A DNA stretch of 64,000 nt from Nitrosopumilus sp. LS_AOA (lineage in GTDB: Archaea > Thermoproteota > Nitrososphaeria > Nitrososphaerales > Nitrosopumilaceae), in assembly GCA_001543015.1 (NCBI GenBank), contig LFLC01000025.1:124001-188000 (forward strand). Reading direction: 5' to 3'. Within the stretch, counting starts at the first letter, position 1. Each line of letters begins with the position of its first letter. The position numbers and the translations under genes were made by a program. Under the pieces are notes generated by a model that was not told the origin of the DNA, made no database searches, and saw only the letters and a list, made by a program, of their open reading frames with translations. Below, one piece after another: positions 1 through 64,000 of the stretch.

Positions 1-526
1 CAGTAGTATCCCTCATTCTAATGGCCAATCTAATTACACTATCAAATAATTTATTGAGAATTTTACCTGTTACACCACTACTTTTTGCCTTTGCTAATGA
101 TAATACAATCTCATCAAATATTTCTTGTTTTCCAACAACAACAGAATCTAATCCAGATGCTAAACGCAATAAATGAAGATATACATCATCTCCCTTGTAT
201 ACTTCAAGGGTTTGATCAAAATGATCAATGTCTATTTGTTCTAATGTAGATAGAGATACCCAAGTATTTTTTATTTTATTTAATACAAGAGCTTTTCCTT
301 CTGATCTTCGTGCATCAGGAGAATCTTTTGATTCAGTATTACTTACTGTAAAAATTTCAACTCTACTTGCAGTTTGAATAATAATACATTCATCTACGCC
401 AGGAATTTTTTTAAATTCTTCACAAGCTACTTGTACATCTTTGAAAGTAAATTTAGATAATGTATGTAATGGAATATTTTTGAAGGTTACTCTTGCATTC
501 ATTACATCAAAATTAACTTGACTCAA
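1..526 (-). CDS. hemA: glutamyl-tRNA reductase, N-terminal part (cut by window edge)
   Basis: This enzyme makes glutamate-1-semialdehyde from glutamyl-tRNA(Glu), the first step of C5 tetrapyrrole synthesis (haem, sirohaem, cobalamin). About 175 residues are visible; the rest lies beyond the left edge. Family landmarks are a QTxSRVEIF segment near residues 51-59 and the SGLDSVVVGKQEI block near residues 130-145. The usual nucleophile motif is TCNR, but here it reads TASR with Ala at residue 53 (codon 368-370). The chosen start is TTG at 526, because a GGTGAT ribosome site lies 5 bases before it; ATG at 502 is the alternative. The gene follows the 539-1252 gene with a 12-base gap, so the two are probably co-transcribed. 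Confidence 0.85.
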   Translation of the reverse strand, partial: MSQVNFDVMNARVTFKNIPLHTLSKFTFKDVQVACEEFKKIPGVDECIIIQTASRVEIFTVSNTESKDSPDARRSEGKALVLNKIKNTWVSLSTLEQIDIDHFDQTLEVYKGDDVYLHLLRLASGLDSVVVGKQEIFDEIVLSLAKAKSSGVTGKILNKLFDSVIRLAIRMRDTT

Positions 527-538
527 ACCATATCACCA

Positions 539-1252
539 TTAAGAAAGTTTACTTCGTCCACCTTTAGCAGTTCTGAAAACATTCATTCCAATGTAAAAAT
601 TTTCATGTATTGATTCTAAATATTTAATATCATTTGCAGCATTAAGGATTTCTTTTTCAGTAGATTCAGGATCATTTTTTAGTTTTTCAAAGTTTAATTT
701 GGATTCATCTAAAAAGTCGTTAACTCCACGTTCATAATTTGACATGCCCTTAAACTCTGGACTTAAAACATTTTCAGGAACATATGCAGGGGTTTGATCT
801 TTTGGAGTTTCTGCGGTTCTTGTAAGAGATGCTTGTTGTTCAGGTGTGAGAATTGGTCGAGGGAATCTATCTTTTTTATCTAAAAAGAATTCGGGTTCAC
901 TCATATCTCGTCTAAAAATTTCTTCGCCTTGTCGCTTGAAGGTATAAGTAGATTTTTTTGCAGTTTCTGCTTTAACTTCATTTGTAATTGCTTTGTATTC
1001 TGCTTCTGCTGCAGATTCTGCTTCTGCTTTTGCTGCTTTTGCTTTGGCAATTGCTTCAGCAACTGCTGCTTCTGCTTCTTCGGCTATTTTAGATGCAGCT
1101 TCTGCTTTTGCTGCCGCATCCATTGCTAATTTTGATTCATCAACAGTTTCTACTGATTCTTTTTTCCCAGTTTCTTTTGCTGATGGTTTTTCTGATGCTG
1201 AATTTTCACTAGTTTTTACTTTTTCAGAATCTTTTTTCTCTTCAGACATCAT
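539..1252 (-). CDS. Ala/Glu/Lys-rich coiled-coil protein of unknown function
   Basis: A 237-residue soluble protein I do not recognise by function. The first 40 residues are Lys/Glu/Ser-rich and probably disordered. Residues about 42-92 are an Ala/Glu/Lys repeat with strong helical, coiled-coil character. The C-terminal 120 residues are mixed and look folded (FFLDKKDRFPRPIL near residue 122, then a helical end). There are no membrane segments or cysteines. It lies directly upstream of hemA on the same strand. The start is Met-Met; GTGAT lies just before them and would suit the second ATG at 1249. A role in tetrapyrrole synthesis is only a guess from position. Confidence 0.75.
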   Translation of the reverse strand: MMSEEKKDSEKVKTSENSASEKPSAKETGKKESVETVDESKLAMDAAAKAEAASKIAEEAEAAVAEAIAKAKAAKAEAESAAEAEYKAITNEVKAETAKKSTYTFKRQGEEIFRRDMSEPEFFLDKKDRFPRPILTPEQQASLTRTAETPKDQTPAYVPENVLSPEFKGMSNYERGVNDFLDESKLNFEKLKNDPESTEKEILNAANDIKYLESIHENFYIGMNVFRTAKGGRSKLS

Positions 1253-1392
1253 AAAATCACTGAGATTGCCCGAATTTTAATATTTTTGTAAGAGAAAAAT
1301 CTGTTTTTTCTGTCTCATTACTAAAATAGATACGATATGACCCTAATCGATCAATAAAAATAATTTTCAAATAAATGAATTTAAAGAAATAA

Positions 1393-1470
1393 TGGCGCCC
1401 TCGGCGGGATTTGAACACGCGTCTCAACCGTGACAGGGTCGAATTCTAGACCAGACTATACTACAAGGGC
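1393..1470 (-). tRNA. tRNA-Asp (GTC)
   Basis: Read on the minus strand, the acceptor stem GCCCTTG pairs with CGAGGGC. The anticodon arm is CGACC-CTGTCAC-GGTTG with anticodon GTC, and the T-arm contains GTTCAAATC. Discriminator G is followed by an encoded CCA. There is no intron. Confidence 0.93.
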
Positions 1471-1565
1471 ACAAGTAGAGTGAATTGAAATGCCAGATTA
1501 AAAGTTTCGGTCACAACAAAAAATTTGTAAAAGACTAAATTATACGCGTGAAACATTTTTCATGA

Positions 1566-1639
1566 GGGTCTATGGCGCAGCCAGGTAGCGCACCGGACTT
1601 TTAATCCGGTTGTCTAGGGTCCGAATCCCTATAGACCCG
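1566..1639 (+). tRNA. tRNA-Lys (TTT)
   Basis: The acceptor GGGTCTA pairs with TAGACCC. The anticodon arm CCGGA-CTTTTAA-TCCGG gives anticodon TTT. The T-arm AGGGTCCGAATCCCT is intact and the discriminator is G. CCA is not encoded (CTA follows). There is no intron. Confidence 0.95.
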
Positions 1640-1658
1640 CTACTTTTCTTTATCTTAT

Positions 1659-3119
1659 CTATTTGATAATCTCATTGATTTGTTTCATAAAGGATTCAAT
1701 AGAAGAATTGATCTTGTTTTCTCTTTCAGTAATATCTGCCCTATACTGATTAATCATTTGAATTCTATTAGAAATCATCCTTTTTTGTTCATCATAGCCT
1801 GAAGAGCCATATGATTTTCTATCTTGTAAAGATGAGACAACTGTAGTTGTAGAAATAATTTTTGAGACAATTTTTGGATCAACTTTAGTGTCAATTACGG
1901 ATTTTTTTATTTCTGAGAAAGTTAATTTTGAAAGAGGTTTTTTTGATTGGTGAGCTAACTGAACTAAAATACCTGAAATTTTATGAGTTACTCGAAAAGG
2001 AATTCCTTCTTTAACTAATTTTTCAGCAATATCAAGTGCAATAAGATTACTTGATTCGGTTACTTTTTTCATTTGTTTTTCATTTACTTTCAAAGTAAGA
2101 AGAATTGATTTTAAAATTAATAATGCACTAATAGAAATTTTTGAGGTAGACCAAATAGAGGATTTAATTTGTTGTAAATCACGCCCGTAACCTGTTGCTA
2201 GTCCTTTGATAGTAGTTAGAATGGCAGTTAGATTTCCAATTACTTCGGCAGTTTTACCTCTAGTCAATTCTAAAATATCAGGATTTTTCTTTTGTGGCAT
2301 TACACTTGATGGAGATGTAAATTCATCTGCAAGTTCAATAAAAGAGAATTCAGAGGTAGACCAAATTACAAAATCTTCTGAAATTTTACTTAGATTAGTC
2401 ATCAAAATTGAAATCATTGCAACGTACTCTGCTACAAAATCACGTGTACTTGTTGCATCAATTGAGTTCTCAACAACATCATCAAAACCTAACATCTTTG
2501 CAGTGCTATGTCTATCAATTGGGATGCTTGTTCCGCCAACAGGTCCTGCACCAAGTGGACTTTGGTTAACTCGTTGAAATGTTCCATAGAGTCTTTCAAA
2601 ATCTCTAGACAATGCAGCGGCATGAGCTAAAAGATAATGAGAAAATAAACCAGCTTGAGCTTGTTGAAGATGAGTATAAAGGGGCATGATTGTTTTTTGA
2701 TGGTTTTTAGCCACAGAAACAAGGGATTCTATAGTATCTAGTATACAATTACAAATTATGTTAATATCATCTCGAATTTTCATTCTAATATCTAAAACAA
2801 CCTGATCGTTTCTTGATCTTGCAGTATGCATTTTTCCTCCACTTGCCATACCGGCTTTTTTGATTACAAGGGATTCAATTAATTCATGAATATCTTCGGC
2901 GCCTGATGATAAATCAAATTTTTCTTTTTTTAAATTTTCTAAAGCAGATAAAATTTTTTTTGCGTCATTTTTTGTAATAATATCATTTTGATATAGCATC
3001 AACGAATGTGCTTGACTACCAAGAATATCATACATTGCAATTTCAGAATCATCATTAATTGATGAAACATAATCTAAAGTAATGTCACTCAAATCAGTAC
3101 CAAGACGTGACCGATACAT
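1659..3119 (-). CDS. argH: argininosuccinate lyase
   Basis: A cytosolic enzyme that splits argininosuccinate into arginine and fumarate, the last step of arginine synthesis. The 486-residue length is normal for the fumarase/aspartase superfamily. Visible signatures are the flexible-loop block SPSSVMPQKKNPD near residue 280, the substrate segment KMHTARSRNDQV near residue 95, and GGTSIPIDRHSTA near residue 200. The neighbouring gene (start 3169) is divergent, with its own TATA box. The start is ATG. Confidence 0.95.
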   Translation of the reverse strand: MYRSRLGTDLSDITLDYVSSINDDSEIAMYDILGSQAHSLMLYQNDIITKNDAKKILSALENLKKEKFDLSSGAEDIHELIESLVIKKAGMASGGKMHTARSRNDQVVLDIRMKIRDDINIICNCILDTIESLVSVAKNHQKTIMPLYTHLQQAQAGLFSHYLLAHAAALSRDFERLYGTFQRVNQSPLGAGPVGGTSIPIDRHSTAKMLGFDDVVENSIDATSTRDFVAEYVAMISILMTNLSKISEDFVIWSTSEFSFIELADEFTSPSSVMPQKKNPDILELTRGKTAEVIGNLTAILTTIKGLATGYGRDLQQIKSSIWSTSKISISALLILKSILLTLKVNEKQMKKVTESSNLIALDIAEKLVKEGIPFRVTHKISGILVQLAHQSKKPLSKLTFSEIKKSVIDTKVDPKIVSKIISTTTVVSSLQDRKSYGSSGYDEQKRMISNRIQMINQYRADITERENKINSSIESFMKQINEIIK

Positions 3120-3140
3120 TACCTAAGGTTCTAGAATGGT

Positions 3141-3148
3141 TATATATA
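3141..3148 (+). promoter_or_regulatory. TATA box of the MIP18-family gene
   Basis: TATATATA is centred about 25 bp before the ATG at 3169, the spacing expected for a leaderless archaeal transcript. It supports that ATG over the upstream in-frame ATG at 3136, which would be read through the promoter itself. Confidence 0.6.
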
Positions 3149-3168
3149 GCATCGACGCTTTTTCGGAC

Positions 3169-3492
3169 ATGAGTCAAGACATTAAACAAATGCGAGTAAA
3201 AATATTCGATGAGTTATCAAAGATTGTAGATCCAGAAATTAACACATCAATTGTTGAATTGGAATTAATTGATGAAGTTGATATCAAAGACAGTAATGTC
3301 AAAGTAGATTTACATCTTACCAGTCCATTTTGTCCAGCAGTATTTGGTTTTAAGATTTGTCAAGATGTCCACGATAATTTATTGAATGTGGATGGAGTTG
3401 ATGATGTTAAAGTAAATGTATCAAACCACTTTATGGCAGAACAGATTAACAATCAAGTAAACAATAGTCCAAAACCAAAAAAACTGGGTTAA
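3169..3492 (+). CDS. MIP18/DUF59 family protein (iron-sulfur cluster assembly)
   Basis: A protein of about 107 residues with the DUF59/MIP18 fold. It starts with the helix leading to IVDPEIN, followed by the strand-rich core and the SPFCPAVFGF segment, whose Cys sits where SufT/MIP18 proteins often carry one. Family members help assemble or target Fe-S clusters, or act beside Mrp/ApbC scaffold ATPases. That role is from the family, not shown here. The tail is Asn/Pro/Lys-rich. The stop overlaps the end of sdhB, which is convergent. The fumarate reductase/SDH complex next door is rich in Fe-S clusters, so the context fits. Confidence 0.8.
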   Translation: MSQDIKQMRVKIFDELSKIVDPEINTSIVELELIDEVDIKDSNVKVDLHLTSPFCPAVFGFKICQDVHDNLLNVDGVDDVKVNVSNHFMAEQINNQVNNSPKPKKLG

Positions 3493-4256
3493 CTTCTAAA
3501 ACCTAACAAATATCCTCTAAGGAGTTGAATTCCCATAGCAGGGTCAACACCTTTTGGACATACTTGACTACAAGAGCCAGCAAAATGACATCTCCATATA
3601 CCATGAGATTCATCAATAATTTTGAGTCGAGAATCTTTTCCCTTATCTCTACTATCTGCAACATATCGGTATGCCTGAGCTAATGCCTGAGGTCCTACAA
3701 ATGAAGAATCTGTTGCCATCGTAGGACATGCTGAATTACATAAACCACATTTGATACAATTAGCAAATTGGATGTACTGTTCTACTTCTTCAGGGGTTTG
3801 TAAAAATTCTCGTTCGTCAGTTTCAAGTTCTGTATCATCTCGAATAAGATATGGTTTAATTTTTTGATGAGTATCAAATAATCTTTCAAACTTTACTGCC
3901 AAATCACGAATTATTGGAAAATTATTCATAGGTTCAACTGTAACAACATTAGAGTCTAATTCACTAATTTTTGTAAAACATGCTAATCTTGGTTTTCCGT
4001 TAATCATCATTCCACATGAGCCACATGTTGCTTGTCTACAAGAATAACGAACTGCTACTGAATGATCAAAGTGTTTTTTGACTTCAAGAATTGCTTCAAG
4101 AACTGTTGTCCACTTTTCATATGGAACAGTAAATTCCATAAACTTACTTGAATCATCATGTTCAGGATTATATCTAAAAATTTTTAGTGTGATTGATTTT
4201 GATGAGGAAACTGGTGTAGATACCTGCTCTTCTGCAATATGAGATACTAGTGCCAT
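3489..4256 (-). CDS. sdhB: succinate dehydrogenase iron-sulfur subunit
   Basis: Passes electrons from the flavoprotein to the membrane anchors in complex II. All cluster ligands are visible: [2Fe-2S] Cys at about 73, 78, 81 and 93; [4Fe-4S] CIKCGLCNSACP at 167-178; and the [3Fe-4S] site CHFAGSCSQVCPKG at 223-235. The 255-residue length is normal. It is the last gene of sdhA-C-D-B, three bases after sdhD. The third cluster lacks a fourth Cys, as in SQR/QFR-type enzymes, so this is not the extended-cysteine archaeal SdhE type. Confidence 0.93.
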   Translation of the reverse strand: MALVSHIAEEQVSTPVSSSKSITLKIFRYNPEHDDSSKFMEFTVPYEKWTTVLEAILEVKKHFDHSVAVRYSCRQATCGSCGMMINGKPRLACFTKISELDSNVVTVEPMNNFPIIRDLAVKFERLFDTHQKIKPYLIRDDTELETDEREFLQTPEEVEQYIQFANCIKCGLCNSACPTMATDSSFVGPQALAQAYRYVADSRDKGKDSRLKIIDESHGIWRCHFAGSCSQVCPKGVDPAMGIQLLRGYLLGFRS

Positions 4257-4259
4257 CCT

Positions 4260-4604
4260 CTATGTCATCCCCATGTTAGTTCTAATAATTGTATTTGAAC
4301 CATATGCTATTAAACCAAACATTGCAACTAAGCATCCATAAGAAACAGCTTTCTCATACATTCTCCCTTGCTTTAGTTCTAACAGAATTACTCTTAGTCC
4401 ATTAAATCCATGAACTGCAAGTAAAATGAGAATCAATTCCAACATTGCAGCATATGGGACAAATTTGTAATTAGCAAGTACGTTTTCATATTCTAAGGAT
4501 TCTACAAATCCTGTTGTAAGACGCATCAAAATGTGTACTGCCACTAGTGCAACTGCTGCCAAAGCAGTCCCATAGTGAATTTTCATTATTGTGCTTTCTC
4601 TCAT
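4260..4604 (-). CDS. sdhD: succinate dehydrogenase membrane anchor subunit (SdhD-like)
   Basis: About 114 residues with three predicted membrane helices (near residues 8-28, 45-66 and 83-105). His residues in TALAAVALVAVHI and VHGFNGLRVI are plausible haem or quinone-site ligands; the HxxNGLRV pattern is shared with the subunit encoded just upstream. The start at 4604 is chosen because GGTGA lies 5 bases before it. An ATG 12 bases earlier would overlap the previous gene by 11 bases. Assignment as D rather than C rests on gene order. Confidence 0.85.
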   Translation of the reverse strand: MRESTIMKIHYGTALAAVALVAVHILMRLTTGFVESLEYENVLANYKFVPYAAMLELILILLAVHGFNGLRVILLELKQGRMYEKAVSYGCLVAMFGLIAYGSNTIIRTNMGMT

Positions 4605-4605
4605 A

Positions 4606-5037
4606 TTACTCACCAAACATTACCGCCAAACCATACATCATTGCTACTGCCGCAAGAACAATTGCAGAATAGATACCTATTTTGTGTCTATAGTTTTGTG
4701 ATGCTGGGTCATATGGATAATCAGGTCTTGCAGGTTTTCCTACACCAACTCCCCCATGTCCCAACATTACTCTAACTCCATTAACAGTATGAAATACACA
4801 CATTCCAATTACAATTGCCAAAAAGATATGTCCGCCAGTAGTTTGAGTTAACTCTAAAAATTCATTCCACCCTACTTGACCTCGTAAAATATTACTTGTT
4901 TCATAAATATGAGCCACAAAATATGCCAACAAACCTAATCCACTTAATCGCATTAACAGATATGCTACTCTTTCAATTCCATATCTACGAGGATTGGCCA
5001 TTCCACCAATGCCTTCTTTATTTTCATCGTTAGTCAT
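4606..5037 (-). CDS. sdhC: succinate dehydrogenase cytochrome b/anchor subunit (SdhC-like)
   Basis: 143 residues with three membrane helices (about residues 25-45, 68-90 and 118-140). HIYETSN after helix 1 and FHTVNGVRVM in helix 2 carry the His residues expected for haem b coordination. It forms the membrane domain of complex II with the next gene. It abuts the sdhA stop codon and overlaps the sdhD leader, consistent with one operon. Confidence 0.87.
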   Translation of the reverse strand: MTNDENKEGIGGMANPRRYGIERVAYLLMRLSGLGLLAYFVAHIYETSNILRGQVGWNEFLELTQTTGGHIFLAIVIGMCVFHTVNGVRVMLGHGGVGVGKPARPDYPYDPASQNYRHKIGIYSAIVLAAVAMMYGLAVMFGE

Positions 5038-6750
5038 CTAATATTTTCTCTCCACTGGCTGATACTTAGTGATTGTTACAGGATGTGTTTTCATTATTGG
5101 TTCATTTGGATCATAATATGCAAGGGTATGATGTAAAAAGTTTGCATCATCTCTATTTGGATAATCAGTTCTTGCATGAGCTCCACGTGATTCTTTTCTA
5201 TTAATTGCACCAATTAAAACAATCTCGGCTACTCTAAACATAGAGTCAAGTTCCATTACATTTGAAAAATTAGTATTGTATTCTTTTGCTTTATCATCAA
5301 CATGTTTCCAAGTTTGTTTTTTTAGCTCACGAATTTTCTTAAGCCCATCAACAAGATCAGTTTCATTTCGATAAACATAGGCTTTGTCATTCATTGTATC
5401 AGTTAGTTGTTGTCTAATTTCATATGGATTAACATCGCCAGATCCTCTAAAAATTCCGTCATAGATTCTCTTTTCTTCTGCTACAACTAAATGATGAGGC
5501 CAAGGACTAGATTGTGTATTTTTTTGAATATATTCTGCGGCTAGCTCACCAGTGATTTTCCCCCAAACAATGCATTCGGAAGTGGAATTTGCACCTAAAC
5601 GATTTGATCCATGTACACTATTACAAGCAGCCTCGCCTGCAGCCCAAACGCCTTGTATTTCTGTTGCACCATCAATATCAGTATGAATTCCACCCATCAT
5701 ATAATGACAAACAGGTCTAACATCAAGCATTTCTTTTGCAGGATCAATTCCAGAAAACTTGATTGATATTTCTCTAATTCCTCCTAATTTTTCTTTAATT
5801 TTTTCATCGCCAATATGTCTTAAATCAAGTTTCATACAATCAACTCCAGTTTCATGTTTGAATCCATTCCCTTCTTGAATTTCAGTCATGATTGATCTTG
5901 ATACAATATCACGTGGAGCTAATTCCATTTTACTTGCAGCATATTTTTTCATAAATCGTTCACCTTTATTGTTAAGAAGGAAAGCTCCTTCGCCTCTTGC
6001 ACCTTCTGTGATCAAAATTCCAGAGGGTAAAATTCCCGTAGGATGAAATTGTACAAACTCCATATCTTTTAGTGCCATACCAGCACGATATCCCATATCC
6101 AAACCATCAGGAGTTGAAGATAATGCATAAGTTGAAAAGCTATACAATCTACCTGCACCACCAGTTGCAATGATGAGAGCTTTTCCTTTAATTGTGTAAA
6201 ATGTTCCTGATGATAATTCTATTGCAGTAAGTCCCATGAATCGTTTCCCATCATGAATAATTGATGTTGCAAACCATTCGTTAAGATATTCAATATTTTC
6301 ATATTTTTGACAAGTGTCATACAGTGTTTGCATTTCAAAGAAACCAACTTTGTCTGATGCATACGTTGCTCTTGGAAAACTATAACCACCAAAATTTCTT
6401 TGATCAATTCTTCCATCAGGTCGTCTAGACCATGGCATTCCCCAATGATCTAATTGATGTATTTCTTTTGGCATTTCAACACAAAGTCTTTCTGCAACAT
6501 CTTGGTCTGCAAGAAAATCACTTCCCTTTACAGTGTCATAAATATGAGATTCAATTGTATCTCCTTCTTCTTCAAAAAGTACTGCAGCAGTTCCACCTTC
6601 TGCAGAAACAGAATGAGAACGCATAACTTGTACTTTAGAAACAACACCAATTTTGAGATGTGGTCCTTTTTTTGCAGCAGCAATTGCTGCTCTTAATCCA
6701 GCAAGACCAGAACCACAAATAATCAAATCAAAATTAAGCGAATCAACCAT
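5038..6750 (-). CDS. sdhA: succinate dehydrogenase flavoprotein subunit
   Basis: The FAD-containing subunit that oxidises succinate to fumarate. The N-terminal dinucleotide fold is LIICGSGLAGLRAA (residues about 9-22). The flavin-attachment stretch is HSVSAEGGTAAV near residues 46-57, and the active site includes QFHPTG, a TEGARGEGA block and HxxMGGIHTD. 570 residues is typical. It is the first gene of the operon; a TATA-like box (ATATTTATCC read on the minus strand, near 6780) lies about 30 bp upstream. The divergent padR gene starts 95 bp away, so PadR could influence this operon (inference). Confidence 0.95.
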   Translation of the reverse strand: MVDSLNFDLIICGSGLAGLRAAIAAAKKGPHLKIGVVSKVQVMRSHSVSAEGGTAAVLFEEEGDTIESHIYDTVKGSDFLADQDVAERLCVEMPKEIHQLDHWGMPWSRRPDGRIDQRNFGGYSFPRATYASDKVGFFEMQTLYDTCQKYENIEYLNEWFATSIIHDGKRFMGLTAIELSSGTFYTIKGKALIIATGGAGRLYSFSTYALSSTPDGLDMGYRAGMALKDMEFVQFHPTGILPSGILITEGARGEGAFLLNNKGERFMKKYAASKMELAPRDIVSRSIMTEIQEGNGFKHETGVDCMKLDLRHIGDEKIKEKLGGIREISIKFSGIDPAKEMLDVRPVCHYMMGGIHTDIDGATEIQGVWAAGEAACNSVHGSNRLGANSTSECIVWGKITGELAAEYIQKNTQSSPWPHHLVVAEEKRIYDGIFRGSGDVNPYEIRQQLTDTMNDKAYVYRNETDLVDGLKKIRELKKQTWKHVDDKAKEYNTNFSNVMELDSMFRVAEIVLIGAINRKESRGAHARTDYPNRDDANFLHHTLAYYDPNEPIMKTHPVTITKYQPVERKY

Positions 6751-6823
6751 TTTTCAGACAAACTTGCTTTGGGTGGGATAAATATGTAGTAATTGCTAGG
6801 CATGATCCATAATATTGAAATAT

Positions 6824-6847
6824 ATCACTAGTGATATCACTAGTGAT
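6824..6847. promoter_or_regulatory. perfect tandem palindrome, probable PadR operator
   Basis: ATCACTAGTGAT occurs twice head to tail, so the whole 24 bp is also a perfect palindrome. It lies between a TATA-like AATATATC (about 6819-6826) and the chosen ATG at 6846, overlapping the start codon. A dimeric winged-helix repressor bound here would block initiation, so autoregulation by PadR is the simplest reading. Confidence 0.65.
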
Positions 6848-7355
6848 GATTTCAGAGTGGTTTCAGAGGGTTGGAAGTTCTGTACCAAGAGGGTTCTCAA
6901 GGTATTTCATTTTAGAATTATTGAAAAAAAAGGCCCATACTGGAAAAGAGATTATCAATTATGCAGTAGAACAAAGTAACGGGATTTGGAAGCCATCCCC
7001 AGGATTAATCTATCCTTTGTTAGGTAGATTACTGGATGAAGGGCTAATTGAGGAAACAAAAGATGGCAGATATCAATTAACGAAAAAAGGTGCAGAAACC
7101 GCACAAGATGTAGATAAGGTTAATGAAATTGTGAAAAAACAACTGGATGTTTTATTTAGATTAGGAAATGTAGGAAGATTTGTCGCAATTGATATTTTAG
7201 AAAAAATTTCAACAATGGGATCTATCTTGAGTTCAAATTTTGCAAATTTGACTGAAGATGAAACGAAAAAATACAAAGAGTTTTTGGAATTGGAATTGGA
7301 AAAAATTCAAGATAAAGATGTAAAGAAGAAGGGTAAGGAAATAAAAATAGAATAA
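6846..7355 (+). CDS. PadR-family transcriptional regulator
   Basis: About 169 residues. Residues about 12-80 are a PadR winged helix: a RYFILELLKKKAHTGKEI start, the PSPGLIYPLLGRLLDEGLI recognition region and the GRYQLTKKG wing. The remaining half is helical and likely mediates dimerisation; the tail is Lys-rich. ATG at 6846 is chosen; GTG at 6831 lies inside the palindrome. The gene is divergent from sdhA. The ligand and target genes cannot be read from the sequence. Confidence 0.85.
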   Translation: MISEWFQRVGSSVPRGFSRYFILELLKKKAHTGKEIINYAVEQSNGIWKPSPGLIYPLLGRLLDEGLIEETKDGRYQLTKKGAETAQDVDKVNEIVKKQLDVLFRLGNVGRFVAIDILEKISTMGSILSSNFANLTEDETKKYKEFLELELEKIQDKDVKKKGKEIKIE

Positions 7356-7452
7356 TTGAGAAATTATTCTAAAAGAACCATACCAAAGGGAAAATATAAT
7401 TTATAATGAAAATCATTTAAAATCATAAATAATTCAGATAAAGTACACAATT

Positions 7453-8319
7453 ATGAAAAATTTAAAATCGATGTTAAAATCAAAAAAACCTTTAGTTATT
7501 CCAGGAGTATATGATGCACTGGGTGCAAAAATTGCTCAAAAAGTTGGATTTGATGCAATGTTCCAAACAGGTTATGGGACATCTGCAACCCTATTTGGAA
7601 TGCCGGATTTTGGATTTGTTGGAGCAGCAGAAACTGTGGATAATGCAAGACGCATATGTAGAGCAGTGTCAGTTCCAGTAATTGTTGATGCGGATACAGG
7701 GTATGGAAATGCATTAAGTGTATGGAAATTAGTAAAGGAGTTAGAATCAGCAGGGGCTGCTGGAATTTTTCTAGAAGATCAAAAATGGCCAAAGAGATGT
7801 GGACATATGCAAGGAAAAGAAATAGTTCCACAAGAAGAATATACAGAAAAATTATCTGCTGCAATTGATGCACGAGAAAATAAAGACTTCATAATTGTTG
7901 CAAGAACTGATGCAAGAGCTACTGAGGGATTAGATGAAGCAATTGAACGAGGAAAACAAAATAAAAAAACAGGAGCTGATGCAGTATTTGTAGAAGCTCC
8001 AAGATCATTAGATGAAATGAAAAGAATTGGAAAAGAAATCAATGCCCCATTAGTTGCAAACATGATTGAGGGAGGAGCTACACCATTAAGTTCTGCTGAA
8101 ACATTAAACAAAATGGGGTTTAAAATAATTCTATATCCTCTATCGGTATTATATGCAAATACGTTTGCAACAATGAATATTCTAAAAGAATTAAAAAAAT
8201 CAGGCGAAACAACAAAGTATAAACAAAAAGTGGTAAATTTTGATCAGTTCAATGATTTGGTGGAACTGGAAAAGTTCAGAAAAATGGAAAAAAAGTATGG
8301 GTTTTCAAAAATTAAGTAA
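7453..8319 (+). CDS. isocitrate lyase/PEP mutase superfamily protein
   Basis: A 288-residue TIM-barrel enzyme of the ICL/PEP-mutase superfamily, which cleaves or forms C-C or C-P bonds next to a carboxylate with Mg2+. Visible motifs are PGVYDALGAKIA near residue 18, the metal-binding VDADTGYGN near residue 82, and FLEDQKWPKRCGH near residue 109. KRCGH carries the catalytic Cys of isocitrate and methylisocitrate lyases. The length fits methylisocitrate lyase or oxaloacetate decarboxylase rather than classical isocitrate lyase. No malate synthase or citrate-cycle gene is adjacent, so the substrate is open. Confidence 0.85.
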   Translation: MKNLKSMLKSKKPLVIPGVYDALGAKIAQKVGFDAMFQTGYGTSATLFGMPDFGFVGAAETVDNARRICRAVSVPVIVDADTGYGNALSVWKLVKELESAGAAGIFLEDQKWPKRCGHMQGKEIVPQEEYTEKLSAAIDARENKDFIIVARTDARATEGLDEAIERGKQNKKTGADAVFVEAPRSLDEMKRIGKEINAPLVANMIEGGATPLSSAETLNKMGFKIILYPLSVLYANTFATMNILKELKKSGETTKYKQKVVNFDQFNDLVELEKFRKMEKKYGFSKIK

Positions 8320-8341
8320 AAGAAAGGATATAGAGTAAAGA

Positions 8342-8632
8342 TTAACTGTTTAGGGCTCTCTCTATTTTAATTTCAATTGTTGAAACATTTCTTGTTCTAC
8401 CGTCTTGTGATTCTAATGCTTCTGAATCAATTTTTATTTCACCAATAGTATAGCCTGCATTTTCTGTTTTTCGTGCAATGATTTGAGCTACATCTACAGC
8501 ACGACCAATACTCATACCTCGAGCTTTGATGCTGACGGATGGTAAGTTTGCCAATTGAATTAGCGTTGATGTTACATAAGCCATCAATGGTTTCTTACCA
8601 ATGAATACGGTGTCTCGGGTTTCATTTGACAT
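8342..8632 (-). CDS. albA: Alba DNA/RNA-binding chromatin protein
   Basis: A 96-residue Alba-fold protein that coats DNA and RNA. The DNA-contact motif is FIGKKPLMAYVTS at residues about 10-22, with the usual central Lys. The GMSIGRAVDVAQIIARK helix and the hairpin after it are intact. TTTAAATTAA on the minus strand at about 8653-8662 is centred some 26 bp before the ATG, suggesting a leaderless, strongly transcribed gene. It converges with the upstream lyase gene. Confidence 0.95.
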   Translation of the reverse strand: MSNETRDTVFIGKKPLMAYVTSTLIQLANLPSVSIKARGMSIGRAVDVAQIIARKTENAGYTIGEIKIDSEALESQDGRTRNVSTIEIKIERALNS

Positions 8633-8740
8633 GCTAATTTTGGTATTTAAGGTTAATTTAAAGCTAAATGGATTTTTTTGAACATAATCAAAAATAAATG
8701 AAAAATTTGAACTATTATTAACTATAAAAGATGATTTTAT

Positions 8741-9283
8741 TTGGAATTGGAAAATATTTCAAAAGTTTTAGAAACAGGTAGTAGTGAGGAAAAAATCAAA
8801 ATTTTAGAAAATTTAGAAAATATTAAGAATCCTGAATTTTTAGAAAAAATAATTTCAAAATTGGATGATGATGATATTCAAGTAAGAGGAGAAGCGTTTA
8901 GTACGCTTGTATTAAATAAGAATGAAATTTCAAATTTTTTAATTAAAAGTTTGAAGTCTACAAATAAAAATATCAGAGGTTTTACATCACTGATATTAGC
9001 AAATAGAAATGAAACATCATCTATTCCAGATATTATAAAACTCGTAAAAGATGAACGATCCATGGTAAGATCATGTGCTATTGGAGCATTAGGGCATCTC
9101 AAAGCTCAAGAAGCAAAAGAGATTATTGAACAATCACTTTTTGATTCAAATTTGGAAGTAAAAAAAAGTGCTCTTCAATCTCTCATTGATCTAAATATTA
9201 CAATTTCAGAAGATAAAATAAATAAAATAATCACAGAAGGTGATATTGAAATTGAGAAATTATTAATTAAATTAAAAAAATAA
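8741..9283 (+). CDS. HEAT-repeat protein
   Basis: 180 residues made of consecutive two-helix HEAT/PBS-lyase-like repeats of about 30 residues (for example DDDIQVRGEAFSTLV, TNKNIRGFTSLIL, ERSMVRSCAIGALGHL, SNLEVKKSALQSL). Such proteins are protein-interaction scaffolds; the partner is unknown. The start is TTG at 8741. An ATG ten bases earlier is in another frame and stops at once. It ends three bases before the convergent tRNA-Ala. Confidence 0.7.
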   Translation: MELENISKVLETGSSEEKIKILENLENIKNPEFLEKIISKLDDDDIQVRGEAFSTLVLNKNEISNFLIKSLKSTNKNIRGFTSLILANRNETSSIPDIIKLVKDERSMVRSCAIGALGHLKAQEAKEIIEQSLFDSNLEVKKSALQSLIDLNITISEDKINKIITEGDIEIEKLLIKLKK

Positions 9284-9285
9284 AG

Positions 9286-9359
9286 TGGACCGGAAGGGAT
9301 TTGAACCCTTGATCCGATGCATGCCATGCACCTATCCTACCAGACTAGACGACCGGCCC
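9286..9359 (-). tRNA. tRNA-Ala (GGC)
   Basis: Minus strand: the acceptor GGGCCGG pairs with CCGGTCC, including the G3:U70 pair that identifies alanine tRNA. The anticodon arm is GGTGC-ATGGCAT-GCATC with anticodon GGC. The discriminator is A and CCA is not encoded. There is no intron. Confidence 0.94.
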
Positions 9360-9485
9360 ATATCAGAATTCTGATTGATTTGGATTTTTCAAATTGGTTA
9401 TTAACGTTTAACGATTAAAATGTGAACAAATGTATGAAATTAACACAATATATTTAACCATGATAATCTTGATTCAATCGTCGCC

Positions 9486-10331
9486 ATGGTAGTAGATAAC
9501 AAAGCAACCATCACCTATGTTCAATTATTAAAAGAAGATCTCGTTATAATGAGAATGGTTCCAAATGATGGTCCTGTTCCAGATTATAAAGCAGGTCAAT
9601 TTATCACACTAGGATTACCAAATCCTGCAGAAGGTGGAAAAATTGTTAGACGTGCATATTCAATTGCATCACATCCAGAAAATAGAGATTACATTGAGAT
9701 AGTTATCAGATGGGTAAGAAAACCACTTCCAGGTAGATTAACCACACAAATATTTAATGCAAAAGAAGGTGATGAAATTCTTTGGTTAAAACCAACAGGT
9801 AGAGCATTATTAATTAATGAAGAATTACCAAATGGTGAAAAAGATACAAGAAGGATAATTTGTATAGGTGGAGGTACAGGTCTTGCTCCATTTGTAAGTT
9901 TTGCACAGCATTTTCATGATACAAATGATAAACGAGAAATTATAATTTTACATGGTGCAAGTTACATTGATGAATTAAGTTACAAGGATTTGTTAACTAA
10001 CCTTGAAAATGAAAGTATTGAAAGGGGTAAAGATGAATGGAATTTCAAATATAGAGCTGCAATCAGTAGACCTCAAGAATGGTTTAACAGATCATGGGCA
10101 GGTCAAGTTGGAAGAGTTGAAACATTCCTAAGACCAAGAGATGGCGGAATGTCACCATTAGAAGAATTAATTGGCGATAAAATTACCAAAGAAAATACAA
10201 TGTTGTATGTTTGTGGTTGGCAAGGGACAATTGATGGTGTAATGGATTTCTTAAAGCCATTAGGTTTTGCCACAGAACATGACAAACGAGAAGATGGAAG
10301 TTTTGAAGTCAAATACGAATCATACGGATAA
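9486..10331 (+). CDS. FAD/NAD(P)-binding oxidoreductase (ferredoxin-NADP reductase type)
   Basis: A 281-residue two-domain flavoenzyme. The FAD domain carries RRAYSIASHPE (residues about 57-67, RxYS type) and the loop around GRLTTQIFNA. The NAD(P) domain carries CIGGGTGLAPFVSFAQ near residue 128 and ends with LYVCGWQGTIDGVMDFL. It would shuttle electrons between NAD(P)H and ferredoxin or another acceptor; two ferredoxin genes lie at 20.9-22.0 kb. An A/T-rich TATATTTAA box precedes it. The electron partner and preferred nucleotide are not readable. Confidence 0.85.
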   Translation: MVVDNKATITYVQLLKEDLVIMRMVPNDGPVPDYKAGQFITLGLPNPAEGGKIVRRAYSIASHPENRDYIEIVIRWVRKPLPGRLTTQIFNAKEGDEILWLKPTGRALLINEELPNGEKDTRRIICIGGGTGLAPFVSFAQHFHDTNDKREIIILHGASYIDELSYKDLLTNLENESIERGKDEWNFKYRAAISRPQEWFNRSWAGQVGRVETFLRPRDGGMSPLEELIGDKITKENTMLYVCGWQGTIDGVMDFLKPLGFATEHDKREDGSFEVKYESYG

Positions 10332-10382
10332 AATTTTATTAAAATCAATCATTGAAATATGAGAATTATTGAGTTAATCTAA

Positions 10383-10985
10383 TTGATTACTGCACTATAT
10401 CTAGCACATCTAAATCCAGTGACAAATGCTCATGTAGAAATAATTAATGATTTGAAAAAGAAAGCAGATATTGTCAAAGTCATGCCAGTAGTTTTCAAAT
10501 ACGATGATAGAGAAATCAATAGTAAAAGTTTCCCATTTAATTTTGAATCAAGAAAGAAAATGATAGAATCAGTTTTTGGTGATTCAATTAAAATTACTGA
10601 GGATTATGCATTTTATGCCCCATTTAAAAAATATCTACCACCATTGATTAGACGAAAATCATGGAAATTAAGAAAACAAATTCTTGATGGAGTTGATGGT
10701 GATTTTTTTTCATATACTGGAGACAAAGCTGAAGGGTATATGTTAAAAATTTACAGATTAAAACCAAAAATAGGTAAGAGGAAATCACTTTCTGCAACAT
10801 CAGTCAAAGAAAAATTATACGATGCCGCACTAGGTGGAAAAGATTCATGGAAAGAAGATGTGCCAGAAAGTGTAGCCAAAGTGATTGAAGATGAATGGAA
10901 AACAGTTGAGAAATTTGCAAATACAGAAGATCAAACTAGAAGAGTTGTAGGAATGAAATTTCCCAAAGAAGGCTATTCTAAATAA
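10383..10985 (+). CDS. nucleotidyltransferase (cytidylyltransferase-like superfamily)
   Basis: A 200-residue protein that begins directly with a nucleotidyltransferase signature: LAHLNPVTNAHVEII has the two His of the HxGH-type nucleotide-binding motif (the second as NAH). LSATSVKEKL near residue 139 corresponds to the ISSTxxR motif. The family transfers NMP to phosphate acceptors such as nicotinamide mononucleotide or sugar phosphates. The substrate cannot be named because the loop differs from canonical archaeal NMN adenylyltransferase. The start must be TTG at 10383, as a TAA precedes it in frame. Confidence 0.7.
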   Translation: MITALYLAHLNPVTNAHVEIINDLKKKADIVKVMPVVFKYDDREINSKSFPFNFESRKKMIESVFGDSIKITEDYAFYAPFKKYLPPLIRRKSWKLRKQILDGVDGDFFSYTGDKAEGYMLKIYRLKPKIGKRKSLSATSVKEKLYDAALGGKDSWKEDVPESVAKVIEDEWKTVEKFANTEDQTRRVVGMKFPKEGYSK

Positions 10986-11019
10986 ATAGAGATTAATACA
11001 CATTCAATAAAATTTTCCT

Positions 11020-11937
11020 ATGACACTTCCACTCTCAAAATATGTATGGTTTGACAAAAAATATGTCTTGACAGAAAAAGCCAAAGTTCCAATTACAACT
11101 CATGCAATTCATTATGGAACATCAATTTTTGAAGGAATTAGAGCATATTGGAATGGAAAAAATCTGCATGTGTTTAGATTAGATGAGCATGTTAAAAGAT
11201 TTAGAAGATCAGGACAGTATTACAATATTTCATTAAATTATTCTGATAAGATTATTTCAGATGCAGTAATTGGGATTTGTAAAAAAAATAATATAAAAAA
11301 ATCATGTTACATAAGACCATTTTATTTTATTGGAGATTATGGAATTAATCTGCATGTAACTGAAAAAGCTCCAACACATGTTGCAATTTTCACTTTTCCA
11401 TTTGGAGATTTATTTAACAAAAATGGAATTACTGCAGGAGTGGTATCATGGAGAAAGTTCTCTGACATGTCCACTCCAACACAAGCCAAAATGGGTGGAA
11501 ATTATCTAAATTCCATAATTGCAACACAAGAAGCAAAAAGAAATGGATTTGATGAGGCAATTTTGCTTGATCATAACGGAAACGTTAGTGAAGCACCAGG
11601 AGAAAATATCTTTATTGTTAGGGATGGACAATTACTAACACCATCTCTCACATCATCAGCTCTTGAAGGGATTACTCGTGATGCTATAATTAAAATTGCA
11701 AAAGATTTGGATATTGATTTTATTGAACGTGACATTTCACGAAGTGAATTAATAATTTCAGATGAAATCTTTCTAACAGGCACAGCAGCAGAAATTACCC
11801 CAATCATATCAATGGATTCAAAAAAGATAGGTAATGGTAAACCAGGAAGCATCACAAAGAAAATGATGCAAGAATACTCTGACATTGTAATGAACAAAAA
11901 TGATGACTATGCTCAATGGTTAACGTCGGTGTATTAG
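11020..11937 (+). CDS. ilvE: branched-chain amino acid aminotransferase
   Basis: A fold-type IV PLP enzyme of 305 residues that transfers an amino group between glutamate and the keto acids of Val, Leu and Ile. The HYGTSIFEGIRAYW block near residues 32-45, the Schiff-base Lys in SKMGGNYLNS-like QAKMGGNYLNS near residue 158, EAPGENIFIV near residue 190, and LTGTAAEITPI near residue 250 are all present. The next gene begins directly at its stop codon, so it is probably transcribed with the sugar-dehydrogenase cluster. Confidence 0.92.
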   Translation: MTLPLSKYVWFDKKYVLTEKAKVPITTHAIHYGTSIFEGIRAYWNGKNLHVFRLDEHVKRFRRSGQYYNISLNYSDKIISDAVIGICKKNNIKKSCYIRPFYFIGDYGINLHVTEKAPTHVAIFTFPFGDLFNKNGITAGVVSWRKFSDMSTPTQAKMGGNYLNSIIATQEAKRNGFDEAILLDHNGNVSEAPGENIFIVRDGQLLTPSLTSSALEGITRDAIIKIAKDLDIDFIERDISRSELIISDEIFLTGTAAEITPIISMDSKKIGNGKPGSITKKMMQEYSDIVMNKNDDYAQWLTSVY

Positions 11938-12873
11938 ATGAAAATTGTTCAAATCGGAACTGGTGGATGGGGGAAAAATCACACTAGGGTGTTATCAGAA
12001 TTAGGAGTACTAGTTGCTGTTTGTGATGCTGATTCTCAAAAAAGTAAAGAATACGGTGAAAAATATTCTGTAAATCATTATGAATCACTAGATGAGTTAT
12101 TGTCATCAGAAGAATTTGATGGAGCGTTTGTTGTTACTCCTACATCTACACATACAGAAATTGCAAAAAAATTGCTAGAGGCAAAAAAACATGTATTTGT
12201 AGAAAAACCAATGACATACAAATCAGAAGATGGTGAAAAACTAGTAAAACTTGCAGAAAAAAACAAAGTGATTCTCACATGTGGATATATTGAGAGATTT
12301 AATCCTGCAGTGGATGTTGTAAAAAAAATTGTCAAAGAAAAAAAGTTTGGTGATTTAGTGATGCTTGAATTTCATCGAGAAAATAGAATGCCTATGCACA
12401 TCAAAGATGTTGGAATAATTTATGATACTTCAGTTCATGACATTGACACTGCAAACTGGTTGTTTGATGATATGCCAAATGTAGTATTTGCAAGAGCAGG
12501 TAGAATAAAACATGAACATGAAGATTTTGCAAGCATTATGCTCGGATACAAAAATGACAAAGTTGCAATAATTTCATCAAACTGGATTACGCCAAAAAGA
12601 GTTAGAAAATTCAATGCAGTATGTACAGATGCTATTATTTCATCTGATTTTATCACTCAAGAAATAATTGTAGAGAAAAGTGAGAATTCAGAAACTATTC
12701 AAAATGAGAAACAAGAGCCACTATTACTTGAAATCCAAAGTTTTCTTGGTGCAATTGAAGGTAAAAATGAGTTAATTGTAACATCTCAACAAGCAGTAAA
12801 TGTAACAAAAATTGCTGAAGCTGCACTTTTATCTAGTCAAAAAGGGATTCCAATCTATCTAGATCTAAAATGA
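11938..12873 (+). CDS. Gfo/Idh/MocA-family dehydrogenase
   Basis: A 311-residue NAD(P)-dependent oxidoreductase. The Rossmann start is QIGTGGWGKNHTRVL (residues 5-19), then VEKPMT with the conserved Lys near residue 91 (EKP motif) and CGYIERFNP near residue 112. The catalytic His lies in DTSVHDIDTANWL near residue 165. Followed by a hexapeptide acyltransferase, it resembles enzymes that oxidise UDP-GlcNAc-type sugars before amino and acetyl transfer; that pathway is inferred from context only. It starts at the ilvE stop and overlaps the next gene by 4 bases. Confidence 0.85.
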   Translation: MKIVQIGTGGWGKNHTRVLSELGVLVAVCDADSQKSKEYGEKYSVNHYESLDELLSSEEFDGAFVVTPTSTHTEIAKKLLEAKKHVFVEKPMTYKSEDGEKLVKLAEKNKVILTCGYIERFNPAVDVVKKIVKEKKFGDLVMLEFHRENRMPMHIKDVGIIYDTSVHDIDTANWLFDDMPNVVFARAGRIKHEHEDFASIMLGYKNDKVAIISSNWITPKRVRKFNAVCTDAIISSDFITQEIIVEKSENSETIQNEKQEPLLLEIQSFLGAIEGKNELIVTSQQAVNVTKIAEAALLSSQKGIPIYLDLK

Positions 12874-13139
12874 ACAAAACAATGATGGATATTTTGGCAT
12901 GCCCAATTGACAAAAATCATCCTTTAGAATTATTTGAAATTAATGAAAAAGACAACATAGTCTCAGAAGGTGCATTATTTTGTTTGAAATGTTCTAGATT
13001 TTTTCCAATAATTGAAGAAATTCCCATAATGCTTCCAGATGAACTAAGAGATAAAAAACAAGAAATGGAATTTCTTAAAAAATACAAAGATACATTGCCT
13101 GAAAAAATTATTACAGAGGCAAACCCATGGCATCTGTAA
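12870..13139 (+). CDS. Trm112-like zinc protein
   Basis: An 89-residue Trm112/YcaR-type protein. MDILACPIDKNHPL at the N-terminus and LFCLKCSRFFPIIEEIPIMLP in the middle are diagnostic; three Cys are evident (residues about 11, 37 and 40). Trm112 activates several tRNA, rRNA and release-factor methyltransferases as an obligate partner. No methyltransferase is adjacent, so the partner is elsewhere or differs. The ATGA overlap with the upstream dehydrogenase gene indicates coupled translation. Confidence 0.75.
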   Translation: MNKTMMDILACPIDKNHPLELFEINEKDNIVSEGALFCLKCSRFFPIIEEIPIMLPDELRDKKQEMEFLKKYKDTLPEKIITEANPWHL

Positions 13140-13143
13140 GATA

Positions 13144-13620
13144 ATGGTTACAAATTTTATTTCCGAAAAAGCAAAAATCGGTCAAAATGTTCAGATTTGG
13201 CATTTCTCATATATTGGCGATGATGTAGAAATTGGAGACAATGTCAAAATTGGTTCTCTTGTCCATATTGATTATGATGTAAAGATTGGAGAAAATACAA
13301 AAATTGAAGGTCAGGCATACATTCCACCACTTTCAAGAATTGGAAAAAATGTATTCATAGGTCCTGCGGCAGTTTTAACTAATGATCCATATCCAATGTG
13401 TGATAAAATGATTGGAGTTACTATAGAAGATAATGCAATAGTTGGCGCACGTGCGGTAATCAAAGCAGGAGTTATTGTTGGAAAAAATAGTGTTGTTGCA
13501 ATGGGAGCAGTTGTGACAAAGAATGTTCCAGAAAATGTTGTAGTAATTGGTTCTCCTGCAACCATTAGATTCAGTAGAGAAGAATACGATAAAAAACAAA
13601 GAAAGTGGAAAGAGAGTTAG
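13144..13620 (+). CDS. left-handed beta-helix acyltransferase (sugar N-acetyltransferase type)
   Basis: 158 residues of hexapeptide repeats ([LIV]-G-x4), for example IGQNVQIWHFSYIGDDVEIGDNVKIG (shortened here) through VGARAVIKAGVIVGKNSVVAMGAVV, ending in VIGSPATIR. These form the trimeric beta-helix of acetyltransferases that N-acetylate nucleotide-activated amino sugars (WbpD/PglD type). With the Gfo/Idh/MocA gene three genes upstream it suggests modification of a surface or glycan sugar. It overlaps the end of the convergent 13617-13847 gene by four bases. Confidence 0.85.
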   Translation: MVTNFISEKAKIGQNVQIWHFSYIGDDVEIGDNVKIGSLVHIDYDVKIGENTKIEGQAYIPPLSRIGKNVFIGPAAVLTNDPYPMCDKMIGVTIEDNAIVGARAVIKAGVIVGKNSVVAMGAVVTKNVPENVVVIGSPATIRFSREEYDKKQRKWKES

Positions 13621-13847
13621 AACTTTATTTCTTTTCTAAAGATCCAGTTTTTCAATTTTAATAAAATTAAAATCCATATCACTACTAAAACTAGAGCAAT
13701 CAATACTTTGATTCCTGATGCAAGCATCCAATGAAATTCTCCAAACTGTTGAATTGTAAATGGGCCCAAAATTGTTACCATAATTCCACCACCAAGTAGA
13801 ATTAAAATCCACATTCCAAACAAAAATCCGTAAAGATTAGACTTCAA
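13617..13847 (-). CDS. small two-TM membrane protein
   Basis: 76 residues with two hydrophobic helices (about 7-27 and 43-64) and a basic C-terminus (KLKNWIFRKEIKF). There are no catalytic motifs. It starts inside the last codons of the GlcNAc-1-P transferase gene (ATGA-type overlap) and ends the gins-mcm-hel308 gene series, so it is probably co-expressed and may accompany the transferase in the membrane. Function unknown. Confidence 0.7.
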   Translation of the reverse strand: MKSNLYGFLFGMWILILLGGGIMVTILGPFTIQQFGEFHWMLASGIKVLIALVLVVIWILILLKLKNWIFRKEIKF

Positions 13848-14836
13848 AAAGTGACCCCCATCAAAAATGCAGTGATAATTGCCAAAATTCCTGAAAATAT
13901 AGCAAGCTTAAAGATTGCATACCCAACTTGTTTTTCAGATAATGGACCTCCTGCAAGAATTAGTCGTACTAGAGTTATGGGTGCTGATTTGTCACTAGTT
14001 GCCCTTAGTCTGAAATCATCAGTGTGATCTACTGGCTTTCCTTTGATTTGTCTGTGCTCTACTATTTTTTTTACACTTGATAGGAACAAAAATGAGTTTA
14101 TCACTGCAGGTAATAGTGCAACTGCTGCTATAATTTCTACACCTCCAACAATTGCAATAGCACCATACATTGCACCCAAAGTCAAAGCTCCAGAATCTCC
14201 AGGAAAAATTTTGCTTGGAATTTTATGATACTTGTAAAATGCCAATGAAATAAATCCTAAAGGCAAACTAACTATTGCAATTTCATAATTTTGTACAATA
14301 AACAAGCAAATGGATAATGAGAAACTTGCAATCACCATAAAACCACTGGCAACTCCATTTAGAACATCAATGGAATTAATTGTATTTCCAGTAATTGGAA
14401 TCATAAAAATTATCAATGCAAGATATAGTACTGGAATTTGTACTACACCAAATATTGGGAATGCTAAATCTGAATTATATGCACCAAGTGCAATTATTGG
14501 GATGGCAGCTAGTGCCAATGCAACAGGTTTGAACCAACCACCCATGACTTTTCTATCATCAACATATCCAATTGCAAATGCAGCACTAGTTGTAATTATT
14601 ATTGCAAGAATTTCATTCATCTGTAAAAATGCATAAAGAATCATTTCTGACGCAATGATTCCAACAATTAAAGCAAGTCCACCAGGTCTTGCCACCATTA
14701 CATCTTCTTTTTTGTTCATGTCTTTGACTACCATGTTTCTTTTTTCTAGAAATTTGATTAGCGGTGGAGTCATAACAAATACTAGAAAAAATGCAACAAA
14801 ACAAGAAACTATTGCTGGAATAATTAATTCTGTCAA
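13844..14836 (-). CDS. polyprenyl-phosphate GlcNAc-1-phosphate transferase (GT4, AglH/Alg7-like)
   Basis: A 330-residue integral membrane enzyme with about ten TM segments that starts lipid-linked oligosaccharide synthesis by moving HexNAc-1-P onto dolichyl phosphate. Family motifs: KKEDVMVARPGGL near residue 43, GYVDDRKVMGG with the Asp pair near residue 90, INSIDVLNGVASG near residue 153, and FPGDSGALTLGAMYGA near residue 213. It supports N-glycosylation of S-layer and surface proteins. It overlaps hel308 by four bases although the functions are unrelated. Confidence 0.85.
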   Translation of the reverse strand: MTELIIPAIVSCFVAFFLVFVMTPPLIKFLEKRNMVVKDMNKKEDVMVARPGGLALIVGIIASEMILYAFLQMNEILAIIITTSAAFAIGYVDDRKVMGGWFKPVALALAAIPIIALGAYNSDLAFPIFGVVQIPVLYLALIIFMIPITGNTINSIDVLNGVASGFMVIASFSLSICLFIVQNYEIAIVSLPLGFISLAFYKYHKIPSKIFPGDSGALTLGAMYGAIAIVGGVEIIAAVALLPAVINSFLFLSSVKKIVEHRQIKGKPVDHTDDFRLRATSDKSAPITLVRLILAGGPLSEKQVGYAIFKLAIFSGILAIITAFLMGVTF

Positions 14837-16962
14837 TATCTAACCTTCCGTAATTCTGACTTTATGTTATCTGCGATGGTTGAACCAATTTTATCTATTT
14901 CGGCTAATTTGTTTACAGGAATTTTTGCCAAATCATCTAAATTCTTTATTTTGTGTTTGTACAAAATCCTAGCCCTAACTCTTCCTATTCCTTTTACCCG
15001 AACTAAATCAAGTAATTCTTCCCTAATTCCATAAACTATTCTCTTCCTAAGATCATCTAACTCCTCAAGCAAGTCTGCTCGCTCCACATGCTTGGATATC
15101 TCTCTCAGACAATATGAAAGCCAGTTAGCCATTTCTGCCATCCTATGCATGTCTCCAGACTCTATTGAAAGACTATCAGATAGGGATAGTTCTGAGGACT
15201 CGGTAATCCATGCCTGCAAAGCTAAAAGACTCCTTGAGCAGTCATATTCAGAAATTGGTTCAAGTAGTTCTGAGGAATGATTCTCAATTAGTAGACTTGC
15301 TGATTCGTAATCCCTATTTCGAAGTGAGAATTTTGGGAAAAATTCTTCACAACTTGAAATTAGATGTAAAAATCCAAATGTATGCTTTCTATCCTGAGAA
15401 ACATTTTCAACAGCATCTCTAAAATGAGTTGCAGTTAGTGGATCAATGTAAAGCATTGATGTCTTTTTTCCAAATTCTGTTGCAGCGAATCGTTCACCTT
15501 TTTTAATAATCAACAATTCACTTGAAAGAAAACGCAGAGAAATATCAATTGCAAATTTTATAGTAGGTTTTCTTGATTGTAATCCCCCCAATGTTTGTAA
15601 AAAGAATTCTAAAATTTCATCTTTTTTAATTCCAGGATGTGTAACTATAACACTAAGAATATGGGTTCTTAATGATTTGTCATCAGTAATTTTTGAAATG
15701 ATTGGTTCTGGTTCTCCATTAATGTAGTGTTCAGTTAATTCCTCAACATTTCCAGATCCAACAATTATTGATTCCCCATAATCATCATACTGTGGTCGTC
15801 CTGCTCGTCCACAAAGTTGTTTGTATTCGAGTATACTAATTGGCATATTTCTTCCAATTTTGACATTATATCGATTAATATTTGAAATAACAACTCTTCT
15901 TGCTGGAAGATTAACGCCAGCAGCTAATGTTGGAGTAGATGATAATAGTTTGATTGTACCATTACGAAATTCTTTTTCAATAATTTCTCTACAGTTTTGA
16001 TTTAGTCCTGCATGATGAAATGCAACTCCCTTTTTTACAAGAGTTGCTAATGTCTTAACAATTTCTGTATGCTCATTTTGAGATAGAATCTTTTTTGAGG
16101 TTTTTTCTAATTCTTTTAGATCATTTTTTTCAAGCAACTGAGAAATTACATCTGCTGCTTTTGTTGCAAGAGATTTTGAGCGAGTTCTAGTTTCTGCAAA
16201 AACTAGGGATTGACCACCCTGCATTACGGATTGTACGCCTAAATCAATAGGTGTTCCACGTAAAGTACGCTCAACTTCAAAAATTGTTCCATCATTCATA
16301 GTAACTTGACCTCCATCACATACACCCTCAGAAAGGGGAACAGGTCTCCAGTCATTTTTTACTAGTGTACAATCAAGCCAATTTGCAATTTCATCAGAAT
16401 TGGTAATCGTTGCACTAAGACCTACAATTTGTGGTTTTGAATCTAATAATTTTAGTTGTGTTAGAATCATCTCAAGTGTTGGACCTCTATTTTCATCTCC
16501 AATCAAATGTATCTCATCAGAAATTACTAGACCAATTTCATCAATCCATTCAGCACCATGTCGAATTACTGAATCCATTTTCTCATTAGTTAAAATCAAA
16601 ATGTTACTTTTCTCTAAATTTTTTTCAATGGTTTCAAAGTCTCCAGTTGAAATTCCAACTTTGATTTTATTACCCAATGCAATTTTTTCTAATTTTTTAA
16701 ATTCTGTAAATTTTTCAGCAGCCAATGCACGTAAAGGGCTAAGATAAACTACCTTTCCATTATTTTTAGAAAGATAACTAAACATTGCAAGCATTGCAAT
16801 CAAAGTCTTGCCACTTGCAGTAGGTGCTGAAACTAGAATACTTTTTCCATCTAATAATCCAGATTTTACACTATCTGCTTGTGGTGGATATAATTTTTCA
16901 AAACCTTGAGATTTTAAAAATTCAATTGCAGAGTCTGGAAGATCTAATTTCTCTATTTTCAT
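14833..16962 (-). CDS. hel308: Hel308 family DNA helicase
   Basis: A Ski2-like superfamily 2 helicase of 709 residues that unwinds forked DNA at stalled replication sites. Motif I is SAPTASGKTLIA (residues about 45-56), motif II DEIH near residue 147, motif III GLSATI near residue 179, and the motif VI region is QLCGRAGRPQYD near residue 380. The C-terminus has a helix-hairpin-helix (VKGIGRVRARILYKHKI) as in Hel308. It overlaps mcm by four bases, which places it in a replication operon. Confidence 0.92.
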   Translation of the reverse strand: MKIEKLDLPDSAIEFLKSQGFEKLYPPQADSVKSGLLDGKSILVSAPTASGKTLIAMLAMFSYLSKNNGKVVYLSPLRALAAEKFTEFKKLEKIALGNKIKVGISTGDFETIEKNLEKSNILILTNEKMDSVIRHGAEWIDEIGLVISDEIHLIGDENRGPTLEMILTQLKLLDSKPQIVGLSATITNSDEIANWLDCTLVKNDWRPVPLSEGVCDGGQVTMNDGTIFEVERTLRGTPIDLGVQSVMQGGQSLVFAETRTRSKSLATKAADVISQLLEKNDLKELEKTSKKILSQNEHTEIVKTLATLVKKGVAFHHAGLNQNCREIIEKEFRNGTIKLLSSTPTLAAGVNLPARRVVISNINRYNVKIGRNMPISILEYKQLCGRAGRPQYDDYGESIIVGSGNVEELTEHYINGEPEPIISKITDDKSLRTHILSVIVTHPGIKKDEILEFFLQTLGGLQSRKPTIKFAIDISLRFLSSELLIIKKGERFAATEFGKKTSMLYIDPLTATHFRDAVENVSQDRKHTFGFLHLISSCEEFFPKFSLRNRDYESASLLIENHSSELLEPISEYDCSRSLLALQAWITESSELSLSDSLSIESGDMHRMAEMANWLSYCLREISKHVERADLLEELDDLRKRIVYGIREELLDLVRVKGIGRVRARILYKHKIKNLDDLAKIPVNKLAEIDKIGSTIADNIKSELRKVRY

Positions 16963-19046
16963 ACGCGGTTATAATGACCGGGTTTTGATTCATAAATAGA
17001 TGCTTCCCTGAGCATTCGTCGGATATAATTTCTGGCCTCATCTTGAGTGAATTTTTCACTTTTTTCAAGTTCTTGGACAAATACTTTTTCTTCCACTGGA
17101 ACTTTGTTATCACCTTCAAGGCCTTTGAGAACATCCATGAATAATTGCATCTTTGAAACCTCACTTCTTGGCTTTCCTTGTAGTACTCCCAAGTCTACTT
17201 TTCCAGTATTCACATCAACTCCTGCATCCTGAAGCATACTCTGAATAAGGAAAATTGCACGATCAGCATCTTCCTCTTCTACTTTGTCTTTCATGAGTAA
17301 TCGTGCTCTGGCAGTAGCTAGTCGTATAATTCCTTCCAATTGTCTGGGGGTAACTGTAATCATATCTTCTGATTCAACATTTCTCATCTGCAAATAGTAA
17401 TCAAGAATCTTTTCTTCAGCTTCCTTTGTTAAATCAGGAACTCCACGTCTTGCATATGACAAATATTTTGTAAGTAAATCTACATCAATTACGGATTTTT
17501 TGTTGGTTCCTTGTGGTGTGTGTAATTGTATAATGTGTCTTGCAATCTTTTCATCTTTTTCTTTAGTTGGAATATCTCGTACAACAAATATCAAATCAAA
17601 TCTTGTCAATAATGGAATTGGCAAGTTTACATTTTCTGTAATATTCTTGAAAGGATCATATTTCCCATACATTGGGTTTGCAGCAGCTAAAATGGAAGTT
17701 CTAGCATTAAGAGTTGCAACAATACCTCCCTTTGCAATACTTACAGATTGTTGTTCCATAACTTCGTGTAATGCACTTCTATCTTCTGGTTTCATTTTAT
17801 CAAATTCATCTATACATACCAATCCTTGATCACCTAGTACTACAGCACCAGCTTCTAACATCATAATTCCTGTCTTGTCTCTAACTATTGCAGCAGTAAG
17901 TCCTGCAGCAGTTGAACCTCTACCTGAAGTATACAAACCTCTTGGTGCAATTCTTGCACAAAACTTTAGCATTTCTGATTTTGCAGTGCCGGGATCACCT
18001 ACAAGAAATATGTTAATGTCTCCTCTAATTTTACTGCCATCACCTAATTTTCTTTGATTAGAGCCAACAGTGAGTAGCAAGATTGCTTCTTTGATTAATG
18101 ATTGTCCCAGAATATGTGGAGCAAATGAATCAATAATTCTCTGATAAACATCAGGGGTCTTACTTAATGCATGGATTCTTTTTTCATCCTCAGGAGAGAC
18201 TTCTTCTCTTGCTACTTTTCTATCACTTTTTGTACCACGTCCACTCAAAAATTCAATATTATTTCCCTCAATTCTTAATCGATATAATCCACTATGACCT
18301 CTCTGAACGCCTGCAATTGATTCTTGTTCCACTCTAACCACACCTGTTAAGATAATTCTATCTCCAGGCCTTGAGTTATCTACTAAATCCTGTCTAACTG
18401 TGACATCAACATAGTGAGGAAGTTGACCTGGAGGTAAATCTTCAGGTAGTTCTTGTAATCGGAGAATCTGAAAATCTATGAATTTACTTGCTTCAGGTTT
18501 TAGCTCAAAGTCTCTGTGTTTACAAGTGGGGTTATCACAAACAGTTGGCATTTTAACATCCATTCCCTTTAGCTGAATGATTTTGGTTGTATGATCATCA
18601 GGACAAACAAAGACTAGTTCTTTTGCAAGAGGTTTAACTTCTGATGCACGAACTACCATTCCTGAAACACTGATAATGTGTCCAATGGTTTCAGCAGTAA
18701 TTTGTCTTAGACTTCGCTCTAATGGAAAATTAATTAACCTTGCACGAACTTCATCTTTTATTTTTTCTGCATAATCAGGGAATCTTGTTTGAAGTGCTTC
18801 TTTGATTGCTCTAGAAAATGCATCAAATAATCTATCAGGATTTTGAGAAAAAATTATTTCAATTTCAGGCTCTAAAACTAAATCATTGTAATCAATAATT
18901 ATGTATTTTGCATTTTTTGGCATCATCTCATCAATTGCTTCCACATACCTGTAGATGCCATTCTTGTCCTTGTATCTAGTTAGAAATTCTTTTACTTTAT
19001 CTGACAATGCAGAATCAGTAAATGTGCTAGTCTGAGTTTTGCTCAT
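16959..19046 (-). CDS. mcm: MCM replicative DNA helicase
   Basis: 695-residue subunit of the hexameric replicative helicase. The N-terminal part includes a zinc site (FVCPDDH near residue 147 and CDNPTCKH near residue 171). The AAA+ core has Walker A GDPGTAKSEM near residue 350, Walker B VCIDEFDKM near residue 410 and the arginine-finger region LLTRFDLIFV near residue 490. A winged-helix domain ends the protein. It overlaps the GINS gene by 20 bases and hel308 by four bases. Confidence 0.96.
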   Translation of the reverse strand: MSKTQTSTFTDSALSDKVKEFLTRYKDKNGIYRYVEAIDEMMPKNAKYIIIDYNDLVLEPEIEIIFSQNPDRLFDAFSRAIKEALQTRFPDYAEKIKDEVRARLINFPLERSLRQITAETIGHIISVSGMVVRASEVKPLAKELVFVCPDDHTTKIIQLKGMDVKMPTVCDNPTCKHRDFELKPEASKFIDFQILRLQELPEDLPPGQLPHYVDVTVRQDLVDNSRPGDRIILTGVVRVEQESIAGVQRGHSGLYRLRIEGNNIEFLSGRGTKSDRKVAREEVSPEDEKRIHALSKTPDVYQRIIDSFAPHILGQSLIKEAILLLTVGSNQRKLGDGSKIRGDINIFLVGDPGTAKSEMLKFCARIAPRGLYTSGRGSTAAGLTAAIVRDKTGIMMLEAGAVVLGDQGLVCIDEFDKMKPEDRSALHEVMEQQSVSIAKGGIVATLNARTSILAAANPMYGKYDPFKNITENVNLPIPLLTRFDLIFVVRDIPTKEKDEKIARHIIQLHTPQGTNKKSVIDVDLLTKYLSYARRGVPDLTKEAEEKILDYYLQMRNVESEDMITVTPRQLEGIIRLATARARLLMKDKVEEEDADRAIFLIQSMLQDAGVDVNTGKVDLGVLQGKPRSEVSKMQLFMDVLKGLEGDNKVPVEEKVFVQELEKSEKFTQDEARNYIRRMLREASIYESKPGHYNRV

Positions 19047-19557
19047 TTAAATCTCCTGTAATTTGTTTCTCAAACTCTTTGCTATTTTCATAAATTGTTT
19101 TATAAAATATATTTTCCTCAACTGTAAGCTTATTGTACAATTCAGTAGTGAGTTTGATTGTGTCTGCAATCTTTACTAATTTTCCTCTTCTTGTTCTAAA
19201 TAATTCAAGCATTATACTTTCAACTTTATCAAAATCATTGCTACTCAATTCTTTCATAGATGTTTTTAGCTTGATGTAAAAATGTGGTTCAAGTGTTGAG
19301 AGTTGGTATTCTCCAACCATTTTCTCTTTAGATAATGCTTGTTTTAGTGCAGTAATCATATCAGGTGAATCAAGTGTTCCCAAGTTATTGTCAGATAGTA
19401 TTTTTCCTACCCATTGAGGCATGTTATTTACCTCACCTTGTTTTCCTTCTGATTTTATGCCTGCAACATTAAATTTGAAATCTTTAGTAACTGAAACTTT
19501 AGTATCCTCTAGTCTATGTCCAATTGAATGTACTTTTTCTATTTTTTCTATTTCCAT
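19027..19557 (-). CDS. GINS complex subunit (Gins23-like domain order)
   Basis: 176 residues. A small beta-rich B domain (residues about 15-58, ending in NNMPQWVGKILSDNN) precedes the helical A domain with ELFRTRRGKLVKIAD near residue 128. B-before-A is the order of Psf2/Psf3-type archaeal Gins23, and the direct link to mcm also matches the gins23-mcm pairing known in other archaea. GINS joins MCM and Cdc45/GAN in the replicative CMG-like helicase. The Gins23 versus Gins51 assignment is by eye. Confidence 0.75.
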   Translation of the reverse strand: MEIEKIEKVHSIGHRLEDTKVSVTKDFKFNVAGIKSEGKQGEVNNMPQWVGKILSDNNLGTLDSPDMITALKQALSKEKMVGEYQLSTLEPHFYIKLKTSMKELSSNDFDKVESIMLELFRTRRGKLVKIADTIKLTTELYNKLTVEENIFYKTIYENSKEFEKQITGDLNEQNSD

Positions 19558-19561
19558 ATGA

Positions 19562-19657
19562 GATCACTTATTGCGATTCAGATCGTATGTATCGGATCGA
19601 TCAATTCTGTTAACAATTTGGTGAGATCATTTGATCCTAATTAACCACAGGCTGATC
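19562..19657. promoter_or_regulatory. GATC-rich divergent control region between gins-mcm and rfcS
   Basis: Seven GATC tetramers occur in 96 bp (starting at 19562, 19581, 19595, 19599, 19625, 19633 and 19654), several extended as GATCG or CGATC. The gap between the two replication transcription units (19558-19750) is otherwise ordinary A/T-rich promoter DNA. I see no origin-recognition-box repeats. The cluster could be operators or a methylation-sensitive region. Confidence 0.45.
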
Positions 19658-19750
19658 GCATGATTAATTGTGCTGATTTTAATTTTAATTTACTGTATGT
19701 TACAATAACCAATTCGGATTTATTAGTGGGAATTGCACCACATTACTCAG

Positions 19751-20701
19751 ATGTCTGCAACAGGTATGTGGGTAGAAAAATATCGACCAACAAAACTCTC
19801 AGAAATTGTCAATCAAACTGAAGTAATTGGCAGTCTTGAGGCATTAATCAAAGATCCAACAGATATGCCTCACTTGATGTTTTCAGGTTCTGCAGGAGTT
19901 GGAAAAACAACTACTGCATTATGTCTTGCACATCAAATTTTGGGTGAGAACTATAGTATGAACAGTGTCTTAGAACTAAACGCATCAGATGAGCGAGGAA
20001 TAGGGATGGTAAGAGAAAAAGTAAAAAAGTTTTCAAAATGGTCAGGATTTGCAGAAATTCCATTTAAAATTATTATTTTAGATGAAGCAGATGAAATGAC
20101 ATCAGATGCTCAAACTGCACTTCGAAGAGTTATTGAAGAAACTGCAAAATTTTGTCGATTCATTTTCATTGCAAATAATATTTCAAAAATTATTGATCCA
20201 ATTCAAAGTAGATGTGCTAAATTCAAGTTTACAACAATTTCTGAAGAAGACATTATTGGTAGACTAGAAGAAATTACAAAAAAAGAAAAAGTAAAGTCTG
20301 ACAAAAAAGGACTAAAGGCAATTTATGATCATTCAGAGGGGGATTTGAGACATGCAATTAATCTAATGCAGGCAACTGCAAGTCTTGGTGGAATAACTGA
20401 AGATAACGTAAAGTCATCAGCTGGTCTAACTAAAACCAGTGATGTAGATGATGTTTTAAAAATTGCATTATCGGGAAAGGTTCCTGAAGCAAGAGAGAAA
20501 ATGATTGAATTAATCAAAGTGTATGGAATGTCTGAATCTGACTTTTTGAAATATCTAAATGCCGCAGTGTTCAAATCAAAACAGCCCCACCTATCAGAAA
20601 TTTTACAAGTTATTGCAAAGTATGATTATAGAATTCTTGTTGGAGCCAATTCTGAGATCCAACTATCTGCAATGCTTGCAGAACTTAGTAATCTAAAATA
20701 G
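19751..20701 (+). CDS. rfcS: replication factor C small subunit
   Basis: Clamp-loader AAA+ subunit of about 316 residues that opens the PCNA ring on primed DNA. MWVEKYRPTKLSEIV at the start, Walker A GSAGVGKTTTA near residue 48, ILDEADEMT near residue 106 and the SRC arginine-finger motif QSRCAKFKF near residue 152 are clear. ATG at 19751 is preferred: a TTG 18 bases upstream would add six residues not typical of the family, and a TATTAG-type box lies about 28 bp before it. Divergent from gins-mcm. Confidence 0.94.
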   Translation: MSATGMWVEKYRPTKLSEIVNQTEVIGSLEALIKDPTDMPHLMFSGSAGVGKTTTALCLAHQILGENYSMNSVLELNASDERGIGMVREKVKKFSKWSGFAEIPFKIIILDEADEMTSDAQTALRRVIEETAKFCRFIFIANNISKIIDPIQSRCAKFKFTTISEEDIIGRLEEITKKEKVKSDKKGLKAIYDHSEGDLRHAINLMQATASLGGITEDNVKSSAGLTKTSDVDDVLKIALSGKVPEAREKMIELIKVYGMSESDFLKYLNAAVFKSKQPHLSEILQVIAKYDYRILVGANSEIQLSAMLAELSNLK

Positions 20702-20708
20702 ATAAAAA

Positions 20709-20792
20709 CGCAGAGAGGGGGATTTGAACCCCCGTGTCCTTGCGAACACAGGCTTTCAAGGCCCGCGCCCTACCGGGCTAGGCGACCTCTGC
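20709..20792 (-). tRNA. tRNA-Ser (TGA)
   Basis: Minus strand: the acceptor GCAGAGG pairs with TCTCTGC. The anticodon arm is CGGGC-CTTGAAA-GCCTG with anticodon TGA. A long variable arm (TGTTCGCAAGGACA) is typical of serine tRNAs. The discriminator is G and CCA is not encoded. Confidence 0.94.
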
Positions 20793-20877
20793 AAAAATTG
20801 TTGTAAAACAGTGATTAAAATTTGTTGAGGAAGAGAAAAATGTGTACATAAAAAATAAGAAAAAAGAAAAAATTTCT

Positions 20878-21426
20878 TTAATGACCTGAATGTGGTCCGC
20901 CACCGCTAGATGGCATTTTTACATAAGTACCGTCTGCTTTTTCGTGCCATTCCAAATTAGATGCTTCAATTAAAATTGCTCCTTCAGGACATGCTTCTTG
21001 ACATGCCATACAAATTGTACAATCGTGTTCTCTGATTGGTTGTGATTTGTCAGAATAATCTAATCTTTCGTTATCTTCTGTAAGTCCAGTACCTTCAAAA
21101 GTTTCACCCTTGCAATCTATTGCAGGAATATCTTTTTCAGTTCTGTACCATTGGAATGTTTGAACAGGGCACACACCAAAGCATGAACCTTGTGCCGTAC
21201 ATGCATCCCAATCGACTGCAACAGTTGTTCCATGAATACCCAAAGGAACTATTTCTTCCCCATGTTCTTCATAAGCTGCCTTTACTTCATCGTTTGAGAA
21301 TGCTGCACCATCAGAACGTCCATCGCCCCAGATAAAGTGTTTATTTTCTCCATCTGAATGGCTTGTTTTTCCTGTTGGCTTTACATCATTGATGCAAAAG
21401 TCTTCCGGTATAACTAGATCTACCAT
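20878..21426 (-). CDS. dicluster ferredoxin, paralogue 1 (Sulfolobus zinc-ferredoxin type)
   Basis: 182 residues. The N-terminal ~60-residue extension carries His (KHFIWG near residue 28 and LGIHGTTVAVDWD near residue 60), followed by cluster site 1 CTAQGSCFGVCP and cluster site 2 CTICMACQEACP. The layout matches archaeal zinc-containing ferredoxins, which carry electrons for 2-oxoacid and other oxidoreductases. Site 1 has Gln where a four-Cys cluster would have its second Cys, so a [3Fe-4S] cluster is likely there. A Gly/His tail follows. Its promoter box is identical to that of paralogue 2. Confidence 0.88.
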   Translation of the reverse strand: MVDLVIPEDFCINDVKPTGKTSHSDGENKHFIWGDGRSDGAAFSNDEVKAAYEEHGEEIVPLGIHGTTVAVDWDACTAQGSCFGVCPVQTFQWYRTEKDIPAIDCKGETFEGTGLTEDNERLDYSDKSQPIREHDCTICMACQEACPEGAILIEASNLEWHEKADGTYVKMPSSGGGPHSGH

Positions 21427-21444
21427 ACTAGAATTAACTTAGAA

Positions 21445-21459
21445 TATTATTTAAAGCTA
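21445..21459 (-). promoter_or_regulatory. core promoter of ferredoxin 1
   Basis: TATTATTTAAAGCTA on the plus strand, i.e. a BRE/TATA-like TAGCTTTAAATAATA on the coding strand, is centred about 26 bp before the ATG at 21426 and predicts a leaderless mRNA. The same 15 bases precede ferredoxin 2. Confidence 0.65.
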
Positions 21460-21521
21460 GATAAAATTAGTTGTAACTAAATTTAATTTCTATCATAATT
21501 TTGAATTTGTGGTTCAAGAAT

Positions 21522-22046
<525 letters not shown>

Positions 22047-22050
22047 TCAT

Positions 22051-22065
22051 TATTATTTAAAGCTA
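22051..22065 (-). promoter_or_regulatory. core promoter of ferredoxin 2
   Basis: The same 15-mer as at 21445 (TATTATTTAAAGCTA), again about 26 bp before the start codon at 22031. The surrounding sequence differs, so the identity is local to the core promoter. Confidence 0.65.
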
Positions 22066-22142
22066 CAGTAGTACAAACTAGAGACTTTTAGTCACAAGTT
22101 GATCCCTTACGTTCATAATGTTCTACGATCAGTTATCTGGAT

Positions 22143-22808
22143 ATGGATATTGTAAAGTATGATGTGTATCGGGGACCCAATCTTGGAGTCTACATGAGTG
22201 TCAATGATAGTATTGGACTAGTACCATTAGGATTTGCACAAACCAAAGCAGACAAACTTGAAAAATATCTTGATATTGAGATTTATTTTACAGCAGTAGC
22301 TAACACCAGACTAATTGGTGCATTATCTGTAATGAATAACAAAGGAGTTCTATTACCAACTACTGCATATCAAAACGAATATGATTTTCTTAAAGATGAA
22401 ACTGATTTAGAAGTTGGAGTACTTGATACAAAATATAATGCATTAGGTAATGTGATTTGTGCAAATGACAAAGGAGCAGTTGTATCTCCATGGTTATCAA
22501 AAGAAGAATGTAAAACAGTTTCTGATGTGTTGGGAGTTGAAACAATTCAGAAAAGAATTGCAGGATTCAACCAAATTGGTTCTGTAATGGTTGCAAATGA
22601 TTCAGGTGCTGCCATCCATCCAGATACAGATGAGAAAGATATTGAACTATTTTCAGATGTTCTAGGCGTAAATATTGAACCTAGTTCAATTAATAATGGA
22701 GTGCCATATGTTGCATCAGGAGTTTTAGCTAATAACCACTGTATTGTTGTTGGTTCACTAACTACTGGTCCTGAAATTATGAATTTGACTAGTGCTTTTC
22801 TAAATTAA
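22143..22808 (+). CDS. eif6: translation initiation factor aIF6
   Basis: A 221-residue five-fold pentein protein that binds the large ribosomal subunit and keeps the subunits apart. The repeated pattern ANDxGxVVSPWLS / ANDSGAAIHPDTDE / ANNHCIVVGSL marks successive pentein repeats, and the N-terminus GPNLGVYMSVND is typical. The length is normal. Its last 20 bases overlap the convergent hisS gene. Confidence 0.94.
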   Translation: MDIVKYDVYRGPNLGVYMSVNDSIGLVPLGFAQTKADKLEKYLDIEIYFTAVANTRLIGALSVMNNKGVLLPTTAYQNEYDFLKDETDLEVGVLDTKYNALGNVICANDKGAVVSPWLSKEECKTVSDVLGVETIQKRIAGFNQIGSVMVANDSGAAIHPDTDEKDIELFSDVLGVNIEPSSINNGVPYVASGVLANNHCIVVGSLTTGPEIMNLTSAFLN

Positions 22809-24069
22809 GAATAGTTTTTGGGTCTTCAGTTAATTTTTCTAGAGATATAGTTCCTTCAGTTCCTGTAACCATATCTTTGAGAACTACATTTCCTTGTTCT
22901 AGTTCTTGTGGTCCAACTATAATTGTTAGTCTTGAATTACTTGCAATATCCATCTGCTTTTTTAGATTGCGTCCTGCTAAATCAATGTCTGTAGGAATTT
23001 TATTTAATCGTAGTAGTGATGTAATAGAGTGTGCAACTTTTTTCATCTCATCATTAACGTAGAGTACTGCAATTCTATTTTGTGAAATATCAGGAATTAT
23101 TTTTTGTTCTTGCATTGTTAGTATAATTCTCTCAACACCACCAGCTACTCCTGTTGCCCCCAAGTCATCTCGCTTGAATGCTTTAGTTAGTGTATCGTAT
23201 CGTCCGCCACCAGCAAGTGCTCCCAGAGTTGAATTTTTATCAAATACCTCAAAGACTGTTCCAGAGTAATAATCTAATCCTCGTACGATACCGAAATTAA
23301 TTCTAACATTTGATACTCCTCTATTCTCTAGTGAATCAAATAATTCTTTTAGTTCATCCCAGGATTCTAGCTGTGTTGTATCAAAGGAATTTTCAATCTC
23401 TTTGATGGTTCCTTTTATTTGAGAAAATTCTAAAATTTTTTCTAGCTTGCTTACATCGTATCTATCTTTGAATTCATCTATAATTTTTTCTTTGGATTTT
23501 TTCTGAATTTTATCTACTGCTCGTAAAATATCTGCTACTAGCTGAGGTTCTTTTGAATCAAATATTTTGTTGATATAAGACTCTACAAGATTTCTGTGGT
23601 TAATGTCAATTGTAATATTTTTGAGTAGTAGAGAATCAAAGAGTCGTGATGTTAGTTCTATAATTTCTGCTTCAGATTCTAAATTTGCTTTACCATAAAT
23701 TTCAATATCCCACTGGTGAAAGTATCGGTATCTCCCTTTTTGTGGCTCGTCATACCTAAACACTCCACCAAATGCTGAGAGTTTGGCTGGTAATTTCATT
23801 GATTTTTGAGCAGCAACATATCTCGTCAATCCCATTGTAAAGTCAAATCTCAGTGCTACTTCTCTATCTCCCTTATCTTTGAAATAGTAAATCTCATCTC
23901 TAATTGCGGGTCCTGACTTTGTCTCTAGAGTTGATAATAGTTCGATTGGTGATGTATCCATAAATGAAAACCCATACAGAGTTGAGAGTTGTTTGAAATG
24001 ATACCTGATATGCTCAATGTTTGCATTTTCTGATTCCTCAAAATCTTTCATACCTCGTGGTAACTCCAT
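22789..24069 (-). CDS. hisS: histidyl-tRNA synthetase
   Basis: A class II synthetase of about 426 residues. The start LPRGMKDFEESE is typical, so ATG at 24069 is preferred over the first in-frame ATG 90 bases upstream, which would add an unusual tail. Motif 2 is RYRYFHQWDIEIYG near residue 110, the histidine motif GRGLDYYSGTVFEVF appears as VRGLDYYSGTVFE near residue 265, and motif 3 is GVAGGVERI near residue 308. The C-terminal anticodon-binding domain (RLTIIVGPQEL) is present. Confidence 0.94.
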   Translation of the reverse strand: MELPRGMKDFEESENANIEHIRYHFKQLSTLYGFSFMDTSPIELLSTLETKSGPAIRDEIYYFKDKGDREVALRFDFTMGLTRYVAAQKSMKLPAKLSAFGGVFRYDEPQKGRYRYFHQWDIEIYGKANLESEAEIIELTSRLFDSLLLKNITIDINHRNLVESYINKIFDSKEPQLVADILRAVDKIQKKSKEKIIDEFKDRYDVSKLEKILEFSQIKGTIKEIENSFDTTQLESWDELKELFDSLENRGVSNVRINFGIVRGLDYYSGTVFEVFDKNSTLGALAGGGRYDTLTKAFKRDDLGATGVAGGVERIILTMQEQKIIPDISQNRIAVLYVNDEMKKVAHSITSLLRLNKIPTDIDLAGRNLKKQMDIASNSRLTIIVGPQELEQGNVVLKDMVTGTEGTISLEKLTEDPKTILNLEKH

Positions 24070-24148
24070 GAGTATTGTCTCAAATAGTTGGGATTTAGAT
24101 ATTTCTGTATGGGTTAATCTTAAGTAAATTTTGTAATTATTGATAGTA

Positions 24149-24535
24149 ATGGTTCTCAAAGCAAAAATGATTGATCATGTGAACATGAAAGTCAAAAATT
24201 TGGATGAGAGTGTAGAATTTTATAAGAATCTTTTTGGGTTTGTCATAAAGCAAGAAGAGAATCAAAACAAGATTGATGCTCCATCAAAGATTATTGGAAA
24301 TGACTCAATCAAATTGTGTCTGTATGAAGTACCTGACATGACACCAGAAGGTGGAATTGCTCACTTTGGATTTAATGTAGAGAACTTTGATGAGGTTATT
24401 TCAAAATGTGAGGAGCTTGGAGTTAAGATTCTATATGATGGAGTGATTAATTGGGAGAAATCAAAATCGGTGTATATCGTTGACCCAAGTGGATATGAAT
24501 TGGAGCTTGGCGAGGTTTCTGGTGGCGGATTATAA
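24149..24535 (+). CDS. VOC/glyoxalase-fold protein
   Basis: 128 residues with paired beta-alpha-beta-beta-beta units of the vicinal-oxygen-chelate fold. MIDHVNMKVKNLDESVEFYKNLFG is written in the classic pattern, and metal-binding residues are visible as His (DHV), GIAHFGF and ELELGE. Length and motifs fit methylmalonyl-CoA epimerase or glyoxalase relatives; in this clade an epimerase would serve the 3-hydroxypropionate/4-hydroxybutyrate cycle, but the function is not established here. TAAATTTT about 26 bp upstream supports ATG at 24149. Confidence 0.75.
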   Translation: MVLKAKMIDHVNMKVKNLDESVEFYKNLFGFVIKQEENQNKIDAPSKIIGNDSIKLCLYEVPDMTPEGGIAHFGFNVENFDEVISKCEELGVKILYDGVINWEKSKSVYIVDPSGYELELGEVSGGGL

Positions 24536-24548
24536 ATAAGTGATACCA

Positions 24549-24737
24549 ATGGGATTAAGAATTAGCTGTGAATGTACAGAGTGTACTTGTAAAGTAGAGT
24601 TTCCAATTATTCATTCAGATGAGTTGCTGAATTTGTTGCAGCATGGACGATTAAATGAAAAGCAATCAGAATTGTTGAGGAGTAGAATAGATAGTAGAGT
24701 GTGTAAGGAATGTTTTGCAGGAAAGCATTACAAATGA
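24549..24737 (+). CDS. small Cys-rich (zinc-ribbon-like) protein
   Basis: 62 residues. The N-terminal CECTECTC cluster and a C-terminal CKECFAGKHY form a likely zinc-binding pair around a short helical segment (SDELLNLLQHGRLNEKQ). It follows the VOC gene by 13 bases and may be co-transcribed. ATG at 24549 is preferred over the GTG nine bases before. The function is not recognised. Confidence 0.65.
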   Translation: MGLRISCECTECTCKVEFPIIHSDELLNLLQHGRLNEKQSELLRSRIDSRVCKECFAGKHYK

Positions 24738-24911
24738 AATTTTGTGCGTAATAACTATGCCATTTTTTGAATCATCATATTTGACTAGTACTGATGATTT
24801 AGCAGTTTGAGATAACTATGATTGTATGATTAGTTGTTTAATTGAAAGAGACATCAGTGCCAACTTCCATCCGATTTGTGATTATCCGTGAGCGAGATTT
24901 AGTAAATTAGT

Positions 24912-24934
24912 TTAACACTCCATTGAGATGTTAA
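24912..24934. terminator. hairpin between convergent genes
   Basis: TTAACA-CTC-CATT-GAG-A-TGTTAA folds into a nine-pair stem with one bulged A, followed by AATTTTAGTTT. It sits between the ends of the Cys-rich gene and the histidine kinase gene, where it could end or stabilise both transcripts. Otherwise I see nothing in the 240-bp gap. Confidence 0.4.
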
Positions 24935-24978
24935 AATTTTAGTTTGATACTTAATTTGTTAAAATCAGAATCAATAGT

Positions 24979-25914
24979 TCAACTAGGTATACGGATGGAA
25001 AATATTGCCCCTTTTTCAGGTCCATTACATGCAGAGATAATGCCATCATGACTTTCTACTATACTCTTACAACTTGATAATCCTAAACCTGTTCCCGTTT
25101 GTCTTGTTGTGACTAGTGGATCAAAAATTTTACTCAACATTTTTGGTTCAATTCCGTTCCCGTTATCTTCAATTTTTATGGTTGTCCAGTTTATATCTAA
25201 ATCAAATGAGATACTTATAATTCCCATATTTTTAAGATCTTGTACTGCATTAGATATAATATTTACAAAAACAATTAACATTTTATTCCTGTCACATAAT
25301 ATTTTACAATCATTTTGTGGGAGTTTCACTTTAATGTTTGATTGGATATTTATTTTTTTAATACTATCTTCTAAAATAGAATTTAATGAATGATATTTCT
25401 TTTTTATAACTGGTGTTTTAACAAAATCTAAAACATCATCAATCTGATGTGTAATTCTAAATATTGCAGACTCAATTTTATCAAATTGTTTTTGTTCTTT
25501 CTCATCTATTTTATGCAACATTTTGATATTTTCCAAAGTCATTTGAATGATTGACAGAGGATTTCTCATATCATGTGCAACTCTTGCAGCTAATTTTCCA
25601 ACTATAGCTAATTTTTCCATATTGACTTTCTTTTTAGTTTCTATTCTTGTTACTGTCATAATACCAAAAATCAGAGCAATAACAGAAATGGTGTTAATTA
25701 TCATAAAAATATTAACATTGGAAATGAAAGGTGCTTTCTTAAAGTCAAATTTTTCAATCTGGGAAAAATTTTTAGCAGGAATTTGATTTATTGTCTGTTG
25801 AACATAAGTGTCAATGTGATTTGGCTTGTCTTCTAAAACTAAAAATTGTGTGGCAAATATTATAACTGAGATTTGTATTGTTGCCAATAATCCTATTTTT
25901 ATGATGGTTTTCAC
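24979..25914 (-). CDS. membrane sensor histidine kinase (orphan)
   Basis: 311 residues. TM1 (about residues 5-25) and TM2 (about 65-85) flank a short extracytoplasmic loop. Then come HisKA AARVAHDMRNPLSIIQ with the phospho-accepting His near residue 115, an N-box ISNAVQD, G1 EDNGNGIEP and G2 GTGLGLSSCKSI. No response regulator is adjacent. The kinase core is a close paralogue of the PAS kinase at 44905-45981. The start is GTG at 25914. A perfect 18-bp palindrome lies 58-75 bp upstream. Confidence 0.88.
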   Translation of the reverse strand: MKTIIKIGLLATIQISVIIFATQFLVLEDKPNHIDTYVQQTINQIPAKNFSQIEKFDFKKAPFISNVNIFMIINTISVIALIFGIMTVTRIETKKKVNMEKLAIVGKLAARVAHDMRNPLSIIQMTLENIKMLHKIDEKEQKQFDKIESAIFRITHQIDDVLDFVKTPVIKKKYHSLNSILEDSIKKINIQSNIKVKLPQNDCKILCDRNKMLIVFVNIISNAVQDLKNMGIISISFDLDINWTTIKIEDNGNGIEPKMLSKIFDPLVTTRQTGTGLGLSSCKSIVESHDGIISACNGPEKGAIFSIRIPS

Positions 25915-26219
25915 GCATTTCTAAAACAGTTAATTCCTATAATCTCATATGTGATTGCTTTGGACACACACATTTCCAATATTGGAAATAACATATTTAA
26001 TTATTTCAAATTACCAGAAATTGTAGCATCATGCGTTACCTGTATATTTATTATAATCACATAATATGATAATAATGATTTTTGTGTATGAAACTTGTTG
26101 TGATCTGATATCATAATATTACGTGTAGAGAATCTCAAAAACAGGTGGCAAAAATTATCAAAATAAGAATAGTTGCAATCAAAACTAATTTTTAAAGAGA
26201 TTTCTCACCAAAATAATGA
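25915..26219. other. divergent intergenic region, palindrome only
   Basis: A 305-bp A/T-rich gap between the divergent kinase and aldo/keto reductase genes. It contains the palindrome listed separately and A/T-rich promoter DNA. I found no convincing small ORF or folded RNA. Confidence 0.5.
25972..25989. promoter_or_regulatory. perfect 18-bp palindrome upstream of the histidine kinase
   Basis: ATTTCCAATATTGGAAAT is self-complementary over all 18 bases. It lies 58-75 bp upstream of the GTG start of the kinase gene, above its probable TATA box (TTATAGGAAT on the coding strand, about 25935-25944). That position suits an activator or a regulator of the divergent pair. Confidence 0.5.
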
Positions 26220-27209
26220 ATGTTAATAGAAAAATCATCTCTAGCACCAAATTTTGAGATTTGTCGAATCTTAAATGGGATGTGGCAGGTAGCAGGTGGT
26301 CATGGCCAGATAGATACTGAATCAGCTATTGAAGATATGATATCATATCACAAAGATGGATTCACCACTTGGGACATGGCAGACATTTACGGCCCTGCAG
26401 AATCCCTAATTGGACAATTCAGAGAAAAACTAGGCTCAGAGGAATCATTCCAAGCACTAACAAAATTTGTCCCAAATCCTGGTCCAATGAGTAACAGTAT
26501 CGTTACTCACTATATCGAACAATCACTAAAGAAATTAAAAACTGACTGTATTGATTTATTGCAATTTCACTGGTGGGATTATTCCAATAAAAGTTACCTT
26601 GATGCACTACACCATTTATCAAAACTACAAAGTGAGAATAAAATCAAACATTTAGGATTAACAAATTTTGATACAGAACGAATAAAAATAATGCTTGAAA
26701 ATAATTTTACCATAATATCAAACCAAGTTCAATATTCAATTTTAGATAACAGACCAGAAAAAGTTATGACACCATTTTTTGCAAAACACAACATAAAGAT
26801 TTTAGCCTATGGTACATTACTTGGAGGATTTTTTTCTGAATCATATGTAGGATCTGATGAACCACACAGAGGAAATCTAACTACAGCTAGTCTGCAAAAA
26901 TACAAGAACATGATTGATGCATGGGGAGGATGGGAGTTATTCCAAGAATTACTATCAGAATTAAATGTGATAGCTAAAAAACACAATTGCAGTATAGCAA
27001 ATGTTGTAGTACGATTTATTTTAGACAAACCACAAGTTGCGGGAGTAATCATTGGTGCAAGACTTGGAATTACTAATCATAGAGAAGATAATGCCAAAGT
27101 ATTTGATGTGAAATTAGATTCAGAAGATATCAAACAAATTAATTCAGTCACTGGCAAATCAAATGACTTGTTTGATACCATTGGTGATTGTGGTGAAGAA
27201 TACAGATAG
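26220..27209 (+). CDS. aldo/keto reductase
   Basis: A 329-residue TIM-barrel NADPH-dependent oxidoreductase. FTTWDMADIYGPAESLIG near residues 44-60 holds the catalytic Asp and Tyr. The Lys region follows (ALTKFVPNPG near residue 80), then DLLQFHWWDY near residue 115 with the active-site His. The C-terminal nucleotide-binding segment GVIIGARLGITNH is intact. The substrate is unknown; family members reduce aldehydes and ketones. It is monocistronic by its surroundings. Confidence 0.88.
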   Translation: MLIEKSSLAPNFEICRILNGMWQVAGGHGQIDTESAIEDMISYHKDGFTTWDMADIYGPAESLIGQFREKLGSEESFQALTKFVPNPGPMSNSIVTHYIEQSLKKLKTDCIDLLQFHWWDYSNKSYLDALHHLSKLQSENKIKHLGLTNFDTERIKIMLENNFTIISNQVQYSILDNRPEKVMTPFFAKHNIKILAYGTLLGGFFSESYVGSDEPHRGNLTTASLQKYKNMIDAWGGWELFQELLSELNVIAKKHNCSIANVVVRFILDKPQVAGVIIGARLGITNHREDNAKVFDVKLDSEDIKQINSVTGKSNDLFDTIGDCGEEYR

Positions 27210-27365
27210 AAATTACATCAGATAGTAAATAATTTAAAGAAAATTCATATTTGAATAAAAACAAATTTTTCAATCTTTAATGATGTTTAAAATTTAGAGT
27301 ATTTTTAGACATTTTTTCAGTATTTCTACTAGCTACAATAAATCAAATAATTGCGAATGTAAAAC

Positions 27366-27452
27366 ATGTCAAAGAAAATAGAAGAAAAGGAGAAAGAAAA
27401 GGAGAAATTAAAAGAGAAAATGGCAAAAGGTGAGGTTTTAGCCTTTACATAA
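27366..27452 (+). CDS. possible 28-residue Lys/Glu-rich micro-protein
   Basis: A short ORF beginning MSKKIEEKEKEKEKL and ending AKGEVLAFT. It is a single amphipathic, highly charged helix with a short hydrophobic tail. It lies alone in the gap after the aldo/keto reductase. There is no strong promoter or ribosome site, and low-complexity A/G-rich DNA could produce such an ORF by chance. It is listed because its tail departs from the repeat composition. Confidence 0.3.
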   Translation: MSKKIEEKEKEKEKLKEKMAKGEVLAFT

Positions 27453-27476
27453 AATATAGATTATACACTAAATTCT

Positions 27477-28607
27477 CTAAACCACTAAAATTCCTCGCTC
27501 AATCATATATTCTATGCCTGAGAGAAATTCAGTATCTGAAACCATTCCATCTGCCCACCAGCCAGTTCTATTTTTAATCCATGAAGGAATTTTATTATCT
27601 GTACCATCAATTGGTGCCTGAATTGTTGAAACCACTAAGATTTTTTGCTCAATTAGATATTCAATTCCTGAAAGAAATTCTTCATCAGTAACTAGATCAT
27701 CAGCCCACCAAGCAGCATTGAGTTTTACCCATGAAGGAATAAATGATTCCCCAATAACAATAGAGTCATTTTGTGTTTCTTGAGATCCTAAACCATCATC
27801 ACCAATTATTCCAGGTTCACCAATTCCTGAACCACCAAGTGCAATAATTGCTGTTTCAAATCCCAATCCATTTTTCTCAATAATTCCAACATCATTAACA
27901 ATATTTTCAAACTCTATTGAAACATCATTCAAAGATTGTCTATTTAAAATATTTAATTGTGTTTGTTGCAATTTTAATTCTAGTTTATTTTTTTGTTCTG
28001 GTTCCATATCTTCAATAGTAGAAAGTACATGTTCTGCTCTCATTACAAATACATGACTATCTTCAAAGTCTACAATTTTAGATAATTCATCATTTGAATT
28101 CATTGCAAATTTGTATTGCATTTCTGATATTTCTAAAAGATCAGAAATAACATCCAATTTGAAAACAGAGTCATTTAATGTCTCCTTAGAAATTAATGCA
28201 ATTTTTGCGTCATTAAGTATTTTAATAATTTCATCTGTTTGCTTGTCAAAATAATCTAAATCAACATTAGGATCAGTGTGTTTTAAAATAAATAAACCAT
28301 ATTCTATCTTTTGATTTATTTGTGAATTACTTTTTGAATCTGCATGAAGATCATCATATAATTCTTCAGTTGGATGGGTTAAATGTAATGATGCAATTTC
28401 ATAATTTCCAGATACAATATTTTCTTTTGCTCCTATAATGTGTCCATTTGTTTGCTCAACTGCACTTACAAATTTTACTTGTTTTTCATAAGGTAATTCT
28501 GCTACAGCCACACTCACAGATGAAATCATCATAAATGCAACAATTGCAATGATGGTAAAATGATAGGAACTCAATGTAAAAACTGAGTTTTTATCTCTCA
28601 TTGCCAT
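27477..28607 (-). CDS. secreted protein with two C-terminal WWAD-type repeats
   Basis: 376 residues. A signal peptide is visible (basic start, hydrophobic residues about 14-36, SVAVA-E cleavage-like site). The middle is helical and acidic. The C-terminus carries two copies of a ~37-residue repeat: IPSWVKLNAAWWADDLVTD and IPSWIKNRTGWWADGMVSD, each followed by EFLSGIEYxIExxILVV. This repeat is common at the ends of thaumarchaeal extracytoplasmic proteins and may mediate surface interactions. The function is unknown. A TATA-like box lies about 28 bp upstream of the start. Confidence 0.8.
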   Translation of the reverse strand: MAMRDKNSVFTLSSYHFTIIAIVAFMMISSVSVAVAELPYEKQVKFVSAVEQTNGHIIGAKENIVSGNYEIASLHLTHPTEELYDDLHADSKSNSQINQKIEYGLFILKHTDPNVDLDYFDKQTDEIIKILNDAKIALISKETLNDSVFKLDVISDLLEISEMQYKFAMNSNDELSKIVDFEDSHVFVMRAEHVLSTIEDMEPEQKNKLELKLQQTQLNILNRQSLNDVSIEFENIVNDVGIIEKNGLGFETAIIALGGSGIGEPGIIGDDGLGSQETQNDSIVIGESFIPSWVKLNAAWWADDLVTDEEFLSGIEYLIEQKILVVSTIQAPIDGTDNKIPSWIKNRTGWWADGMVSDTEFLSGIEYMIERGILVV

Positions 28608-28800
28608 ATTTGGGAATTATGCTAACATACGATATAATATTACCTTAAGAATTATGAACATTCTTACAGTATTATGATAAGATTTGAAAATTTGTAAAAA
28701 ATGTGCTAAAAATTTCATATTAAAATAATATTTTCTCAAATCTGACATAAAATATGCAGATTTTAGGCATATTTTATCGACGGACATTAAGAACCTGTTA

Positions 28801-28858
28801 TTACCAATGGTTACCAATCATTACCAATGATATATATACTGGAGTGAGAACGTCTCAC
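28801..28858 (+). promoter_or_regulatory. composite promoter of the phasin-like gene
   Basis: TTACCAATGG, TTACCAATCA and TTACCAATGA follow each other with exact 10-bp spacing (28801-28830), so they face the same side of the helix. They run straight into TATATATA (about 28831-28838). Between TATA and the ATG at 28860 lies GTGAGA-ACG-TCTCAC (28844-28858), an inverted repeat at the expected start of a leaderless transcript. The layout suggests activator sites upstream and a repressor site at the start. Confidence 0.65.
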
Positions 28859-28859
28859 C

Positions 28860-29303
28860 ATGAGCACACAAACTCAAACAAAGAATACACAATCAAACAA
28901 TACACATTCAAACAATGTTTATTCAATGTACAAGCAAAATGTTCAAAAATACTTTGAAAATATCTCAAAAATCACCCCACAATATTTTCAAGCCATTACA
29001 CAATTGCAAGAAGAAGGTATGAAAACCTGTGAGAAAACAATCAATGCAACAGTATCAGTACAACAAGAATTTGCAAAAAAAGCAGGCATCACAACAGAAG
29101 TTCCAGATGCCGCAAAAACTGCAATCATTGATACAAACAAGCAAATTGTTCAAGCAAGTACACTAACTAATCAATTGACAAAAACTACAATTGATACTAC
29201 AGTACAAAATATCAAAACTTTTAGCGATAACATAAACGCATTTGCAGAATTGAATAAAAATATTATCCAATCATGGATAAACCCATTCACACTAAAAAAC
29301 TAG
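28860..29303 (+). CDS. phasin-like helical protein
   Basis: 147 residues, Gln/Thr/Asn-rich and without Cys. After a polar N-terminus (residues 1-25) there are long amphipathic helices: YFENISKITPQYFQAITQLQ, then EKTINATVSVQQEFAKKAG, then a second helical stretch to a SWINPF end. This resembles phasins that coat polyhydroxyalkanoate granules; thaumarchaea often encode PHA synthases, though none is in this window. The elaborate promoter implies tight control. Assignment is by overall pattern only. Confidence 0.5.
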   Translation: MSTQTQTKNTQSNNTHSNNVYSMYKQNVQKYFENISKITPQYFQAITQLQEEGMKTCEKTINATVSVQQEFAKKAGITTEVPDAAKTAIIDTNKQIVQASTLTNQLTKTTIDTTVQNIKTFSDNINAFAELNKNIIQSWINPFTLKN

Positions 29304-29357
29304 TGTGATTTATTTTTCTTTTTTTATTATCTCTTAGAAATTTTAGATTTGGAGAAA

Positions 29358-29579
29358 TTATTTCATTGATTCCCATTTTGCATCAATACCATTCCAAAGT
29401 GAACGCATAGGTGTTGGATCTTTTCCTATTTCTTCTGTAATTCTATTTTTTAACACAAAAAAGAAATTCTCTAATGTATCAATTCCTCCATCATCATACA
29501 GCTGTTGACCGATTTCTGTAATTTTTTTATGTTTTTCTGGTATTTTGTCAGACTCTGGATTTTGTAGACAAAAAGTCAT
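29358..29579 (-). CDS. small acidic protein of unknown function
   Basis: 73 residues, soluble and helical, with a single Cys near the start (MTFCLQNPES) and the C-terminal segment PTPMRSLWNGIDAKWESMK. There is no recognised domain. Codon use and composition look coding, and it lies alone between the phasin-like gene and a Cys-rich gene. Confidence 0.55.
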   Translation of the reverse strand: MTFCLQNPESDKIPEKHKKITEIGQQLYDDGGIDTLENFFFVLKNRITEEIGKDPTPMRSLWNGIDAKWESMK

Positions 29580-29724
29580 TAAATCTAATAGTTATTCTTC
29601 TAGCATAAAATCCATTAAATTTACAAAAATATAGCTAAATTTATGTTGTTTTATTTTCCAAATTATCTAAGTCTTTTTTTGTTACATACAAAACACTTTA
29701 GAATTATGATATAATCTATTTTTT

Positions 29725-29907
29725 ATGTTTGAAAAAGACAAACGTATAGAAGAATTAAGAATGAAAACTGGTAGAAGTAAACGTTGTCTTGATTGTAAAA
29801 AACATAGATGTATCATTTCGTCTTGTCAATGTGATTGTCATAGAGATTTTTCAGGAATAGAAAAACCCAAAATCTTTAGGCAAAATACTTCAAAAAGAGA
29901 ATACTGA
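29725..29907 (+). CDS. small basic Cys/His-rich protein
   Basis: 60 residues. After a charged start come CLDCKKHRC and CQCDCH, a dense set of six Cys and two His suggesting one zinc site or a compact knuckle; the rest is Lys/Arg-rich. A nucleic-acid-binding role is possible but not shown. A TATA-like GATATAAT lies about 12-20 bp before the ATG, so the true start may be ATG 29761. Confidence 0.55.
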   Translation: MFEKDKRIEELRMKTGRSKRCLDCKKHRCIISSCQCDCHRDFSGIEKPKIFRQNTSKREY

Positions 29908-29987
29908 ATTAAAATGTCGCAAGTATTATTAGCGATAAACAGGTTTTTGTGAAAATATTTAGAATTTCATAGTTTTTGAATTCTTTA

Positions 29988-30326
29988 CTAGAAAGATTTT
30001 GTGATTTTGTTTGCCATATCTTGGAAAAATTTAGCTTGTTTCATATCATTTAATTCATTTGAGTAAATATCAGCTAGTTGTTGTAGTGGATACGAATCAT
30101 TTGGTTTGAGTTTAGTTATTTTTTTCAAACATTCAATCTTTTTTGGAGAATCGGATATTTCCACATAACATCTATACAAATCAAGATAAAGATTTGAATT
30201 TTTAGGGGTGATTTTTAGTTGTTTTTCTAGATGTGAAATTTTCTCATGTGTTTTTTGTATCATAGAATGAGAAGGAGTGTTTTGTTTTAGTTCAATTCCT
30301 TTCCTGAGTTTCTCAAAAAATCCCAT
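29988..30326 (-). CDS. TPR-repeat protein
   Basis: 112 residues. At least two tetratricopeptide helices are visible: PKNSNLYLDLYRCYVEI and PNDSYPLQQLADIYSNE, each in the 34-residue TPR pattern, after a helical N-terminus. TPR domains bind other proteins; the partner is unknown. It lies 55 bases downstream of the DUF6659-like gene on the same strand. Confidence 0.65.
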   Translation of the reverse strand: MGFFEKLRKGIELKQNTPSHSMIQKTHEKISHLEKQLKITPKNSNLYLDLYRCYVEISDSPKKIECLKKITKLKPNDSYPLQQLADIYSNELNDMKQAKFFQDMANKITKSF

Positions 30327-30381
30327 ATCAGGATTTAATTATTTTATAATATAAAAAAACTAATACATGAATTATGAAAAA

Positions 30382-30789
30382 TTATTTTGAAATTCCCCAT
30401 GAATCCATGATTTTTCTTGCAGTATCATCAATTTCAACGTCCTTGTTGGCAGAAAGTAGCAAAACATAATCACCTATGATAAAACTCATCATAACAATTG
30501 TGCTTCTTCGTGATGCAGCATATTGTACAGGACCCAAGTTTTCATCAAAATCTTGTCTTGTTTTTACCCTTAGAACAGCTTCAATATTCATGATTTTTCT
30601 ATCCTCTAAATTTTTTAGTGGTTTTATACCCCGTCTAAAACCACCAGCAACTTGATTACCCATAGGATCAAGCAATCCCACATATCTTAATTCTGGAATA
30701 TTGTGTAACAATGTTTTACATTTTTTTTCAAAAAACCTATGTTGTTTGTATTTTTGAATTGATCTTTGTTTTTCTATTTGAATACTCAA
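30382..30789 (-). CDS. DUF6659-like thaumarchaeal protein, copy 1
   Basis: 135 residues. The core pattern is a helical start, LRYVGLLDPMGNQVAGG, a middle helix, and SFIIGDYVLLLSANKDVEID. That resembles a small roadblock/profilin-like sensor fold. A second family member is at 61686-62048 with the same order (FASVYDEWATCVGGG and GNDFLLLVSAEKDVDTN). The family is abundant in ammonia-oxidising archaea and has no known function. The start is TTG. Confidence 0.65.
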   Translation of the reverse strand: MSIQIEKQRSIQKYKQHRFFEKKCKTLLHNIPELRYVGLLDPMGNQVAGGFRRGIKPLKNLEDRKIMNIEAVLRVKTRQDFDENLGPVQYAASRRSTIVMMSFIIGDYVLLLSANKDVEIDDTARKIMDSWGISK

Positions 30790-30930
30790 TATCTATTCCC
30801 AATAAGTAATGTAAAAACAAGTCAATAAACTAGATTATTTTAAAATAAAAATTTGTTTATGAAATTAATAATTTTTGAACAAGTGTTTAAAATATTATGA
30901 TCTAAAATTAATGTTAGTTTCACGTATTGT

Positions 30931-31045
30931 ATTTTAGAAAGCTGATACAATATCCTATTGTCTAAATACATGGTGATTATTTACCAGTCTGAGCATACTA
31001 GCAGGGCTGTGTAAAGGTTATTCCCCGTTAGTCAGCTTTCAAAAT
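30931..31045 (+). ncRNA. candidate structured RNA 1
   Basis: Closed by GAAAGCTG (30937-30944) with CAGCTTTC (31033-31040), extended outward by ATTTT/AAAAT across one bulged A. Inside are hairpins ACAAT-loop-ATTGT (30947-30961), TGGTGA-TTAT-TTACCA (30971-30986), and ACTAGC/GTTAGT plus GGG/CCC (30997-31032). G+C is higher than in flanking DNA. TTTAAAATAT at about 30884 could be its TATA box. The strand is a guess; a 5' leader of the DUF72 gene is the alternative. Confidence 0.45.
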
Positions 31046-31092
31046 TTTCTACTAATTTCAAATTTAAAAATAGAGGTAATTTACATTTCATC

Positions 31093-31884
31093 ATGAATAT
31101 CAAAATAGGATGTACTGGTTGGAGTTATCAAGGATGGTCAGGAACATTTTATCCAAAGAATCTAAAGAGTTTAGATTGGTTAAAATATTATTCTCAGATT
31201 TTTGATATCACTGAAATCAATTCAACATTTTATAAAATTCCAAGTCAAGAAATGACTAGACGATGGAATATAGTAACTCCACGACATTTTAGATTTACAG
31301 CAAAATTTCCATCAATAATTACCCATGAAAAAAGGCTTGAAAATGTGAATTCAGAGGTGTTTGCATTTTTATCATCACTTTCTCCAATTTATGAGAAAAT
31401 TACAGCCCTGGTTTTACAATTACCACCATCACTGTCATTTGGAGAAGCCAAACCAAGATTAGAAAAACTATTTGAATTACTACCAGATGATTTTTTGTAT
31501 CCAATTGAGGGAAGACATGAATCATGGTTTTCAGATGAAGCAATAAAATTTCTTGAGGAAAAAAAATTCTGTCTTGTATGGAATGATATTGCAGGAGTAA
31601 ATAATCCGATGCCTGTAACTGCAAATTATCTTTACATCAGATTAATTGGAGACAGATCAATTCCTGATTCAGAGTTTGGTAAAGTTGTGAAAAACAAAGA
31701 TAGATTAATTTCAAGTTGGGCAAAAAAACTCAAAGAGATTCAAAATATACCACAAGCATTTCTAATGACAAACAATCACTATGAAGGGTTTGGCCCAGCT
31801 ACTGCAAATTCTTTAAGAATACAATTAGGAATGAGGGAACTTGTGTGGGATGAAAAAAAGCAAAAAACATTAGGAAATTTTTAG
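31093..31884 (+). CDS. DUF72 family protein
   Basis: A 263-residue TIM-barrel-like DUF72 protein. GCTGWSYQGWSGTFYP at the N-terminus, EINSTFYKIPS near residue 46, FTAKFP near residue 75 and the LVLQLPPSLSF segment near residue 103 are hallmarks. The family is widespread and uncharacterised. It lies about 50 bp downstream of candidate structured RNA 1 and converges with the DedA gene. Confidence 0.88.
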   Translation: MNIKIGCTGWSYQGWSGTFYPKNLKSLDWLKYYSQIFDITEINSTFYKIPSQEMTRRWNIVTPRHFRFTAKFPSIITHEKRLENVNSEVFAFLSSLSPIYEKITALVLQLPPSLSFGEAKPRLEKLFELLPDDFLYPIEGRHESWFSDEAIKFLEEKKFCLVWNDIAGVNNPMPVTANYLYIRLIGDRSIPDSEFGKVVKNKDRLISSWAKKLKEIQNIPQAFLMTNNHYEGFGPATANSLRIQLGMRELVWDEKKQKTLGNF

Positions 31885-31886
31885 AA

Positions 31887-32423
31887 TTATGTGGTTGATA
31901 CGGAAAGTCCAATTGCCTCACCAAAATAATATCCAGCCAAAATTGTTGCACTAGACCAAATTAGAGAACCTCCAAAGGTATACAAGATAAATTTTGGAAT
32001 TCTCATTTGTAGTAATCCAGCAGGAACTGAAATCATCTCCCTCATTACAGGTACCATTCTTCCCAAAAATACTGCCTTGTCCCCATATTTCTCAAACCAA
32101 ATTTCTACTCTCTTTAATTTTTTTTCTGATATTTTGAATAATTTTAGATATCGTAGTAAAACTACTCGACCAAGTTTTAGTGCAATAAAGTAAATTGCAG
32201 ATGTTCCAATTGTAGCCCCTAATGCTCCAAGAATGATCATTGGGATTATTCCAATTAGTGGAATTCCTTGTTGAAATGCCAAGAATCCAGCAGTTGGAAA
32301 TATTGCCAAAGTAGGGATTGGTGGAATAATAGTTTCAATTAATGCTGCTAGAAATATTCCCTCATAAAGATGCCCTCCAAGAAAATCTGAAAGCCAGACT
32401 AGAAGAGAATCAAATAGTTCCAT
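31887..32423 (-). CDS. DedA/SNARE-associated family membrane protein
   Basis: A 178-residue integral membrane protein. ETIIPPIPTLAIFPTAGFL near residue 27 is the re-entrant motif of DedA, and the FLGRMVPVMREMISVPAGL block near residue 118 carries the conserved Arg and Pro residues. DedA proteins are thought to act as lipid or ion transporters (membrane homeostasis); some scramble or flip phospholipids. It converges with the DUF72 gene three bases away. Confidence 0.9.
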   Translation of the reverse strand: MELFDSLLVWLSDFLGGHLYEGIFLAALIETIIPPIPTLAIFPTAGFLAFQQGIPLIGIIPMIILGALGATIGTSAIYFIALKLGRVVLLRYLKLFKISEKKLKRVEIWFEKYGDKAVFLGRMVPVMREMISVPAGLLQMRIPKFILYTFGGSLIWSSATILAGYYFGEAIGLSVSTT

Positions 32424-32501
32424 TTGCTTCTGCCAACTAAATTCCTACTAAATTACTTTACGAGTAAAATTACAGAGTCAAAATACGAATAATTCACAAA
32501 A

Positions 32502-32801
32502 TTAGCGTTTTCGTTCATAGAATTCAACAGGATTCTCAAATTGTCGGTTATAATCAACTTCTATCCAAAATTTTTGCTCATCAATCTCTTTTCCTTCTGA
32601 TAGCCATTCGTTTAGAATTTTTTGCATAAACATCTGTGTCGTATCATCAATTTGAGGTCTTTTTCCTGTCTCTTTTTCAATTCTATCTCGTTCTTCTTTG
32701 AATTTTTTTAGTATACCTTTAAGATTTTTTCCATTAATCTTTGCTGCTTTGTTTCTTTTTGCATTAGCAAGATCTTTTTTTAGATTAGAAATAATTCCCA
32801 C
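32502..32801 (-). CDS. conserved-looking basic protein of unknown function
   Basis: 99 residues. The N-terminal half is very Lys-rich and helical (LKKDLANAKRNKAAKINGKN); the C-terminal half has aromatic and acidic residues (QKFWIEVDYNRQFENPVEFY). There is no domain I recognise and no membrane segment. The start is GTG. Nucleic-acid binding is possible from the charge alone. Confidence 0.6.
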   Translation of the reverse strand: MGIISNLKKDLANAKRNKAAKINGKNLKGILKKFKEERDRIEKETGKRPQIDDTTQMFMQKILNEWLSEGKEIDEQKFWIEVDYNRQFENPVEFYERKR

Positions 32802-32882
32802 AATATTACTATGAATGCTTTTTTAAAAAAGATTTCAGAAATGAAAAGATCTGTTTTAAATAATTTAACGAGATAAAAAATT

Positions 32883-33248
32883 ATGCCAAGAGTGTCACAT
32901 TTTGATATTCCAGCAGATGATCCTGCAAGAGCACAAAAGTTCTACAAAAAAGTATTTGGTTGGAAATTTGAAAAGTGGGATGGACCAATGGATTATTGGA
33001 TGGCAACAACTGGAACAAAAGAACCAGGAATTAATGGTGGATTATCAAAAAGAATGCCAGGACAAATGGGAATGGTAAATACAATTGATGTTCCATCAGT
33101 AAATGAATTTACAAAAAAGATCATTAAAAACGGAGGACAGTTAATTGTTCCCAAAATGGCAATCCCTAAAATTGGGTGGTTTGCTCAATGTATGGATACC
33201 GAACTAAACGTATTTGGAATTATAGAAAAAGATGAAAAGGCTGAATGA
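32883..33248 (+). CDS. VOC-family glyoxalase-like protein
   Basis: 121 residues. MPRVSHFDIPADDPARAQKF shows the start of the vicinal-oxygen-chelate fold, then YKKVFGWKFEKWDGPMDYW, and the second half NTIDVPSVNEFTKKI ends in FGIIEKD. Relatives include small glyoxalase/bleomycin-resistance-like proteins and anthrone-like enzymes; the substrate cannot be predicted. A TTTAAATAATTTAA box lies about 26 bp upstream. Confidence 0.8.
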   Translation: MPRVSHFDIPADDPARAQKFYKKVFGWKFEKWDGPMDYWMATTGTKEPGINGGLSKRMPGQMGMVNTIDVPSVNEFTKKIIKNGGQLIVPKMAIPKIGWFAQCMDTELNVFGIIEKDEKAE

Positions 33249-33294
33249 TATTATTCAATAATACTTTCATATACTTTGAGGGAACATACAGATT

Positions 33295-34311
33295 ATGAAT
33301 AGTCTTTTAGATGATGTTAATGCATTATTAAAATTAAAACAAGGAGACCTTGGGCGACTAGAACACATCAAAACAACACTTGAATCAAGAAATGTGTTAT
33401 ACATTTCAGATACGAAATATCTTCGAGAATTAACTAGAGAATATCTTGAGGACCGCAAGGGCCAAAGATTAGAAAGATTCAACTCTTATGATTATCCCGA
33501 ATATACAAATCGATTAAAAATTCCTACATCTGAAGAAGAGAAAGAGGCTGAACAAATGGCTAAAAATTTGAAAGAAGTTGATGACACATCTGGAGATGGG
33601 AAAGAATCTAAACAATTGGCTAAAAAGTTGAAAGAATTTTGGACCAAAGAAGCTGAACAAATGGCTAAAAATTTGAAAGAATCTGGAGAGATATCTGGAG
33701 AGATATCGGAATATGTAAAAAAACCAACACCAGAAATATTAGATTCAAATAAAAATTATTTTTGTGGTAATTGCGGTAACACGATTAAAAATGAAAATTT
33801 TTGTGTTAAATGTGGTTCTTCACTACACATAGTAGAGAAAGAAGAAAAACAATATGATGTCAGATTCAGAAAAAATCAACCTCAAGAAAATAGTACTAAA
33901 AATGAAGCGAGAATAAGTGTTAGTACATTAGTAATTGTAATTTTATTTGGTGTAATCATTGTTGGAGGTATTGCTATGGGAGTAAAGATTTTAGGAGAAA
34001 ATGAAATTCAAATTGATAGTGTAATTGAAGCTACACCAGTAATAGTTACCATACCTACAATTAATTCAGAATCTGATTCTAAATGTGGTGAAGGACTTGT
34101 ACTTGATAAAGTAAGTAATCAATGTGTGTTAGAAGGAAGTAAAATTGCTGATGAAACTCATTCTAAATGTGGTGAAGGACTTGTACTTGATAAAGTAAGT
34201 AATCAATGTGTGTTAGAAGGAAGTAAAATTGCTGATGAAACTCATTCTAAATGTGGTGAAGGACTTGTACTTGATAAAGTAAGTAATCAATGTGTGTTAG
34301 AAGGAAGTTGA
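33295..34311 (+). CDS. zinc-ribbon membrane protein with tandem Cys repeats
   Basis: 338 residues. A cytosolic N-terminal part (1-135) has a repeated KEAEQMAKNLKE helix. A zinc ribbon follows (FCGNCGNTIKNENFCVKCGSS near residues 155-177) and one TM helix (about 207-228). The outer segment is built from a 28-residue repeat present 2.75 times (residues 262-338), each with CGEGLVLDKVSNQCV. The repeats are identical at DNA level (84-bp unit, 34078-34308). The stop codon overlaps the archease TTG. Function unknown. Confidence 0.72.
   Translation: MNSLLDDVNALLKLKQGDLGRLEHIKTTLESRNVLYISDTKYLRELTREYLEDRKGQRLERFNSYDYPEYTNRLKIPTSEEEKEAEQMAKNLKEVDDTSGDGKESKQLAKKLKEFWTKEAEQMAKNLKESGEISGEISEYVKKPTPEILDSNKNYFCGNCGNTIKNENFCVKCGSSLHIVEKEEKQYDVRFRKNQPQENSTKNEARISVSTLVIVILFGVIIVGGIAMGVKILGENEIQIDSVIEATPVIVTIPTINSESDSKCGEGLVLDKVSNQCVLEGSKIADETHSKCGEGLVLDKVSNQCVLEGSKIADETHSKCGEGLVLDKVSNQCVLEGS
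34078..34308 (+). repeat. 84-bp perfect tandem repeat, 2.75 copies
   Basis: Copies run 34078-34161, 34162-34245 and a partial 34246-34308. All compared bases match, including third codon positions, which points to recent expansion or continued homogenisation. The array encodes the extracellular Cys repeats and ends exactly at the start codon of the archease gene. Confidence 0.95.
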
Positions 34312-34724
34312 GTTACAAATTTTTAGATCATGCAACTGATGCAATAATTGAGGTTACTGCAAAAGACCTCAAAGAGGCATTTTCAGTTACAGCTGATGCA
34401 GTAATTAATCTAACACTTGATCAAGAAAAAGTGGAGGAAAAGGGGAAAAAGGAATTTTCAGCACAAGGAAAAGATCTGAATTATCTTCTTTTTAGCTGGC
34501 TTGAAGAAATTCCATTTGTTCTAATTACTGAAGGATTTGCAATTAGAAGAATAGAATTTGAGATCATAGAAAAAAATGGGTATAAAATCAATGCAATAGC
34601 ATATGGTGAACCATTAGATTTACACAAACATAACTTCAAAGTCGAAATCAAAGCACCCACGTTTTATGATATGGAAATCAGGCAAAATGATGGTGTTTAC
34701 ATGAGATTTTTGCTTGATTTGTGA
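34308..34724 (+). CDS. archease (RtcB RNA-ligase activator)
   Basis: 138 residues matching the archease family: KFLDHATDAIIEVTAKDL at the start (the Asp-His pair binds metal), a central FSWLEEIPFVLITE segment and the C-terminal KAPTFYDMEIRQNDGV block with the conserved Asp. Archease helps the tRNA ligase RtcB undergo repeated guanylylation. The TTG start at 34308 overlaps the previous stop as TTGA, with GAAGGAAG just upstream. An earlier in-frame ATG (34290) lies within the repeat array. Confidence 0.87.
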   Translation: MSYKFLDHATDAIIEVTAKDLKEAFSVTADAVINLTLDQEKVEEKGKKEFSAQGKDLNYLLFSWLEEIPFVLITEGFAIRRIEFEIIEKNGYKINAIAYGEPLDLHKHNFKVEIKAPTFYDMEIRQNDGVYMRFLLDL

Positions 34725-34802
34725 ATTTTGTGAAATTTTCTTTGCCATAAACAAGAAGAAATTATACGTGTTTTTTAAAAGTGAATTCTAAAATTCATTA
34801 CT

Positions 34803-35966
34803 GTGAAGATAAAATTAGTAGGATTTGCAGTATTTTCATTATTTACACTGATGTTGGTACCAGCATATGCAAATGTGACATCATTATCATTTGAAAAGAA
34901 CTTTTACACATTAAATGAAGATTTCAAATTTATTGGAACTCAAGATGAAGGAGATATTGTTTTTGTCATAATTCGTGATGCGTTTGGAAAATACAAAGGG
35001 ATGTTATCAGATCCTACACAAAATCAGGGAGAGTTTTCTGTAATCCCAAGATCAATAACAATTTTCTTTGACAATATAGGAATCTATAATGCAACAGCAT
35101 TCACTGATCAACAAAAAGAAGCAAATGGCATTACAATGATAGTAGAATTTGATGGAGAGAAAGTTTTTGAAGTTCCAAAATATGTATTACAGCTAAATTC
35201 AATTTCAGATAGAATTATTGATGTGGAAAAAACAATTACATTTACAGTTAGTATTAAGGATACATCAGTTACGGATGCAGTTTTTAGTTTAAGTGGTGAA
35301 CCGGTAGGAGCTACAATAGATTCAGAATCTGGAAAATTTGTTTGGACTCCGTCAAAATCTCAAGGAAATATACATGATGTGTATTATAATTTCGATATTA
35401 TTGTTAACAGTGGAAGTCAATCAGATAAAGAAAATATCCAAATTACTGTAAAGAAAGCATATGATGAACCTGAAAAAGAGCCAGAACCAATAAAGGAGAT
35501 AAAAGCTGAACCTAAACCAATTTCAGAACCTATAGAATTAGAAGTTGCATCATTTGTTGATGAGACAAAAGATGCTCAAAGTTATGTAGATAGATACAAC
35601 AATGAGACAAGCTACAAGGAATGGTTTGATGAAAATTATTCAGAGTATGATTCAATTTATCAGGCAGTGGGATTAGAGGAACCATTAGTTATTCCAGCTT
35701 CATTTGTTGATGAAACAAAAGATGCTCAAAGTTATGTAGATAGATACAACAATGAGACAAGCTACAAGGAATGGTTTGATGAAAATTATTCAGAGTATGA
35801 TTCAATTTATCAGGCAGTGGGATTAGAGGTACTAGATGTAGAAATAGTTGAAGAGATAGTTGAAGAAAAGAAATTTGGTTTTTGTGGTACTGGAACAAAG
35901 TTAATTGATGGAGTATGCACTATTGTTGAAATACCAAATGTAAAGCCTTGGTGGCAATTTTGGTAA
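34803..35966 (+). CDS. secreted Ig-like protein with duplicated segment
   Basis: 387 residues. A signal peptide is visible (KLVGFAVFSLFTLMLVPAYA). Residues about 136-215 look like a cadherin/He_PIG-type Ig domain (SGEPVGATIDSESGKFVWTP). A Pro/Glu linker leads to two nearly identical 44-residue segments (ASFVDETKDAQSYVDRYNNE...) that differ at one or two bases in DNA. The end FGFCGTGTKLIDGVCT resembles the CGxG...C repeats of the protein two genes upstream. The start is GTG. It is probably exported to the cell surface; function unknown. Confidence 0.72.
   Translation: MKIKLVGFAVFSLFTLMLVPAYANVTSLSFEKNFYTLNEDFKFIGTQDEGDIVFVIIRDAFGKYKGMLSDPTQNQGEFSVIPRSITIFFDNIGIYNATAFTDQQKEANGITMIVEFDGEKVFEVPKYVLQLNSISDRIIDVEKTITFTVSIKDTSVTDAVFSLSGEPVGATIDSESGKFVWTPSKSQGNIHDVYYNFDIIVNSGSQSDKENIQITVKKAYDEPEKEPEPIKEIKAEPKPISEPIELEVASFVDETKDAQSYVDRYNNETSYKEWFDENYSEYDSIYQAVGLEEPLVIPASFVDETKDAQSYVDRYNNETSYKEWFDENYSEYDSIYQAVGLEVLDVEIVEEIVEEKKFGFCGTGTKLIDGVCTIVEIPNVKPWWQFW
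35548..35829 (+). repeat. nearly perfect 132-bp direct repeat inside the secreted protein gene
   Basis: 35548-35679 and 35698-35829 are separated by 18 bp (period 150 bp). Only two third-position differences are visible, in the second codon block (GCA/GCT and GAG/GAA). The rest is identical. Confidence 0.92.
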
Positions 35967-36014
35967 CATGTATGAAAAGTTAAGTTTTAATCAGAATACT
36001 TTTTCATTATTTAC

Positions 36015-36161
36015 ATGGGTAAACTCAGTAGAAATCTTAGAATTTGTGGAGAATGTGGTATTGCATATACTTCAGTTAGTTTTACTAAATATATCGATCA
36101 GTGCCCCATATGCAATTCAAGAAGATTTGAAGCAATCCCATTAAATTCAAAAGATGAATAA
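36015..36161 (+). CDS. 48-residue zinc-ribbon protein
   Basis: A short gene. MGKLSRNLRICGECGIAYTS opens with CGEC, and CPICNSRRFEAIP supplies the second CxxC, forming a single zinc ribbon in a basic protein. It would be easy to overlook because of its size. It lies between the secreted repeat protein and thioredoxin genes. A nucleic-acid or translation-related role is possible, but nothing proves it. Confidence 0.65.
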   Translation: MGKLSRNLRICGECGIAYTSVSFTKYIDQCPICNSRRFEAIPLNSKDE

Positions 36162-36202
36162 TTTTTCAACATAGATTTTTTAATAGATAAAATTTTTGTT
36201 AT

Positions 36203-36607
36203 TTGTTGTCAGACGACCCAGAAATTGAAAAAATAAAACAAAGAAAACTAGAAGAAATGCTCAAACAGCTAAATCAACCTAAGGTTGAGCCTGGAATAAT
36301 TGATTTGAATGATTCAAATTTTGATAAAACGATATCCTCTGAGAATCTAACATTAGTGGATTTCTGGGCAGAATGGTGTGGTCCTTGCAAATCAATGCAT
36401 CCAATATTTGAGAGTATGTCAAAAAAATTTCCAAATGTAAAATTTGGTAGAGTTAATGTAGATAATAATCAAAATATTTCAATGAAATATGCAGTTCAAT
36501 CAATTCCGACATTTATCATGTTCAAATCTGGGCAAATTATAGATAAGATGATGGGAGCAGTTGGTGCTCCAGGAATCAACATGATTTGTAAAAAGCATTC
36601 AAGCTAG
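36203..36607 (+). CDS. thioredoxin with N-terminal helical extension
   Basis: 134 residues. The thioredoxin domain begins near residue 30, with the redox site WAEWCGPCKSM near residue 52 and the cis-Pro region SIPTFIMF near residue 100. It acts as a disulfide reductase in the cytosol. The first 25 residues (DDPEIEKIKQRKLEEMLKQ) form a charged helix resembling the start of PDCD5-family proteins and absent from the second thioredoxin at 52041. The start is one of two adjacent TTG codons (36203/36206). It overlaps the end of infB by four bases. Confidence 0.88.
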   Translation: MLSDDPEIEKIKQRKLEEMLKQLNQPKVEPGIIDLNDSNFDKTISSENLTLVDFWAEWCGPCKSMHPIFESMSKKFPNVKFGRVNVDNNQNISMKYAVQSIPTFIMFKSGQIIDKMMGAVGAPGINMICKKHSS

Positions 36608-38385
36608 TAACCATACATTGATTCTTTTTCTCGTTGAATTCTAACTATCTCATTTAGAATTTCTTGTTCTTCGGAACTTAGTTTGTGCATGAATTGATTG
36701 ATGAGTTTTTTTGCTTCAGGGGATGGAGGAAAAGTATAGAATACTTCTTCTTCAAAAATTTGCCTGCCAATTGTTACATCTTTAACAGAACATGCAACCT
36801 CATCACCTGTTTTAGCAGATGAAACTGTTTTTTTGTCAAGTTGGAGTTGGTGAATGTTTCCAACTTTACGTCCAGACATATTCATAAATGGAGTTTTATG
36901 TTTTAGTGTTCCAACATCTATACGAATTCCAAAAACTGCAGGATTGTTATTTCTAAATGTCATACCTTTAAGAAATGTGAATTTTGAGATTGGAGTTAAT
37001 TCAGAAAATATTGCATCTTCTTCATTTGCAGAATCTTCTTCAACCCATGCATTATAGTTATCAATTAAACTGTAAATTATTTTATCCTCAAATACTTTGA
37101 TATGACTTGTTTCTGATTCTTCTTTTGCATCAGGTAATAGTTTTACATTAAATGCCAAAATTATTCCATGATGTCTATTGTTTTCTTTGATTGTTTTTGC
37201 CTCAATAATATCTCGCCTAGTAACAGGGCCAATGTCTGCTTTTGCTACAGGTACTTGTGAGCGTCTAAGCATCTCAAGGATTGCCTCAAGTGAGCCTATA
37301 GTATCACATTTGACAATAATTCCATCTGTTTGAGTATCAATGAATACTGATTCCATTTCTGATTCAATGAGTTTAGTATATTTTTCAATCTCTTCATCAT
37401 TTGTTGCAACATAAAGAGTACTTCCTGGAAGAACACCTTCAAGGTCTGGCGATGCAATTTTGAGACCTGCTGCTGCATCTACTTGAGTAACAGGTTGAAA
37501 TTTATCTCGAGGATCACGCATGTCATCAAGTGGTTTTGGTAATAGTATTGCTTTTGGTTTTGTAACAATTACTCCATCACGTTTTGCAACAACTATACTA
37601 TTTTCTTTTTTTATTGTTCCATCAATTAGAATAATATTTGCAGTTTGTCCTAATCCAACCTCATCTTTTACTTCAAGCACAATTCCTCGTGAATCTTTTT
37701 GTTCTTGATTAAGTCTTTTTTGGAGATATTGTTGTGTCAATCCAACTAGTACACTTAGAAGCTCAGGTATTCCAACTCCAGTTCGGGCAGAAATTGGAAC
37801 AATTGCAATTTCTGATTTAAAATCCTTTACGCGGAAAAATGCTTCTGATTGATATCCCAAAATAGATAAAGTTCCCACAACATCATAGATTTTTTGATCA
37901 AGATCAGTTTGGATAGATGCATCTTGCTCTTTAATTGCCTGTGAAATAAATTTTGTTTCAGATTTTCTCCATCCAGGAATTTGATCACATTTGTTTAATG
38001 CAATTACAAAAGGAACTTTTCTGCTTTGCAGAATTTTCAAACTTTCATTTGTTTGTGGTTGAAATCCACGATTTACATCAACTACTAAAATTGCAATATC
38101 AGCTGCTGAACCACCTCTTGAGCGAAGATTAGTAAAAATTTCGTGTCCCGGAGTATCAATTACTAAAAGTCCAGGAACTGTATTTTCTGATTGTTCAAGT
38201 TTTTTGTATAATGGTCCACATATTTCTTTAATTGTTTCAGTTGGAAGAAAACTTGCACCAATATGCTGAGTGATTCCACCTGCTTCTCTACCTTGAACAC
38301 CAGTACCACGAATTCTATCTAGTAGAGATGTTTTTCCAGAGTCTACGTGACCAAGAACTGCCACTATGGGCTGACGAATTTGCAA
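36604..38385 (-). CDS. infB: translation initiation factor IF-2 (aIF5B type)
   Basis: A 593-residue GTPase that promotes subunit joining and initiator tRNA positioning. G1 is GHVDSGKTSLLD (residues about 12-23), G3 DTPGHEIF near residue 78 and G4 NKCD near residue 132, followed by the beta-barrel domain II and the C-terminal regions of aIF5B. It starts with TTG. It is the distal gene of rpl7ae-rps28e-rpl24e-ndk-infB, a typical archaeal arrangement. Confidence 0.95.
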   Translation of the reverse strand: MQIRQPIVAVLGHVDSGKTSLLDRIRGTGVQGREAGGITQHIGASFLPTETIKEICGPLYKKLEQSENTVPGLLVIDTPGHEIFTNLRSRGGSAADIAILVVDVNRGFQPQTNESLKILQSRKVPFVIALNKCDQIPGWRKSETKFISQAIKEQDASIQTDLDQKIYDVVGTLSILGYQSEAFFRVKDFKSEIAIVPISARTGVGIPELLSVLVGLTQQYLQKRLNQEQKDSRGIVLEVKDEVGLGQTANIILIDGTIKKENSIVVAKRDGVIVTKPKAILLPKPLDDMRDPRDKFQPVTQVDAAAGLKIASPDLEGVLPGSTLYVATNDEEIEKYTKLIESEMESVFIDTQTDGIIVKCDTIGSLEAILEMLRRSQVPVAKADIGPVTRRDIIEAKTIKENNRHHGIILAFNVKLLPDAKEESETSHIKVFEDKIIYSLIDNYNAWVEEDSANEEDAIFSELTPISKFTFLKGMTFRNNNPAVFGIRIDVGTLKHKTPFMNMSGRKVGNIHQLQLDKKTVSSAKTGDEVACSVKDVTIGRQIFEEEVFYTFPPSPEAKKLINQFMHKLSSEEQEILNEIVRIQREKESMYGY

Positions 38386-38391
38386 TTCAGA

Positions 38392-38793
38392 TCACTCAAA
38401 TGCTACCCTCGATTCGTGATCAAAACTATCTTGGGAATCTGATGCATGAATAATATTTTCGCTAAATCCTAATCCAAAGTCACCTCTTATTGAACCAGGA
38501 TCTGCTTCAAAAGATTTTGTGGCGCCAATCATAATTCTAGTAGTGGCAATTGCATTATTTCCCTCAATAATTGCTGCAACTACAGGTCCTGATGTGATAA
38601 ATGATGTCAACTCTCCAAAAAATGGTTTATCTTTGTGAACACCATAGAAATTCTCGGCTTGTTCTTGAGTAAATGTAAACATCTTTAGTTTCAAAAGTTT
38701 GAATCCTTTTCTTTCAAATCTTGATACAACCTCACCAACTAGATTTCTAGATACTGCGTCAGGTTTAACAATGAATAGTGATTGTTCAGTCAA
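38392..38793 (-). CDS. ndk: nucleoside diphosphate kinase
   Basis: 133 residues. Transfers phosphate from NTPs to NDPs through the active-site His in NIIHASDS near residue 115. The N-terminal LFIVKPDAVSRN is typical. Starts TTG, six bases upstream of infB and directly after rpl24e in the ribosomal operon. Confidence 0.95.
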   Translation of the reverse strand: MTEQSLFIVKPDAVSRNLVGEVVSRFERKGFKLLKLKMFTFTQEQAENFYGVHKDKPFFGELTSFITSGPVVAAIIEGNNAIATTRIMIGATKSFEADPGSIRGDFGLGFSENIIHASDSQDSFDHESRVAFE

Positions 38794-38795
38794 TT

Positions 38796-38996
38796 CTAGT
38801 TCTTTCGAATTCCGCCTTTAACGTATTTTTTGGTCCATTTGTATTTTCGTGGATCACGTTTTAACACTAGAGCATTTTTCTTGCATTTTGAAGAACAAAA
38901 CCATAAAACAGTTCCATCATTTTTTGCAAGCATTGTACCAGAACCTTTTGCTACAGGTCGGTTACAAAAAGTACATGGTTTAACTAAAAGACTCAT
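38796..38996 (-). CDS. rpl24e: 50S ribosomal protein L24e (eL24)
   Basis: 66 residues. The zinc-binding Cys pairs are CTFCNRPV near residue 8 and CSSKCKKNAL near residue 33; RDPRKYKWT follows, as in the family. A structural protein of the large subunit. Two bases from ndk, 12 from rps28e. Confidence 0.96.
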   Translation of the reverse strand: MSLLVKPCTFCNRPVAKGSGTMLAKNDGTVLWFCSSKCKKNALVLKRDPRKYKWTKKYVKGGIRKN

Positions 38997-39008
38997 TTCT
39001 CATTTCAC

Positions 39009-39221
39009 CTATTTAATTTTCTTTGCTTCTCTCTCTGTTTCTCTAAGCATTAAAATTTCTCCCAATCTAACAGATCCTTTTACATTTCTTGTAAGAATTC
39101 TTCCTTTATCTTTTCCAGTAAGCACTTTTACTCTAACTTGAATAACTTCACCAGCGATACCAGTTCGTCCAACAATTTGAATAATTTCAGAATGTACTAC
39201 TTCGTCAGTTGTGGCACTCAT
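39009..39221 (-). CDS. rps28e: 30S ribosomal protein S28e (eS28)
   Basis: 70 residues of the S28e OB-fold: [22 protein letters not shown] and [21 protein letters not shown]. Part of the small subunit near the exit site. It overlaps rpl7ae by four bases. Confidence 0.96.
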
Positions 39222-39604
39222 TCTTCAGTCTTACCGCCTTTAATTTTAGCAATGGTTGCCACAACTTGGTCTACAATGTGTTGTGCGTCACCAGCATCCA
39301 AAATTGCTGCAGCGGCAGAAGTAATGTCAATACCTAAAGATTTACCTAATTCTTGTTTACTTGGTACAAAAGCAAATGCTGCGCCTTGTTCCTCACAGAG
39401 AATTGGAAGATGTGCTACTACCTCAGGTGGTTCTACATCTTCAGCAATAATGATTAGTTTACTGGTACCACGTTCAATTGCCTTTGTGGCTTCGTTTGTT
39501 CCTTTCTTGACTTTTCCACTAGTAGATGCAACTCTAACAGCTTCTAAGATTGGACTTACGAGGTCTTCTGGCGTCTCAAATTTAACATAATAAGGTTTAC
39601 CCAT
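39218..39604 (-). CDS. rpl7ae: 50S ribosomal protein L7Ae (eL8)
   Basis: 128 residues. A kink-turn RNA-binding protein used in the ribosome and in box C/D and H/ACA sRNPs. [14 protein letters not shown] (residues about 34-47) is the RNA-contact signature, and the [14 protein letters not shown] region follows. First gene of the operon; GGTGATG lies a few bases before the ATG and CTTTTAATAC (minus strand, near 39655) may be its TATA box. Confidence 0.96.
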
Positions 39605-39666
39605 TCTTCATCACCCTTGGGGTTTATTCTCCATTCTCTGAATCCGCGGGTTTGGTATTAAAAGTG

Positions 39667-41016
39667 TTATCGGGTAATGATAGAATTTATTTTTTTGATA
39701 TATTCAGACATTAAAACATCTAATTTCTCTTGACTTTCAGATTCTGCATAAACTCTAACAATTGGTTCTGTACCACTAGGTCTAATCATCACCCAATTTT
39801 TTGGATCGATTGTAATTTTGATTCCATCAGTTGTATCAGAATTTGGAAATTCACTTTTTAGAGCCATAATCAGTTTTGAAACATTTTCAGGAGAACATAC
39901 AATCTTATCTTTTGTAGTAAAAGATGAAGGGAGGTTAGTAACATATTCATAAATTGATTTTTCAGATGTTGCTAAAAGATCAAGCATCAAAGCCAAAGTC
40001 ATGCAACCATCTCTAACTTGATTATGTTTACCATACATGAATCCACCATTTTCTTCAAATCCAATTAATGCATCAGTTGGAACCATCTTCCTTGATACCT
40101 CAACACTTCCTACTTTGGTACGAATAACTTTTGAATTAGATTCTCTAGCTAAAACTTCAGTGTTAGATCCTGAATTCAAACAAGTTACAACTAGAGAATT
40201 TGGATTCTTTTTTAATATGTGTCTCATCAATGCAAGTGCAGATTTATCTCCAGTCAAAATATTTCCTTTGTTATCACAGAAAATACTTCTATCACCATCT
40301 CCATCAAATGCAATTCCAACATCGGCATTATTTGCAATCACAGATTCTGAAAGTTTTGAAAGATTTTGAGGTGTTGGCTCTGAACCACGTCCTGGAAATG
40401 AACCATCAATTTTTTCATTAATAAGAAATGTTTCACACTGCAACATTTTACAAAAGTTAGGTGCAGATACTGCTTGTGCACCATTACCTAAATCCAATAC
40501 AACTTTGAAATGTTTTGATTCAATTAGTTTAGAATCAATATGTGAAATAATTCCTTTGAGGTAAACATCAATTGTACGATCTTCTTTTCTGGTAATACCC
40601 CAATTATCAGGATTCTGTATCCAACTTTTTTGTAGATAAATATCCTCAATTATTAATTCATCATTACGTGAAATTTCTACTCCATCATATGCTGCAGGTT
40701 TTATTCCATTGTAATGTGGAGGATTGTGAGATGCAGTAATCATTATTCCACCAGAATATCTCAATGTTTTTACTGCAAATTCAAGACAAGGGGTTGGAAC
40801 AATTCCTGCAATATTGCAATCAATGCCTATTGAATTTAATGCAGAGCTTACAACTTTACAAATTGCAGGACTTGAATCCCTACCATCATATCCAATTAAC
40901 ACAGGGCCTTTTTTGAAATAAGTTCCAATAGCTAAAGTCATGTCATGAACAAATTCTAATGTGAAATCTTCAGAAAAAATACCACGAATTCCATTTGTTC
41001 CGAAAAATTTTGCCAT
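39667..41016 (-). CDS. phosphohexomutase (phosphomannomutase/phosphoglucosamine mutase)
   Basis: A 449-residue alpha-D-phosphohexomutase. FFGTNGIRG at the start, the catalytic phosphoserine loop ITASHNPPHYNGIK near residue 93, the metal-binding DGDGDRS near residue 238, the sugar-binding FEENGGFMYG near residue 320, and RPSGTEPIVRVYAES near residue 418 are all present. It supplies sugar-1-phosphates for glycans. ATG at 41016 is preferred over the TTG 12 bases upstream; TTATCTATT about 26 bp before supports it. Substrate (Man versus GlcN) is unresolved. Confidence 0.9.
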   Translation of the reverse strand: MAKFFGTNGIRGIFSEDFTLEFVHDMTLAIGTYFKKGPVLIGYDGRDSSPAICKVVSSALNSIGIDCNIAGIVPTPCLEFAVKTLRYSGGIMITASHNPPHYNGIKPAAYDGVEISRNDELIIEDIYLQKSWIQNPDNWGITRKEDRTIDVYLKGIISHIDSKLIESKHFKVVLDLGNGAQAVSAPNFCKMLQCETFLINEKIDGSFPGRGSEPTPQNLSKLSESVIANNADVGIAFDGDGDRSIFCDNKGNILTGDKSALALMRHILKKNPNSLVVTCLNSGSNTEVLARESNSKVIRTKVGSVEVSRKMVPTDALIGFEENGGFMYGKHNQVRDGCMTLALMLDLLATSEKSIYEYVTNLPSSFTTKDKIVCSPENVSKLIMALKSEFPNSDTTDGIKITIDPKNWVMIRPSGTEPIVRVYAESESQEKLDVLMSEYIKKINSIITR

Positions 41017-41063
41017 GTAACTATTCAATAATAGATAAATTTGTGTTTAATGGCAAATTCGTT

Positions 41064-41151
41064 GCGGGAGTCGCCCAGCCTGGTCAAAGGCGTAGGGCTT
41101 AGGACCCTATCTCTTAGGAGTTCGTGGGTTCGAATCCCACCTCCCGCACCA
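41064..41151 (+). tRNA. tRNA-Leu (TAG)
   Basis: The acceptor GCGGGAG pairs with CTCCCGC. The anticodon arm TAGGG-CTTAGGA-CCCTA gives anticodon TAG. A long variable arm (CTCTTAGGAG) and T-arm GTGGGTTCGAATCCCAC are present. The discriminator is A and CCA is encoded (41149-41151). Confidence 0.95.
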
Positions 41152-41202
41152 TTTTGATTTCTATGAATGATTAATAGTGAGAAAATATGCATAAACAAAG
41201 TC

Positions 41203-42045
41203 ATGAGAAAAACAGTAGTTGGAATTACAGTAGTTGGAAAAGATAGAGAAGGTATTGTAGCTACATTTACAAATTTTGCATTCTCAAAGGGTGGAAATAT
41301 TGAGAAGGTTAACCAGAATGTTATTAAAAATATCTTTGGAATGTATCTAGAGGTTTCTTTTTCAAAAATAGTCGATGTAAAGAAATTTGATGAAGAAATT
41401 CAAAGTTTAGCAAAAAAAGAAAAGATGGATGTTAGTACACATCATGAAACAAATTCACAAAAAAATATTGCAATACTAGTAACAAAAGAACCACTTTGTC
41501 TACAAACATTTTTAGATAATACAAAATCACTAAAGGGAAAAATTTCAGTAATTATTGGTACAGAAAAAACATTGGAACCTTTAGCAAAAAAAGCAAAAAT
41601 TCCATTTGTAATTGTAAATGATAAGAATCAACAAAAAGCAGAAGAAAAAATTATTGATATTTGTAAAAAATATAATATTGATTTAATTTCACTTGCAAGA
41701 TACATGCGAATTCTTAGTCCAAACTTTGTTTGGAGATATCCAAATAGAATTATTAATATTCATCCGTCATTACTTCCAGCATTTCCTGGTGCATTAGCAT
41801 ATGCACAAGCTTATGAAAGAGGTACAAAGATCGTTGGTGTTACATCTCACTATGTTACAGAGAATTTAGATCAAGGACCAATCATTTTCCAAGATTCATT
41901 TAAGGTAGATCCAAATGATACACTTGAAAAAATTAAAGCAAAAGGACAAAAACTAGAAGCAGAAACATTACTCAAAGCAACAAAGATGCATCTAGAGAAT
42001 AAACTTGAAGTTCGTTGGAGAAAAGTTCACATTAAATCAAAGTGA
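41203..42045 (+). CDS. purU: formyltetrahydrofolate deformylase-like protein
   Basis: About 280 residues. An N-terminal ACT domain (TVVGKDREGIVATFTNFA) precedes a formyl-transferase catalytic domain with the Asn/His/Asp triad: RIINIHPSLLPAFPG near residue 182 and HYVTENLDQGPIIFQ near residue 215. PurU frees formate from 10-formyl-THF for purine synthesis or C1 balance. ATG 41203 (MRKTVVGITVVG) is preferred; ATG 41167 would add 12 residues. It is followed within 10 bases by a creatininase-family gene. Confidence 0.85.
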   Translation: MRKTVVGITVVGKDREGIVATFTNFAFSKGGNIEKVNQNVIKNIFGMYLEVSFSKIVDVKKFDEEIQSLAKKEKMDVSTHHETNSQKNIAILVTKEPLCLQTFLDNTKSLKGKISVIIGTEKTLEPLAKKAKIPFVIVNDKNQQKAEEKIIDICKKYNIDLISLARYMRILSPNFVWRYPNRIINIHPSLLPAFPGALAYAQAYERGTKIVGVTSHYVTENLDQGPIIFQDSFKVDPNDTLEKIKAKGQKLEAETLLKATKMHLENKLEVRWRKVHIKSK

Positions 42046-42050
42046 ATTAA

Positions 42051-42773
42051 ATGGTAGACATCAAGGCTCAATTTGATCCCAATCTTAGAAAATTAATCAA
42101 AAAGAAAAAACAAGTTGCAATAATTCCTATAGGCTCAATTGAGCAACATGGATCACACTTACCAGTGTCAACTGATTCAGATATTGTAACAGAAGTAGCA
42201 AAAAAATTATCAGAAAAGAAAGGTTATCTCTTACTTCCAACAATTACTTGTGGAGTATCATTTGAACATGCTCCATTTTTTAATTTGAGTATAAGAAAAT
42301 CTACTCTACGTACTGTTCTAATAGATTTGTGTATTTCATTATTAGATAACAACATTAAAACAATTTTCATAATTAATGGTCATCATGGAAATCAAAAATC
42401 AATTAACAACATTGATGTAAAACTCAAAAAACTCTCAAAAAATAAACTCAAAGTATTTCCATTATCATATTGGCATTTTATGAAAAGAGAATTTGATCAT
42501 GCAGGTTTTGTAGAGACATCATTAATGATGGTAATTTCAAAAAATCTTAAAATGAATTTAGTAAAAAAAGGACTCATCACAGATAAAATGACAAAACAAG
42601 AAATCAAAAAAATTGGAAAATTAGCCAATCAATCATTTCCAAAAGCTACTAAAAATGGGATTTGGGGCGATCCTACAAAAGCTACAAAGAAGGATGGGCA
42701 AGAGATTTTAGATGAAATCATCAAAAATCTGGGAAAAAGGTGTCAAACTTGCCTCACCGGACATAGCTCATAA
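42051..42773 (+). CDS. creatininase-family amidohydrolase
   Basis: 240 residues of the creatininase fold. The metal ligands are visible in PIGSIEQHGSHLPVSTDSDI (Glu, His, Asp near residues 31-46), NGHHGNQ near residue 116, and FVETSLMM near residue 163. Some archaeal members open the pyrimidine or imidazole ring in riboflavin/F420 synthesis (FAPy deformylase, ArfB), which would suit this archaeon, but the substrate is inferred only. Five bases downstream of purU. Confidence 0.8.
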   Translation: MVDIKAQFDPNLRKLIKKKKQVAIIPIGSIEQHGSHLPVSTDSDIVTEVAKKLSEKKGYLLLPTITCGVSFEHAPFFNLSIRKSTLRTVLIDLCISLLDNNIKTIFIINGHHGNQKSINNIDVKLKKLSKNKLKVFPLSYWHFMKREFDHAGFVETSLMMVISKNLKMNLVKKGLITDKMTKQEIKKIGKLANQSFPKATKNGIWGDPTKATKKDGQEILDEIIKNLGKRCQTCLTGHSS

Positions 42774-42828
42774 TTTCACCAATGGAAATTTAATATAACG
42801 CCTCAATATCCAAGTCAATAAGTGATTA

Positions 42829-43068
42829 ATGATGTCCCTTGATATGGCAGTAAAAGTATTGGATGAGAGTATCGGTCAAGTTGTACTGATAAAACTCAAA
42901 GGAACTAAGACAATTAGAGGTACTCTTCTTGGTTTTGACCAACACATGAACCTGCTACTCGAATCTTCAGAGGAAATTCCTGCTGAAGGCGATTCTAAAA
43001 GCCTTGGAACCATTGTAGTCAGAGGAGACAATGTAGTTATGATATCTCCTCCGCCGGCACAAAAATAG
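42829..43068 (+). CDS. LSm (archaeal Sm-like) protein
   Basis: 79 residues. Sm1 is [18 protein letters not shown] and Sm2 is [16 protein letters not shown], the ring-forming RNA-binding fold. Archaeal Lsm heptamers bind U-rich RNA and take part in tRNA and rRNA metabolism. Two ATG codons open the gene (42829 and 42832). rpl37e follows 10 bases after its stop, a classic archaeal pair. Confidence 0.93.
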
Positions 43069-43078
43069 GTGATTCTGG

Positions 43079-43246
43079 ATGGTTAAAGGCACAACTTCTA
43101 TGGGTGGTTTTACAAAGAAGAAAGTTCACATTAGATGTAGACGATGTGGTAAAAATTCTCTTCACAAGCGTCACCACCAATGTGCAAGTTGTGGATTCCC
43201 AGAGGCTAAACGCAGAAAGTATTCCTGGATTAAATGGTATACATAG
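43079..43246 (+). CDS. rpl37e: 50S ribosomal protein L37e (eL37)
   Basis: 55 residues. Begins [15 protein letters not shown]; the zinc ribbon is [20 protein letters not shown] and the end is [12 protein letters not shown]. It is rRNA-binding in the large subunit. It abuts the LSm gene upstream and the 323-residue gene begins right at its stop, so these three form one transcript. Confidence 0.95.
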
Positions 43247-44218
43247 ATGCAAGAGATTGTAATTATTCTTAGTTCATTAGTTGGTGTAGCTACAGCTGCT
43301 GCAGTACGTAAGATGCCAAGAGACAAAAATCAATTACTTAGTCTTGGTGCAAGTTCTCACATTAAAAGTCAGATTACAACTCTAAAAATTGAAAAAGATA
43401 TTCTAACTAAAACAATATCAAGACTATACCAAACAGATTCTGAATTCGCTAAAATTCAAAAGGATAAATTATTATTAAAATATCAACACCAATTGGGAAT
43501 TATTTTAGCTAAACTAGAAAAACTAGAACAAGCAAGTAAACATCCAGATTTAGGTCCAGTAGGCGATGGTTTGATAACATTAATGGATCAAAAATTATCA
43601 AAGCTAGATGATAGATTATACGAATTATCATCAAAGATAACAAGTGCTAAAATTCAAACACCAGAAATAAAGAAAGAGCAAATAAAACAAAAGATTTCAG
43701 AGTCAATCAAAGAGACATTTAATTTTGAAACTTCAAAAGATGTAAAGATTAAACCTGTCGAGATTCCTACAACAAGATCAAGACAATCATTTGAATTAAC
43801 TACATTAACAAATGTTCCAAGAAAAGAAATAAAATTCCCATCATTTGAAAAAGAAGAAATTAAACAAGTGATAAAACCAATGCCACAACCAAAAATTATT
43901 CAAACAGAATTAATCAAACCAAAAGAAAAAATAATTCAAGAAGTCATTACCTCAAGAAAAGAAATTATTCAAGAAATCATTACACCAAAACAAAAAGTAG
44001 AAGATAAAATTGAAATCATTCAATCAGTTACATCAAAATTAGAAATAATACCGGATATCAAAAAAGAAGTTGCTAAAATTAACGAGTACAAAGCACTACC
44101 TGAACCAAAATTAGCCACATTTGATGATGATTTTAATGAAGATGTAGATGATTTAGATAAAATCAAAGGAGATATCATGAAAGTTCTCTCAAAGCTTGAT
44201 CAAGCAGAGGTAGAATAA
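43247..44218 (+). CDS. membrane-anchored coiled-coil protein
   Basis: 323 residues. One N-terminal TM or signal anchor (VIILSSLVGVATAAAV) is followed by a long helical part with heptad character (residues about 40-140) and then a Pro/Lys/Glu-rich region with repeated IIQEVIT/IIQEIIT segments. The C-terminus is an acidic helix. No domain recognised. Co-transcribed with LSm and rpl37e and directly followed by rpiA. Confidence 0.7.
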   Translation: MQEIVIILSSLVGVATAAAVRKMPRDKNQLLSLGASSHIKSQITTLKIEKDILTKTISRLYQTDSEFAKIQKDKLLLKYQHQLGIILAKLEKLEQASKHPDLGPVGDGLITLMDQKLSKLDDRLYELSSKITSAKIQTPEIKKEQIKQKISESIKETFNFETSKDVKIKPVEIPTTRSRQSFELTTLTNVPRKEIKFPSFEKEEIKQVIKPMPQPKIIQTELIKPKEKIIQEVITSRKEIIQEIITPKQKVEDKIEIIQSVTSKLEIIPDIKKEVAKINEYKALPEPKLATFDDDFNEDVDDLDKIKGDIMKVLSKLDQAEVE

Positions 44219-44893
44219 TTGTCCTACGATGATGCCATAAAGGCATTATCAAATAATGCACTAAAATTTGTCAAAGACGATTACATAATTGGTTTAGGTA
44301 GTGGTAGAGCAGCTACTACATTTGTAAAATCCCTTGCAAAATTAATCAAAGTAAAAAATTACAATATCAAAGGAGTTCCAACGTCATTACAAATTAAATT
44401 AATTGCAGAAAAAGCAGGTATTCCACTAGTAGAATCAGATCAGGTAGAGTTTATTGATGTTGTATTTGATGGTGCAGATCAAATTGATTCTCAAAAATAT
44501 GTAATCAAAGGTGGGGGTGGAGCTTTACTGAGAGAAAATATTTTGTTTAGTCTTGCAAAAAAGGTAGTAATCATGGCAGATAAAACAAAATTTGTAAAAA
44601 ATTTCACACGAACAGTACCAGTTGAAATTCATCCACTTGCAAGAACCTCTGTAATTCAATCAATTAAAAAATTAGGAGGAACAGCAGAGTTACGTTCACT
44701 GGAGAAAGGATATCCTTTCTTTACAGAAAACGGTAACATAATTTTAGATTGTGACTTTGGAGTGATAAAAAATCCTAAAATATTATCTCAAAAAATTAAA
44801 GGTGTTACAGGGGTACTAGAGTCTGGAATATTTCTCAGAAAGCCTGATGTGATTTACAGAGCCAAAATAGATGGCAAATTCGACATATTATAG
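44219..44893 (+). CDS. rpiA: ribose-5-phosphate isomerase A
   Basis: 224 residues. Converts ribose-5-P and ribulose-5-P in the pentose phosphate pathway, here serving nucleotide synthesis. GLGSGRAATTFVKSL near residue 23, DVVFDGADQID near residue 82 with the catalytic Asp, and KGGGGALLREN near residue 96 are family signatures. The start is TTG at 44219, immediately after the upstream stop codon. Confidence 0.95.
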   Translation: MSYDDAIKALSNNALKFVKDDYIIGLGSGRAATTFVKSLAKLIKVKNYNIKGVPTSLQIKLIAEKAGIPLVESDQVEFIDVVFDGADQIDSQKYVIKGGGGALLRENILFSLAKKVVIMADKTKFVKNFTRTVPVEIHPLARTSVIQSIKKLGGTAELRSLEKGYPFFTENGNIILDCDFGVIKNPKILSQKIKGVTGVLESGIFLRKPDVIYRAKIDGKFDIL

Positions 44894-44904
44894 AATAATT
44901 GAAT

Positions 44905-45981
44905 TTATGTAATCTTTCTTGAACTAGAATTATCTGAAATTTTGGGCAATGTAATTGTGAAAATTGTAGGTGGGGATGTTACTGAAATGATTCCACCATG
45001 TGATTCTACAATAGATTTGACGCTTGCAAGACCTAGTCCTGTTCCTTGTTGTTTTGTGGTAAATAAGGGCTCAAAGAGAGAATCAATATTTTGTTTTGGA
45101 ATACCTTCACCTGAATCTTTAACTTGTATTATTATTCCATCATTATTTTCTTCAACTAAAATTTCTATTGTACCAGTATAATTAATTGCCTGAATTCCAT
45201 TTAAAATTAAATTATTGAATACTATAGAAAATTGTTTTTCATCACAATATACGTCAATATTATTTTTTGGAAGAATTAATTTTATGTTTTCAGGAATAGG
45301 TATAGAATCTAAAGATTCTGAAATAATTTCAGATATTTTATGATTGTTTAATGTAATTGGTCGTTCACGTACAAAATTCAATACATCATCTACTTGATGA
45401 GTAATTCTATCAATTGAACGCTCAACTTTATCCATAATGTTTTGTTGTGATTTATCTGCCCCATACAATAGTTTTAGATTTTCTAATGAAATCTTAATGA
45501 TTGAAAGTGGATTTCTCAAGTCATGTGCAAGACGAGAAGAGAATCTACCGACAGTAATCATTTTCTCATTTTTCAAATTTTCTTCATAGAATTTTTTTTG
45601 TTTTGTGATATTTCGACGAATTGCAATATGTTCATAGACTTTTCCTTGTTTATTCAAAAATGGTACAATAAATAGATCAGACCAAAAAATTTTACCATTT
45701 TTTGATTTATTTTTAACTTCACCATGCCATACTTTTCCTGAATTAATTTTATCCCATAAATTATTATAAAATTCTATAGAGTGATACCCAGAACGAATCA
45801 ATTCATGATCTTTCCCTATTAATTCATCTGAAGAATAACCAGTGGTTTCACAAAATTGTTTATTGACATATTTTATTATTCCATTTGTATCAGTGATTGT
45901 TACCATAGAAGATTCATCTAAAGCCCGTCTAAGATTTTTTTGAATTATTATCTGAGATTCAATATCAGTATCAAAATCCAT
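44905..45981 (-). CDS. PAS-domain sensor histidine kinase (orphan)
   Basis: 358 residues, no TM. An N-terminal PAS/PAC domain (residues about 18-130: VTITDTNGIIKYVNKQFCETTGY, GEVKNKSKNGKIFWSD) senses an unknown signal. HisKA is SSRLAHDLRNPLSIIK near residue 155, the ATPase has NLILNGIQAI, KDSGEGIP and GTGLGLASVKSI. No adjacent response regulator. Its kinase core is clearly paralogous to the membrane kinase at 24979-25914. Confidence 0.9.
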   Translation of the reverse strand: MDFDTDIESQIIIQKNLRRALDESSMVTITDTNGIIKYVNKQFCETTGYSSDELIGKDHELIRSGYHSIEFYNNLWDKINSGKVWHGEVKNKSKNGKIFWSDLFIVPFLNKQGKVYEHIAIRRNITKQKKFYEENLKNEKMITVGRFSSRLAHDLRNPLSIIKISLENLKLLYGADKSQQNIMDKVERSIDRITHQVDDVLNFVRERPITLNNHKISEIISESLDSIPIPENIKLILPKNNIDVYCDEKQFSIVFNNLILNGIQAINYTGTIEILVEENNDGIIIQVKDSGEGIPKQNIDSLFEPLFTTKQQGTGLGLASVKSIVESHGGIISVTSPPTIFTITLPKISDNSSSRKIT

Positions 45982-46078
45982 CTATAATTAATTTAATTAC
46001 TGAAATTTAGGTGAATCTATGAATTTATGATTATGTATATTGAATTACTTCAGATCTTAAAATGATTTTTGTAAAATT

Positions 46079-47467
46079 CTAAATTTTTCGCTCAACTAGT
46101 TTACCATAACCAAGTTTACCTATTACTTCAAAATTATCAGCAACAACTTCACCTCGAACTATAGTTTTTACTGGCCAGCCCTTTAGATTTCGTCCCTCAT
46201 ATACAATATAATCAGAAAATCCTCCAAACAATTCAGATGTTACTTTTTTTTCTTTTTTCAAGTCAATCATAGTGATGTCAGCATCAGAGTTTTTCTCTAG
46301 TGTTCCTTTCTGAGGATACATTCCAAAAATTTTTGCAGCATTTGTACTAGTAAATGAAACAAATTGCTCCAAAGTAATTTTATTCTGATTTACTCCATCA
46401 TTGAGTAATATTGGTAAAGCTGTTCCAATTCCAGGAAATCCAGCAAGTGTACCCCAAACATCATCACCACCAAGTTTTAGTTTTAGTTGATTTGCCACAT
46501 GATCTGTTCCTATTGTATCAATTTGATTTCCAGATAATGCATTCCATATTGCCTGTCTATCATTTTCAGTTCTAATTGGAGGCATTACTTTGGCAAGATA
46601 TCCTTGTTGTTTTTCATAAGATAATGTCAAATAATGAGGACAAGTCTCTACAAATATTCTAGTTCCGAGTTTTCGTTCTTCTTCTATTTGTAACAATGCT
46701 ATCTCAGAACCAATATGAACAAAATAGATTACACAATTATAATCACGTCCAAATTTTGATACAGTCTTTATTGCTTTAGCCTCAAATTCAGGAGAACGAC
46801 TTTCAGACCATGCAGATAATCCGTCTTGGTTCTTTTCTTTAGCAGTTTTAATTCCACATCCACATGATTCATAATCTTCTGCATGAACTAGTACTGGACA
46901 TCCAAGTGATGCAGCAGTTTTTACTGTTTGTTTGACTATATCATCAGTAACTTCAACTTTTGCTGCAACAAGTCCAGTAGAATTTGGTGGCATATCCATG
47001 TAAACATGTCCAACTTCACCACCAAGATTCATGTAAATTTTAAATGATGTAATTCCTTTTCTAACACAGAATTTCATCTCATTAATTTGCTGTGAATTAA
47101 AAATAGATGCATGGATTGCATAATCAACATAATGATATTGAGCAGAAGTATCAAGTTGAGATTGTAGAGAACTTGAAAATGAATCCTCCAGTCTAAGCAT
47201 TCTCATCATAGTAGTGATTCCACCAATTGCTGCAGCATGTGATTCAGTTTTTGCAGCTTCATTAATTGGAGAATATACACCATAATGAACATGAGTATCA
47301 ATTGGACCTGGAACACAAATCAAACCATTACCATTAATTTTATGGTCACATGCTGGAACATCAGATGTTAGTCCAATAATTTTTCCCTCATCAATTATGA
47401 GATTTTTATCAATCATTCCCTGTGGAAGTATAATGTGGGAATCAATAATCACAGTATCATACGTCAT
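46079..47467 (-). CDS. dihydroorotase-like cyclic amidohydrolase
   Basis: A 462-residue metal-dependent amidohydrolase. The Zn motif GPIDTHVHYG is near residue 56, a carbamylated Lys is likely in SFKIYMNLGG near residue 150, HAEDYE near residue 200 and GTDHV near residue 320 complete the site. Homologues hydrolyse dihydroorotate, hydantoins or allantoin. In this clade a pyrimidine-synthesis dihydroorotase is most likely, but no other pyrimidine gene is adjacent, so the substrate is unresolved. Confidence 0.8.
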   Translation of the reverse strand: MTYDTVIIDSHIILPQGMIDKNLIIDEGKIIGLTSDVPACDHKINGNGLICVPGPIDTHVHYGVYSPINEAAKTESHAAAIGGITTMMRMLRLEDSFSSSLQSQLDTSAQYHYVDYAIHASIFNSQQINEMKFCVRKGITSFKIYMNLGGEVGHVYMDMPPNSTGLVAAKVEVTDDIVKQTVKTAASLGCPVLVHAEDYESCGCGIKTAKEKNQDGLSAWSESRSPEFEAKAIKTVSKFGRDYNCVIYFVHIGSEIALLQIEEERKLGTRIFVETCPHYLTLSYEKQQGYLAKVMPPIRTENDRQAIWNALSGNQIDTIGTDHVANQLKLKLGGDDVWGTLAGFPGIGTALPILLNDGVNQNKITLEQFVSFTSTNAAKIFGMYPQKGTLEKNSDADITMIDLKKEKKVTSELFGGFSDYIVYEGRNLKGWPVKTIVRGEVVADNFEVIGKLGYGKLVERKI

Positions 47468-47890
47468 CTGAAAATTTTATTTCTTGCAGTTTATTATGCT
47501 TTGAGAAAATATGTAAAAACCATTTTTAATGGATTCAATAAAACGGACATACTAAACAGTTCATCAATAATTAAACGAAATAGGAACGAGGGTAAATGGA
47601 AAACTAGTAACGAATTTTAGATGCTTCCATCTTTTTCGTGTTCTCCTTTTCCTATCTATCTACTTCCTCAAAGACACCCCTTTGAATTTCAGCAGGTCTG
47701 ATAGTTTCCTCGCTATCATATATTCACAGTGAAGAAATTTAAGTAGATCCTAAGAAAATCTTAATATTTGTTCATTATAATATATGATTTTTATACAAAT
47801 GTGAATGATTGATGAAAAACTATTCTATTTGTCGAATGGGTACAATCTCTTCAAATATATTGATTCAGAGAATACAACAGAGTCATAAAA
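47468..47890. other. long intergenic region without clear gene
   Basis: 423 bp between the amidohydrolase gene and the Cys-rich gene. It contains A/T-rich promoter DNA on the right (AAATATATT at about 47854 suits the gene at 47891). A short stem GATAG-loop-CTATC lies near 47707-47724. A weak hairpin TGGAA/TTCCA lies near 47594-47632. A 19-codon minus-strand ORF exists. None is strong enough to call. Confidence 0.5.
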
Positions 47891-48154
47891 ATGACAGATG
47901 ATGTATGTGATTTTTGCAAAGGAGCCAGTTCTGATTCAACAAATGTATGTGTTTATTGTAATGGAACAGGAGAATGGAATCAAGCAGCTCAGTCATATGT
48001 AAAAAACCATATTTGTCAATGTATTGTTCTTGATAGAAAATTCTGTCCTGTATGTAACAAAGCATGTCATCATGATACATCATTGAATCCAAAACAAAAA
48101 ATTGATCCAGGATTTGGCGGAGTATCATCTCCTGAAATCACAGTTGTAATGTAA
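47891..48154 (+). CDS. Cys-rich DnaJ-zinc-finger-like protein
   Basis: 87 residues. Three or four paired Cys motifs (CDFCKGA, CVYCNGTGEW, CQC, CPVCNKACHH) resemble the CxxCxGxG zinc modules of DnaJ. The C-terminus is Gly/Pro-rich. It may bind metal or unfolded protein; neither role is shown. Leaderless-type promoter (AAATATATT, about 33 bp upstream). Confidence 0.65.
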   Translation: MTDDVCDFCKGASSDSTNVCVYCNGTGEWNQAAQSYVKNHICQCIVLDRKFCPVCNKACHHDTSLNPKQKIDPGFGGVSSPEITVVM

Positions 48155-48200
48155 ATTACTTAGAATACTTTAGAATATCATCATACTAACAAACTTTCTA

Positions 48201-48293
48201 TTAGGAATCAATTTGCTCAACAAAATGTTTGCCGTCTACAGTTCTGCATTGTCGGGGATGAGATTCCATGGCGGGATTCCTGCAGCAAGACAT
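48201..48293 (-). CDS. 30-residue Cys/His micro-protein (coupled to the gene upstream)
   Basis: Starts MSCCRNPAMESHPRQCRTVD and ends in GKHFVEQIDS. It has three Cys and two His plus a G+C-rich, non-A/T-biased codon choice unlike surrounding DNA, which argues that protein sequence is under selection. Its ATG shares the A of the TAA stop of the 48293-48502 gene (TAATG), the classic translational-coupling overlap. A metal-binding peptide is plausible. I know of no assigned function. Confidence 0.55.
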   Translation of the reverse strand: MSCCRNPAMESHPRQCRTVDGKHFVEQIDS

Positions 48294-48502
48294 TACTCAA
48301 AGGAATCAATTTGTGAATTTTGATTTTGAAGAGATTCAAAAATAGTGATTTTAGGCATGATACAAGGTGTGGTAATACAGTTGAATGTTTCAAATTCATC
48401 AATTAATGGAATAAAAAATATCACTATAATAAATACAGAAATTAATGAAATTGGAATAATTATAAAATTTCTGTTCATTGGAGAATTTTTTTCAAACATC
48501 AT
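48293..48502 (-). CDS. small single-TM protein
   Basis: 69 residues. One hydrophobic helix (about residues 13-36: FIIIPISLISVFIIVIFFIP) is followed by an outer segment with a Cys pair (FNCITTPCIMPKITIF) and an acidic tail. Its stop codon overlaps the start of the 30-residue Cys/His ORF, so the pair probably works together, e.g. as a membrane redox or metal module (inference). Met-Met at the start. Confidence 0.6.
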   Translation of the reverse strand: MMFEKNSPMNRNFIIIPISLISVFIIVIFFIPLIDEFETFNCITTPCIMPKITIFESLQNQNSQIDSFE

Positions 48503-48739
48503 AAATATTGATTTTGATTAAAAAAAATGGTATCAGATAAAGTTGAGTTATCTTAATACGATTTTTATCAATTATTGTATTTCATAAAATAATATAATTT
48601 CCAATTTGTTTAATCAATCAAAGACCAGATTATCATTTATGAATATTTAATTATAATTCAAAATTGACTTCAGAAACCAATTTTGGTCATTATTTAATGA
48701 GAAAATGAATAAAAATACAATGTAAAATAAGTAATTTAG

Positions 48740-48811
48740 GGGCCGGTAGTTTAATGGCAAAATACCTCGTTCGCAACGAGGATGACGGGGGTTCGATTCC
48801 CTCCCGGTCCA
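48740..48811 (+). tRNA. tRNA-Ala (CGC)
   Basis: The acceptor GGGCCGG pairs with CCGGTCC including G3:U70. The anticodon arm CCTCG-TTCGCAA-CGAGG gives anticodon CGC. The discriminator is A and CCA is not encoded. The second alanine tRNA in the window; its acceptor arm is identical to that of tRNA-Ala(GGC). Confidence 0.94.
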
Positions 48812-48879
48812 TTTAATTCCATTTAGTTTGTATTATAATACAAACACAAGACTAAGTATATCAAATTCATAGTATTAAC

Positions 48880-48954
48880 ATGAAAATATTCATACCTATT
48901 AGACCAGCAGTAAAGAGTAGTTCTGAGGATGATATTGACGATGATGATTGGTAA
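48880..48954 (+). CDS. 24-residue micro-protein with acidic tail
   Basis: A hydrophobic/basic start (MKIFIPIRPAVK) is followed by SSSEDD and an aspartate run ending in Trp. AGTATAT at about 48854-48860 lies 26 bp upstream, so a leaderless transcript is predicted. It sits just after tRNA-Ala(CGC). The combination of promoter and sharply bipolar composition makes it a real possibility, but it is short and the function is unknown. Confidence 0.4.
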   Translation: MKIFIPIRPAVKSSSEDDIDDDDW

Positions 48955-48987
48955 TGTCTTTCTCACGAATAATTTTATGAAATTCTT

Positions 48988-49590
48988 CTAAGCAGATATT
49001 GAAATGACTGGTCTGTATAATGCTCTATAAAATAGGAAAATTCCCAACATTTCAACTTGCTCTACAAGTAAAATAAAGTATAGATGTTCTAGCCATCCAC
49101 CAGAAAACTCATTCATTATTGAATAAGTTATTGAAAATGCATAATCAAAAGTAGAATATAGTAAATTATCAGATTCATAAACAATGTGAATGTTTTTTAG
49201 ATTATTTGGATTGATTTGATCCAAGTTTTTGTTTTGAATAATTGCATCATAAAACAACTCTTGATCCTCAGAATAAACAGTAACTCCTCTTTCAATAAAC
49301 ATCATAGAACTTGTAAAATATACTAAAGATAGCATTGAAAAAATAATAACAAATTTTCCAGTCTTTCCAAAAATTGTCTTTCTCATTTGGTTTTCAAATA
49401 TTTTTCCAATTTTTCCAAGTTTCTCTTTTTTAATTAATATTAACAATATCAAACTTATTGCAGAAATTAAACCAAAATTACCCAGCCATTGATCAGAAAC
49501 ATATTCAACAAAAACTAATCGTATAGGTAAAAAGATCCCCATAAGGAATCCAGCAATGATCAGCTTTTCTTTAAAGTCACTTTTTCCCAT
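48988..49590 (-). CDS. multi-pass membrane protein
   Basis: About 200 residues with four hydrophobic segments: two near the N-terminus (about 8-30 and 35-52), one near residue 85-105, and a C-terminal one near 170-192 containing FILLVEQVEMLGIFLF. The soluble part (residues about 105-165) is polar, with FYDAIIQNKNLDQINPNNLKN. No family recognised. ATG 49590 is preferred over the TTG 15 bases before it. Confidence 0.65.
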   Translation of the reverse strand: MGKSDFKEKLIIAGFLMGIFLPIRLVFVEYVSDQWLGNFGLISAISLILLILIKKEKLGKIGKIFENQMRKTIFGKTGKFVIIFSMLSLVYFTSSMMFIERGVTVYSEDQELFYDAIIQNKNLDQINPNNLKNIHIVYESDNLLYSTFDYAFSITYSIMNEFSGGWLEHLYFILLVEQVEMLGIFLFYRALYRPVISISA

Positions 49591-49689
49591 GTAAAATATG
49601 CCCAAATAGAGTCAAAGATCATTTGGTTAAAACATTTCGAATGATTTCTATCTAGAAACCATTATACATTAATGCCAAACACTTTAGCC

Positions 49690-50049
49690 ATGGAAGTTTT
49701 TGATGGTAAAAAAGCTGCTGAAGATTACATGTCAAAACATACTTTGGCATTTTCAACTCCAGAACTAACTCTAATGAGATTTGCATTTTGGTTAGGGGAT
49801 TCAGTTCCTGATCCTAAAGGTGAAAAGTCTGAAGGAATTCCAAGAATGATGACATTTTTAACAGAACAAGATTTTCAACCAGTTCTAATTGATGATGAGA
49901 AATACGAACCATCAGGTGCTGTTAAAAGTACAGCATTTGTTGGAAATGCATACAGTGAAACAAAAACAGATGGAAAGTTTTGCTCTGAATGTGGTTCAGG
50001 TCTTTCAGCTACTGCAAAATTCTGTCCTGAATGCGGTACAACGCAATAA
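49690..50049 (+). CDS. protein with C-terminal double zinc ribbon
   Basis: About 119 residues. The body (residues 1-90) has no recognised domain (FFWLGDSVPDPK-like segments: RFAFWLGDSVPDPK). The end is KFCSECGSGLSATAKFCPECGTTQ, a pair of CxxC knuckles found in many archaeal proteins. TTATACAT at about 49661-49668 lies 26 bp before ATG 49690, which is preferred over ATG 49672. Convergent with the next gene, whose C-terminus has a similar ribbon. Confidence 0.65.
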   Translation: MEVFDGKKAAEDYMSKHTLAFSTPELTLMRFAFWLGDSVPDPKGEKSEGIPRMMTFLTEQDFQPVLIDDEKYEPSGAVKSTAFVGNAYSETKTDGKFCSECGSGLSATAKFCPECGTTQ

Positions 50050-50064
50050 TAATAATTTCTAATT

Positions 50065-50589
50065 TTATGCTCTAGTTCCACACTTTGTGCAAAACTTTGC
50101 ATTAGGTCTTAAATCTGCACCACATGAAGTACATCCACTTCCATTACTTTGTTGAACAGTTCTCTGTGGCATCATACGAGGATCAGGGGATGGTAAAGTA
50201 CCAGCTTCTCCAAATGTTTGTTGTGCAGATACAATTCCGGGTGGACCTCCAACTGGATTTTCTGCAGTTCCAGATCTTGCAGGCATTCCACCTGGCATTC
50301 CTCCAGGATTTCCCATTCCAGGCATTAACCCAGGGGATTGTGTACCTCCAGAACCAGATCCAATTGATTTTTTTAATTCAAAAATTACTTTGATTGCTAA
50401 AAATTCTAATGCAGAATATGCCACAGTATAATCACCAAGTTTTTGGAAAAATTCTTTGTCACTTAATTGACCTTTTTTGTACATGTTGTTAGTATCTAGA
50501 AACGACTCATAGTATCCTTGAGATTCATCAAACAAATTTTGTAGTTTATCAAATAACATGTTTAGTGTATCTACTTCACCAAATGACAT
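50065..50589 (-). CDS. protein with Gly/Met/Pro-rich linker and C-terminal zinc ribbon
   Basis: About 174 residues. Helical N-terminal part (residues about 1-75, LFDESQGYYESFLDTNN), then a low-complexity Gly/Met/Pro linker (PGMGNPGGMPGG), and a C-terminal ribbon CTSCGADLRPNAKFCTKCG. The ribbon matches that of the convergent gene 49690-50049. ATG 50589 preferred over TTG 50601. Function unknown. Confidence 0.65.
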   Translation of the reverse strand: MSFGEVDTLNMLFDKLQNLFDESQGYYESFLDTNNMYKKGQLSDKEFFQKLGDYTVAYSALEFLAIKVIFELKKSIGSGSGGTQSPGLMPGMGNPGGMPGGMPARSGTAENPVGGPPGIVSAQQTFGEAGTLPSPDPRMMPQRTVQQSNGSGCTSCGADLRPNAKFCTKCGTRA

Positions 50590-50733
50590 AATCTGCCACA
50601 ATTTTTGGAATATTAATTACTTTAGGATTAAAAGATGGAGGAAATTTTCAAATTTAGAATAAAATGAATTTGTTAATAGGCGTGATTCAAGAAAAATAAC
50701 AAACATACCTCAAATTTTTCCAGCCTAGAGAAA

Positions 50734-50831
50734 AAGTCAGTCTCCTTTGCACTGGAGACCATGTCATAATGTATTAACTAGTTTATGTGAGCTTTTGGGC
50801 TCCCAGCTAACACCGCGAGATGTTCTGACTT
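50734..50831 (+). ncRNA. candidate structured RNA 2
   Basis: AAGTCAG (50734-50740) pairs with CTGACTT (50825-50831). Inside, in order: TCTCC/GGAGA (50741-50758), CATAA/TTATG (50765-50787), GAGC/GCTC (50789-50802) and AACA/TGTT (50809-50824). The segment is more G/C-rich than its surroundings and stands in a 427-bp divergent gap, about 200 bp from the TFB start. No known family recognised; strand uncertain. Confidence 0.45.
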
Positions 50832-51028
50832 CAATGAATTTCATAGAACTGAGTCTTTGTTAAAAAACCAAGGTCAAAAAGAATAACTTTTTGCTAAAGA
50901 ATTTTTTATTAATTTTTTGGCCAGATATGAATATTTTATTAAAAACAAGTCGATCATACTCGGTTTAAATATGCCATGGAAGATTACTTGACGTGACAAT
51001 AAATATGGAGAAAAAAAGGTAAGATATA

Positions 51029-51940
51029 ATGTCAAGTAATCATGGTACTAATTGTCCAAGATGTGGAAAAAAGTCCATGTTATCAGATGATGTCACAGGA
51101 GAGCAATTTTGTTCAAAGTGTGGTTTTGTTATTTCTGAAAAATCAGAAGAGTCAGGTCCAGAATGGAGATCATTTCAAAAAGATAGTGGTTCAAATCCCG
51201 CAAGAGCAGGTGCACCATCATCACTTACAATTCATGATATGGGATTATCCACAGTAATTAATCCATTAAACAAAGATGCATCAGGAAAACCACTTTCAAC
51301 ATCAATGAAAAGTACCATTGAGAGACTTAGAACTTGGGATAGTAGAAGTCAAGCTCATGAACCAGTTGATAGAAATTTGAGACAAGCACTAGGTGAATTA
51401 AATAAATTAAAAGACAAAGTTTCAGTTTCTGCAAATGTTTTAGAAAAAGCAGCATACATTTACAGAAAATCATTAGAGAAAAAATTAGTTAGAGGACGTT
51501 CTATTTCTGCAATGATTGCAGCATCACTTTATGCTGCTTGTAGAGATACACAAACCCCCAGAACTCTAAAAGATATTGCAGATGCTGCCAATGTAAAACG
51601 AAAAGATATTGCAAGATGTTATAGATTATTACATCATGAATTAGAGCTAAAAATGCCTGTTGTTGATTCAGTTCAATGTATTGCAAGAATTTCAAGTAAA
51701 CTAAAGATTACAGAAAAAACTAAAAGATATGCAATCAAAGTCCTCAAAGAAGCACAGGAACGAAAAGAGTCAGCTGGAAAAGATCCTATGGGACTTGCAG
51801 CATCTGCACTATACCTATCATGTGTAAAAAATGGTGTTTCAGTTACTCAAAGAGATATTGCAGAAGCTGCTGGAGTTACAGAAGTTACTATAAGAAATAG
51901 ATACAAGGGTCTTAAAGCAGAACATATTACTAATGACTAG
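51029..51940 (+). CDS. transcription initiation factor IIB (TFB)
   Basis: 303 residues. The N-terminal zinc ribbon is CPRCGKKSMLSDDVTGEQFCSKCG-like (CxxC at about 9-12 and CxxC near 28-31), followed by the B-finger and two cyclin-like repeats (KAAYIYRKSLEKKLVRGRS, then ALYLSCVKNGVSVTQRD with the recognition helix EVTIRNRYKGL). It bridges TBP-bound promoters and RNA polymerase. Thaumarchaea usually encode several TFBs; this is one. GGTTTAAATATG (about 50961) could be its TATA box, giving a leader of about 40 bases with AGGT. Confidence 0.95.
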   Translation: MSSNHGTNCPRCGKKSMLSDDVTGEQFCSKCGFVISEKSEESGPEWRSFQKDSGSNPARAGAPSSLTIHDMGLSTVINPLNKDASGKPLSTSMKSTIERLRTWDSRSQAHEPVDRNLRQALGELNKLKDKVSVSANVLEKAAYIYRKSLEKKLVRGRSISAMIAASLYAACRDTQTPRTLKDIADAANVKRKDIARCYRLLHHELELKMPVVDSVQCIARISSKLKITEKTKRYAIKVLKEAQERKESAGKDPMGLAASALYLSCVKNGVSVTQRDIAEAAGVTEVTIRNRYKGLKAEHITND

Positions 51941-52040
51941 ATTTTTAATTAATTCCTAAATAATAAAATCAAATTTCATTTTAATTAGATCTGAAATAAT
52001 ACAAGTATAAAATTAAAAAGAAGAAAATATTATTTGAGAT

Positions 52041-52367
52041 TTATGCAAGTGCTCTATCAATCATACTTTTGTATGACTCTTTAGAAGCAGCTCCTACTTG
52101 TTGACTAACTATTTCACCTTTGTTTAGGAGAATTAAAGTTGGAATACTAAAGACGTTGTATTTTGATGCCAATTCATTGGCCTCATCAACATTAACCTTG
52201 ACAAATTTTACTTTGCCATCATAGTCAGCTGCTAATTCTTCAACTACAGGACTTACCATTCTACATGGACCACACCATTCAGCCCAAAAGTCTACAAATA
52301 CTGGAACATCAGAGTTTATCACATCTACTTCCCAAGACTTTGCATCAGAAATTTCAGTTATTCCCAT
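52041..52367 (-). CDS. trxA: thioredoxin
   Basis: About 108 residues, a compact thioredoxin. Redox site WAEWCGPCRMV near residue 28, cis-Pro region SIPTLILL near residue 73. Cytosolic disulfide reduction, probably with a thioredoxin reductase not in the window. ATG 52367 preferred over TTG 52382. Its hydrophobic core matches the domain of the extended thioredoxin at 36203. Confidence 0.93.
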   Translation of the reverse strand: MGITEISDAKSWEVDVINSDVPVFVDFWAEWCGPCRMVSPVVEELAADYDGKVKFVKVNVDEANELASKYNVFSIPTLILLNKGEIVSQQVGAASKESYKSMIDRALA

Positions 52368-52482
52368 TGTGATGATATTCAATTAAACACACCTAAAAAT
52401 GTTAACCAGAATTAACACCATATTTTTTGTGGTATAAAAATTTCTGATATATATTTAAATGACGTTTTGCTAAAAATCAAAC

Positions 52483-53241
52483 ATGAGTTCAGAGCTTAGA
52501 CTAAAAAAATTAAGAGGTTCTGGAGGCTATGTAATGGCCAGAGTGTCTGATGAACAACAGACCAAAGGAAATTTAGGCGGTCCTGATCTATTTTTAGCAC
52601 CAATTGGACGACTAAGTGCCGAATTTATCACTAAACATTTTTGCAATACTTGTGAAAAAGAATTCGAGGGTTCACCAAAAATAGAATTTGAGAATCCAAA
52701 TGAAGAAGTTGCAGAAAATCTAATACTTGCAGAAAAAGGTCAATACATTTGTAATTCATGTAATTCCTCAATTGCAGAATACAGAGAATTCAAAAAACAA
52801 AATGAATCAGAAGGTGTTGGAAGCGCAAAACCAATCGAACAAGTTGCTCCATCACAAGTTGAAAATACTCCTCAGGTTGATAGTGCACCTCAAGTAACAA
52901 ATATTTCACAAATAGATAGTCCACCACAAGAAACTGTAACAACCCCAAGTCCTGCTACTTCTGTTACATCAATTGAAGGAAGAGCAGTATATGATGAAAA
53001 TGCAAATAAAGTTGGTATTGCAAAACAAGTAGGAATTGATTCTACACAAGCAATGGTTTTAGTAATTACTCAAAATGATGGTTCTGAGGGAAGTATTCCA
53101 TGGAAGAGTATCAAAAAAGTCGGAGAGGTAATATTATTAGGAAATCCGGAAAATGATGCCCAACCAGGAAAATGTTCTTGTGGTTTTGTAAATAAAGATG
53201 GTGCTAAATTCTGTGAGGAATGTGGAACATCAATTCAATAG
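52483..53241 (+). CDS. PRC-barrel-like protein with two zinc ribbons
   Basis: 252 residues. The N-terminal ~100 residues contain one Cys pair set (HFCNTCEKEF, YICNSCNSSI); a Gln/Pro/Ser/Val linker follows (residues about 115-160). Residues about 165-215 look like a PRC barrel (RAVYDENANKVGIAKQVGID, PWKSIKKVGEVIL). The end is KCSCGFVNKDGAKFCEECGTS, a zinc ribbon. A TATA box lies about 28 bp upstream. Function unknown; a translation or RNA-linked adaptor is possible. Confidence 0.7.
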   Translation: MSSELRLKKLRGSGGYVMARVSDEQQTKGNLGGPDLFLAPIGRLSAEFITKHFCNTCEKEFEGSPKIEFENPNEEVAENLILAEKGQYICNSCNSSIAEYREFKKQNESEGVGSAKPIEQVAPSQVENTPQVDSAPQVTNISQIDSPPQETVTTPSPATSVTSIEGRAVYDENANKVGIAKQVGIDSTQAMVLVITQNDGSEGSIPWKSIKKVGEVILLGNPENDAQPGKCSCGFVNKDGAKFCEECGTSIQ

Positions 53242-53282
53242 ATTGTAATTTTAATTAAATGATATTATAGGCAAGAAAACAA

Positions 53283-53987
53283 TTGGCAAACAAAATAATC
53301 CCAAAAAAAATAATTAAAGATATTCTCATAGTAGTTGTTGGGGTTTTAGCAATTTGGATAGGTCTTCAAGCAGCGTTTGGTACACAGAATCCATTTTATG
53401 TAGTTGCAAGTGGAAGTATGGTTCCAGTTTTAGAAGTATACGATGTTCTAGTAGTTCAAGGCCATGATCCTTTTGAAGAAATTGAAATTGGAGATATTAT
53501 TGTATTTAATCGACCTTCAGATCATAATAGAGTAATTGTTCATAGAGTTGTCTCAATAATTGATGAAAATCCAAAAATAATTAGAACACAAGGGGATGCA
53601 AATCCTGCATCAATTCCTGGAACAGACTTTCCAATTTCAGAAGAAGAGTATATTGGTAAAGTGGTATTCACTCTTCCACAAGTAGGATATGTAACACAGG
53701 TACTAAAACCACCAACCAATTATATCATAATTGTAATTGTAATTGGAGTTATGGTGGTAAAACAGATGATGGGTAAAAAGAAAAAAGAAAAAATTACTGA
53801 TTTAAATTTTCAAGATTCACTTGATTCAAAAAATCCAGACATCAAAGAAGAATTATCAGATATTAATGAGATTGAAAAAGATTCAGAATATTCAAAGCAT
53901 GAAAATAATATTGATTTTGTAGATAAAAAAAGTAATTCTGATGAAACCAAAACAGATGATTTTTCAGAAAAAGAAAAGAAAGAATAA
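53283..53987 (+). CDS. signal peptidase I (archaeal Sec11 type)
   Basis: 234 residues. One N-terminal TM helix (about residues 11-32), then catalytic Ser45 in VASGSMVP and His87 in IVHRVV, with GDAN near residue 104 holding the Asp. The Ser-His-Asp layout is the eukaryote-like S26B type that cleaves Sec signal peptides outside the membrane. A second TM (about 147-165) and a charged, Ser/Glu/Asp/Lys-rich tail follow. The start is TTG at 53283. Confidence 0.93.
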   Translation: MANKIIPKKIIKDILIVVVGVLAIWIGLQAAFGTQNPFYVVASGSMVPVLEVYDVLVVQGHDPFEEIEIGDIIVFNRPSDHNRVIVHRVVSIIDENPKIIRTQGDANPASIPGTDFPISEEEYIGKVVFTLPQVGYVTQVLKPPTNYIIIVIVIGVMVVKQMMGKKKKEKITDLNFQDSLDSKNPDIKEELSDINEIEKDSEYSKHENNIDFVDKKSNSDETKTDDFSEKEKKE

Positions 53988-53993
53988 TTTGTG

Positions 53994-54146
53994 AAAATCA
54001 GGCAAACAGGTTCACATAATGCCATAATAATAGCAATAGATCGTCCTGTTTGCTTGGTGGTAAAATTACGTCAAAATTACTAAAAAAGGATCCTGATAAA
54101 TCATAAGTTTGGAGAGTAGAATCATTTATGAGTTAAAGCTGATTTT
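53994..54146. ncRNA. candidate structured RNA 3 or complex terminator
   Basis: AAAATCAG (53994-54001) pairs with CTGATTTT (54139-54146). Directly inside, GCAAACAGG (54002-54010) pairs with CCTGTTTGC (54045-54053), and TCATAA/TTATGA (54101-54106/54126-54131) forms a third stem. It fills most of the gap between the convergent signal peptidase and 4-hydroxybutyryl-CoA dehydratase genes. The strand is undetermined, as both directions fold equally. Confidence 0.4.
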
Positions 54147-54185
54147 ACCAGGCTCATGGATATAATTTGTAAAAAATATTTTAAT

Positions 54186-55712
54186 CTATAAAACAGAATC
54201 TTTTGTTTGAAATATCCTAGTAAAGTATTCAGAATTTTCTGAAGGTTCTTCAATATCATTAGTAATACCAGCTAAGTGTTTTGCAAGATTCTTTTTATAA
54301 CCAATTTGCATCTGTCTTTGAATTTGTATTCTTTGAGCTTGTGGAGAACCTGCACCATGCATAGATTCTGTAAGATAGCCCACAGAATTTCTACCAAGAG
54401 TCATATTTTCAATTAGTCTTAAAATTCTCATTCTATTTTCAACATCAACACCTTTTCTTCCTTTTAGGAATTTTTTGAGCATTGGACCAGCTACTGGATG
54501 TCTAAAGTCTTTTTCAGAGGGGAGTGTAACTACTAGTCCACCTGCAATATCTTGTGCAAGTCTACTAATCTCATATGGGAATCGAGTCACATTATGTTTA
54601 CAAACTTGTGCTAACATGTCTTCATTTAGATATACACCGGATTTTAACTTATGTCCTAAATGAGATGATGCAATACCTGCAGCAAAAATTGATTCATTAA
54701 GATGAGTCATCTCAATAATTTTATCTTTGATGTGAGATACTTTTGGTACTCCATTATAATCAGCAATTGTAGCTGCTGCTCCAATTAGTACATCACCAAG
54801 TCCTGTTTTACATACATAGCTACGTCGATGATAACAAGTAAAACGCTCAATGAGCATTGATGCAAACTCATGTTCACCATGCATGAAAACTTTATCCCAT
54901 GGAACAAACACTCTTTCTAAAATCATTAATGCCTCTTGACCACCGTATTTTGCATTACCATCATCTATGTCACCATCCTCCATACTTCTTGTGTCACAGG
55001 ACTGTCGACCATAGATGTAAGTAACTCCTTTTGCATCTGCTGGAATTGCACCAACAAATGCCCAATCTTTATCATTTTCTGTTAATCTAACTGTTGGCAT
55101 CAAAAGTATCCAATGTGAATTAATACAACCAGTTTGATGTGCCTTGGCACCAGAAACATAGATTCCTTTATCATCAGTATCCACCACCCTAGTAAACAAA
55201 TCAGGATCTTCTTGTTCTGATGGTCCCTTACTTCTATCACCTTTAGGATCAGTCATTGCACCACCAATTACAAGATTTTCTTGTTGAACCATCTTTACAA
55301 ATTCTAAGAATCGTTTATGATAATCAGTTCCATGTTTTTCATCAATTTCAAAAGTGGTAGAATGTAGAGCATTTAATGCATCCATTCCAACACATCTCTG
55401 GAAACAGGTTCCAGTATTTTGTCCCAGTGTTCTTTGCATTTTATTTTGTAAAACTAAATCTTCTGCACTTTCTGCAATATGTAAAAATCTGTTAACTTTT
55501 AATCCAGTAATTGATGAATCAGCAGTAGCTAATGCTTCTTCACGTACTGCAAGATCATAAGTTTCTGCAACTGCATTCATTGATGGTCTAATCATTGGAT
55601 GATCTACAGGTTCTTTGACTAATTCTCCAAAGAGGTAAATTATAAGATCACGATTTCTAAGACTTTCAATATAATCATCACCAGTTCTAATTGTCTTTAA
55701 GACATTAGCCAT
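54186..55712 (-). CDS. 4-hydroxybutyryl-CoA dehydratase (HpaB-like fold)
   Basis: 508 residues. The radical Fe-S/FAD dehydratase converting 4-hydroxybutyryl-CoA to crotonyl-CoA, a defining step of the thaumarchaeal carbon-fixation cycle. Cluster ligands are visible: TCFQRC (Cys103, Cys107), His295 in CYHRRSYVC and Cys301. In the clostridial enzyme the matching ligands are C99, C103, H292 and C299, so the His-Cys spacing is one residue shorter here. TTTTATAC lies about 28 bp upstream (minus strand). Confidence 0.92.
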   Translation of the reverse strand: MANVLKTIRTGDDYIESLRNRDLIIYLFGELVKEPVDHPMIRPSMNAVAETYDLAVREEALATADSSITGLKVNRFLHIAESAEDLVLQNKMQRTLGQNTGTCFQRCVGMDALNALHSTTFEIDEKHGTDYHKRFLEFVKMVQQENLVIGGAMTDPKGDRSKGPSEQEDPDLFTRVVDTDDKGIYVSGAKAHQTGCINSHWILLMPTVRLTENDKDWAFVGAIPADAKGVTYIYGRQSCDTRSMEDGDIDDGNAKYGGQEALMILERVFVPWDKVFMHGEHEFASMLIERFTCYHRRSYVCKTGLGDVLIGAAATIADYNGVPKVSHIKDKIIEMTHLNESIFAAGIASSHLGHKLKSGVYLNEDMLAQVCKHNVTRFPYEISRLAQDIAGGLVVTLPSEKDFRHPVAGPMLKKFLKGRKGVDVENRMRILRLIENMTLGRNSVGYLTESMHGAGSPQAQRIQIQRQMQIGYKKNLAKHLAGITNDIEEPSENSEYFTRIFQTKDSVL

Positions 55713-55783
55713 GTTACATTATTCATTTGATGTTGTATAAAAATTCTAAATTAGTATAAGCTAATTTTAGGAATGAATTACAA

Positions 55784-57880
55784 TCAGAGTCCAATTCTGA
55801 CATCAAGAATTCTGCATCCCTTACCCTTCTCCATTACAAGTACAGGATTCATGTCTAATTCTTTAATTTCTTCAAAGTCCGTTACGAGTTGAGATAATCG
55901 TTGAATGCATTCAGATAGTTTTGTAATGTCTGATGGTTTTTCACCTCTTACTCCTTGAAGTAATTTTTGAGTCTTAATTGATGCAATCATGTCATCAGCT
56001 TCAAGATTAGTTACAGGAGCTAGTTTGAAGGTTACATCTTTGAGAACCTCCACATAGATTCCTCCCATTCCAAGCATAATGACTGGACCAAACCCAGGCT
56101 CTAATTTTGAACCAATGATTAGTTCTTTGCCACCGTTTACCATCTCAACAATCAAAACACCTTTGATCTCAGCTTTACTGTTGTATTTTTTAGCATTTTT
56201 GATAATTGTTTTGAATGCATTTTTAATTTCAGTATCATTTGTTAAATTTACTTTAACACCACCGGCATCAGACTTGTGAATGATTTGTGGAGATGCAATT
56301 TTCATTACCACAGGGTATCCAATTTTCTTCGCAATTTTTATTGCCTCTGATTCATTTTTAGCAAGTGCACTAGATGGTAATGGTAAACCATATGCTTTGA
56401 GAACTTCTTGTCCTTCCTCTTCAAGTAAATTTGGTCTTTTCTCTTTTTTAACCTTATCAAAAATTTTCTTGGCTTTTGCTTTGTTTACTTTGAATTTAGT
56501 TATTTTTCCTTCTTTGGTATTTACCCAAATTGCAAACTTTATCATTGCAGCTAAAGTTCTAATTGCTCCTTCAGCATAGTTGTAATAAGGAACATTTCCT
56601 TTAGCTAAAATTTCTCTGTTAGTGATTCCTTCATCTAATCCCATTAGACTTGCAAGCATTGTTTTTTTGTATTTCTTTGACATTTCAACAATCACTTCAG
56701 CTAGTTTGTCATAATCTAGAGTTCCTGAAGGAGTACACATTGTAATTACAGAACCAACCTTTGGATGTTTGAGTACACGATCTAAAACATTATGGAATCT
56801 ATTAAAATCAGCATCACCTACAATATCAACAGGATTTGCAGAGCTTCCCCAAGGAGGAATTACTTCATCGATCTTTGGACGAATACTATCAATTTTGGCC
56901 ATTCTAATTTTTGATTTAGAGCAGGCATCAGTGGAAATAATTGCAGGTCCACCTGCATTTGATACAATAACTAAACCACCTGCAGTTGGAAGTGGTTGTT
57001 TTGAAAATGCAGTTGCATAATCAAAGAGCTCCTCCATTGTATCAACTCTGATTGCACCTGATTGTTTTAGTAAAGCATCATAAATTTCATCTGAGCCCAT
57101 CAATGCCCCAGTATGAGACATTGCAGCTTTTGCACCTTCAGGACTACGTCCTGATTTTAGAACAAGTACTGGTTTTTTGAGTTTCTTTGTAATATTTTTA
57201 CAAACTTTAAGGAATTCCTGACCATTTCCCATATCTTCAAGATACATTACAATAACTTCTGTCTGTTTATGATTTGCAAGGATTTTTAGAATATCAACTT
57301 CACTCATCACAGCTTTATTTCCCAGACTAACAACTGCTGAAAAACCTATTCCTTGAGCACTTGCATCTTCTACTAATGCTGCACATATTGCACCACTTTG
57401 AGATACCAGAGCTATTTTTCCAGACTTTGGTGTAATTTTTAGAAAAGTAGAATTCATCATTGTCTTTGGATCAAGATTCATGACACCAAGACAGTTTGGT
57501 CCAATGATTTGGATTTTGTATTTTTTAGCAATATCTTTTAATTCTTGTTCACGTTTTGCACCTTCTTCATCAACCTCTTTGAAACCTGCTGTGATGATAA
57601 TTACGCCTTTGATTTTTTTCTTGCCACATTCCTCTAAAACTGCTGCAACCAAAGTATTTTTGATAACAATTACTGCAAGGTCAATTGGTTTTGGAACATC
57701 TAAAACAGTTTTGTATGCTTTTTTGTAAAAAACTGTTTCACGTGAGGGGCTAATAGGATAAACAATTCCTTTGAAACCATTCATAATATTTGAGGTAATT
57801 GTTGCTCCAACACTTCCTCTTTTGTCAGATGCACCAATCACTGCAATTGATTTTGGAGATAAAATTGGAGAATATGTCAT
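55784..57880 (-). CDS. ADP-forming acyl-CoA synthetase (probable 4-hydroxybutyrate-CoA ligase)
   Basis: 698 residues, the fused alpha-beta NDP-forming acetyl-CoA-synthetase type. The CoA-binding domain starts AVIGASDKRGSVG (residues 12-24). The phosphohistidine loop is SHTGALMGSDE near residue 250, and a C-terminal ATP-grasp domain begins near residue 475. It forms acyl-CoA from acid, CoA and ATP, giving ADP. Thaumarchaea use such enzymes for hydroxyacid activation, and its position beside the dehydratase points to 4-hydroxybutyrate. It lies 71 bp upstream of that gene on the same strand. Confidence 0.88.
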   Translation of the reverse strand: MTYSPILSPKSIAVIGASDKRGSVGATITSNIMNGFKGIVYPISPSRETVFYKKAYKTVLDVPKPIDLAVIVIKNTLVAAVLEECGKKKIKGVIIITAGFKEVDEEGAKREQELKDIAKKYKIQIIGPNCLGVMNLDPKTMMNSTFLKITPKSGKIALVSQSGAICAALVEDASAQGIGFSAVVSLGNKAVMSEVDILKILANHKQTEVIVMYLEDMGNGQEFLKVCKNITKKLKKPVLVLKSGRSPEGAKAAMSHTGALMGSDEIYDALLKQSGAIRVDTMEELFDYATAFSKQPLPTAGGLVIVSNAGGPAIISTDACSKSKIRMAKIDSIRPKIDEVIPPWGSSANPVDIVGDADFNRFHNVLDRVLKHPKVGSVITMCTPSGTLDYDKLAEVIVEMSKKYKKTMLASLMGLDEGITNREILAKGNVPYYNYAEGAIRTLAAMIKFAIWVNTKEGKITKFKVNKAKAKKIFDKVKKEKRPNLLEEEGQEVLKAYGLPLPSSALAKNESEAIKIAKKIGYPVVMKIASPQIIHKSDAGGVKVNLTNDTEIKNAFKTIIKNAKKYNSKAEIKGVLIVEMVNGGKELIIGSKLEPGFGPVIMLGMGGIYVEVLKDVTFKLAPVTNLEADDMIASIKTQKLLQGVRGEKPSDITKLSECIQRLSQLVTDFEEIKELDMNPVLVMEKGKGCRILDVRIGL

Positions 57881-57942
57881 ATTATGTTAGATCTAGGATT
57901 TTGTATAATAAAGTTATTCTCAAAAACGTCTGATCTCTAGTT

Positions 57943-58299
57943 TTAGCTTCCCAGCATTTTGCCTGCTAGATTCTCTTTTCTAGGAATCCAGACAATTGAG
58001 AGATTAGAAAATTTTCCAATAACACTCCAAGCCTCTCGTGCAAGATTTCGAAGCTGTTCATTATTTATTGCAAATTCATGATTAAGTTGATTTACGGTGT
58101 TTTTAGAATCACTGAAAATTATGATTTCATCTTTTGAATTAACAAATTTGTTTAATGCAGAAATTATTGCCAAATATTCAGCCTGATTATTTGTTAATTC
58201 AGGTTTTTTTTCATAAAATGATTCTCCTGTCTCTTTTACAAAATAACCATATCCACTATTTGGGCCCCCAGAGCCATCAACATAAACACTAATTCTCAT
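57943..58299 (-). CDS. rnhA: RNase HI-family protein with altered fourth catalytic residue
   Basis: 118 residues of the RNase H fold. Asp in YVDGSGGPN near residue 8, Glu in NNQAEYLAI near residue 41, and Asp in SDSKNTVNQL near residue 64 are present. The expected ENxxAD of the C-terminus is ENLAGKMLGS, so Gly113 replaces the fourth Asp. It could still cleave RNA in DNA hybrids, probably less efficiently, or rely on another residue. The C-terminus is short, ending six residues after the site. Confidence 0.85.
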   Translation of the reverse strand: MRISVYVDGSGGPNSGYGYFVKETGESFYEKKPELTNNQAEYLAIISALNKFVNSKDEIIIFSDSKNTVNQLNHEFAINNEQLRNLAREAWSVIGKFSNLSIVWIPRKENLAGKMLGS

Positions 58300-58732
58300 C
58301 TTTATACAACTTGGTCATTTTTACACTTAGATTAATTACTATCATGTAAATTACTGTCGATATACCTTGTGATGTAATTGATGCAAGATATGGATCGTAG
58401 CTTATCGAAAGAAAATAGTATTGAAAAACCCATCTAACAATAGTGTAAACAACTTCTGCAATTCCAAGTGATGTGATTAATTTTTTAAGATCATGTTTTA
58501 GTCTTACAGTATCTGTTTTACCTGATTCTAATCGATATTTTTTTCTGTTATCAAGATAAAACATTCCACTAAAAACAGAAAAATAAACAATGTAATCTGC
58601 AATTGTGGTATATGTAGTGTTTAGATAATCTGCTTGGTCTGATAATATTTGTGCAATAATTGCAGAAATAATAATTGATGCTGAAAATGCAATTAGAATA
58701 TTTTTATTTAGTTTAAGATATTCTTGTAACAC
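58289..58732 (-). CDS. four-TM membrane protein
   Basis: 147 residues. Predicted helices near 13-32, 45-62, 85-105 and 118-138, with a short charged loop (DNRKKYRLESGKTDT) near residue 65. No motif recognised. Starts GTG; its last 11 bases overlap rnhA. Together with the next gene and the winged-helix regulator it forms a run of same-strand small genes. Confidence 0.65.
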   Translation of the reverse strand: MLQEYLKLNKNILIAFSASIIISAIIAQILSDQADYLNTTYTTIADYIVYFSVFSGMFYLDNRKKYRLESGKTDTVRLKHDLKKLITSLGIAEVVYTIVRWVFQYYFLSISYDPYLASITSQGISTVIYMIVINLSVKMTKLYKDEN

Positions 58733-58763
58733 AACAAATGATTATTTTGAGTTACAATTAAAC

Positions 58764-59048
58764 TCAATCCAAAGTAATTTTTAGAAATATAATCAATCCT
58801 ACAAGCTCTGCGATTCCTACTCCCATCATATATGGGAACAAATCATTTGAGAAATACATATCCATTGAGAAGTAAGCTAAGGCACCAATTACATTATGTA
58901 ATAATAACATGCTAGCAACTACAATCATTCCTAATGGAAGTTGCGCTCGTGTGTTTCCATACATTTTTCCAAATATTGCAATTAAAATTCCAAGAATACC
59001 CATATTTGCAATAGATACTATAGACAGAAATAGAGAATTAGGTTCCAT
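58764..59048 (-). CDS. three-TM membrane protein
   Basis: 94 residues, mostly hydrophobic (helices about 7-28, 38-57 and 70-91). It follows a winged-helix regulator 25 bases upstream on the same strand, an arrangement repeated in many archaea with small membrane proteins. Function unknown. Confidence 0.65.
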   Translation of the reverse strand: MEPNSLFLSIVSIANMGILGILIAIFGKMYGNTRAQLPLGMIVVASMLLLHNVIGALAYFSMDMYFSNDLFPYMMGVGIAELVGLIIFLKITLD

Positions 59049-59073
59049 TTAGAAAAAAACTCCTCTTGAGTGC

Positions 59074-59376
59074 TTATTTACTTTTAGCCAATTTTCCTTC
59101 AATTTCATCAAATGTCTCCATATTTACTTCAAGAAATGTAGAGATAAAATACATGATTCCATATTTTTCTCCCATTTTAGTAATTAAATTATTTTTTTCA
59201 AGCACCTTAATGTGATGTTGAATGGCCTTATAGTCAAGACCAAATTCCTTTGCCAATTGATTAATGTTTAATGGTTTTTCCTTTAATTTTGAAATAATTT
59301 TTAGTCGATTTAGTCCTCCACGTGTACCTGTAAAAACAAACCAAAGTAGTCTTTTTGCATCAGGATCACTGGTCAT
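59074..59376 (-). CDS. winged-helix transcriptional regulator (ArsR-like)
   Basis: 100 residues. LLWFVFTGTRGGLNRLKIISKLK leads into a wHTH with recognition segment NINQLAKEFGLDYKAIQHHIKVLEKNNLI (residues about 38-66) and a YGIMYFIS wing. No Cys metal sensor as in classical ArsR. It probably controls the adjacent membrane protein genes; ligand unknown. Confidence 0.8.
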   Translation of the reverse strand: MTSDPDAKRLLWFVFTGTRGGLNRLKIISKLKEKPLNINQLAKEFGLDYKAIQHHIKVLEKNNLITKMGEKYGIMYFISTFLEVNMETFDEIEGKLAKSK

Positions 59377-59476
59377 AAGTAATGAAAATTATTCCTATTT
59401 ACTAAAAGGTATTTTGGGATTTTAGTCAAAGTAAAAAGTATAAAACCACAATTAAACAAATTTCTTTGAAATAGAA

Positions 59477-60358
59477 ATGTCATTAAATTATGATGCACCA
59501 TTATACAGACCACCTTCAGAAGCTAGGTCATTAATATTCCAGGTTACATTGGGTTGTTCATTTAACGAATGTTCTTTTTGTGATATGTATAGATCAAAAG
59601 AATATTCAGAAAAATCATGGGATGAAATAAAGTCTGAAATTGACACTATGGCAAATTATTTGCCTGAAACTAAAAGAATATTTCTTGCAGATGGTGATGC
59701 ACTTAATCTTGATTCAGAGTATATGATAAAAATTGTAAAATACATTAAAGAAAAATTTGAAAAATTGGAGAGAATTTCATGTTATGCAATGCCTATGAAC
59801 ATTTTAAAAAAATCCCCTGAAGAACTAAAAAAAATGAATGAGGCAGGACTTGACATGTTTTATTTAGGAATTGAGAGTGGGTCAGATATAGTATTAAAAA
59901 AAGTAACAAAGGGAGCTATTGGAAAGACAATCATCAAATCAGTAAACAAGGCAAAAGATGCAGGTTACATAATGTCATGTATGGTAATTTTGGGGTTAGG
60001 TGGAAAAACATATTCTAAAGAACACATCAAAGGTACTGCTGAAGTGATTAATGCATGTGCACCACATTATGTAGGTGCATTAACGCTATATCTTGAAAAT
60101 GGAATTAAACAAGAATTTCTTGACAAGTTTGAAGGGGAATTTATTAAAATTAATGACGATGAATCATTAGAAGAATTACATAGTTTACTTGATCAAATAG
60201 AAACTAAAGAAGAAATTGTATTTCGAGCAAATCATGGTTCAAATGCATATACAATCAAGGGTACTTTTCCACAAGATAAACAAGAAATGCTATCGCAAAT
60301 TGATTGGATGAAACAGCATCCGGAAATTGTACGTCCTCAAGGACTAAGAGGATTCTAA
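59477..60358 (+). CDS. radical SAM protein
   Basis: 293 residues. The 4Fe-4S site reads GCSFNECSFCDMY near residues 28-40, so the Cys spacing is x4/x2 instead of the usual x3/x2. IFLADGDALNLD near residue 71, MFYLGIESGSD near residue 130 and MVILGLGGK near residue 173 match the Elp3/HemN-like barrel. Reaction and substrate unknown. A TATA box (AGTATAAAAC, about 59437) lies upstream. Confidence 0.82.
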   Translation: MSLNYDAPLYRPPSEARSLIFQVTLGCSFNECSFCDMYRSKEYSEKSWDEIKSEIDTMANYLPETKRIFLADGDALNLDSEYMIKIVKYIKEKFEKLERISCYAMPMNILKKSPEELKKMNEAGLDMFYLGIESGSDIVLKKVTKGAIGKTIIKSVNKAKDAGYIMSCMVILGLGGKTYSKEHIKGTAEVINACAPHYVGALTLYLENGIKQEFLDKFEGEFIKINDDESLEELHSLLDQIETKEEIVFRANHGSNAYTIKGTFPQDKQEMLSQIDWMKQHPEIVRPQGLRGF

Positions 60359-60807
60359 ATTAGATTTTCTTGATTTAGATATACTACTTTGAATATTATT
60401 ACTGTATAATCGCCATCAAAAATTTTGTTTGTGTTTCCATTATCAGAATTTAGCACTCTAAACTTGTACTCATATTGACCATTAGAATCCACATTTGTTT
60501 GGGCAAAATGAACTGCTTGATTTTCTTTGAAAATTTGAATAATCACAGGATATCCATCAACATGGTTTGCAATAGTTCCTTCAACAAATGCCCACGGTAA
60601 TGAATTTTCATCAGGTGTATGGAAAAATACAGTTGATTTTTCTAATCCAATTAATTCATTTAATGGAGTAATTTCTGTTTGAGGTTCATGAGTATGTCCA
60701 TTAATTGTAATTTGGCCAGGATGAGGATGAGCAAAAGCAGAATCAATTGAAAGTGAAAAAATCATACTAATTACAAAAATACTAGAAAATAAAATCATCT
60801 TATTCAT
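60355..60807 (-). CDS. secreted protein with His-rich N-terminus
   Basis: About 150 residues. A signal peptide is visible (MILFSSIFVISMIFSLSI). The mature start is AHPHPGQITINGHTHEPQ with five His in 16 residues, followed by a beta-rich domain (PWAFVEGTIANHVDGYPVII, GDYTVIIFKV). The His cluster suggests metal binding outside the cell. No catalytic motif. ATG 60807 preferred over GTG 60822. Its last bases overlap the radical SAM gene end. Confidence 0.7.
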   Translation of the reverse strand: MNKMILFSSIFVISMIFSLSIDSAFAHPHPGQITINGHTHEPQTEITPLNELIGLEKSTVFFHTPDENSLPWAFVEGTIANHVDGYPVIIQIFKENQAVHFAQTNVDSNGQYEYKFRVLNSDNGNTNKIFDGDYTVIIFKVVYLNQENLI

Positions 60808-60846
60808 ATCAAATTTTATCACATAGGAGTTTAAGAATTTTTCAGA

Positions 60847-61098
60847 TTATAGATTTTCAATTATTGTTTTTAGATTTTCAGGTAATTCTGGCAATTCAGT
60901 ATGGCTTTCATTATTTTGTATGTTTTCAGGCCCTATTCTTCTTACTCTTTGAGTGCCAATAAGCGTATCAATATTTCTTTGAATTTCTTTTTCAGATAAT
61001 AGATTTTTTAATTTTTCAAGTACAATTTCTTCATTTTCATATTTTTTAATGGCATATTGAACAAGGATTGTTTTCTCATCATAGGTAAATTGAGTCAT
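60847..61098 (-). CDS. small protein of unknown function
   Basis: 83 residues, largely charged and helical (ILVQYAIKKYENEEIVLEKLKN), ending in a Pro/Glu-rich segment LPELPENLKTIIENL. No Cys, no TM, no recognised domain. Alone upstream of the secreted-protein gene on the same strand, 39 bases apart. Confidence 0.55.
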   Translation of the reverse strand: MTQFTYDEKTILVQYAIKKYENEEIVLEKLKNLLSEKEIQRNIDTLIGTQRVRRIGPENIQNNESHTELPELPENLKTIIENL

Positions 61099-61178
61099 AT
61101 TTACATCAAGAATTTATGGCTAATAATCGTTGATTTGTGATAAATGGTTAAAATATGATGTAAACCAAATTACCCTAC

Positions 61179-61670
61179 TTGGAAAGTAAATTACAAATAA
61201 TTTCAAATGTTTTATCGATGAAAAGATATGCTACTATTGCAATAATTAGTGGGTTAGGTTTAGGAATAATCTATTATTTTTTGACAATGTCAATGCTTCC
61301 TACACATATTGATGTTGCAGGAGATCTATTTCCAAATTATATTGCTACATCAGTTGGTTTAACAATTGTAATTTCTTCCTTAGGTGGAATTAATTTTGCA
61401 ATGGTAGCATTTAGAATAAAACGAATGAGGATGGTGAATTCTGTAAAAACAAATTCTACTGCACTACTAGGAGGAATATTTGCAGGATTTACTCCAGGAT
61501 GTCCTGCATGTACTGCACCATTAGCAATTATTTTAGGGGCAGTAGGAGGATTATCATTATTTCCAATGCAAGGATTAGAATTAAAATTTATTTCAGTGGG
61601 AGTTTTAATTTTATCAATTTTTTGGATTGCTAGAGGTTTACAAAGTAAAAGCTGTTGTAAAATTGGATAA
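61179..61670 (+). CDS. membrane protein with CPAC motif
   Basis: 163 residues with about five TM segments. A TPGCPACTAPLA motif near residue 110 lies between TMs and the C-terminus ends SKSCCKIG, so Cys pairs face each other across or along the membrane. This could be a membrane redox carrier or metal site; no named family is certain. TTAAAATATG about 26 bp before the TTG at 61179 supports a leaderless start there. Confidence 0.65.
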   Translation: MESKLQIISNVLSMKRYATIAIISGLGLGIIYYFLTMSMLPTHIDVAGDLFPNYIATSVGLTIVISSLGGINFAMVAFRIKRMRMVNSVKTNSTALLGGIFAGFTPGCPACTAPLAIILGAVGGLSLFPMQGLELKFISVGVLILSIFWIARGLQSKSCCKIG

Positions 61671-61685
61671 ATAGTGATATAATTT

Positions 61686-62048
61686 CTAGTCTTGATTTTT
61701 GTAATACAATTGAATCACATGATCTACTACAACATTAGTATCAACATCTTTTTCTGCACTGACCAAAAGTAAAAAATCATTACCCATATAAAATGAAAAA
61801 CGTTTTATTTTTTCATATTCAGACATGGTGTATTTTGTTTTGCCAAGAATTTTTGCAGTGTCTTTACGTGCTTTCCAATGAATAATAGAAAGATTAACTA
61901 ATTCATTTTGCATGTGTTCTGAAAGAGGATTTTCTAATCCCTCCCTCATTCCTCCGCCAACACAAGTAGCCCATTCATCATAAACAGAAGCAAATCTAAT
62001 TTTAGGATCTGCATCTAAAATTTGTGAACAAAATTTCTCATAATCCAA
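61686..62048 (-). CDS. DUF6659-like thaumarchaeal protein, copy 2
   Basis: 120 residues, paralogous to 30382-30789: RFASVYDEWATCVGGGMREG and YMGNDFLLLVSAEKDVDTNVVVD keep the same spacing. The predicted fold is a small alpha/beta sensor domain. The start is TTG. Function unknown; this family is expanded in ammonia-oxidising archaea. Confidence 0.7.
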   Translation of the reverse strand: MDYEKFCSQILDADPKIRFASVYDEWATCVGGGMREGLENPLSEHMQNELVNLSIIHWKARKDTAKILGKTKYTMSEYEKIKRFSFYMGNDFLLLVSAEKDVDTNVVVDHVIQLYYKNQD

Positions 62049-62185
62049 TATTCTTTGTTTAATTTTGAATTATTAGAGTTTTATTGTGTTAACAAAAGTA
62101 ATACAGGCATATGTACAGTAATTTTTTAAAAATAATTAAAATATAATCAATTAAATTACAAATAATCTTTTGATTAATTATTCTC

Positions 62186-62788
62186 ATGGATACTTTTGAT
62201 GCAATTAACACAAGACGTGCAATAAAAAAATTTGATAGCACATACAAAATGTCACCTGAACAAGTTAATTCCTTAATGAAATTAACAATTCTTTCACCTA
62301 CTAGTTATAATCAACAAAATTGGAGATTCATTACAATAACTGATCAATTAATCAAAGAACAAATTAGTAAAGCTGCACGTAATCAATCTCAACCATCGGA
62401 TGGATCTTTAGTCATAATTTTATGTGGAAACATGAATGCATGGAAAGAGGATCCCTTAAGATATTGGAAAAATTCTACTTTAGAAAAACAAGAGTATGTA
62501 AAAAATGCACTTCGTACAAAATATGCAGAGAATCCTCAAAATCAAAGAGATGAAGCAATGCGTTCATGTGGGTTTGCAGGACAAACAATTATGCTTGCTG
62601 CAAGACAAATGGGTCTTGATTCTTGTCCCATGGTAGGTTTTGAATATGATGAATTAGCTAAAATAATTAATTTACCTGAAGATCATTTGATTGTTTTAAT
62701 GATAGTTGTTGGAAAAGCATCAGAACCTGCAAATCCACGTGGTGGTCAATTATCATTAGATAAAGTAGTTTTTGAAAACAGATTCTAG
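62186..62788 (+). CDS. nitroreductase-family flavoprotein
   Basis: 200 residues. The FMN-binding pattern INTRRAIKKFDSTYKMSPEQ at the start and SPTSYNQQNWRFI near residue 38 are family signatures, with ARQMGLDSCPMVGF near residue 146 and the PRGGQ end. Such enzymes reduce nitro groups, quinones or flavins with NAD(P)H. Substrate unknown. Confidence 0.9.
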   Translation: MDTFDAINTRRAIKKFDSTYKMSPEQVNSLMKLTILSPTSYNQQNWRFITITDQLIKEQISKAARNQSQPSDGSLVIILCGNMNAWKEDPLRYWKNSTLEKQEYVKNALRTKYAENPQNQRDEAMRSCGFAGQTIMLAARQMGLDSCPMVGFEYDELAKIINLPEDHLIVLMIVVGKASEPANPRGGQLSLDKVVFENRF

Positions 62789-62845
62789 ATTAGAAATTTA
62801 GATTTATTCCTGTAGAGACATGAATTAGATGATTAGTATGATTCT

Positions 62846-62932
62846 TTATCCCAAAAAATGATTCATTCCAACAATCACAATTGCCATCCCTAATGCGGCA
62901 TATCCAAGATTTGCAATAGATTGAGCTTTCAT
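62846..62932 (-). CDS. 28-residue single-TM micro-protein
   Basis: MKAQSIANLGYAALGMAIVI followed by VGMNHFLG. One hydrophobic helix fills most of the peptide. ATATAT on the minus strand lies near 62944-62952 and TTTGATG precedes the start. Short membrane peptides of this kind are common in archaea but hard to prove; the amino-acid composition is what makes this one plausible. Confidence 0.4.
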   Translation of the reverse strand: MKAQSIANLGYAALGMAIVIVGMNHFLG

Positions 62933-62967
62933 CAAAATACAATAATATATCTAGTATTTCTAATTTT

Positions 62968-63177
62968 TTATCTAATTCGACTTAATGATAATTTATTTTT
63001 TAATTTTCTAGCTCTTGGTTTTGTTCTCAATAAACGTCCACAACAAGGACACCACAATCCTTCCCATTCAATGAAAATCTCACAAGTAGGACATCGTTTT
63101 TGACCCTGTTGATATCTACCATATTCAACACTATTGTTAGTAGCCTTGAATGTTTTACAAGATCCATTACAATGCAT
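62968..63177 (-). CDS. small zinc-ribbon protein
   Basis: 69 residues. CPTCEIFIEWEGLWCPCC supplies two paired Cys, after an N-terminal HCNGSCKTF that may add ligands; the tail is very Lys/Arg-rich (RTKPRARKLKNKL). A nucleic-acid-binding ribbon is likely in character, but the role is unknown. It follows the nitroreductase region on the opposite strand. Confidence 0.65.
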   Translation of the reverse strand: MHCNGSCKTFKATNNSVEYGRYQQGQKRCPTCEIFIEWEGLWCPCCGRLLRTKPRARKLKNKLSLSRIR

Positions 63178-63395
63178 GATATTCTACTAATTAGATGACA
63201 TAGTAAATGAAGTTGTAAATCTTTAATTTTGATTTGATTCAATTTGTATAAAATTCTATTAAATTAGGAACAAAAGTTGAATCTAGAGGAAATTTCAGCC
63301 ATTTATGAGGAAAAATATAGGCTGAAAAATAATTTTGAATCATTTTATTGATTTTAATTTAAAATAATTTAACGTAAGATTGTTGATAAAAAAGA

Positions 63396-64000
63396 ATGCA
63401 AAATGATAGATTATCTGAATGGTTTGTTCCAAAATTTGGCTCTAGAAATTTTAGATTATCAATAGGAATTTTGTTTTTACCATATACTGGAATGGTGGTA
63501 TCATTTACAATTTGGGGCGCTCTTTCAGTAGAATTTAGTTTTGATAGACTGATATCCATTTGTTTACTCTATTTTTTTGCAATAGGAGTATCTGCACATT
63601 GTCTTGATGCATTAGGAAGTAAGAAAAAACCTTGGGGAGATATTTCACACACAAAGCTGTGGATTGCATCAATAATTTCATTAATTATAGCTTTTTCTGT
63701 TGGATTATATTTTGCATTTTTAGATTCTTGGTTATTATTTCCAATAGGAATCTTGGAAGGGTTTTTTCTTTTTGCATACAATCTTGAATTGTTTCGAGGT
63801 AAATTTCACAACAACTTAACATTTGTTATATCTTGGGGGGTTTTACCTGTTTTTGCGGGAGCAGTAATTCAATACAATTCTATCACAATGGAGACAATAT
63901 TTTTTTCTGCAATTGCAGGACTTGTAAGTTATATTTTAATTTCTACTTCTAGAAAGTATAAAGAACTAAAACAACAAAATGTACATCATGAAATATATCA
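63396..64000 (+). CDS. multi-pass membrane protein (continues past window edge)
   Basis: About 201 residues visible, open to the right edge. After a short polar start (MQNDRLSEWFVPKFG) come at least five TM helices: IGILFLPYTGMVVSF, ISICLLYFFAIGVSA, LWIASIISLIIAFS, LLFPIGILEGFFLFA and VISWGVLPVFAGAV. A conserved-looking SAHCLDALGS lies after the second helix. The opposite strand carries short spurious ORFs here. Family uncertain; a UbiA-like prenyltransferase cannot be excluded. Confidence 0.65.
   Translation, partial: MQNDRLSEWFVPKFGSRNFRLSIGILFLPYTGMVVSFTIWGALSVEFSFDRLISICLLYFFAIGVSAHCLDALGSKKKPWGDISHTKLWIASIISLIIAFSVGLYFAFLDSWLLFPIGILEGFFLFAYNLELFRGKFHNNLTFVISWGVLPVFAGAVIQYNSITMETIFFSAIAGLVSYILISTSRKYKELKQQNVHHEIY

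Follow-up and report, generated by a model that had tools for sequence, protein, structure and literature searches.

The gap that precedes the DUF72 gene in the window, a stretch of 64,000 nucleotides of the Nitrosopumilus sp. LS_AOA genome, raises the question of whether it harbors a gene for a structured RNA and, if so, which function this RNA might have. A multi-stem fold enriched in G/C had been predicted in this A/T-rich gap, and both properties were recovered at that position: the segment folds with -31.6 kcal/mol compared with -20.5 +/- 3.2 for shuffled sequence (z -3.5; 2 of 200 shuffles were equally stable), its G+C content is 0.37 versus 0.18 upstream and 0.20 downstream in the rest of the gap, and the opposite strand folds more weakly. 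The segment was delimited as a predicted free-standing RNA gene of about 110 nt, the features of which are compiled in Table 1.

Table 1. Features assigned to the RNA locus (positions refer to the window).
Feature	Positions	Strand	Basis
RNA: P1-P2-P3 three-way junction with A/T-rich 3' tail	30937-31047	+	covariance matches in 108/250 family genomes; pair counts
Promoter-like block: GATC (30899-30902), A/T-rich box (30903-30914), CGTA (30923-30926)	30899-30926	+	shared among copies
P1, 5' strand (GAAAGCTGAT)	30937-30946	+	pairs with 31031-31040
P2 hairpin ACAAT-ATCCT-ATTGT plus C; proposed antisense (seed) segment	30947-30962	+	hairpin conserved; 16-nt DUF5679 complement
P3 long arm: 30972-30994 with 31001-31024; apical loop 30995-31000	30972-31024	+	20 pairs
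P1, 3' strand (GTCAGCTTTC)	31031-31040	+	pairs with P1 5' strand
T-rich tail (AAAATTTTC), probable terminator	31041-31049	+	T-run in A/T-rich tail after P1 in most copies

Homologous intergenic regions of Nitrosopumilus and related genera support a structured RNA in this gap, the predicted fold of which is kept by means of compensatory changes. Among 12 close homologues, 35 pairs are formed in 99.0% of the cells, with values of 98.3% for P1 and 100% for P3, where four pairs carry two-sided compensatory changes. The alignment of 99 homologues, which was fitted to the covariance model and hence is biased towards it, revealed such changes in 28 of the 35 pairs, including 8 of the 10 pairs of P1; it contains 358 two-sided cells and has a covariation score of 0.403, as compared with 119 and 0.219 in shuffles, and none of 500 shuffles reached the observed values. 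The same three-way junction was obtained independently by RNAalifold when 30 diverse copies had been aligned with MAFFT by sequence only, with compensatory changes in 16 of 31 pairs. Since G-U pairs are frequent, the RNA was assigned to the forward strand.

The conserved architecture deviates from the original prediction in several respects. The closing helix, described as 9 bp long, is conserved with 10 bp as P1, whereas its 5-bp A/U extension (ATTTT/AAAAT) is not kept in relatives and probably represents promoter and terminator sequence. Among the internal hairpins, ACAAT-ATCCT-ATTGT is real and constitutes P2, but TGGTGA-TTAT-TTACCA displays no two-sided change, its pairs are disrupted in relatives and its bases belong instead to the 20-bp arm P3. 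The four-way junction built with the latter hairpin was therefore rejected in favor of a three-way junction. A pseudoknot between the CC of the P2 loop and AAAGG was also dismissed, as only one side of it is altered in the g33 RNAs.

By nucleotide search, 11 further Nitrosopumilus genomes were shown to contain the segment, with conservation of the homologues stopping at the end of the RNA. A covariance model based on 12 sequences (R1) yielded matches in 82 of 250 Nitrosopumilaceae genomes, and a model based on 99 matches (R2) in 108 of the 250. Many genomes contain one copy, as does that of LS_AOA, and others contain up to five. Among 300 genomes of the order, the covariance models provided nothing convincing in other families, the only hits being those in G403 (E 0.015) and G317 (E 0.23). 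A search of Rfam 15 with the RNA revealed no family above the gathering threshold (best permissive match E ~2), and the Rfam scan of the window detected six tRNAs only and nothing at the RNA even at permissive thresholds. Likewise, our literature search found no description of such a structured regulatory RNA in Nitrosopumilaceae, no existing Nitrosopumilus sRNA and nothing on DUF5679. The RNA thus almost certainly represents a new, often multi-copy family of structured RNA genes in Nitrosopumilaceae.

The size and junction shape of the RNA loosely resemble those of several known RNAs, so that a divergent SRP RNA, RNase P RNA, tRNA-like RNA or C/D or H/ACA guide had to be considered. This identity is highly improbable in view of the missing Rfam match, as the SRP and RNase P genes were located elsewhere in the genome by covariance matches (G000:C57 and G000:C52, respectively), as were the six tRNAs of the window, and inspection revealed no RUGAUGA C box or kink-turn. 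A guide function was rejected, since no Rfam guide family reached the threshold and ANA is not consistently present 3' of the P3 arm.

Three genomes (L142:1952-2064, L143:2528-2635 and L144:4737-4844) harbor a paralogous form of the RNA that differs in its outer stem (GAAGACAGA...TCTGTCTTC). It is located 0.4-2.7 kb away from the copy linked to DUF72 and is inverted relative to it; several genomes devoid of the main form contain the paralogous form only.

The copies of the RNA share an upstream block consisting of GATC at about -37 to -38, a T-rich TATA-like box near -28 and CGTA near -13. Of 63 non-redundant copies, 27 have GATC followed by the TATA-like box (mean of 0.2 and maximum of 2 upon shuffling), and the block retains a fixed distance to the RNA in unrelated gene contexts; in LS_AOA, the usual CTTTTTATTT of the box is replaced by an A/T-rich variant. 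A general promoter of stable RNAs was rejected, as the block is absent upstream of the tRNA, SRP and RNase P genes of the LS_AOA genome. A motif search with up to two mismatches (27 genome searches) placed most matches just upstream of an RNA copy; the extra matches inspected carry no RNA according to the model and look like chance occurrences rather than other genes with the same promoter. Judged by sequence alone, the RNA therefore has a promoter of its own and, with the T-rich tail, a probable terminator, as do archaeal intergenic sRNAs.

The original prediction had placed the RNA before the DUF72 gene; this position holds, but the neighbor turned out to be incidental. A cis-acting riboswitch or leader of DUF72 would be consistent with most Nitrosopumilus copies, in which DUF72 has the same orientation as the RNA and starts 22-67 nt behind it. 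However, the intervening sequence is A/T-rich and TATA-like, other copies adjoin many different, unrelated genes in both orientations, and the RNA is intact where DUF72 is decayed by a lost start, stops, frameshifts, truncation or internal deletion (L010, L013, L059, L062). Since the RNA outlasts DUF72, a riboswitch was rejected and a cis-acting role is judged very improbable; the RNA is almost certainly encoded by a free-standing gene. Decay of DUF72 occurred several times within Nitrosopumilus. Two further observations were made: several divergent RNA copies (L085:~3147-3600, L080, L093, L126) are followed, at a distance of 100-154 nt, by small stand-alone genes for Lrp/AsnC ligand-binding domains (79 aa plus ~176 aa), and an ORF at positions 33295-34311 (+) of the window specifies a motif resembling a zinc ribbon and, at the C-terminus, three copies of CGEGLVLDKVSNQCVLEGS (KIADETHS) in tandem.

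The varied loci, the up to five copies per genome and the 10-bp inverted repeat at the ends might also point to a MITE-like mobile or repeat-derived element. This explanation has very little probability, given that LS_AOA carries a single copy, that copies within a genome are diverged with pairing kept by compensatory change, that the internal arm P3 is conserved and a promoter block is present, and that near-identical copies with target-site duplications within one genome were not seen. An origin from viruses or phages was likewise rejected: 17-nt pattern matches in virus contigs yielded no score with the model, a promoter-plus-RNA pattern was absent from them and no phage match was obtained.

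The search for a partner of the free-standing RNA yielded one candidate in the same genome. Codons 1-6 in the mRNA of a DUF5679 zinc-ribbon protein of 47 aa (G000:C25:9330-9345; matched start AUGACAAUAGGAUAUUGUGUAAAAUG) are matched by the P2 hairpin ACAAUAUCCUAUUGUC, which is antisense to them over 16 nt without a mismatch. This is the best antisense match at any gene start of the genome, it spans exactly the P2 hairpin, and the duplex extends to 18 bp with one G-U pair, the stability of the hairpin itself being just -1.7 kcal/mol. Although the target was identified post hoc, its duplex value of -32.0 is the best in comparison with 78 gene starts of the 64-kb window (next -27.2; 4 of 2000 shuffled targets were equally good), and its co-fold gain of -11.4 is the best in comparison with 75 such starts (next -7.1), these 75-78 starts forming the background of the ranking. 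The 10-mer GGATATTGTG is rare outside the RNA and DUF5679 starts in the 0.9 Mb examined, with one unrelated match among the 30 matches listed. Similar stretches of 17-20 nt on contigs C47 and C67 were judged to be chance matches, being mostly repeated coding sequence in sense orientation.

Leaderless mRNAs are common in archaea, and CTAATA, a TATA-like sequence located about 25 nt upstream of the ATG, suggests that the DUF5679 transcript is leaderless as well. In L200-L224, this region also comprises a strongly conserved AACAAGTTCTCGCTAATAGAACCT with an AGTTCT...AGAAC palindrome flanking the CTAATA, which is a possible operator. A DUF5679 paralogue starting with ATGACAATAGGATATTGTG was moreover noted in L129 (G162), where it shares the strand of an RNA copy located at a distance of about 1 kb.

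Based on these complementarities, we consider it moderately probable that the RNA acts as a trans-acting antisense sRNA that base-pairs with the DUF5679 mRNA. The 5' strand and loop of the weak P2 hairpin, which read ACACAAUAUCCUAUUGUC in the majority of relatives, would pair with nucleotides about 3-20 of the mRNA (AUGACAAUAGGAUAUUGUGU...), thereby masking the 5' AUG and the first codons of the apparently leaderless transcript from the ribosome and repressing DUF5679 translation, while P1 and P3 might serve in RNA stabilisation or protein binding. Bacterial plasmid kissing-hairpin antisense RNAs of the ColE1/CopA type are encoded in cis, opposite to the target strand. The present RNA resembles them in that the stems of its hairpin ACAAU-AUCCU-AUUGU and of the potential mRNA hairpin ACAAU-AGGAU-AUUGU are identical and the loops complementary, but its gene occupies a chromosomal locus different from that of the target, and the DUF5679 mRNA is not predicted to form this hairpin in its minimum-energy fold.

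The proposed pairing can be compared with the codon usage of DUF5679. In all 41 relatives treated as RNA-bearing, which as related genomes are non-independent observations and include one target sequence (G108) with the appearance of contamination by a g1 genome, codons 2-5 read ACA ATA GGA TAT with invariant third positions, and codon 6 is TGT in 39 of the 41. Codons 7, 9, 10, 11 and 13 vary freely, and later in the gene Ile is mostly encoded by ATC, Gly by GGC or GGT, Tyr by TAC and Thr by ACC. Among 16 relatives in which no RNA, or none of full length, was detected, ATA GGA TAT is mostly kept and TGT is found in only 7. The two sets were separated by hand, and a few genomes (e.g. G034) have only a weak RNA match. 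Part of the codon constraint accordingly has another cause, because RNA-less relatives mostly keep ATA GGA TAT. The DUF5679 search found nothing but a paralogue in G016, G028, G035 and G110, and no match in the fragmented, 96%-complete assembly of G011, where the seed is degenerate.

Complementarity to the separately encoded DUF5679 mRNA is conserved in g1, g24, g25, g31 and part of g36, with coordinated changes in some cases. In the distant genus g36, GGC and TGC replace GGA and TGT in DUF5679, and the RNA sequence ACGCARUAGCC of G238, G240 and G253 fits the respective target GGCUAUUGCGU, giving two compatible positions. The g36 RNA scores -23.4 on the g36 target and about -14 to -17 on those of g1, g24, g25 and g31, the RNAs of which reach -11 to -13 on the g36 target; it also scores -21.7 on g33 targets, and specificity is therefore not absolute. 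A parallel change at one position was detected in G083 (RNA ACGC, target TGC), and some g36 RNAs retain the antisense segment with a mismatched 3' side of P2. G146 has an uncompensated mismatch to its target, and positions of the P2 loop vary in the RNA without a corresponding change in the target.

P1 and P3 are as conserved as P2, and an internal loop and the apical loop (NUAC) are conserved too, which DUF5679 pairing does not explain. This conservation would fit a structural or protein-binding RNA, i.e. an RNP scaffold or a protein-titrating RNA, for which the DUF5679 complementarity would be coincidental or secondary. Moreover, g33 and one g36 subgroup have lost this complementarity and retain the fold: the RNAs L106-L110 (g33) and L280-L285 (g36: G246, G239, G247, G243, G252, G248) keep P1 and P3 and contain a different P2. 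This loss therefore means either re-targeting, which these RNAs have possibly undergone, or that DUF5679 pairing is not the ancestral function. We nevertheless regard a structural or protein-binding role with incidental complementarity as unlikely, though it deserves more weight than the alternatives discussed above, since the target codons 2-6 are invariant and atypical and the change in g36 is compatible at two positions.

With respect to known systems, the antisense reading places the RNA closest to the archaeal trans-acting sRNAs. These include sRNA162 of Methanosarcina mazei, a single-stranded linker of which pairs such that the ribosome binding site is masked (PMC3510493), as well as the intergenic sRNA154 and sRNA41 (review PMC5867862). 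The present RNA shares with them the intergenic location, the structure and its own promoter (PMC3510493, PMC5867862), along with the proposed repression of translation by pairing close to the start of an mRNA from another locus. In contrast to sRNA162, its pairing segment is a weak hairpin, and the initial codons of an mRNA that appears to be leaderless would be covered by it. It furthermore differs from sRNA162, sRNA154 and sRNA41 in belonging to a different phylum and in being multi-copy, and no sequence or structural homology to them was found (no Rfam match). Tan1 of marine Euryarchaeota, the structure of which was proposed from a comparative alignment, is also a structured ncRNA of marine archaea, but it comprises 229 nt and belongs to another phylum, and the main text of that report apparently describes no such RNA of Thaumarchaeota (PMC5069720). 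The closest kind of RNA is accordingly the archaeal trans-acting sRNA, and the present RNA does not belong to any family of PMC3510493, PMC5867862 or Rfam.

If targeting of DUF5679 is true, DUF5679 is expected to be the top target in the genera with ACACAAUAUCC, and if re-targeting is true, the leading target in g33 and in the divergent subgroup of g36 is expected to be a different conserved mRNA. Nitrosopumilaceae count among the most abundant marine ammonia oxidisers. In a broader and more tentative reading, to which we assign slightly less than an even chance, the RNAs may constitute a new family of multi-copy antisense sRNAs in ammonia-oxidising archaea. These sRNAs would pair with the first codons of an apparently leaderless mRNA and thereby silence it, would leave a nucleotide signature in these codons and would have changed their targets in some genera with the rest of the RNA kept. 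The covariance model allows published transcriptomes to be re-read, and the family offers a direct test of how sRNAs can control leaderless mRNAs.
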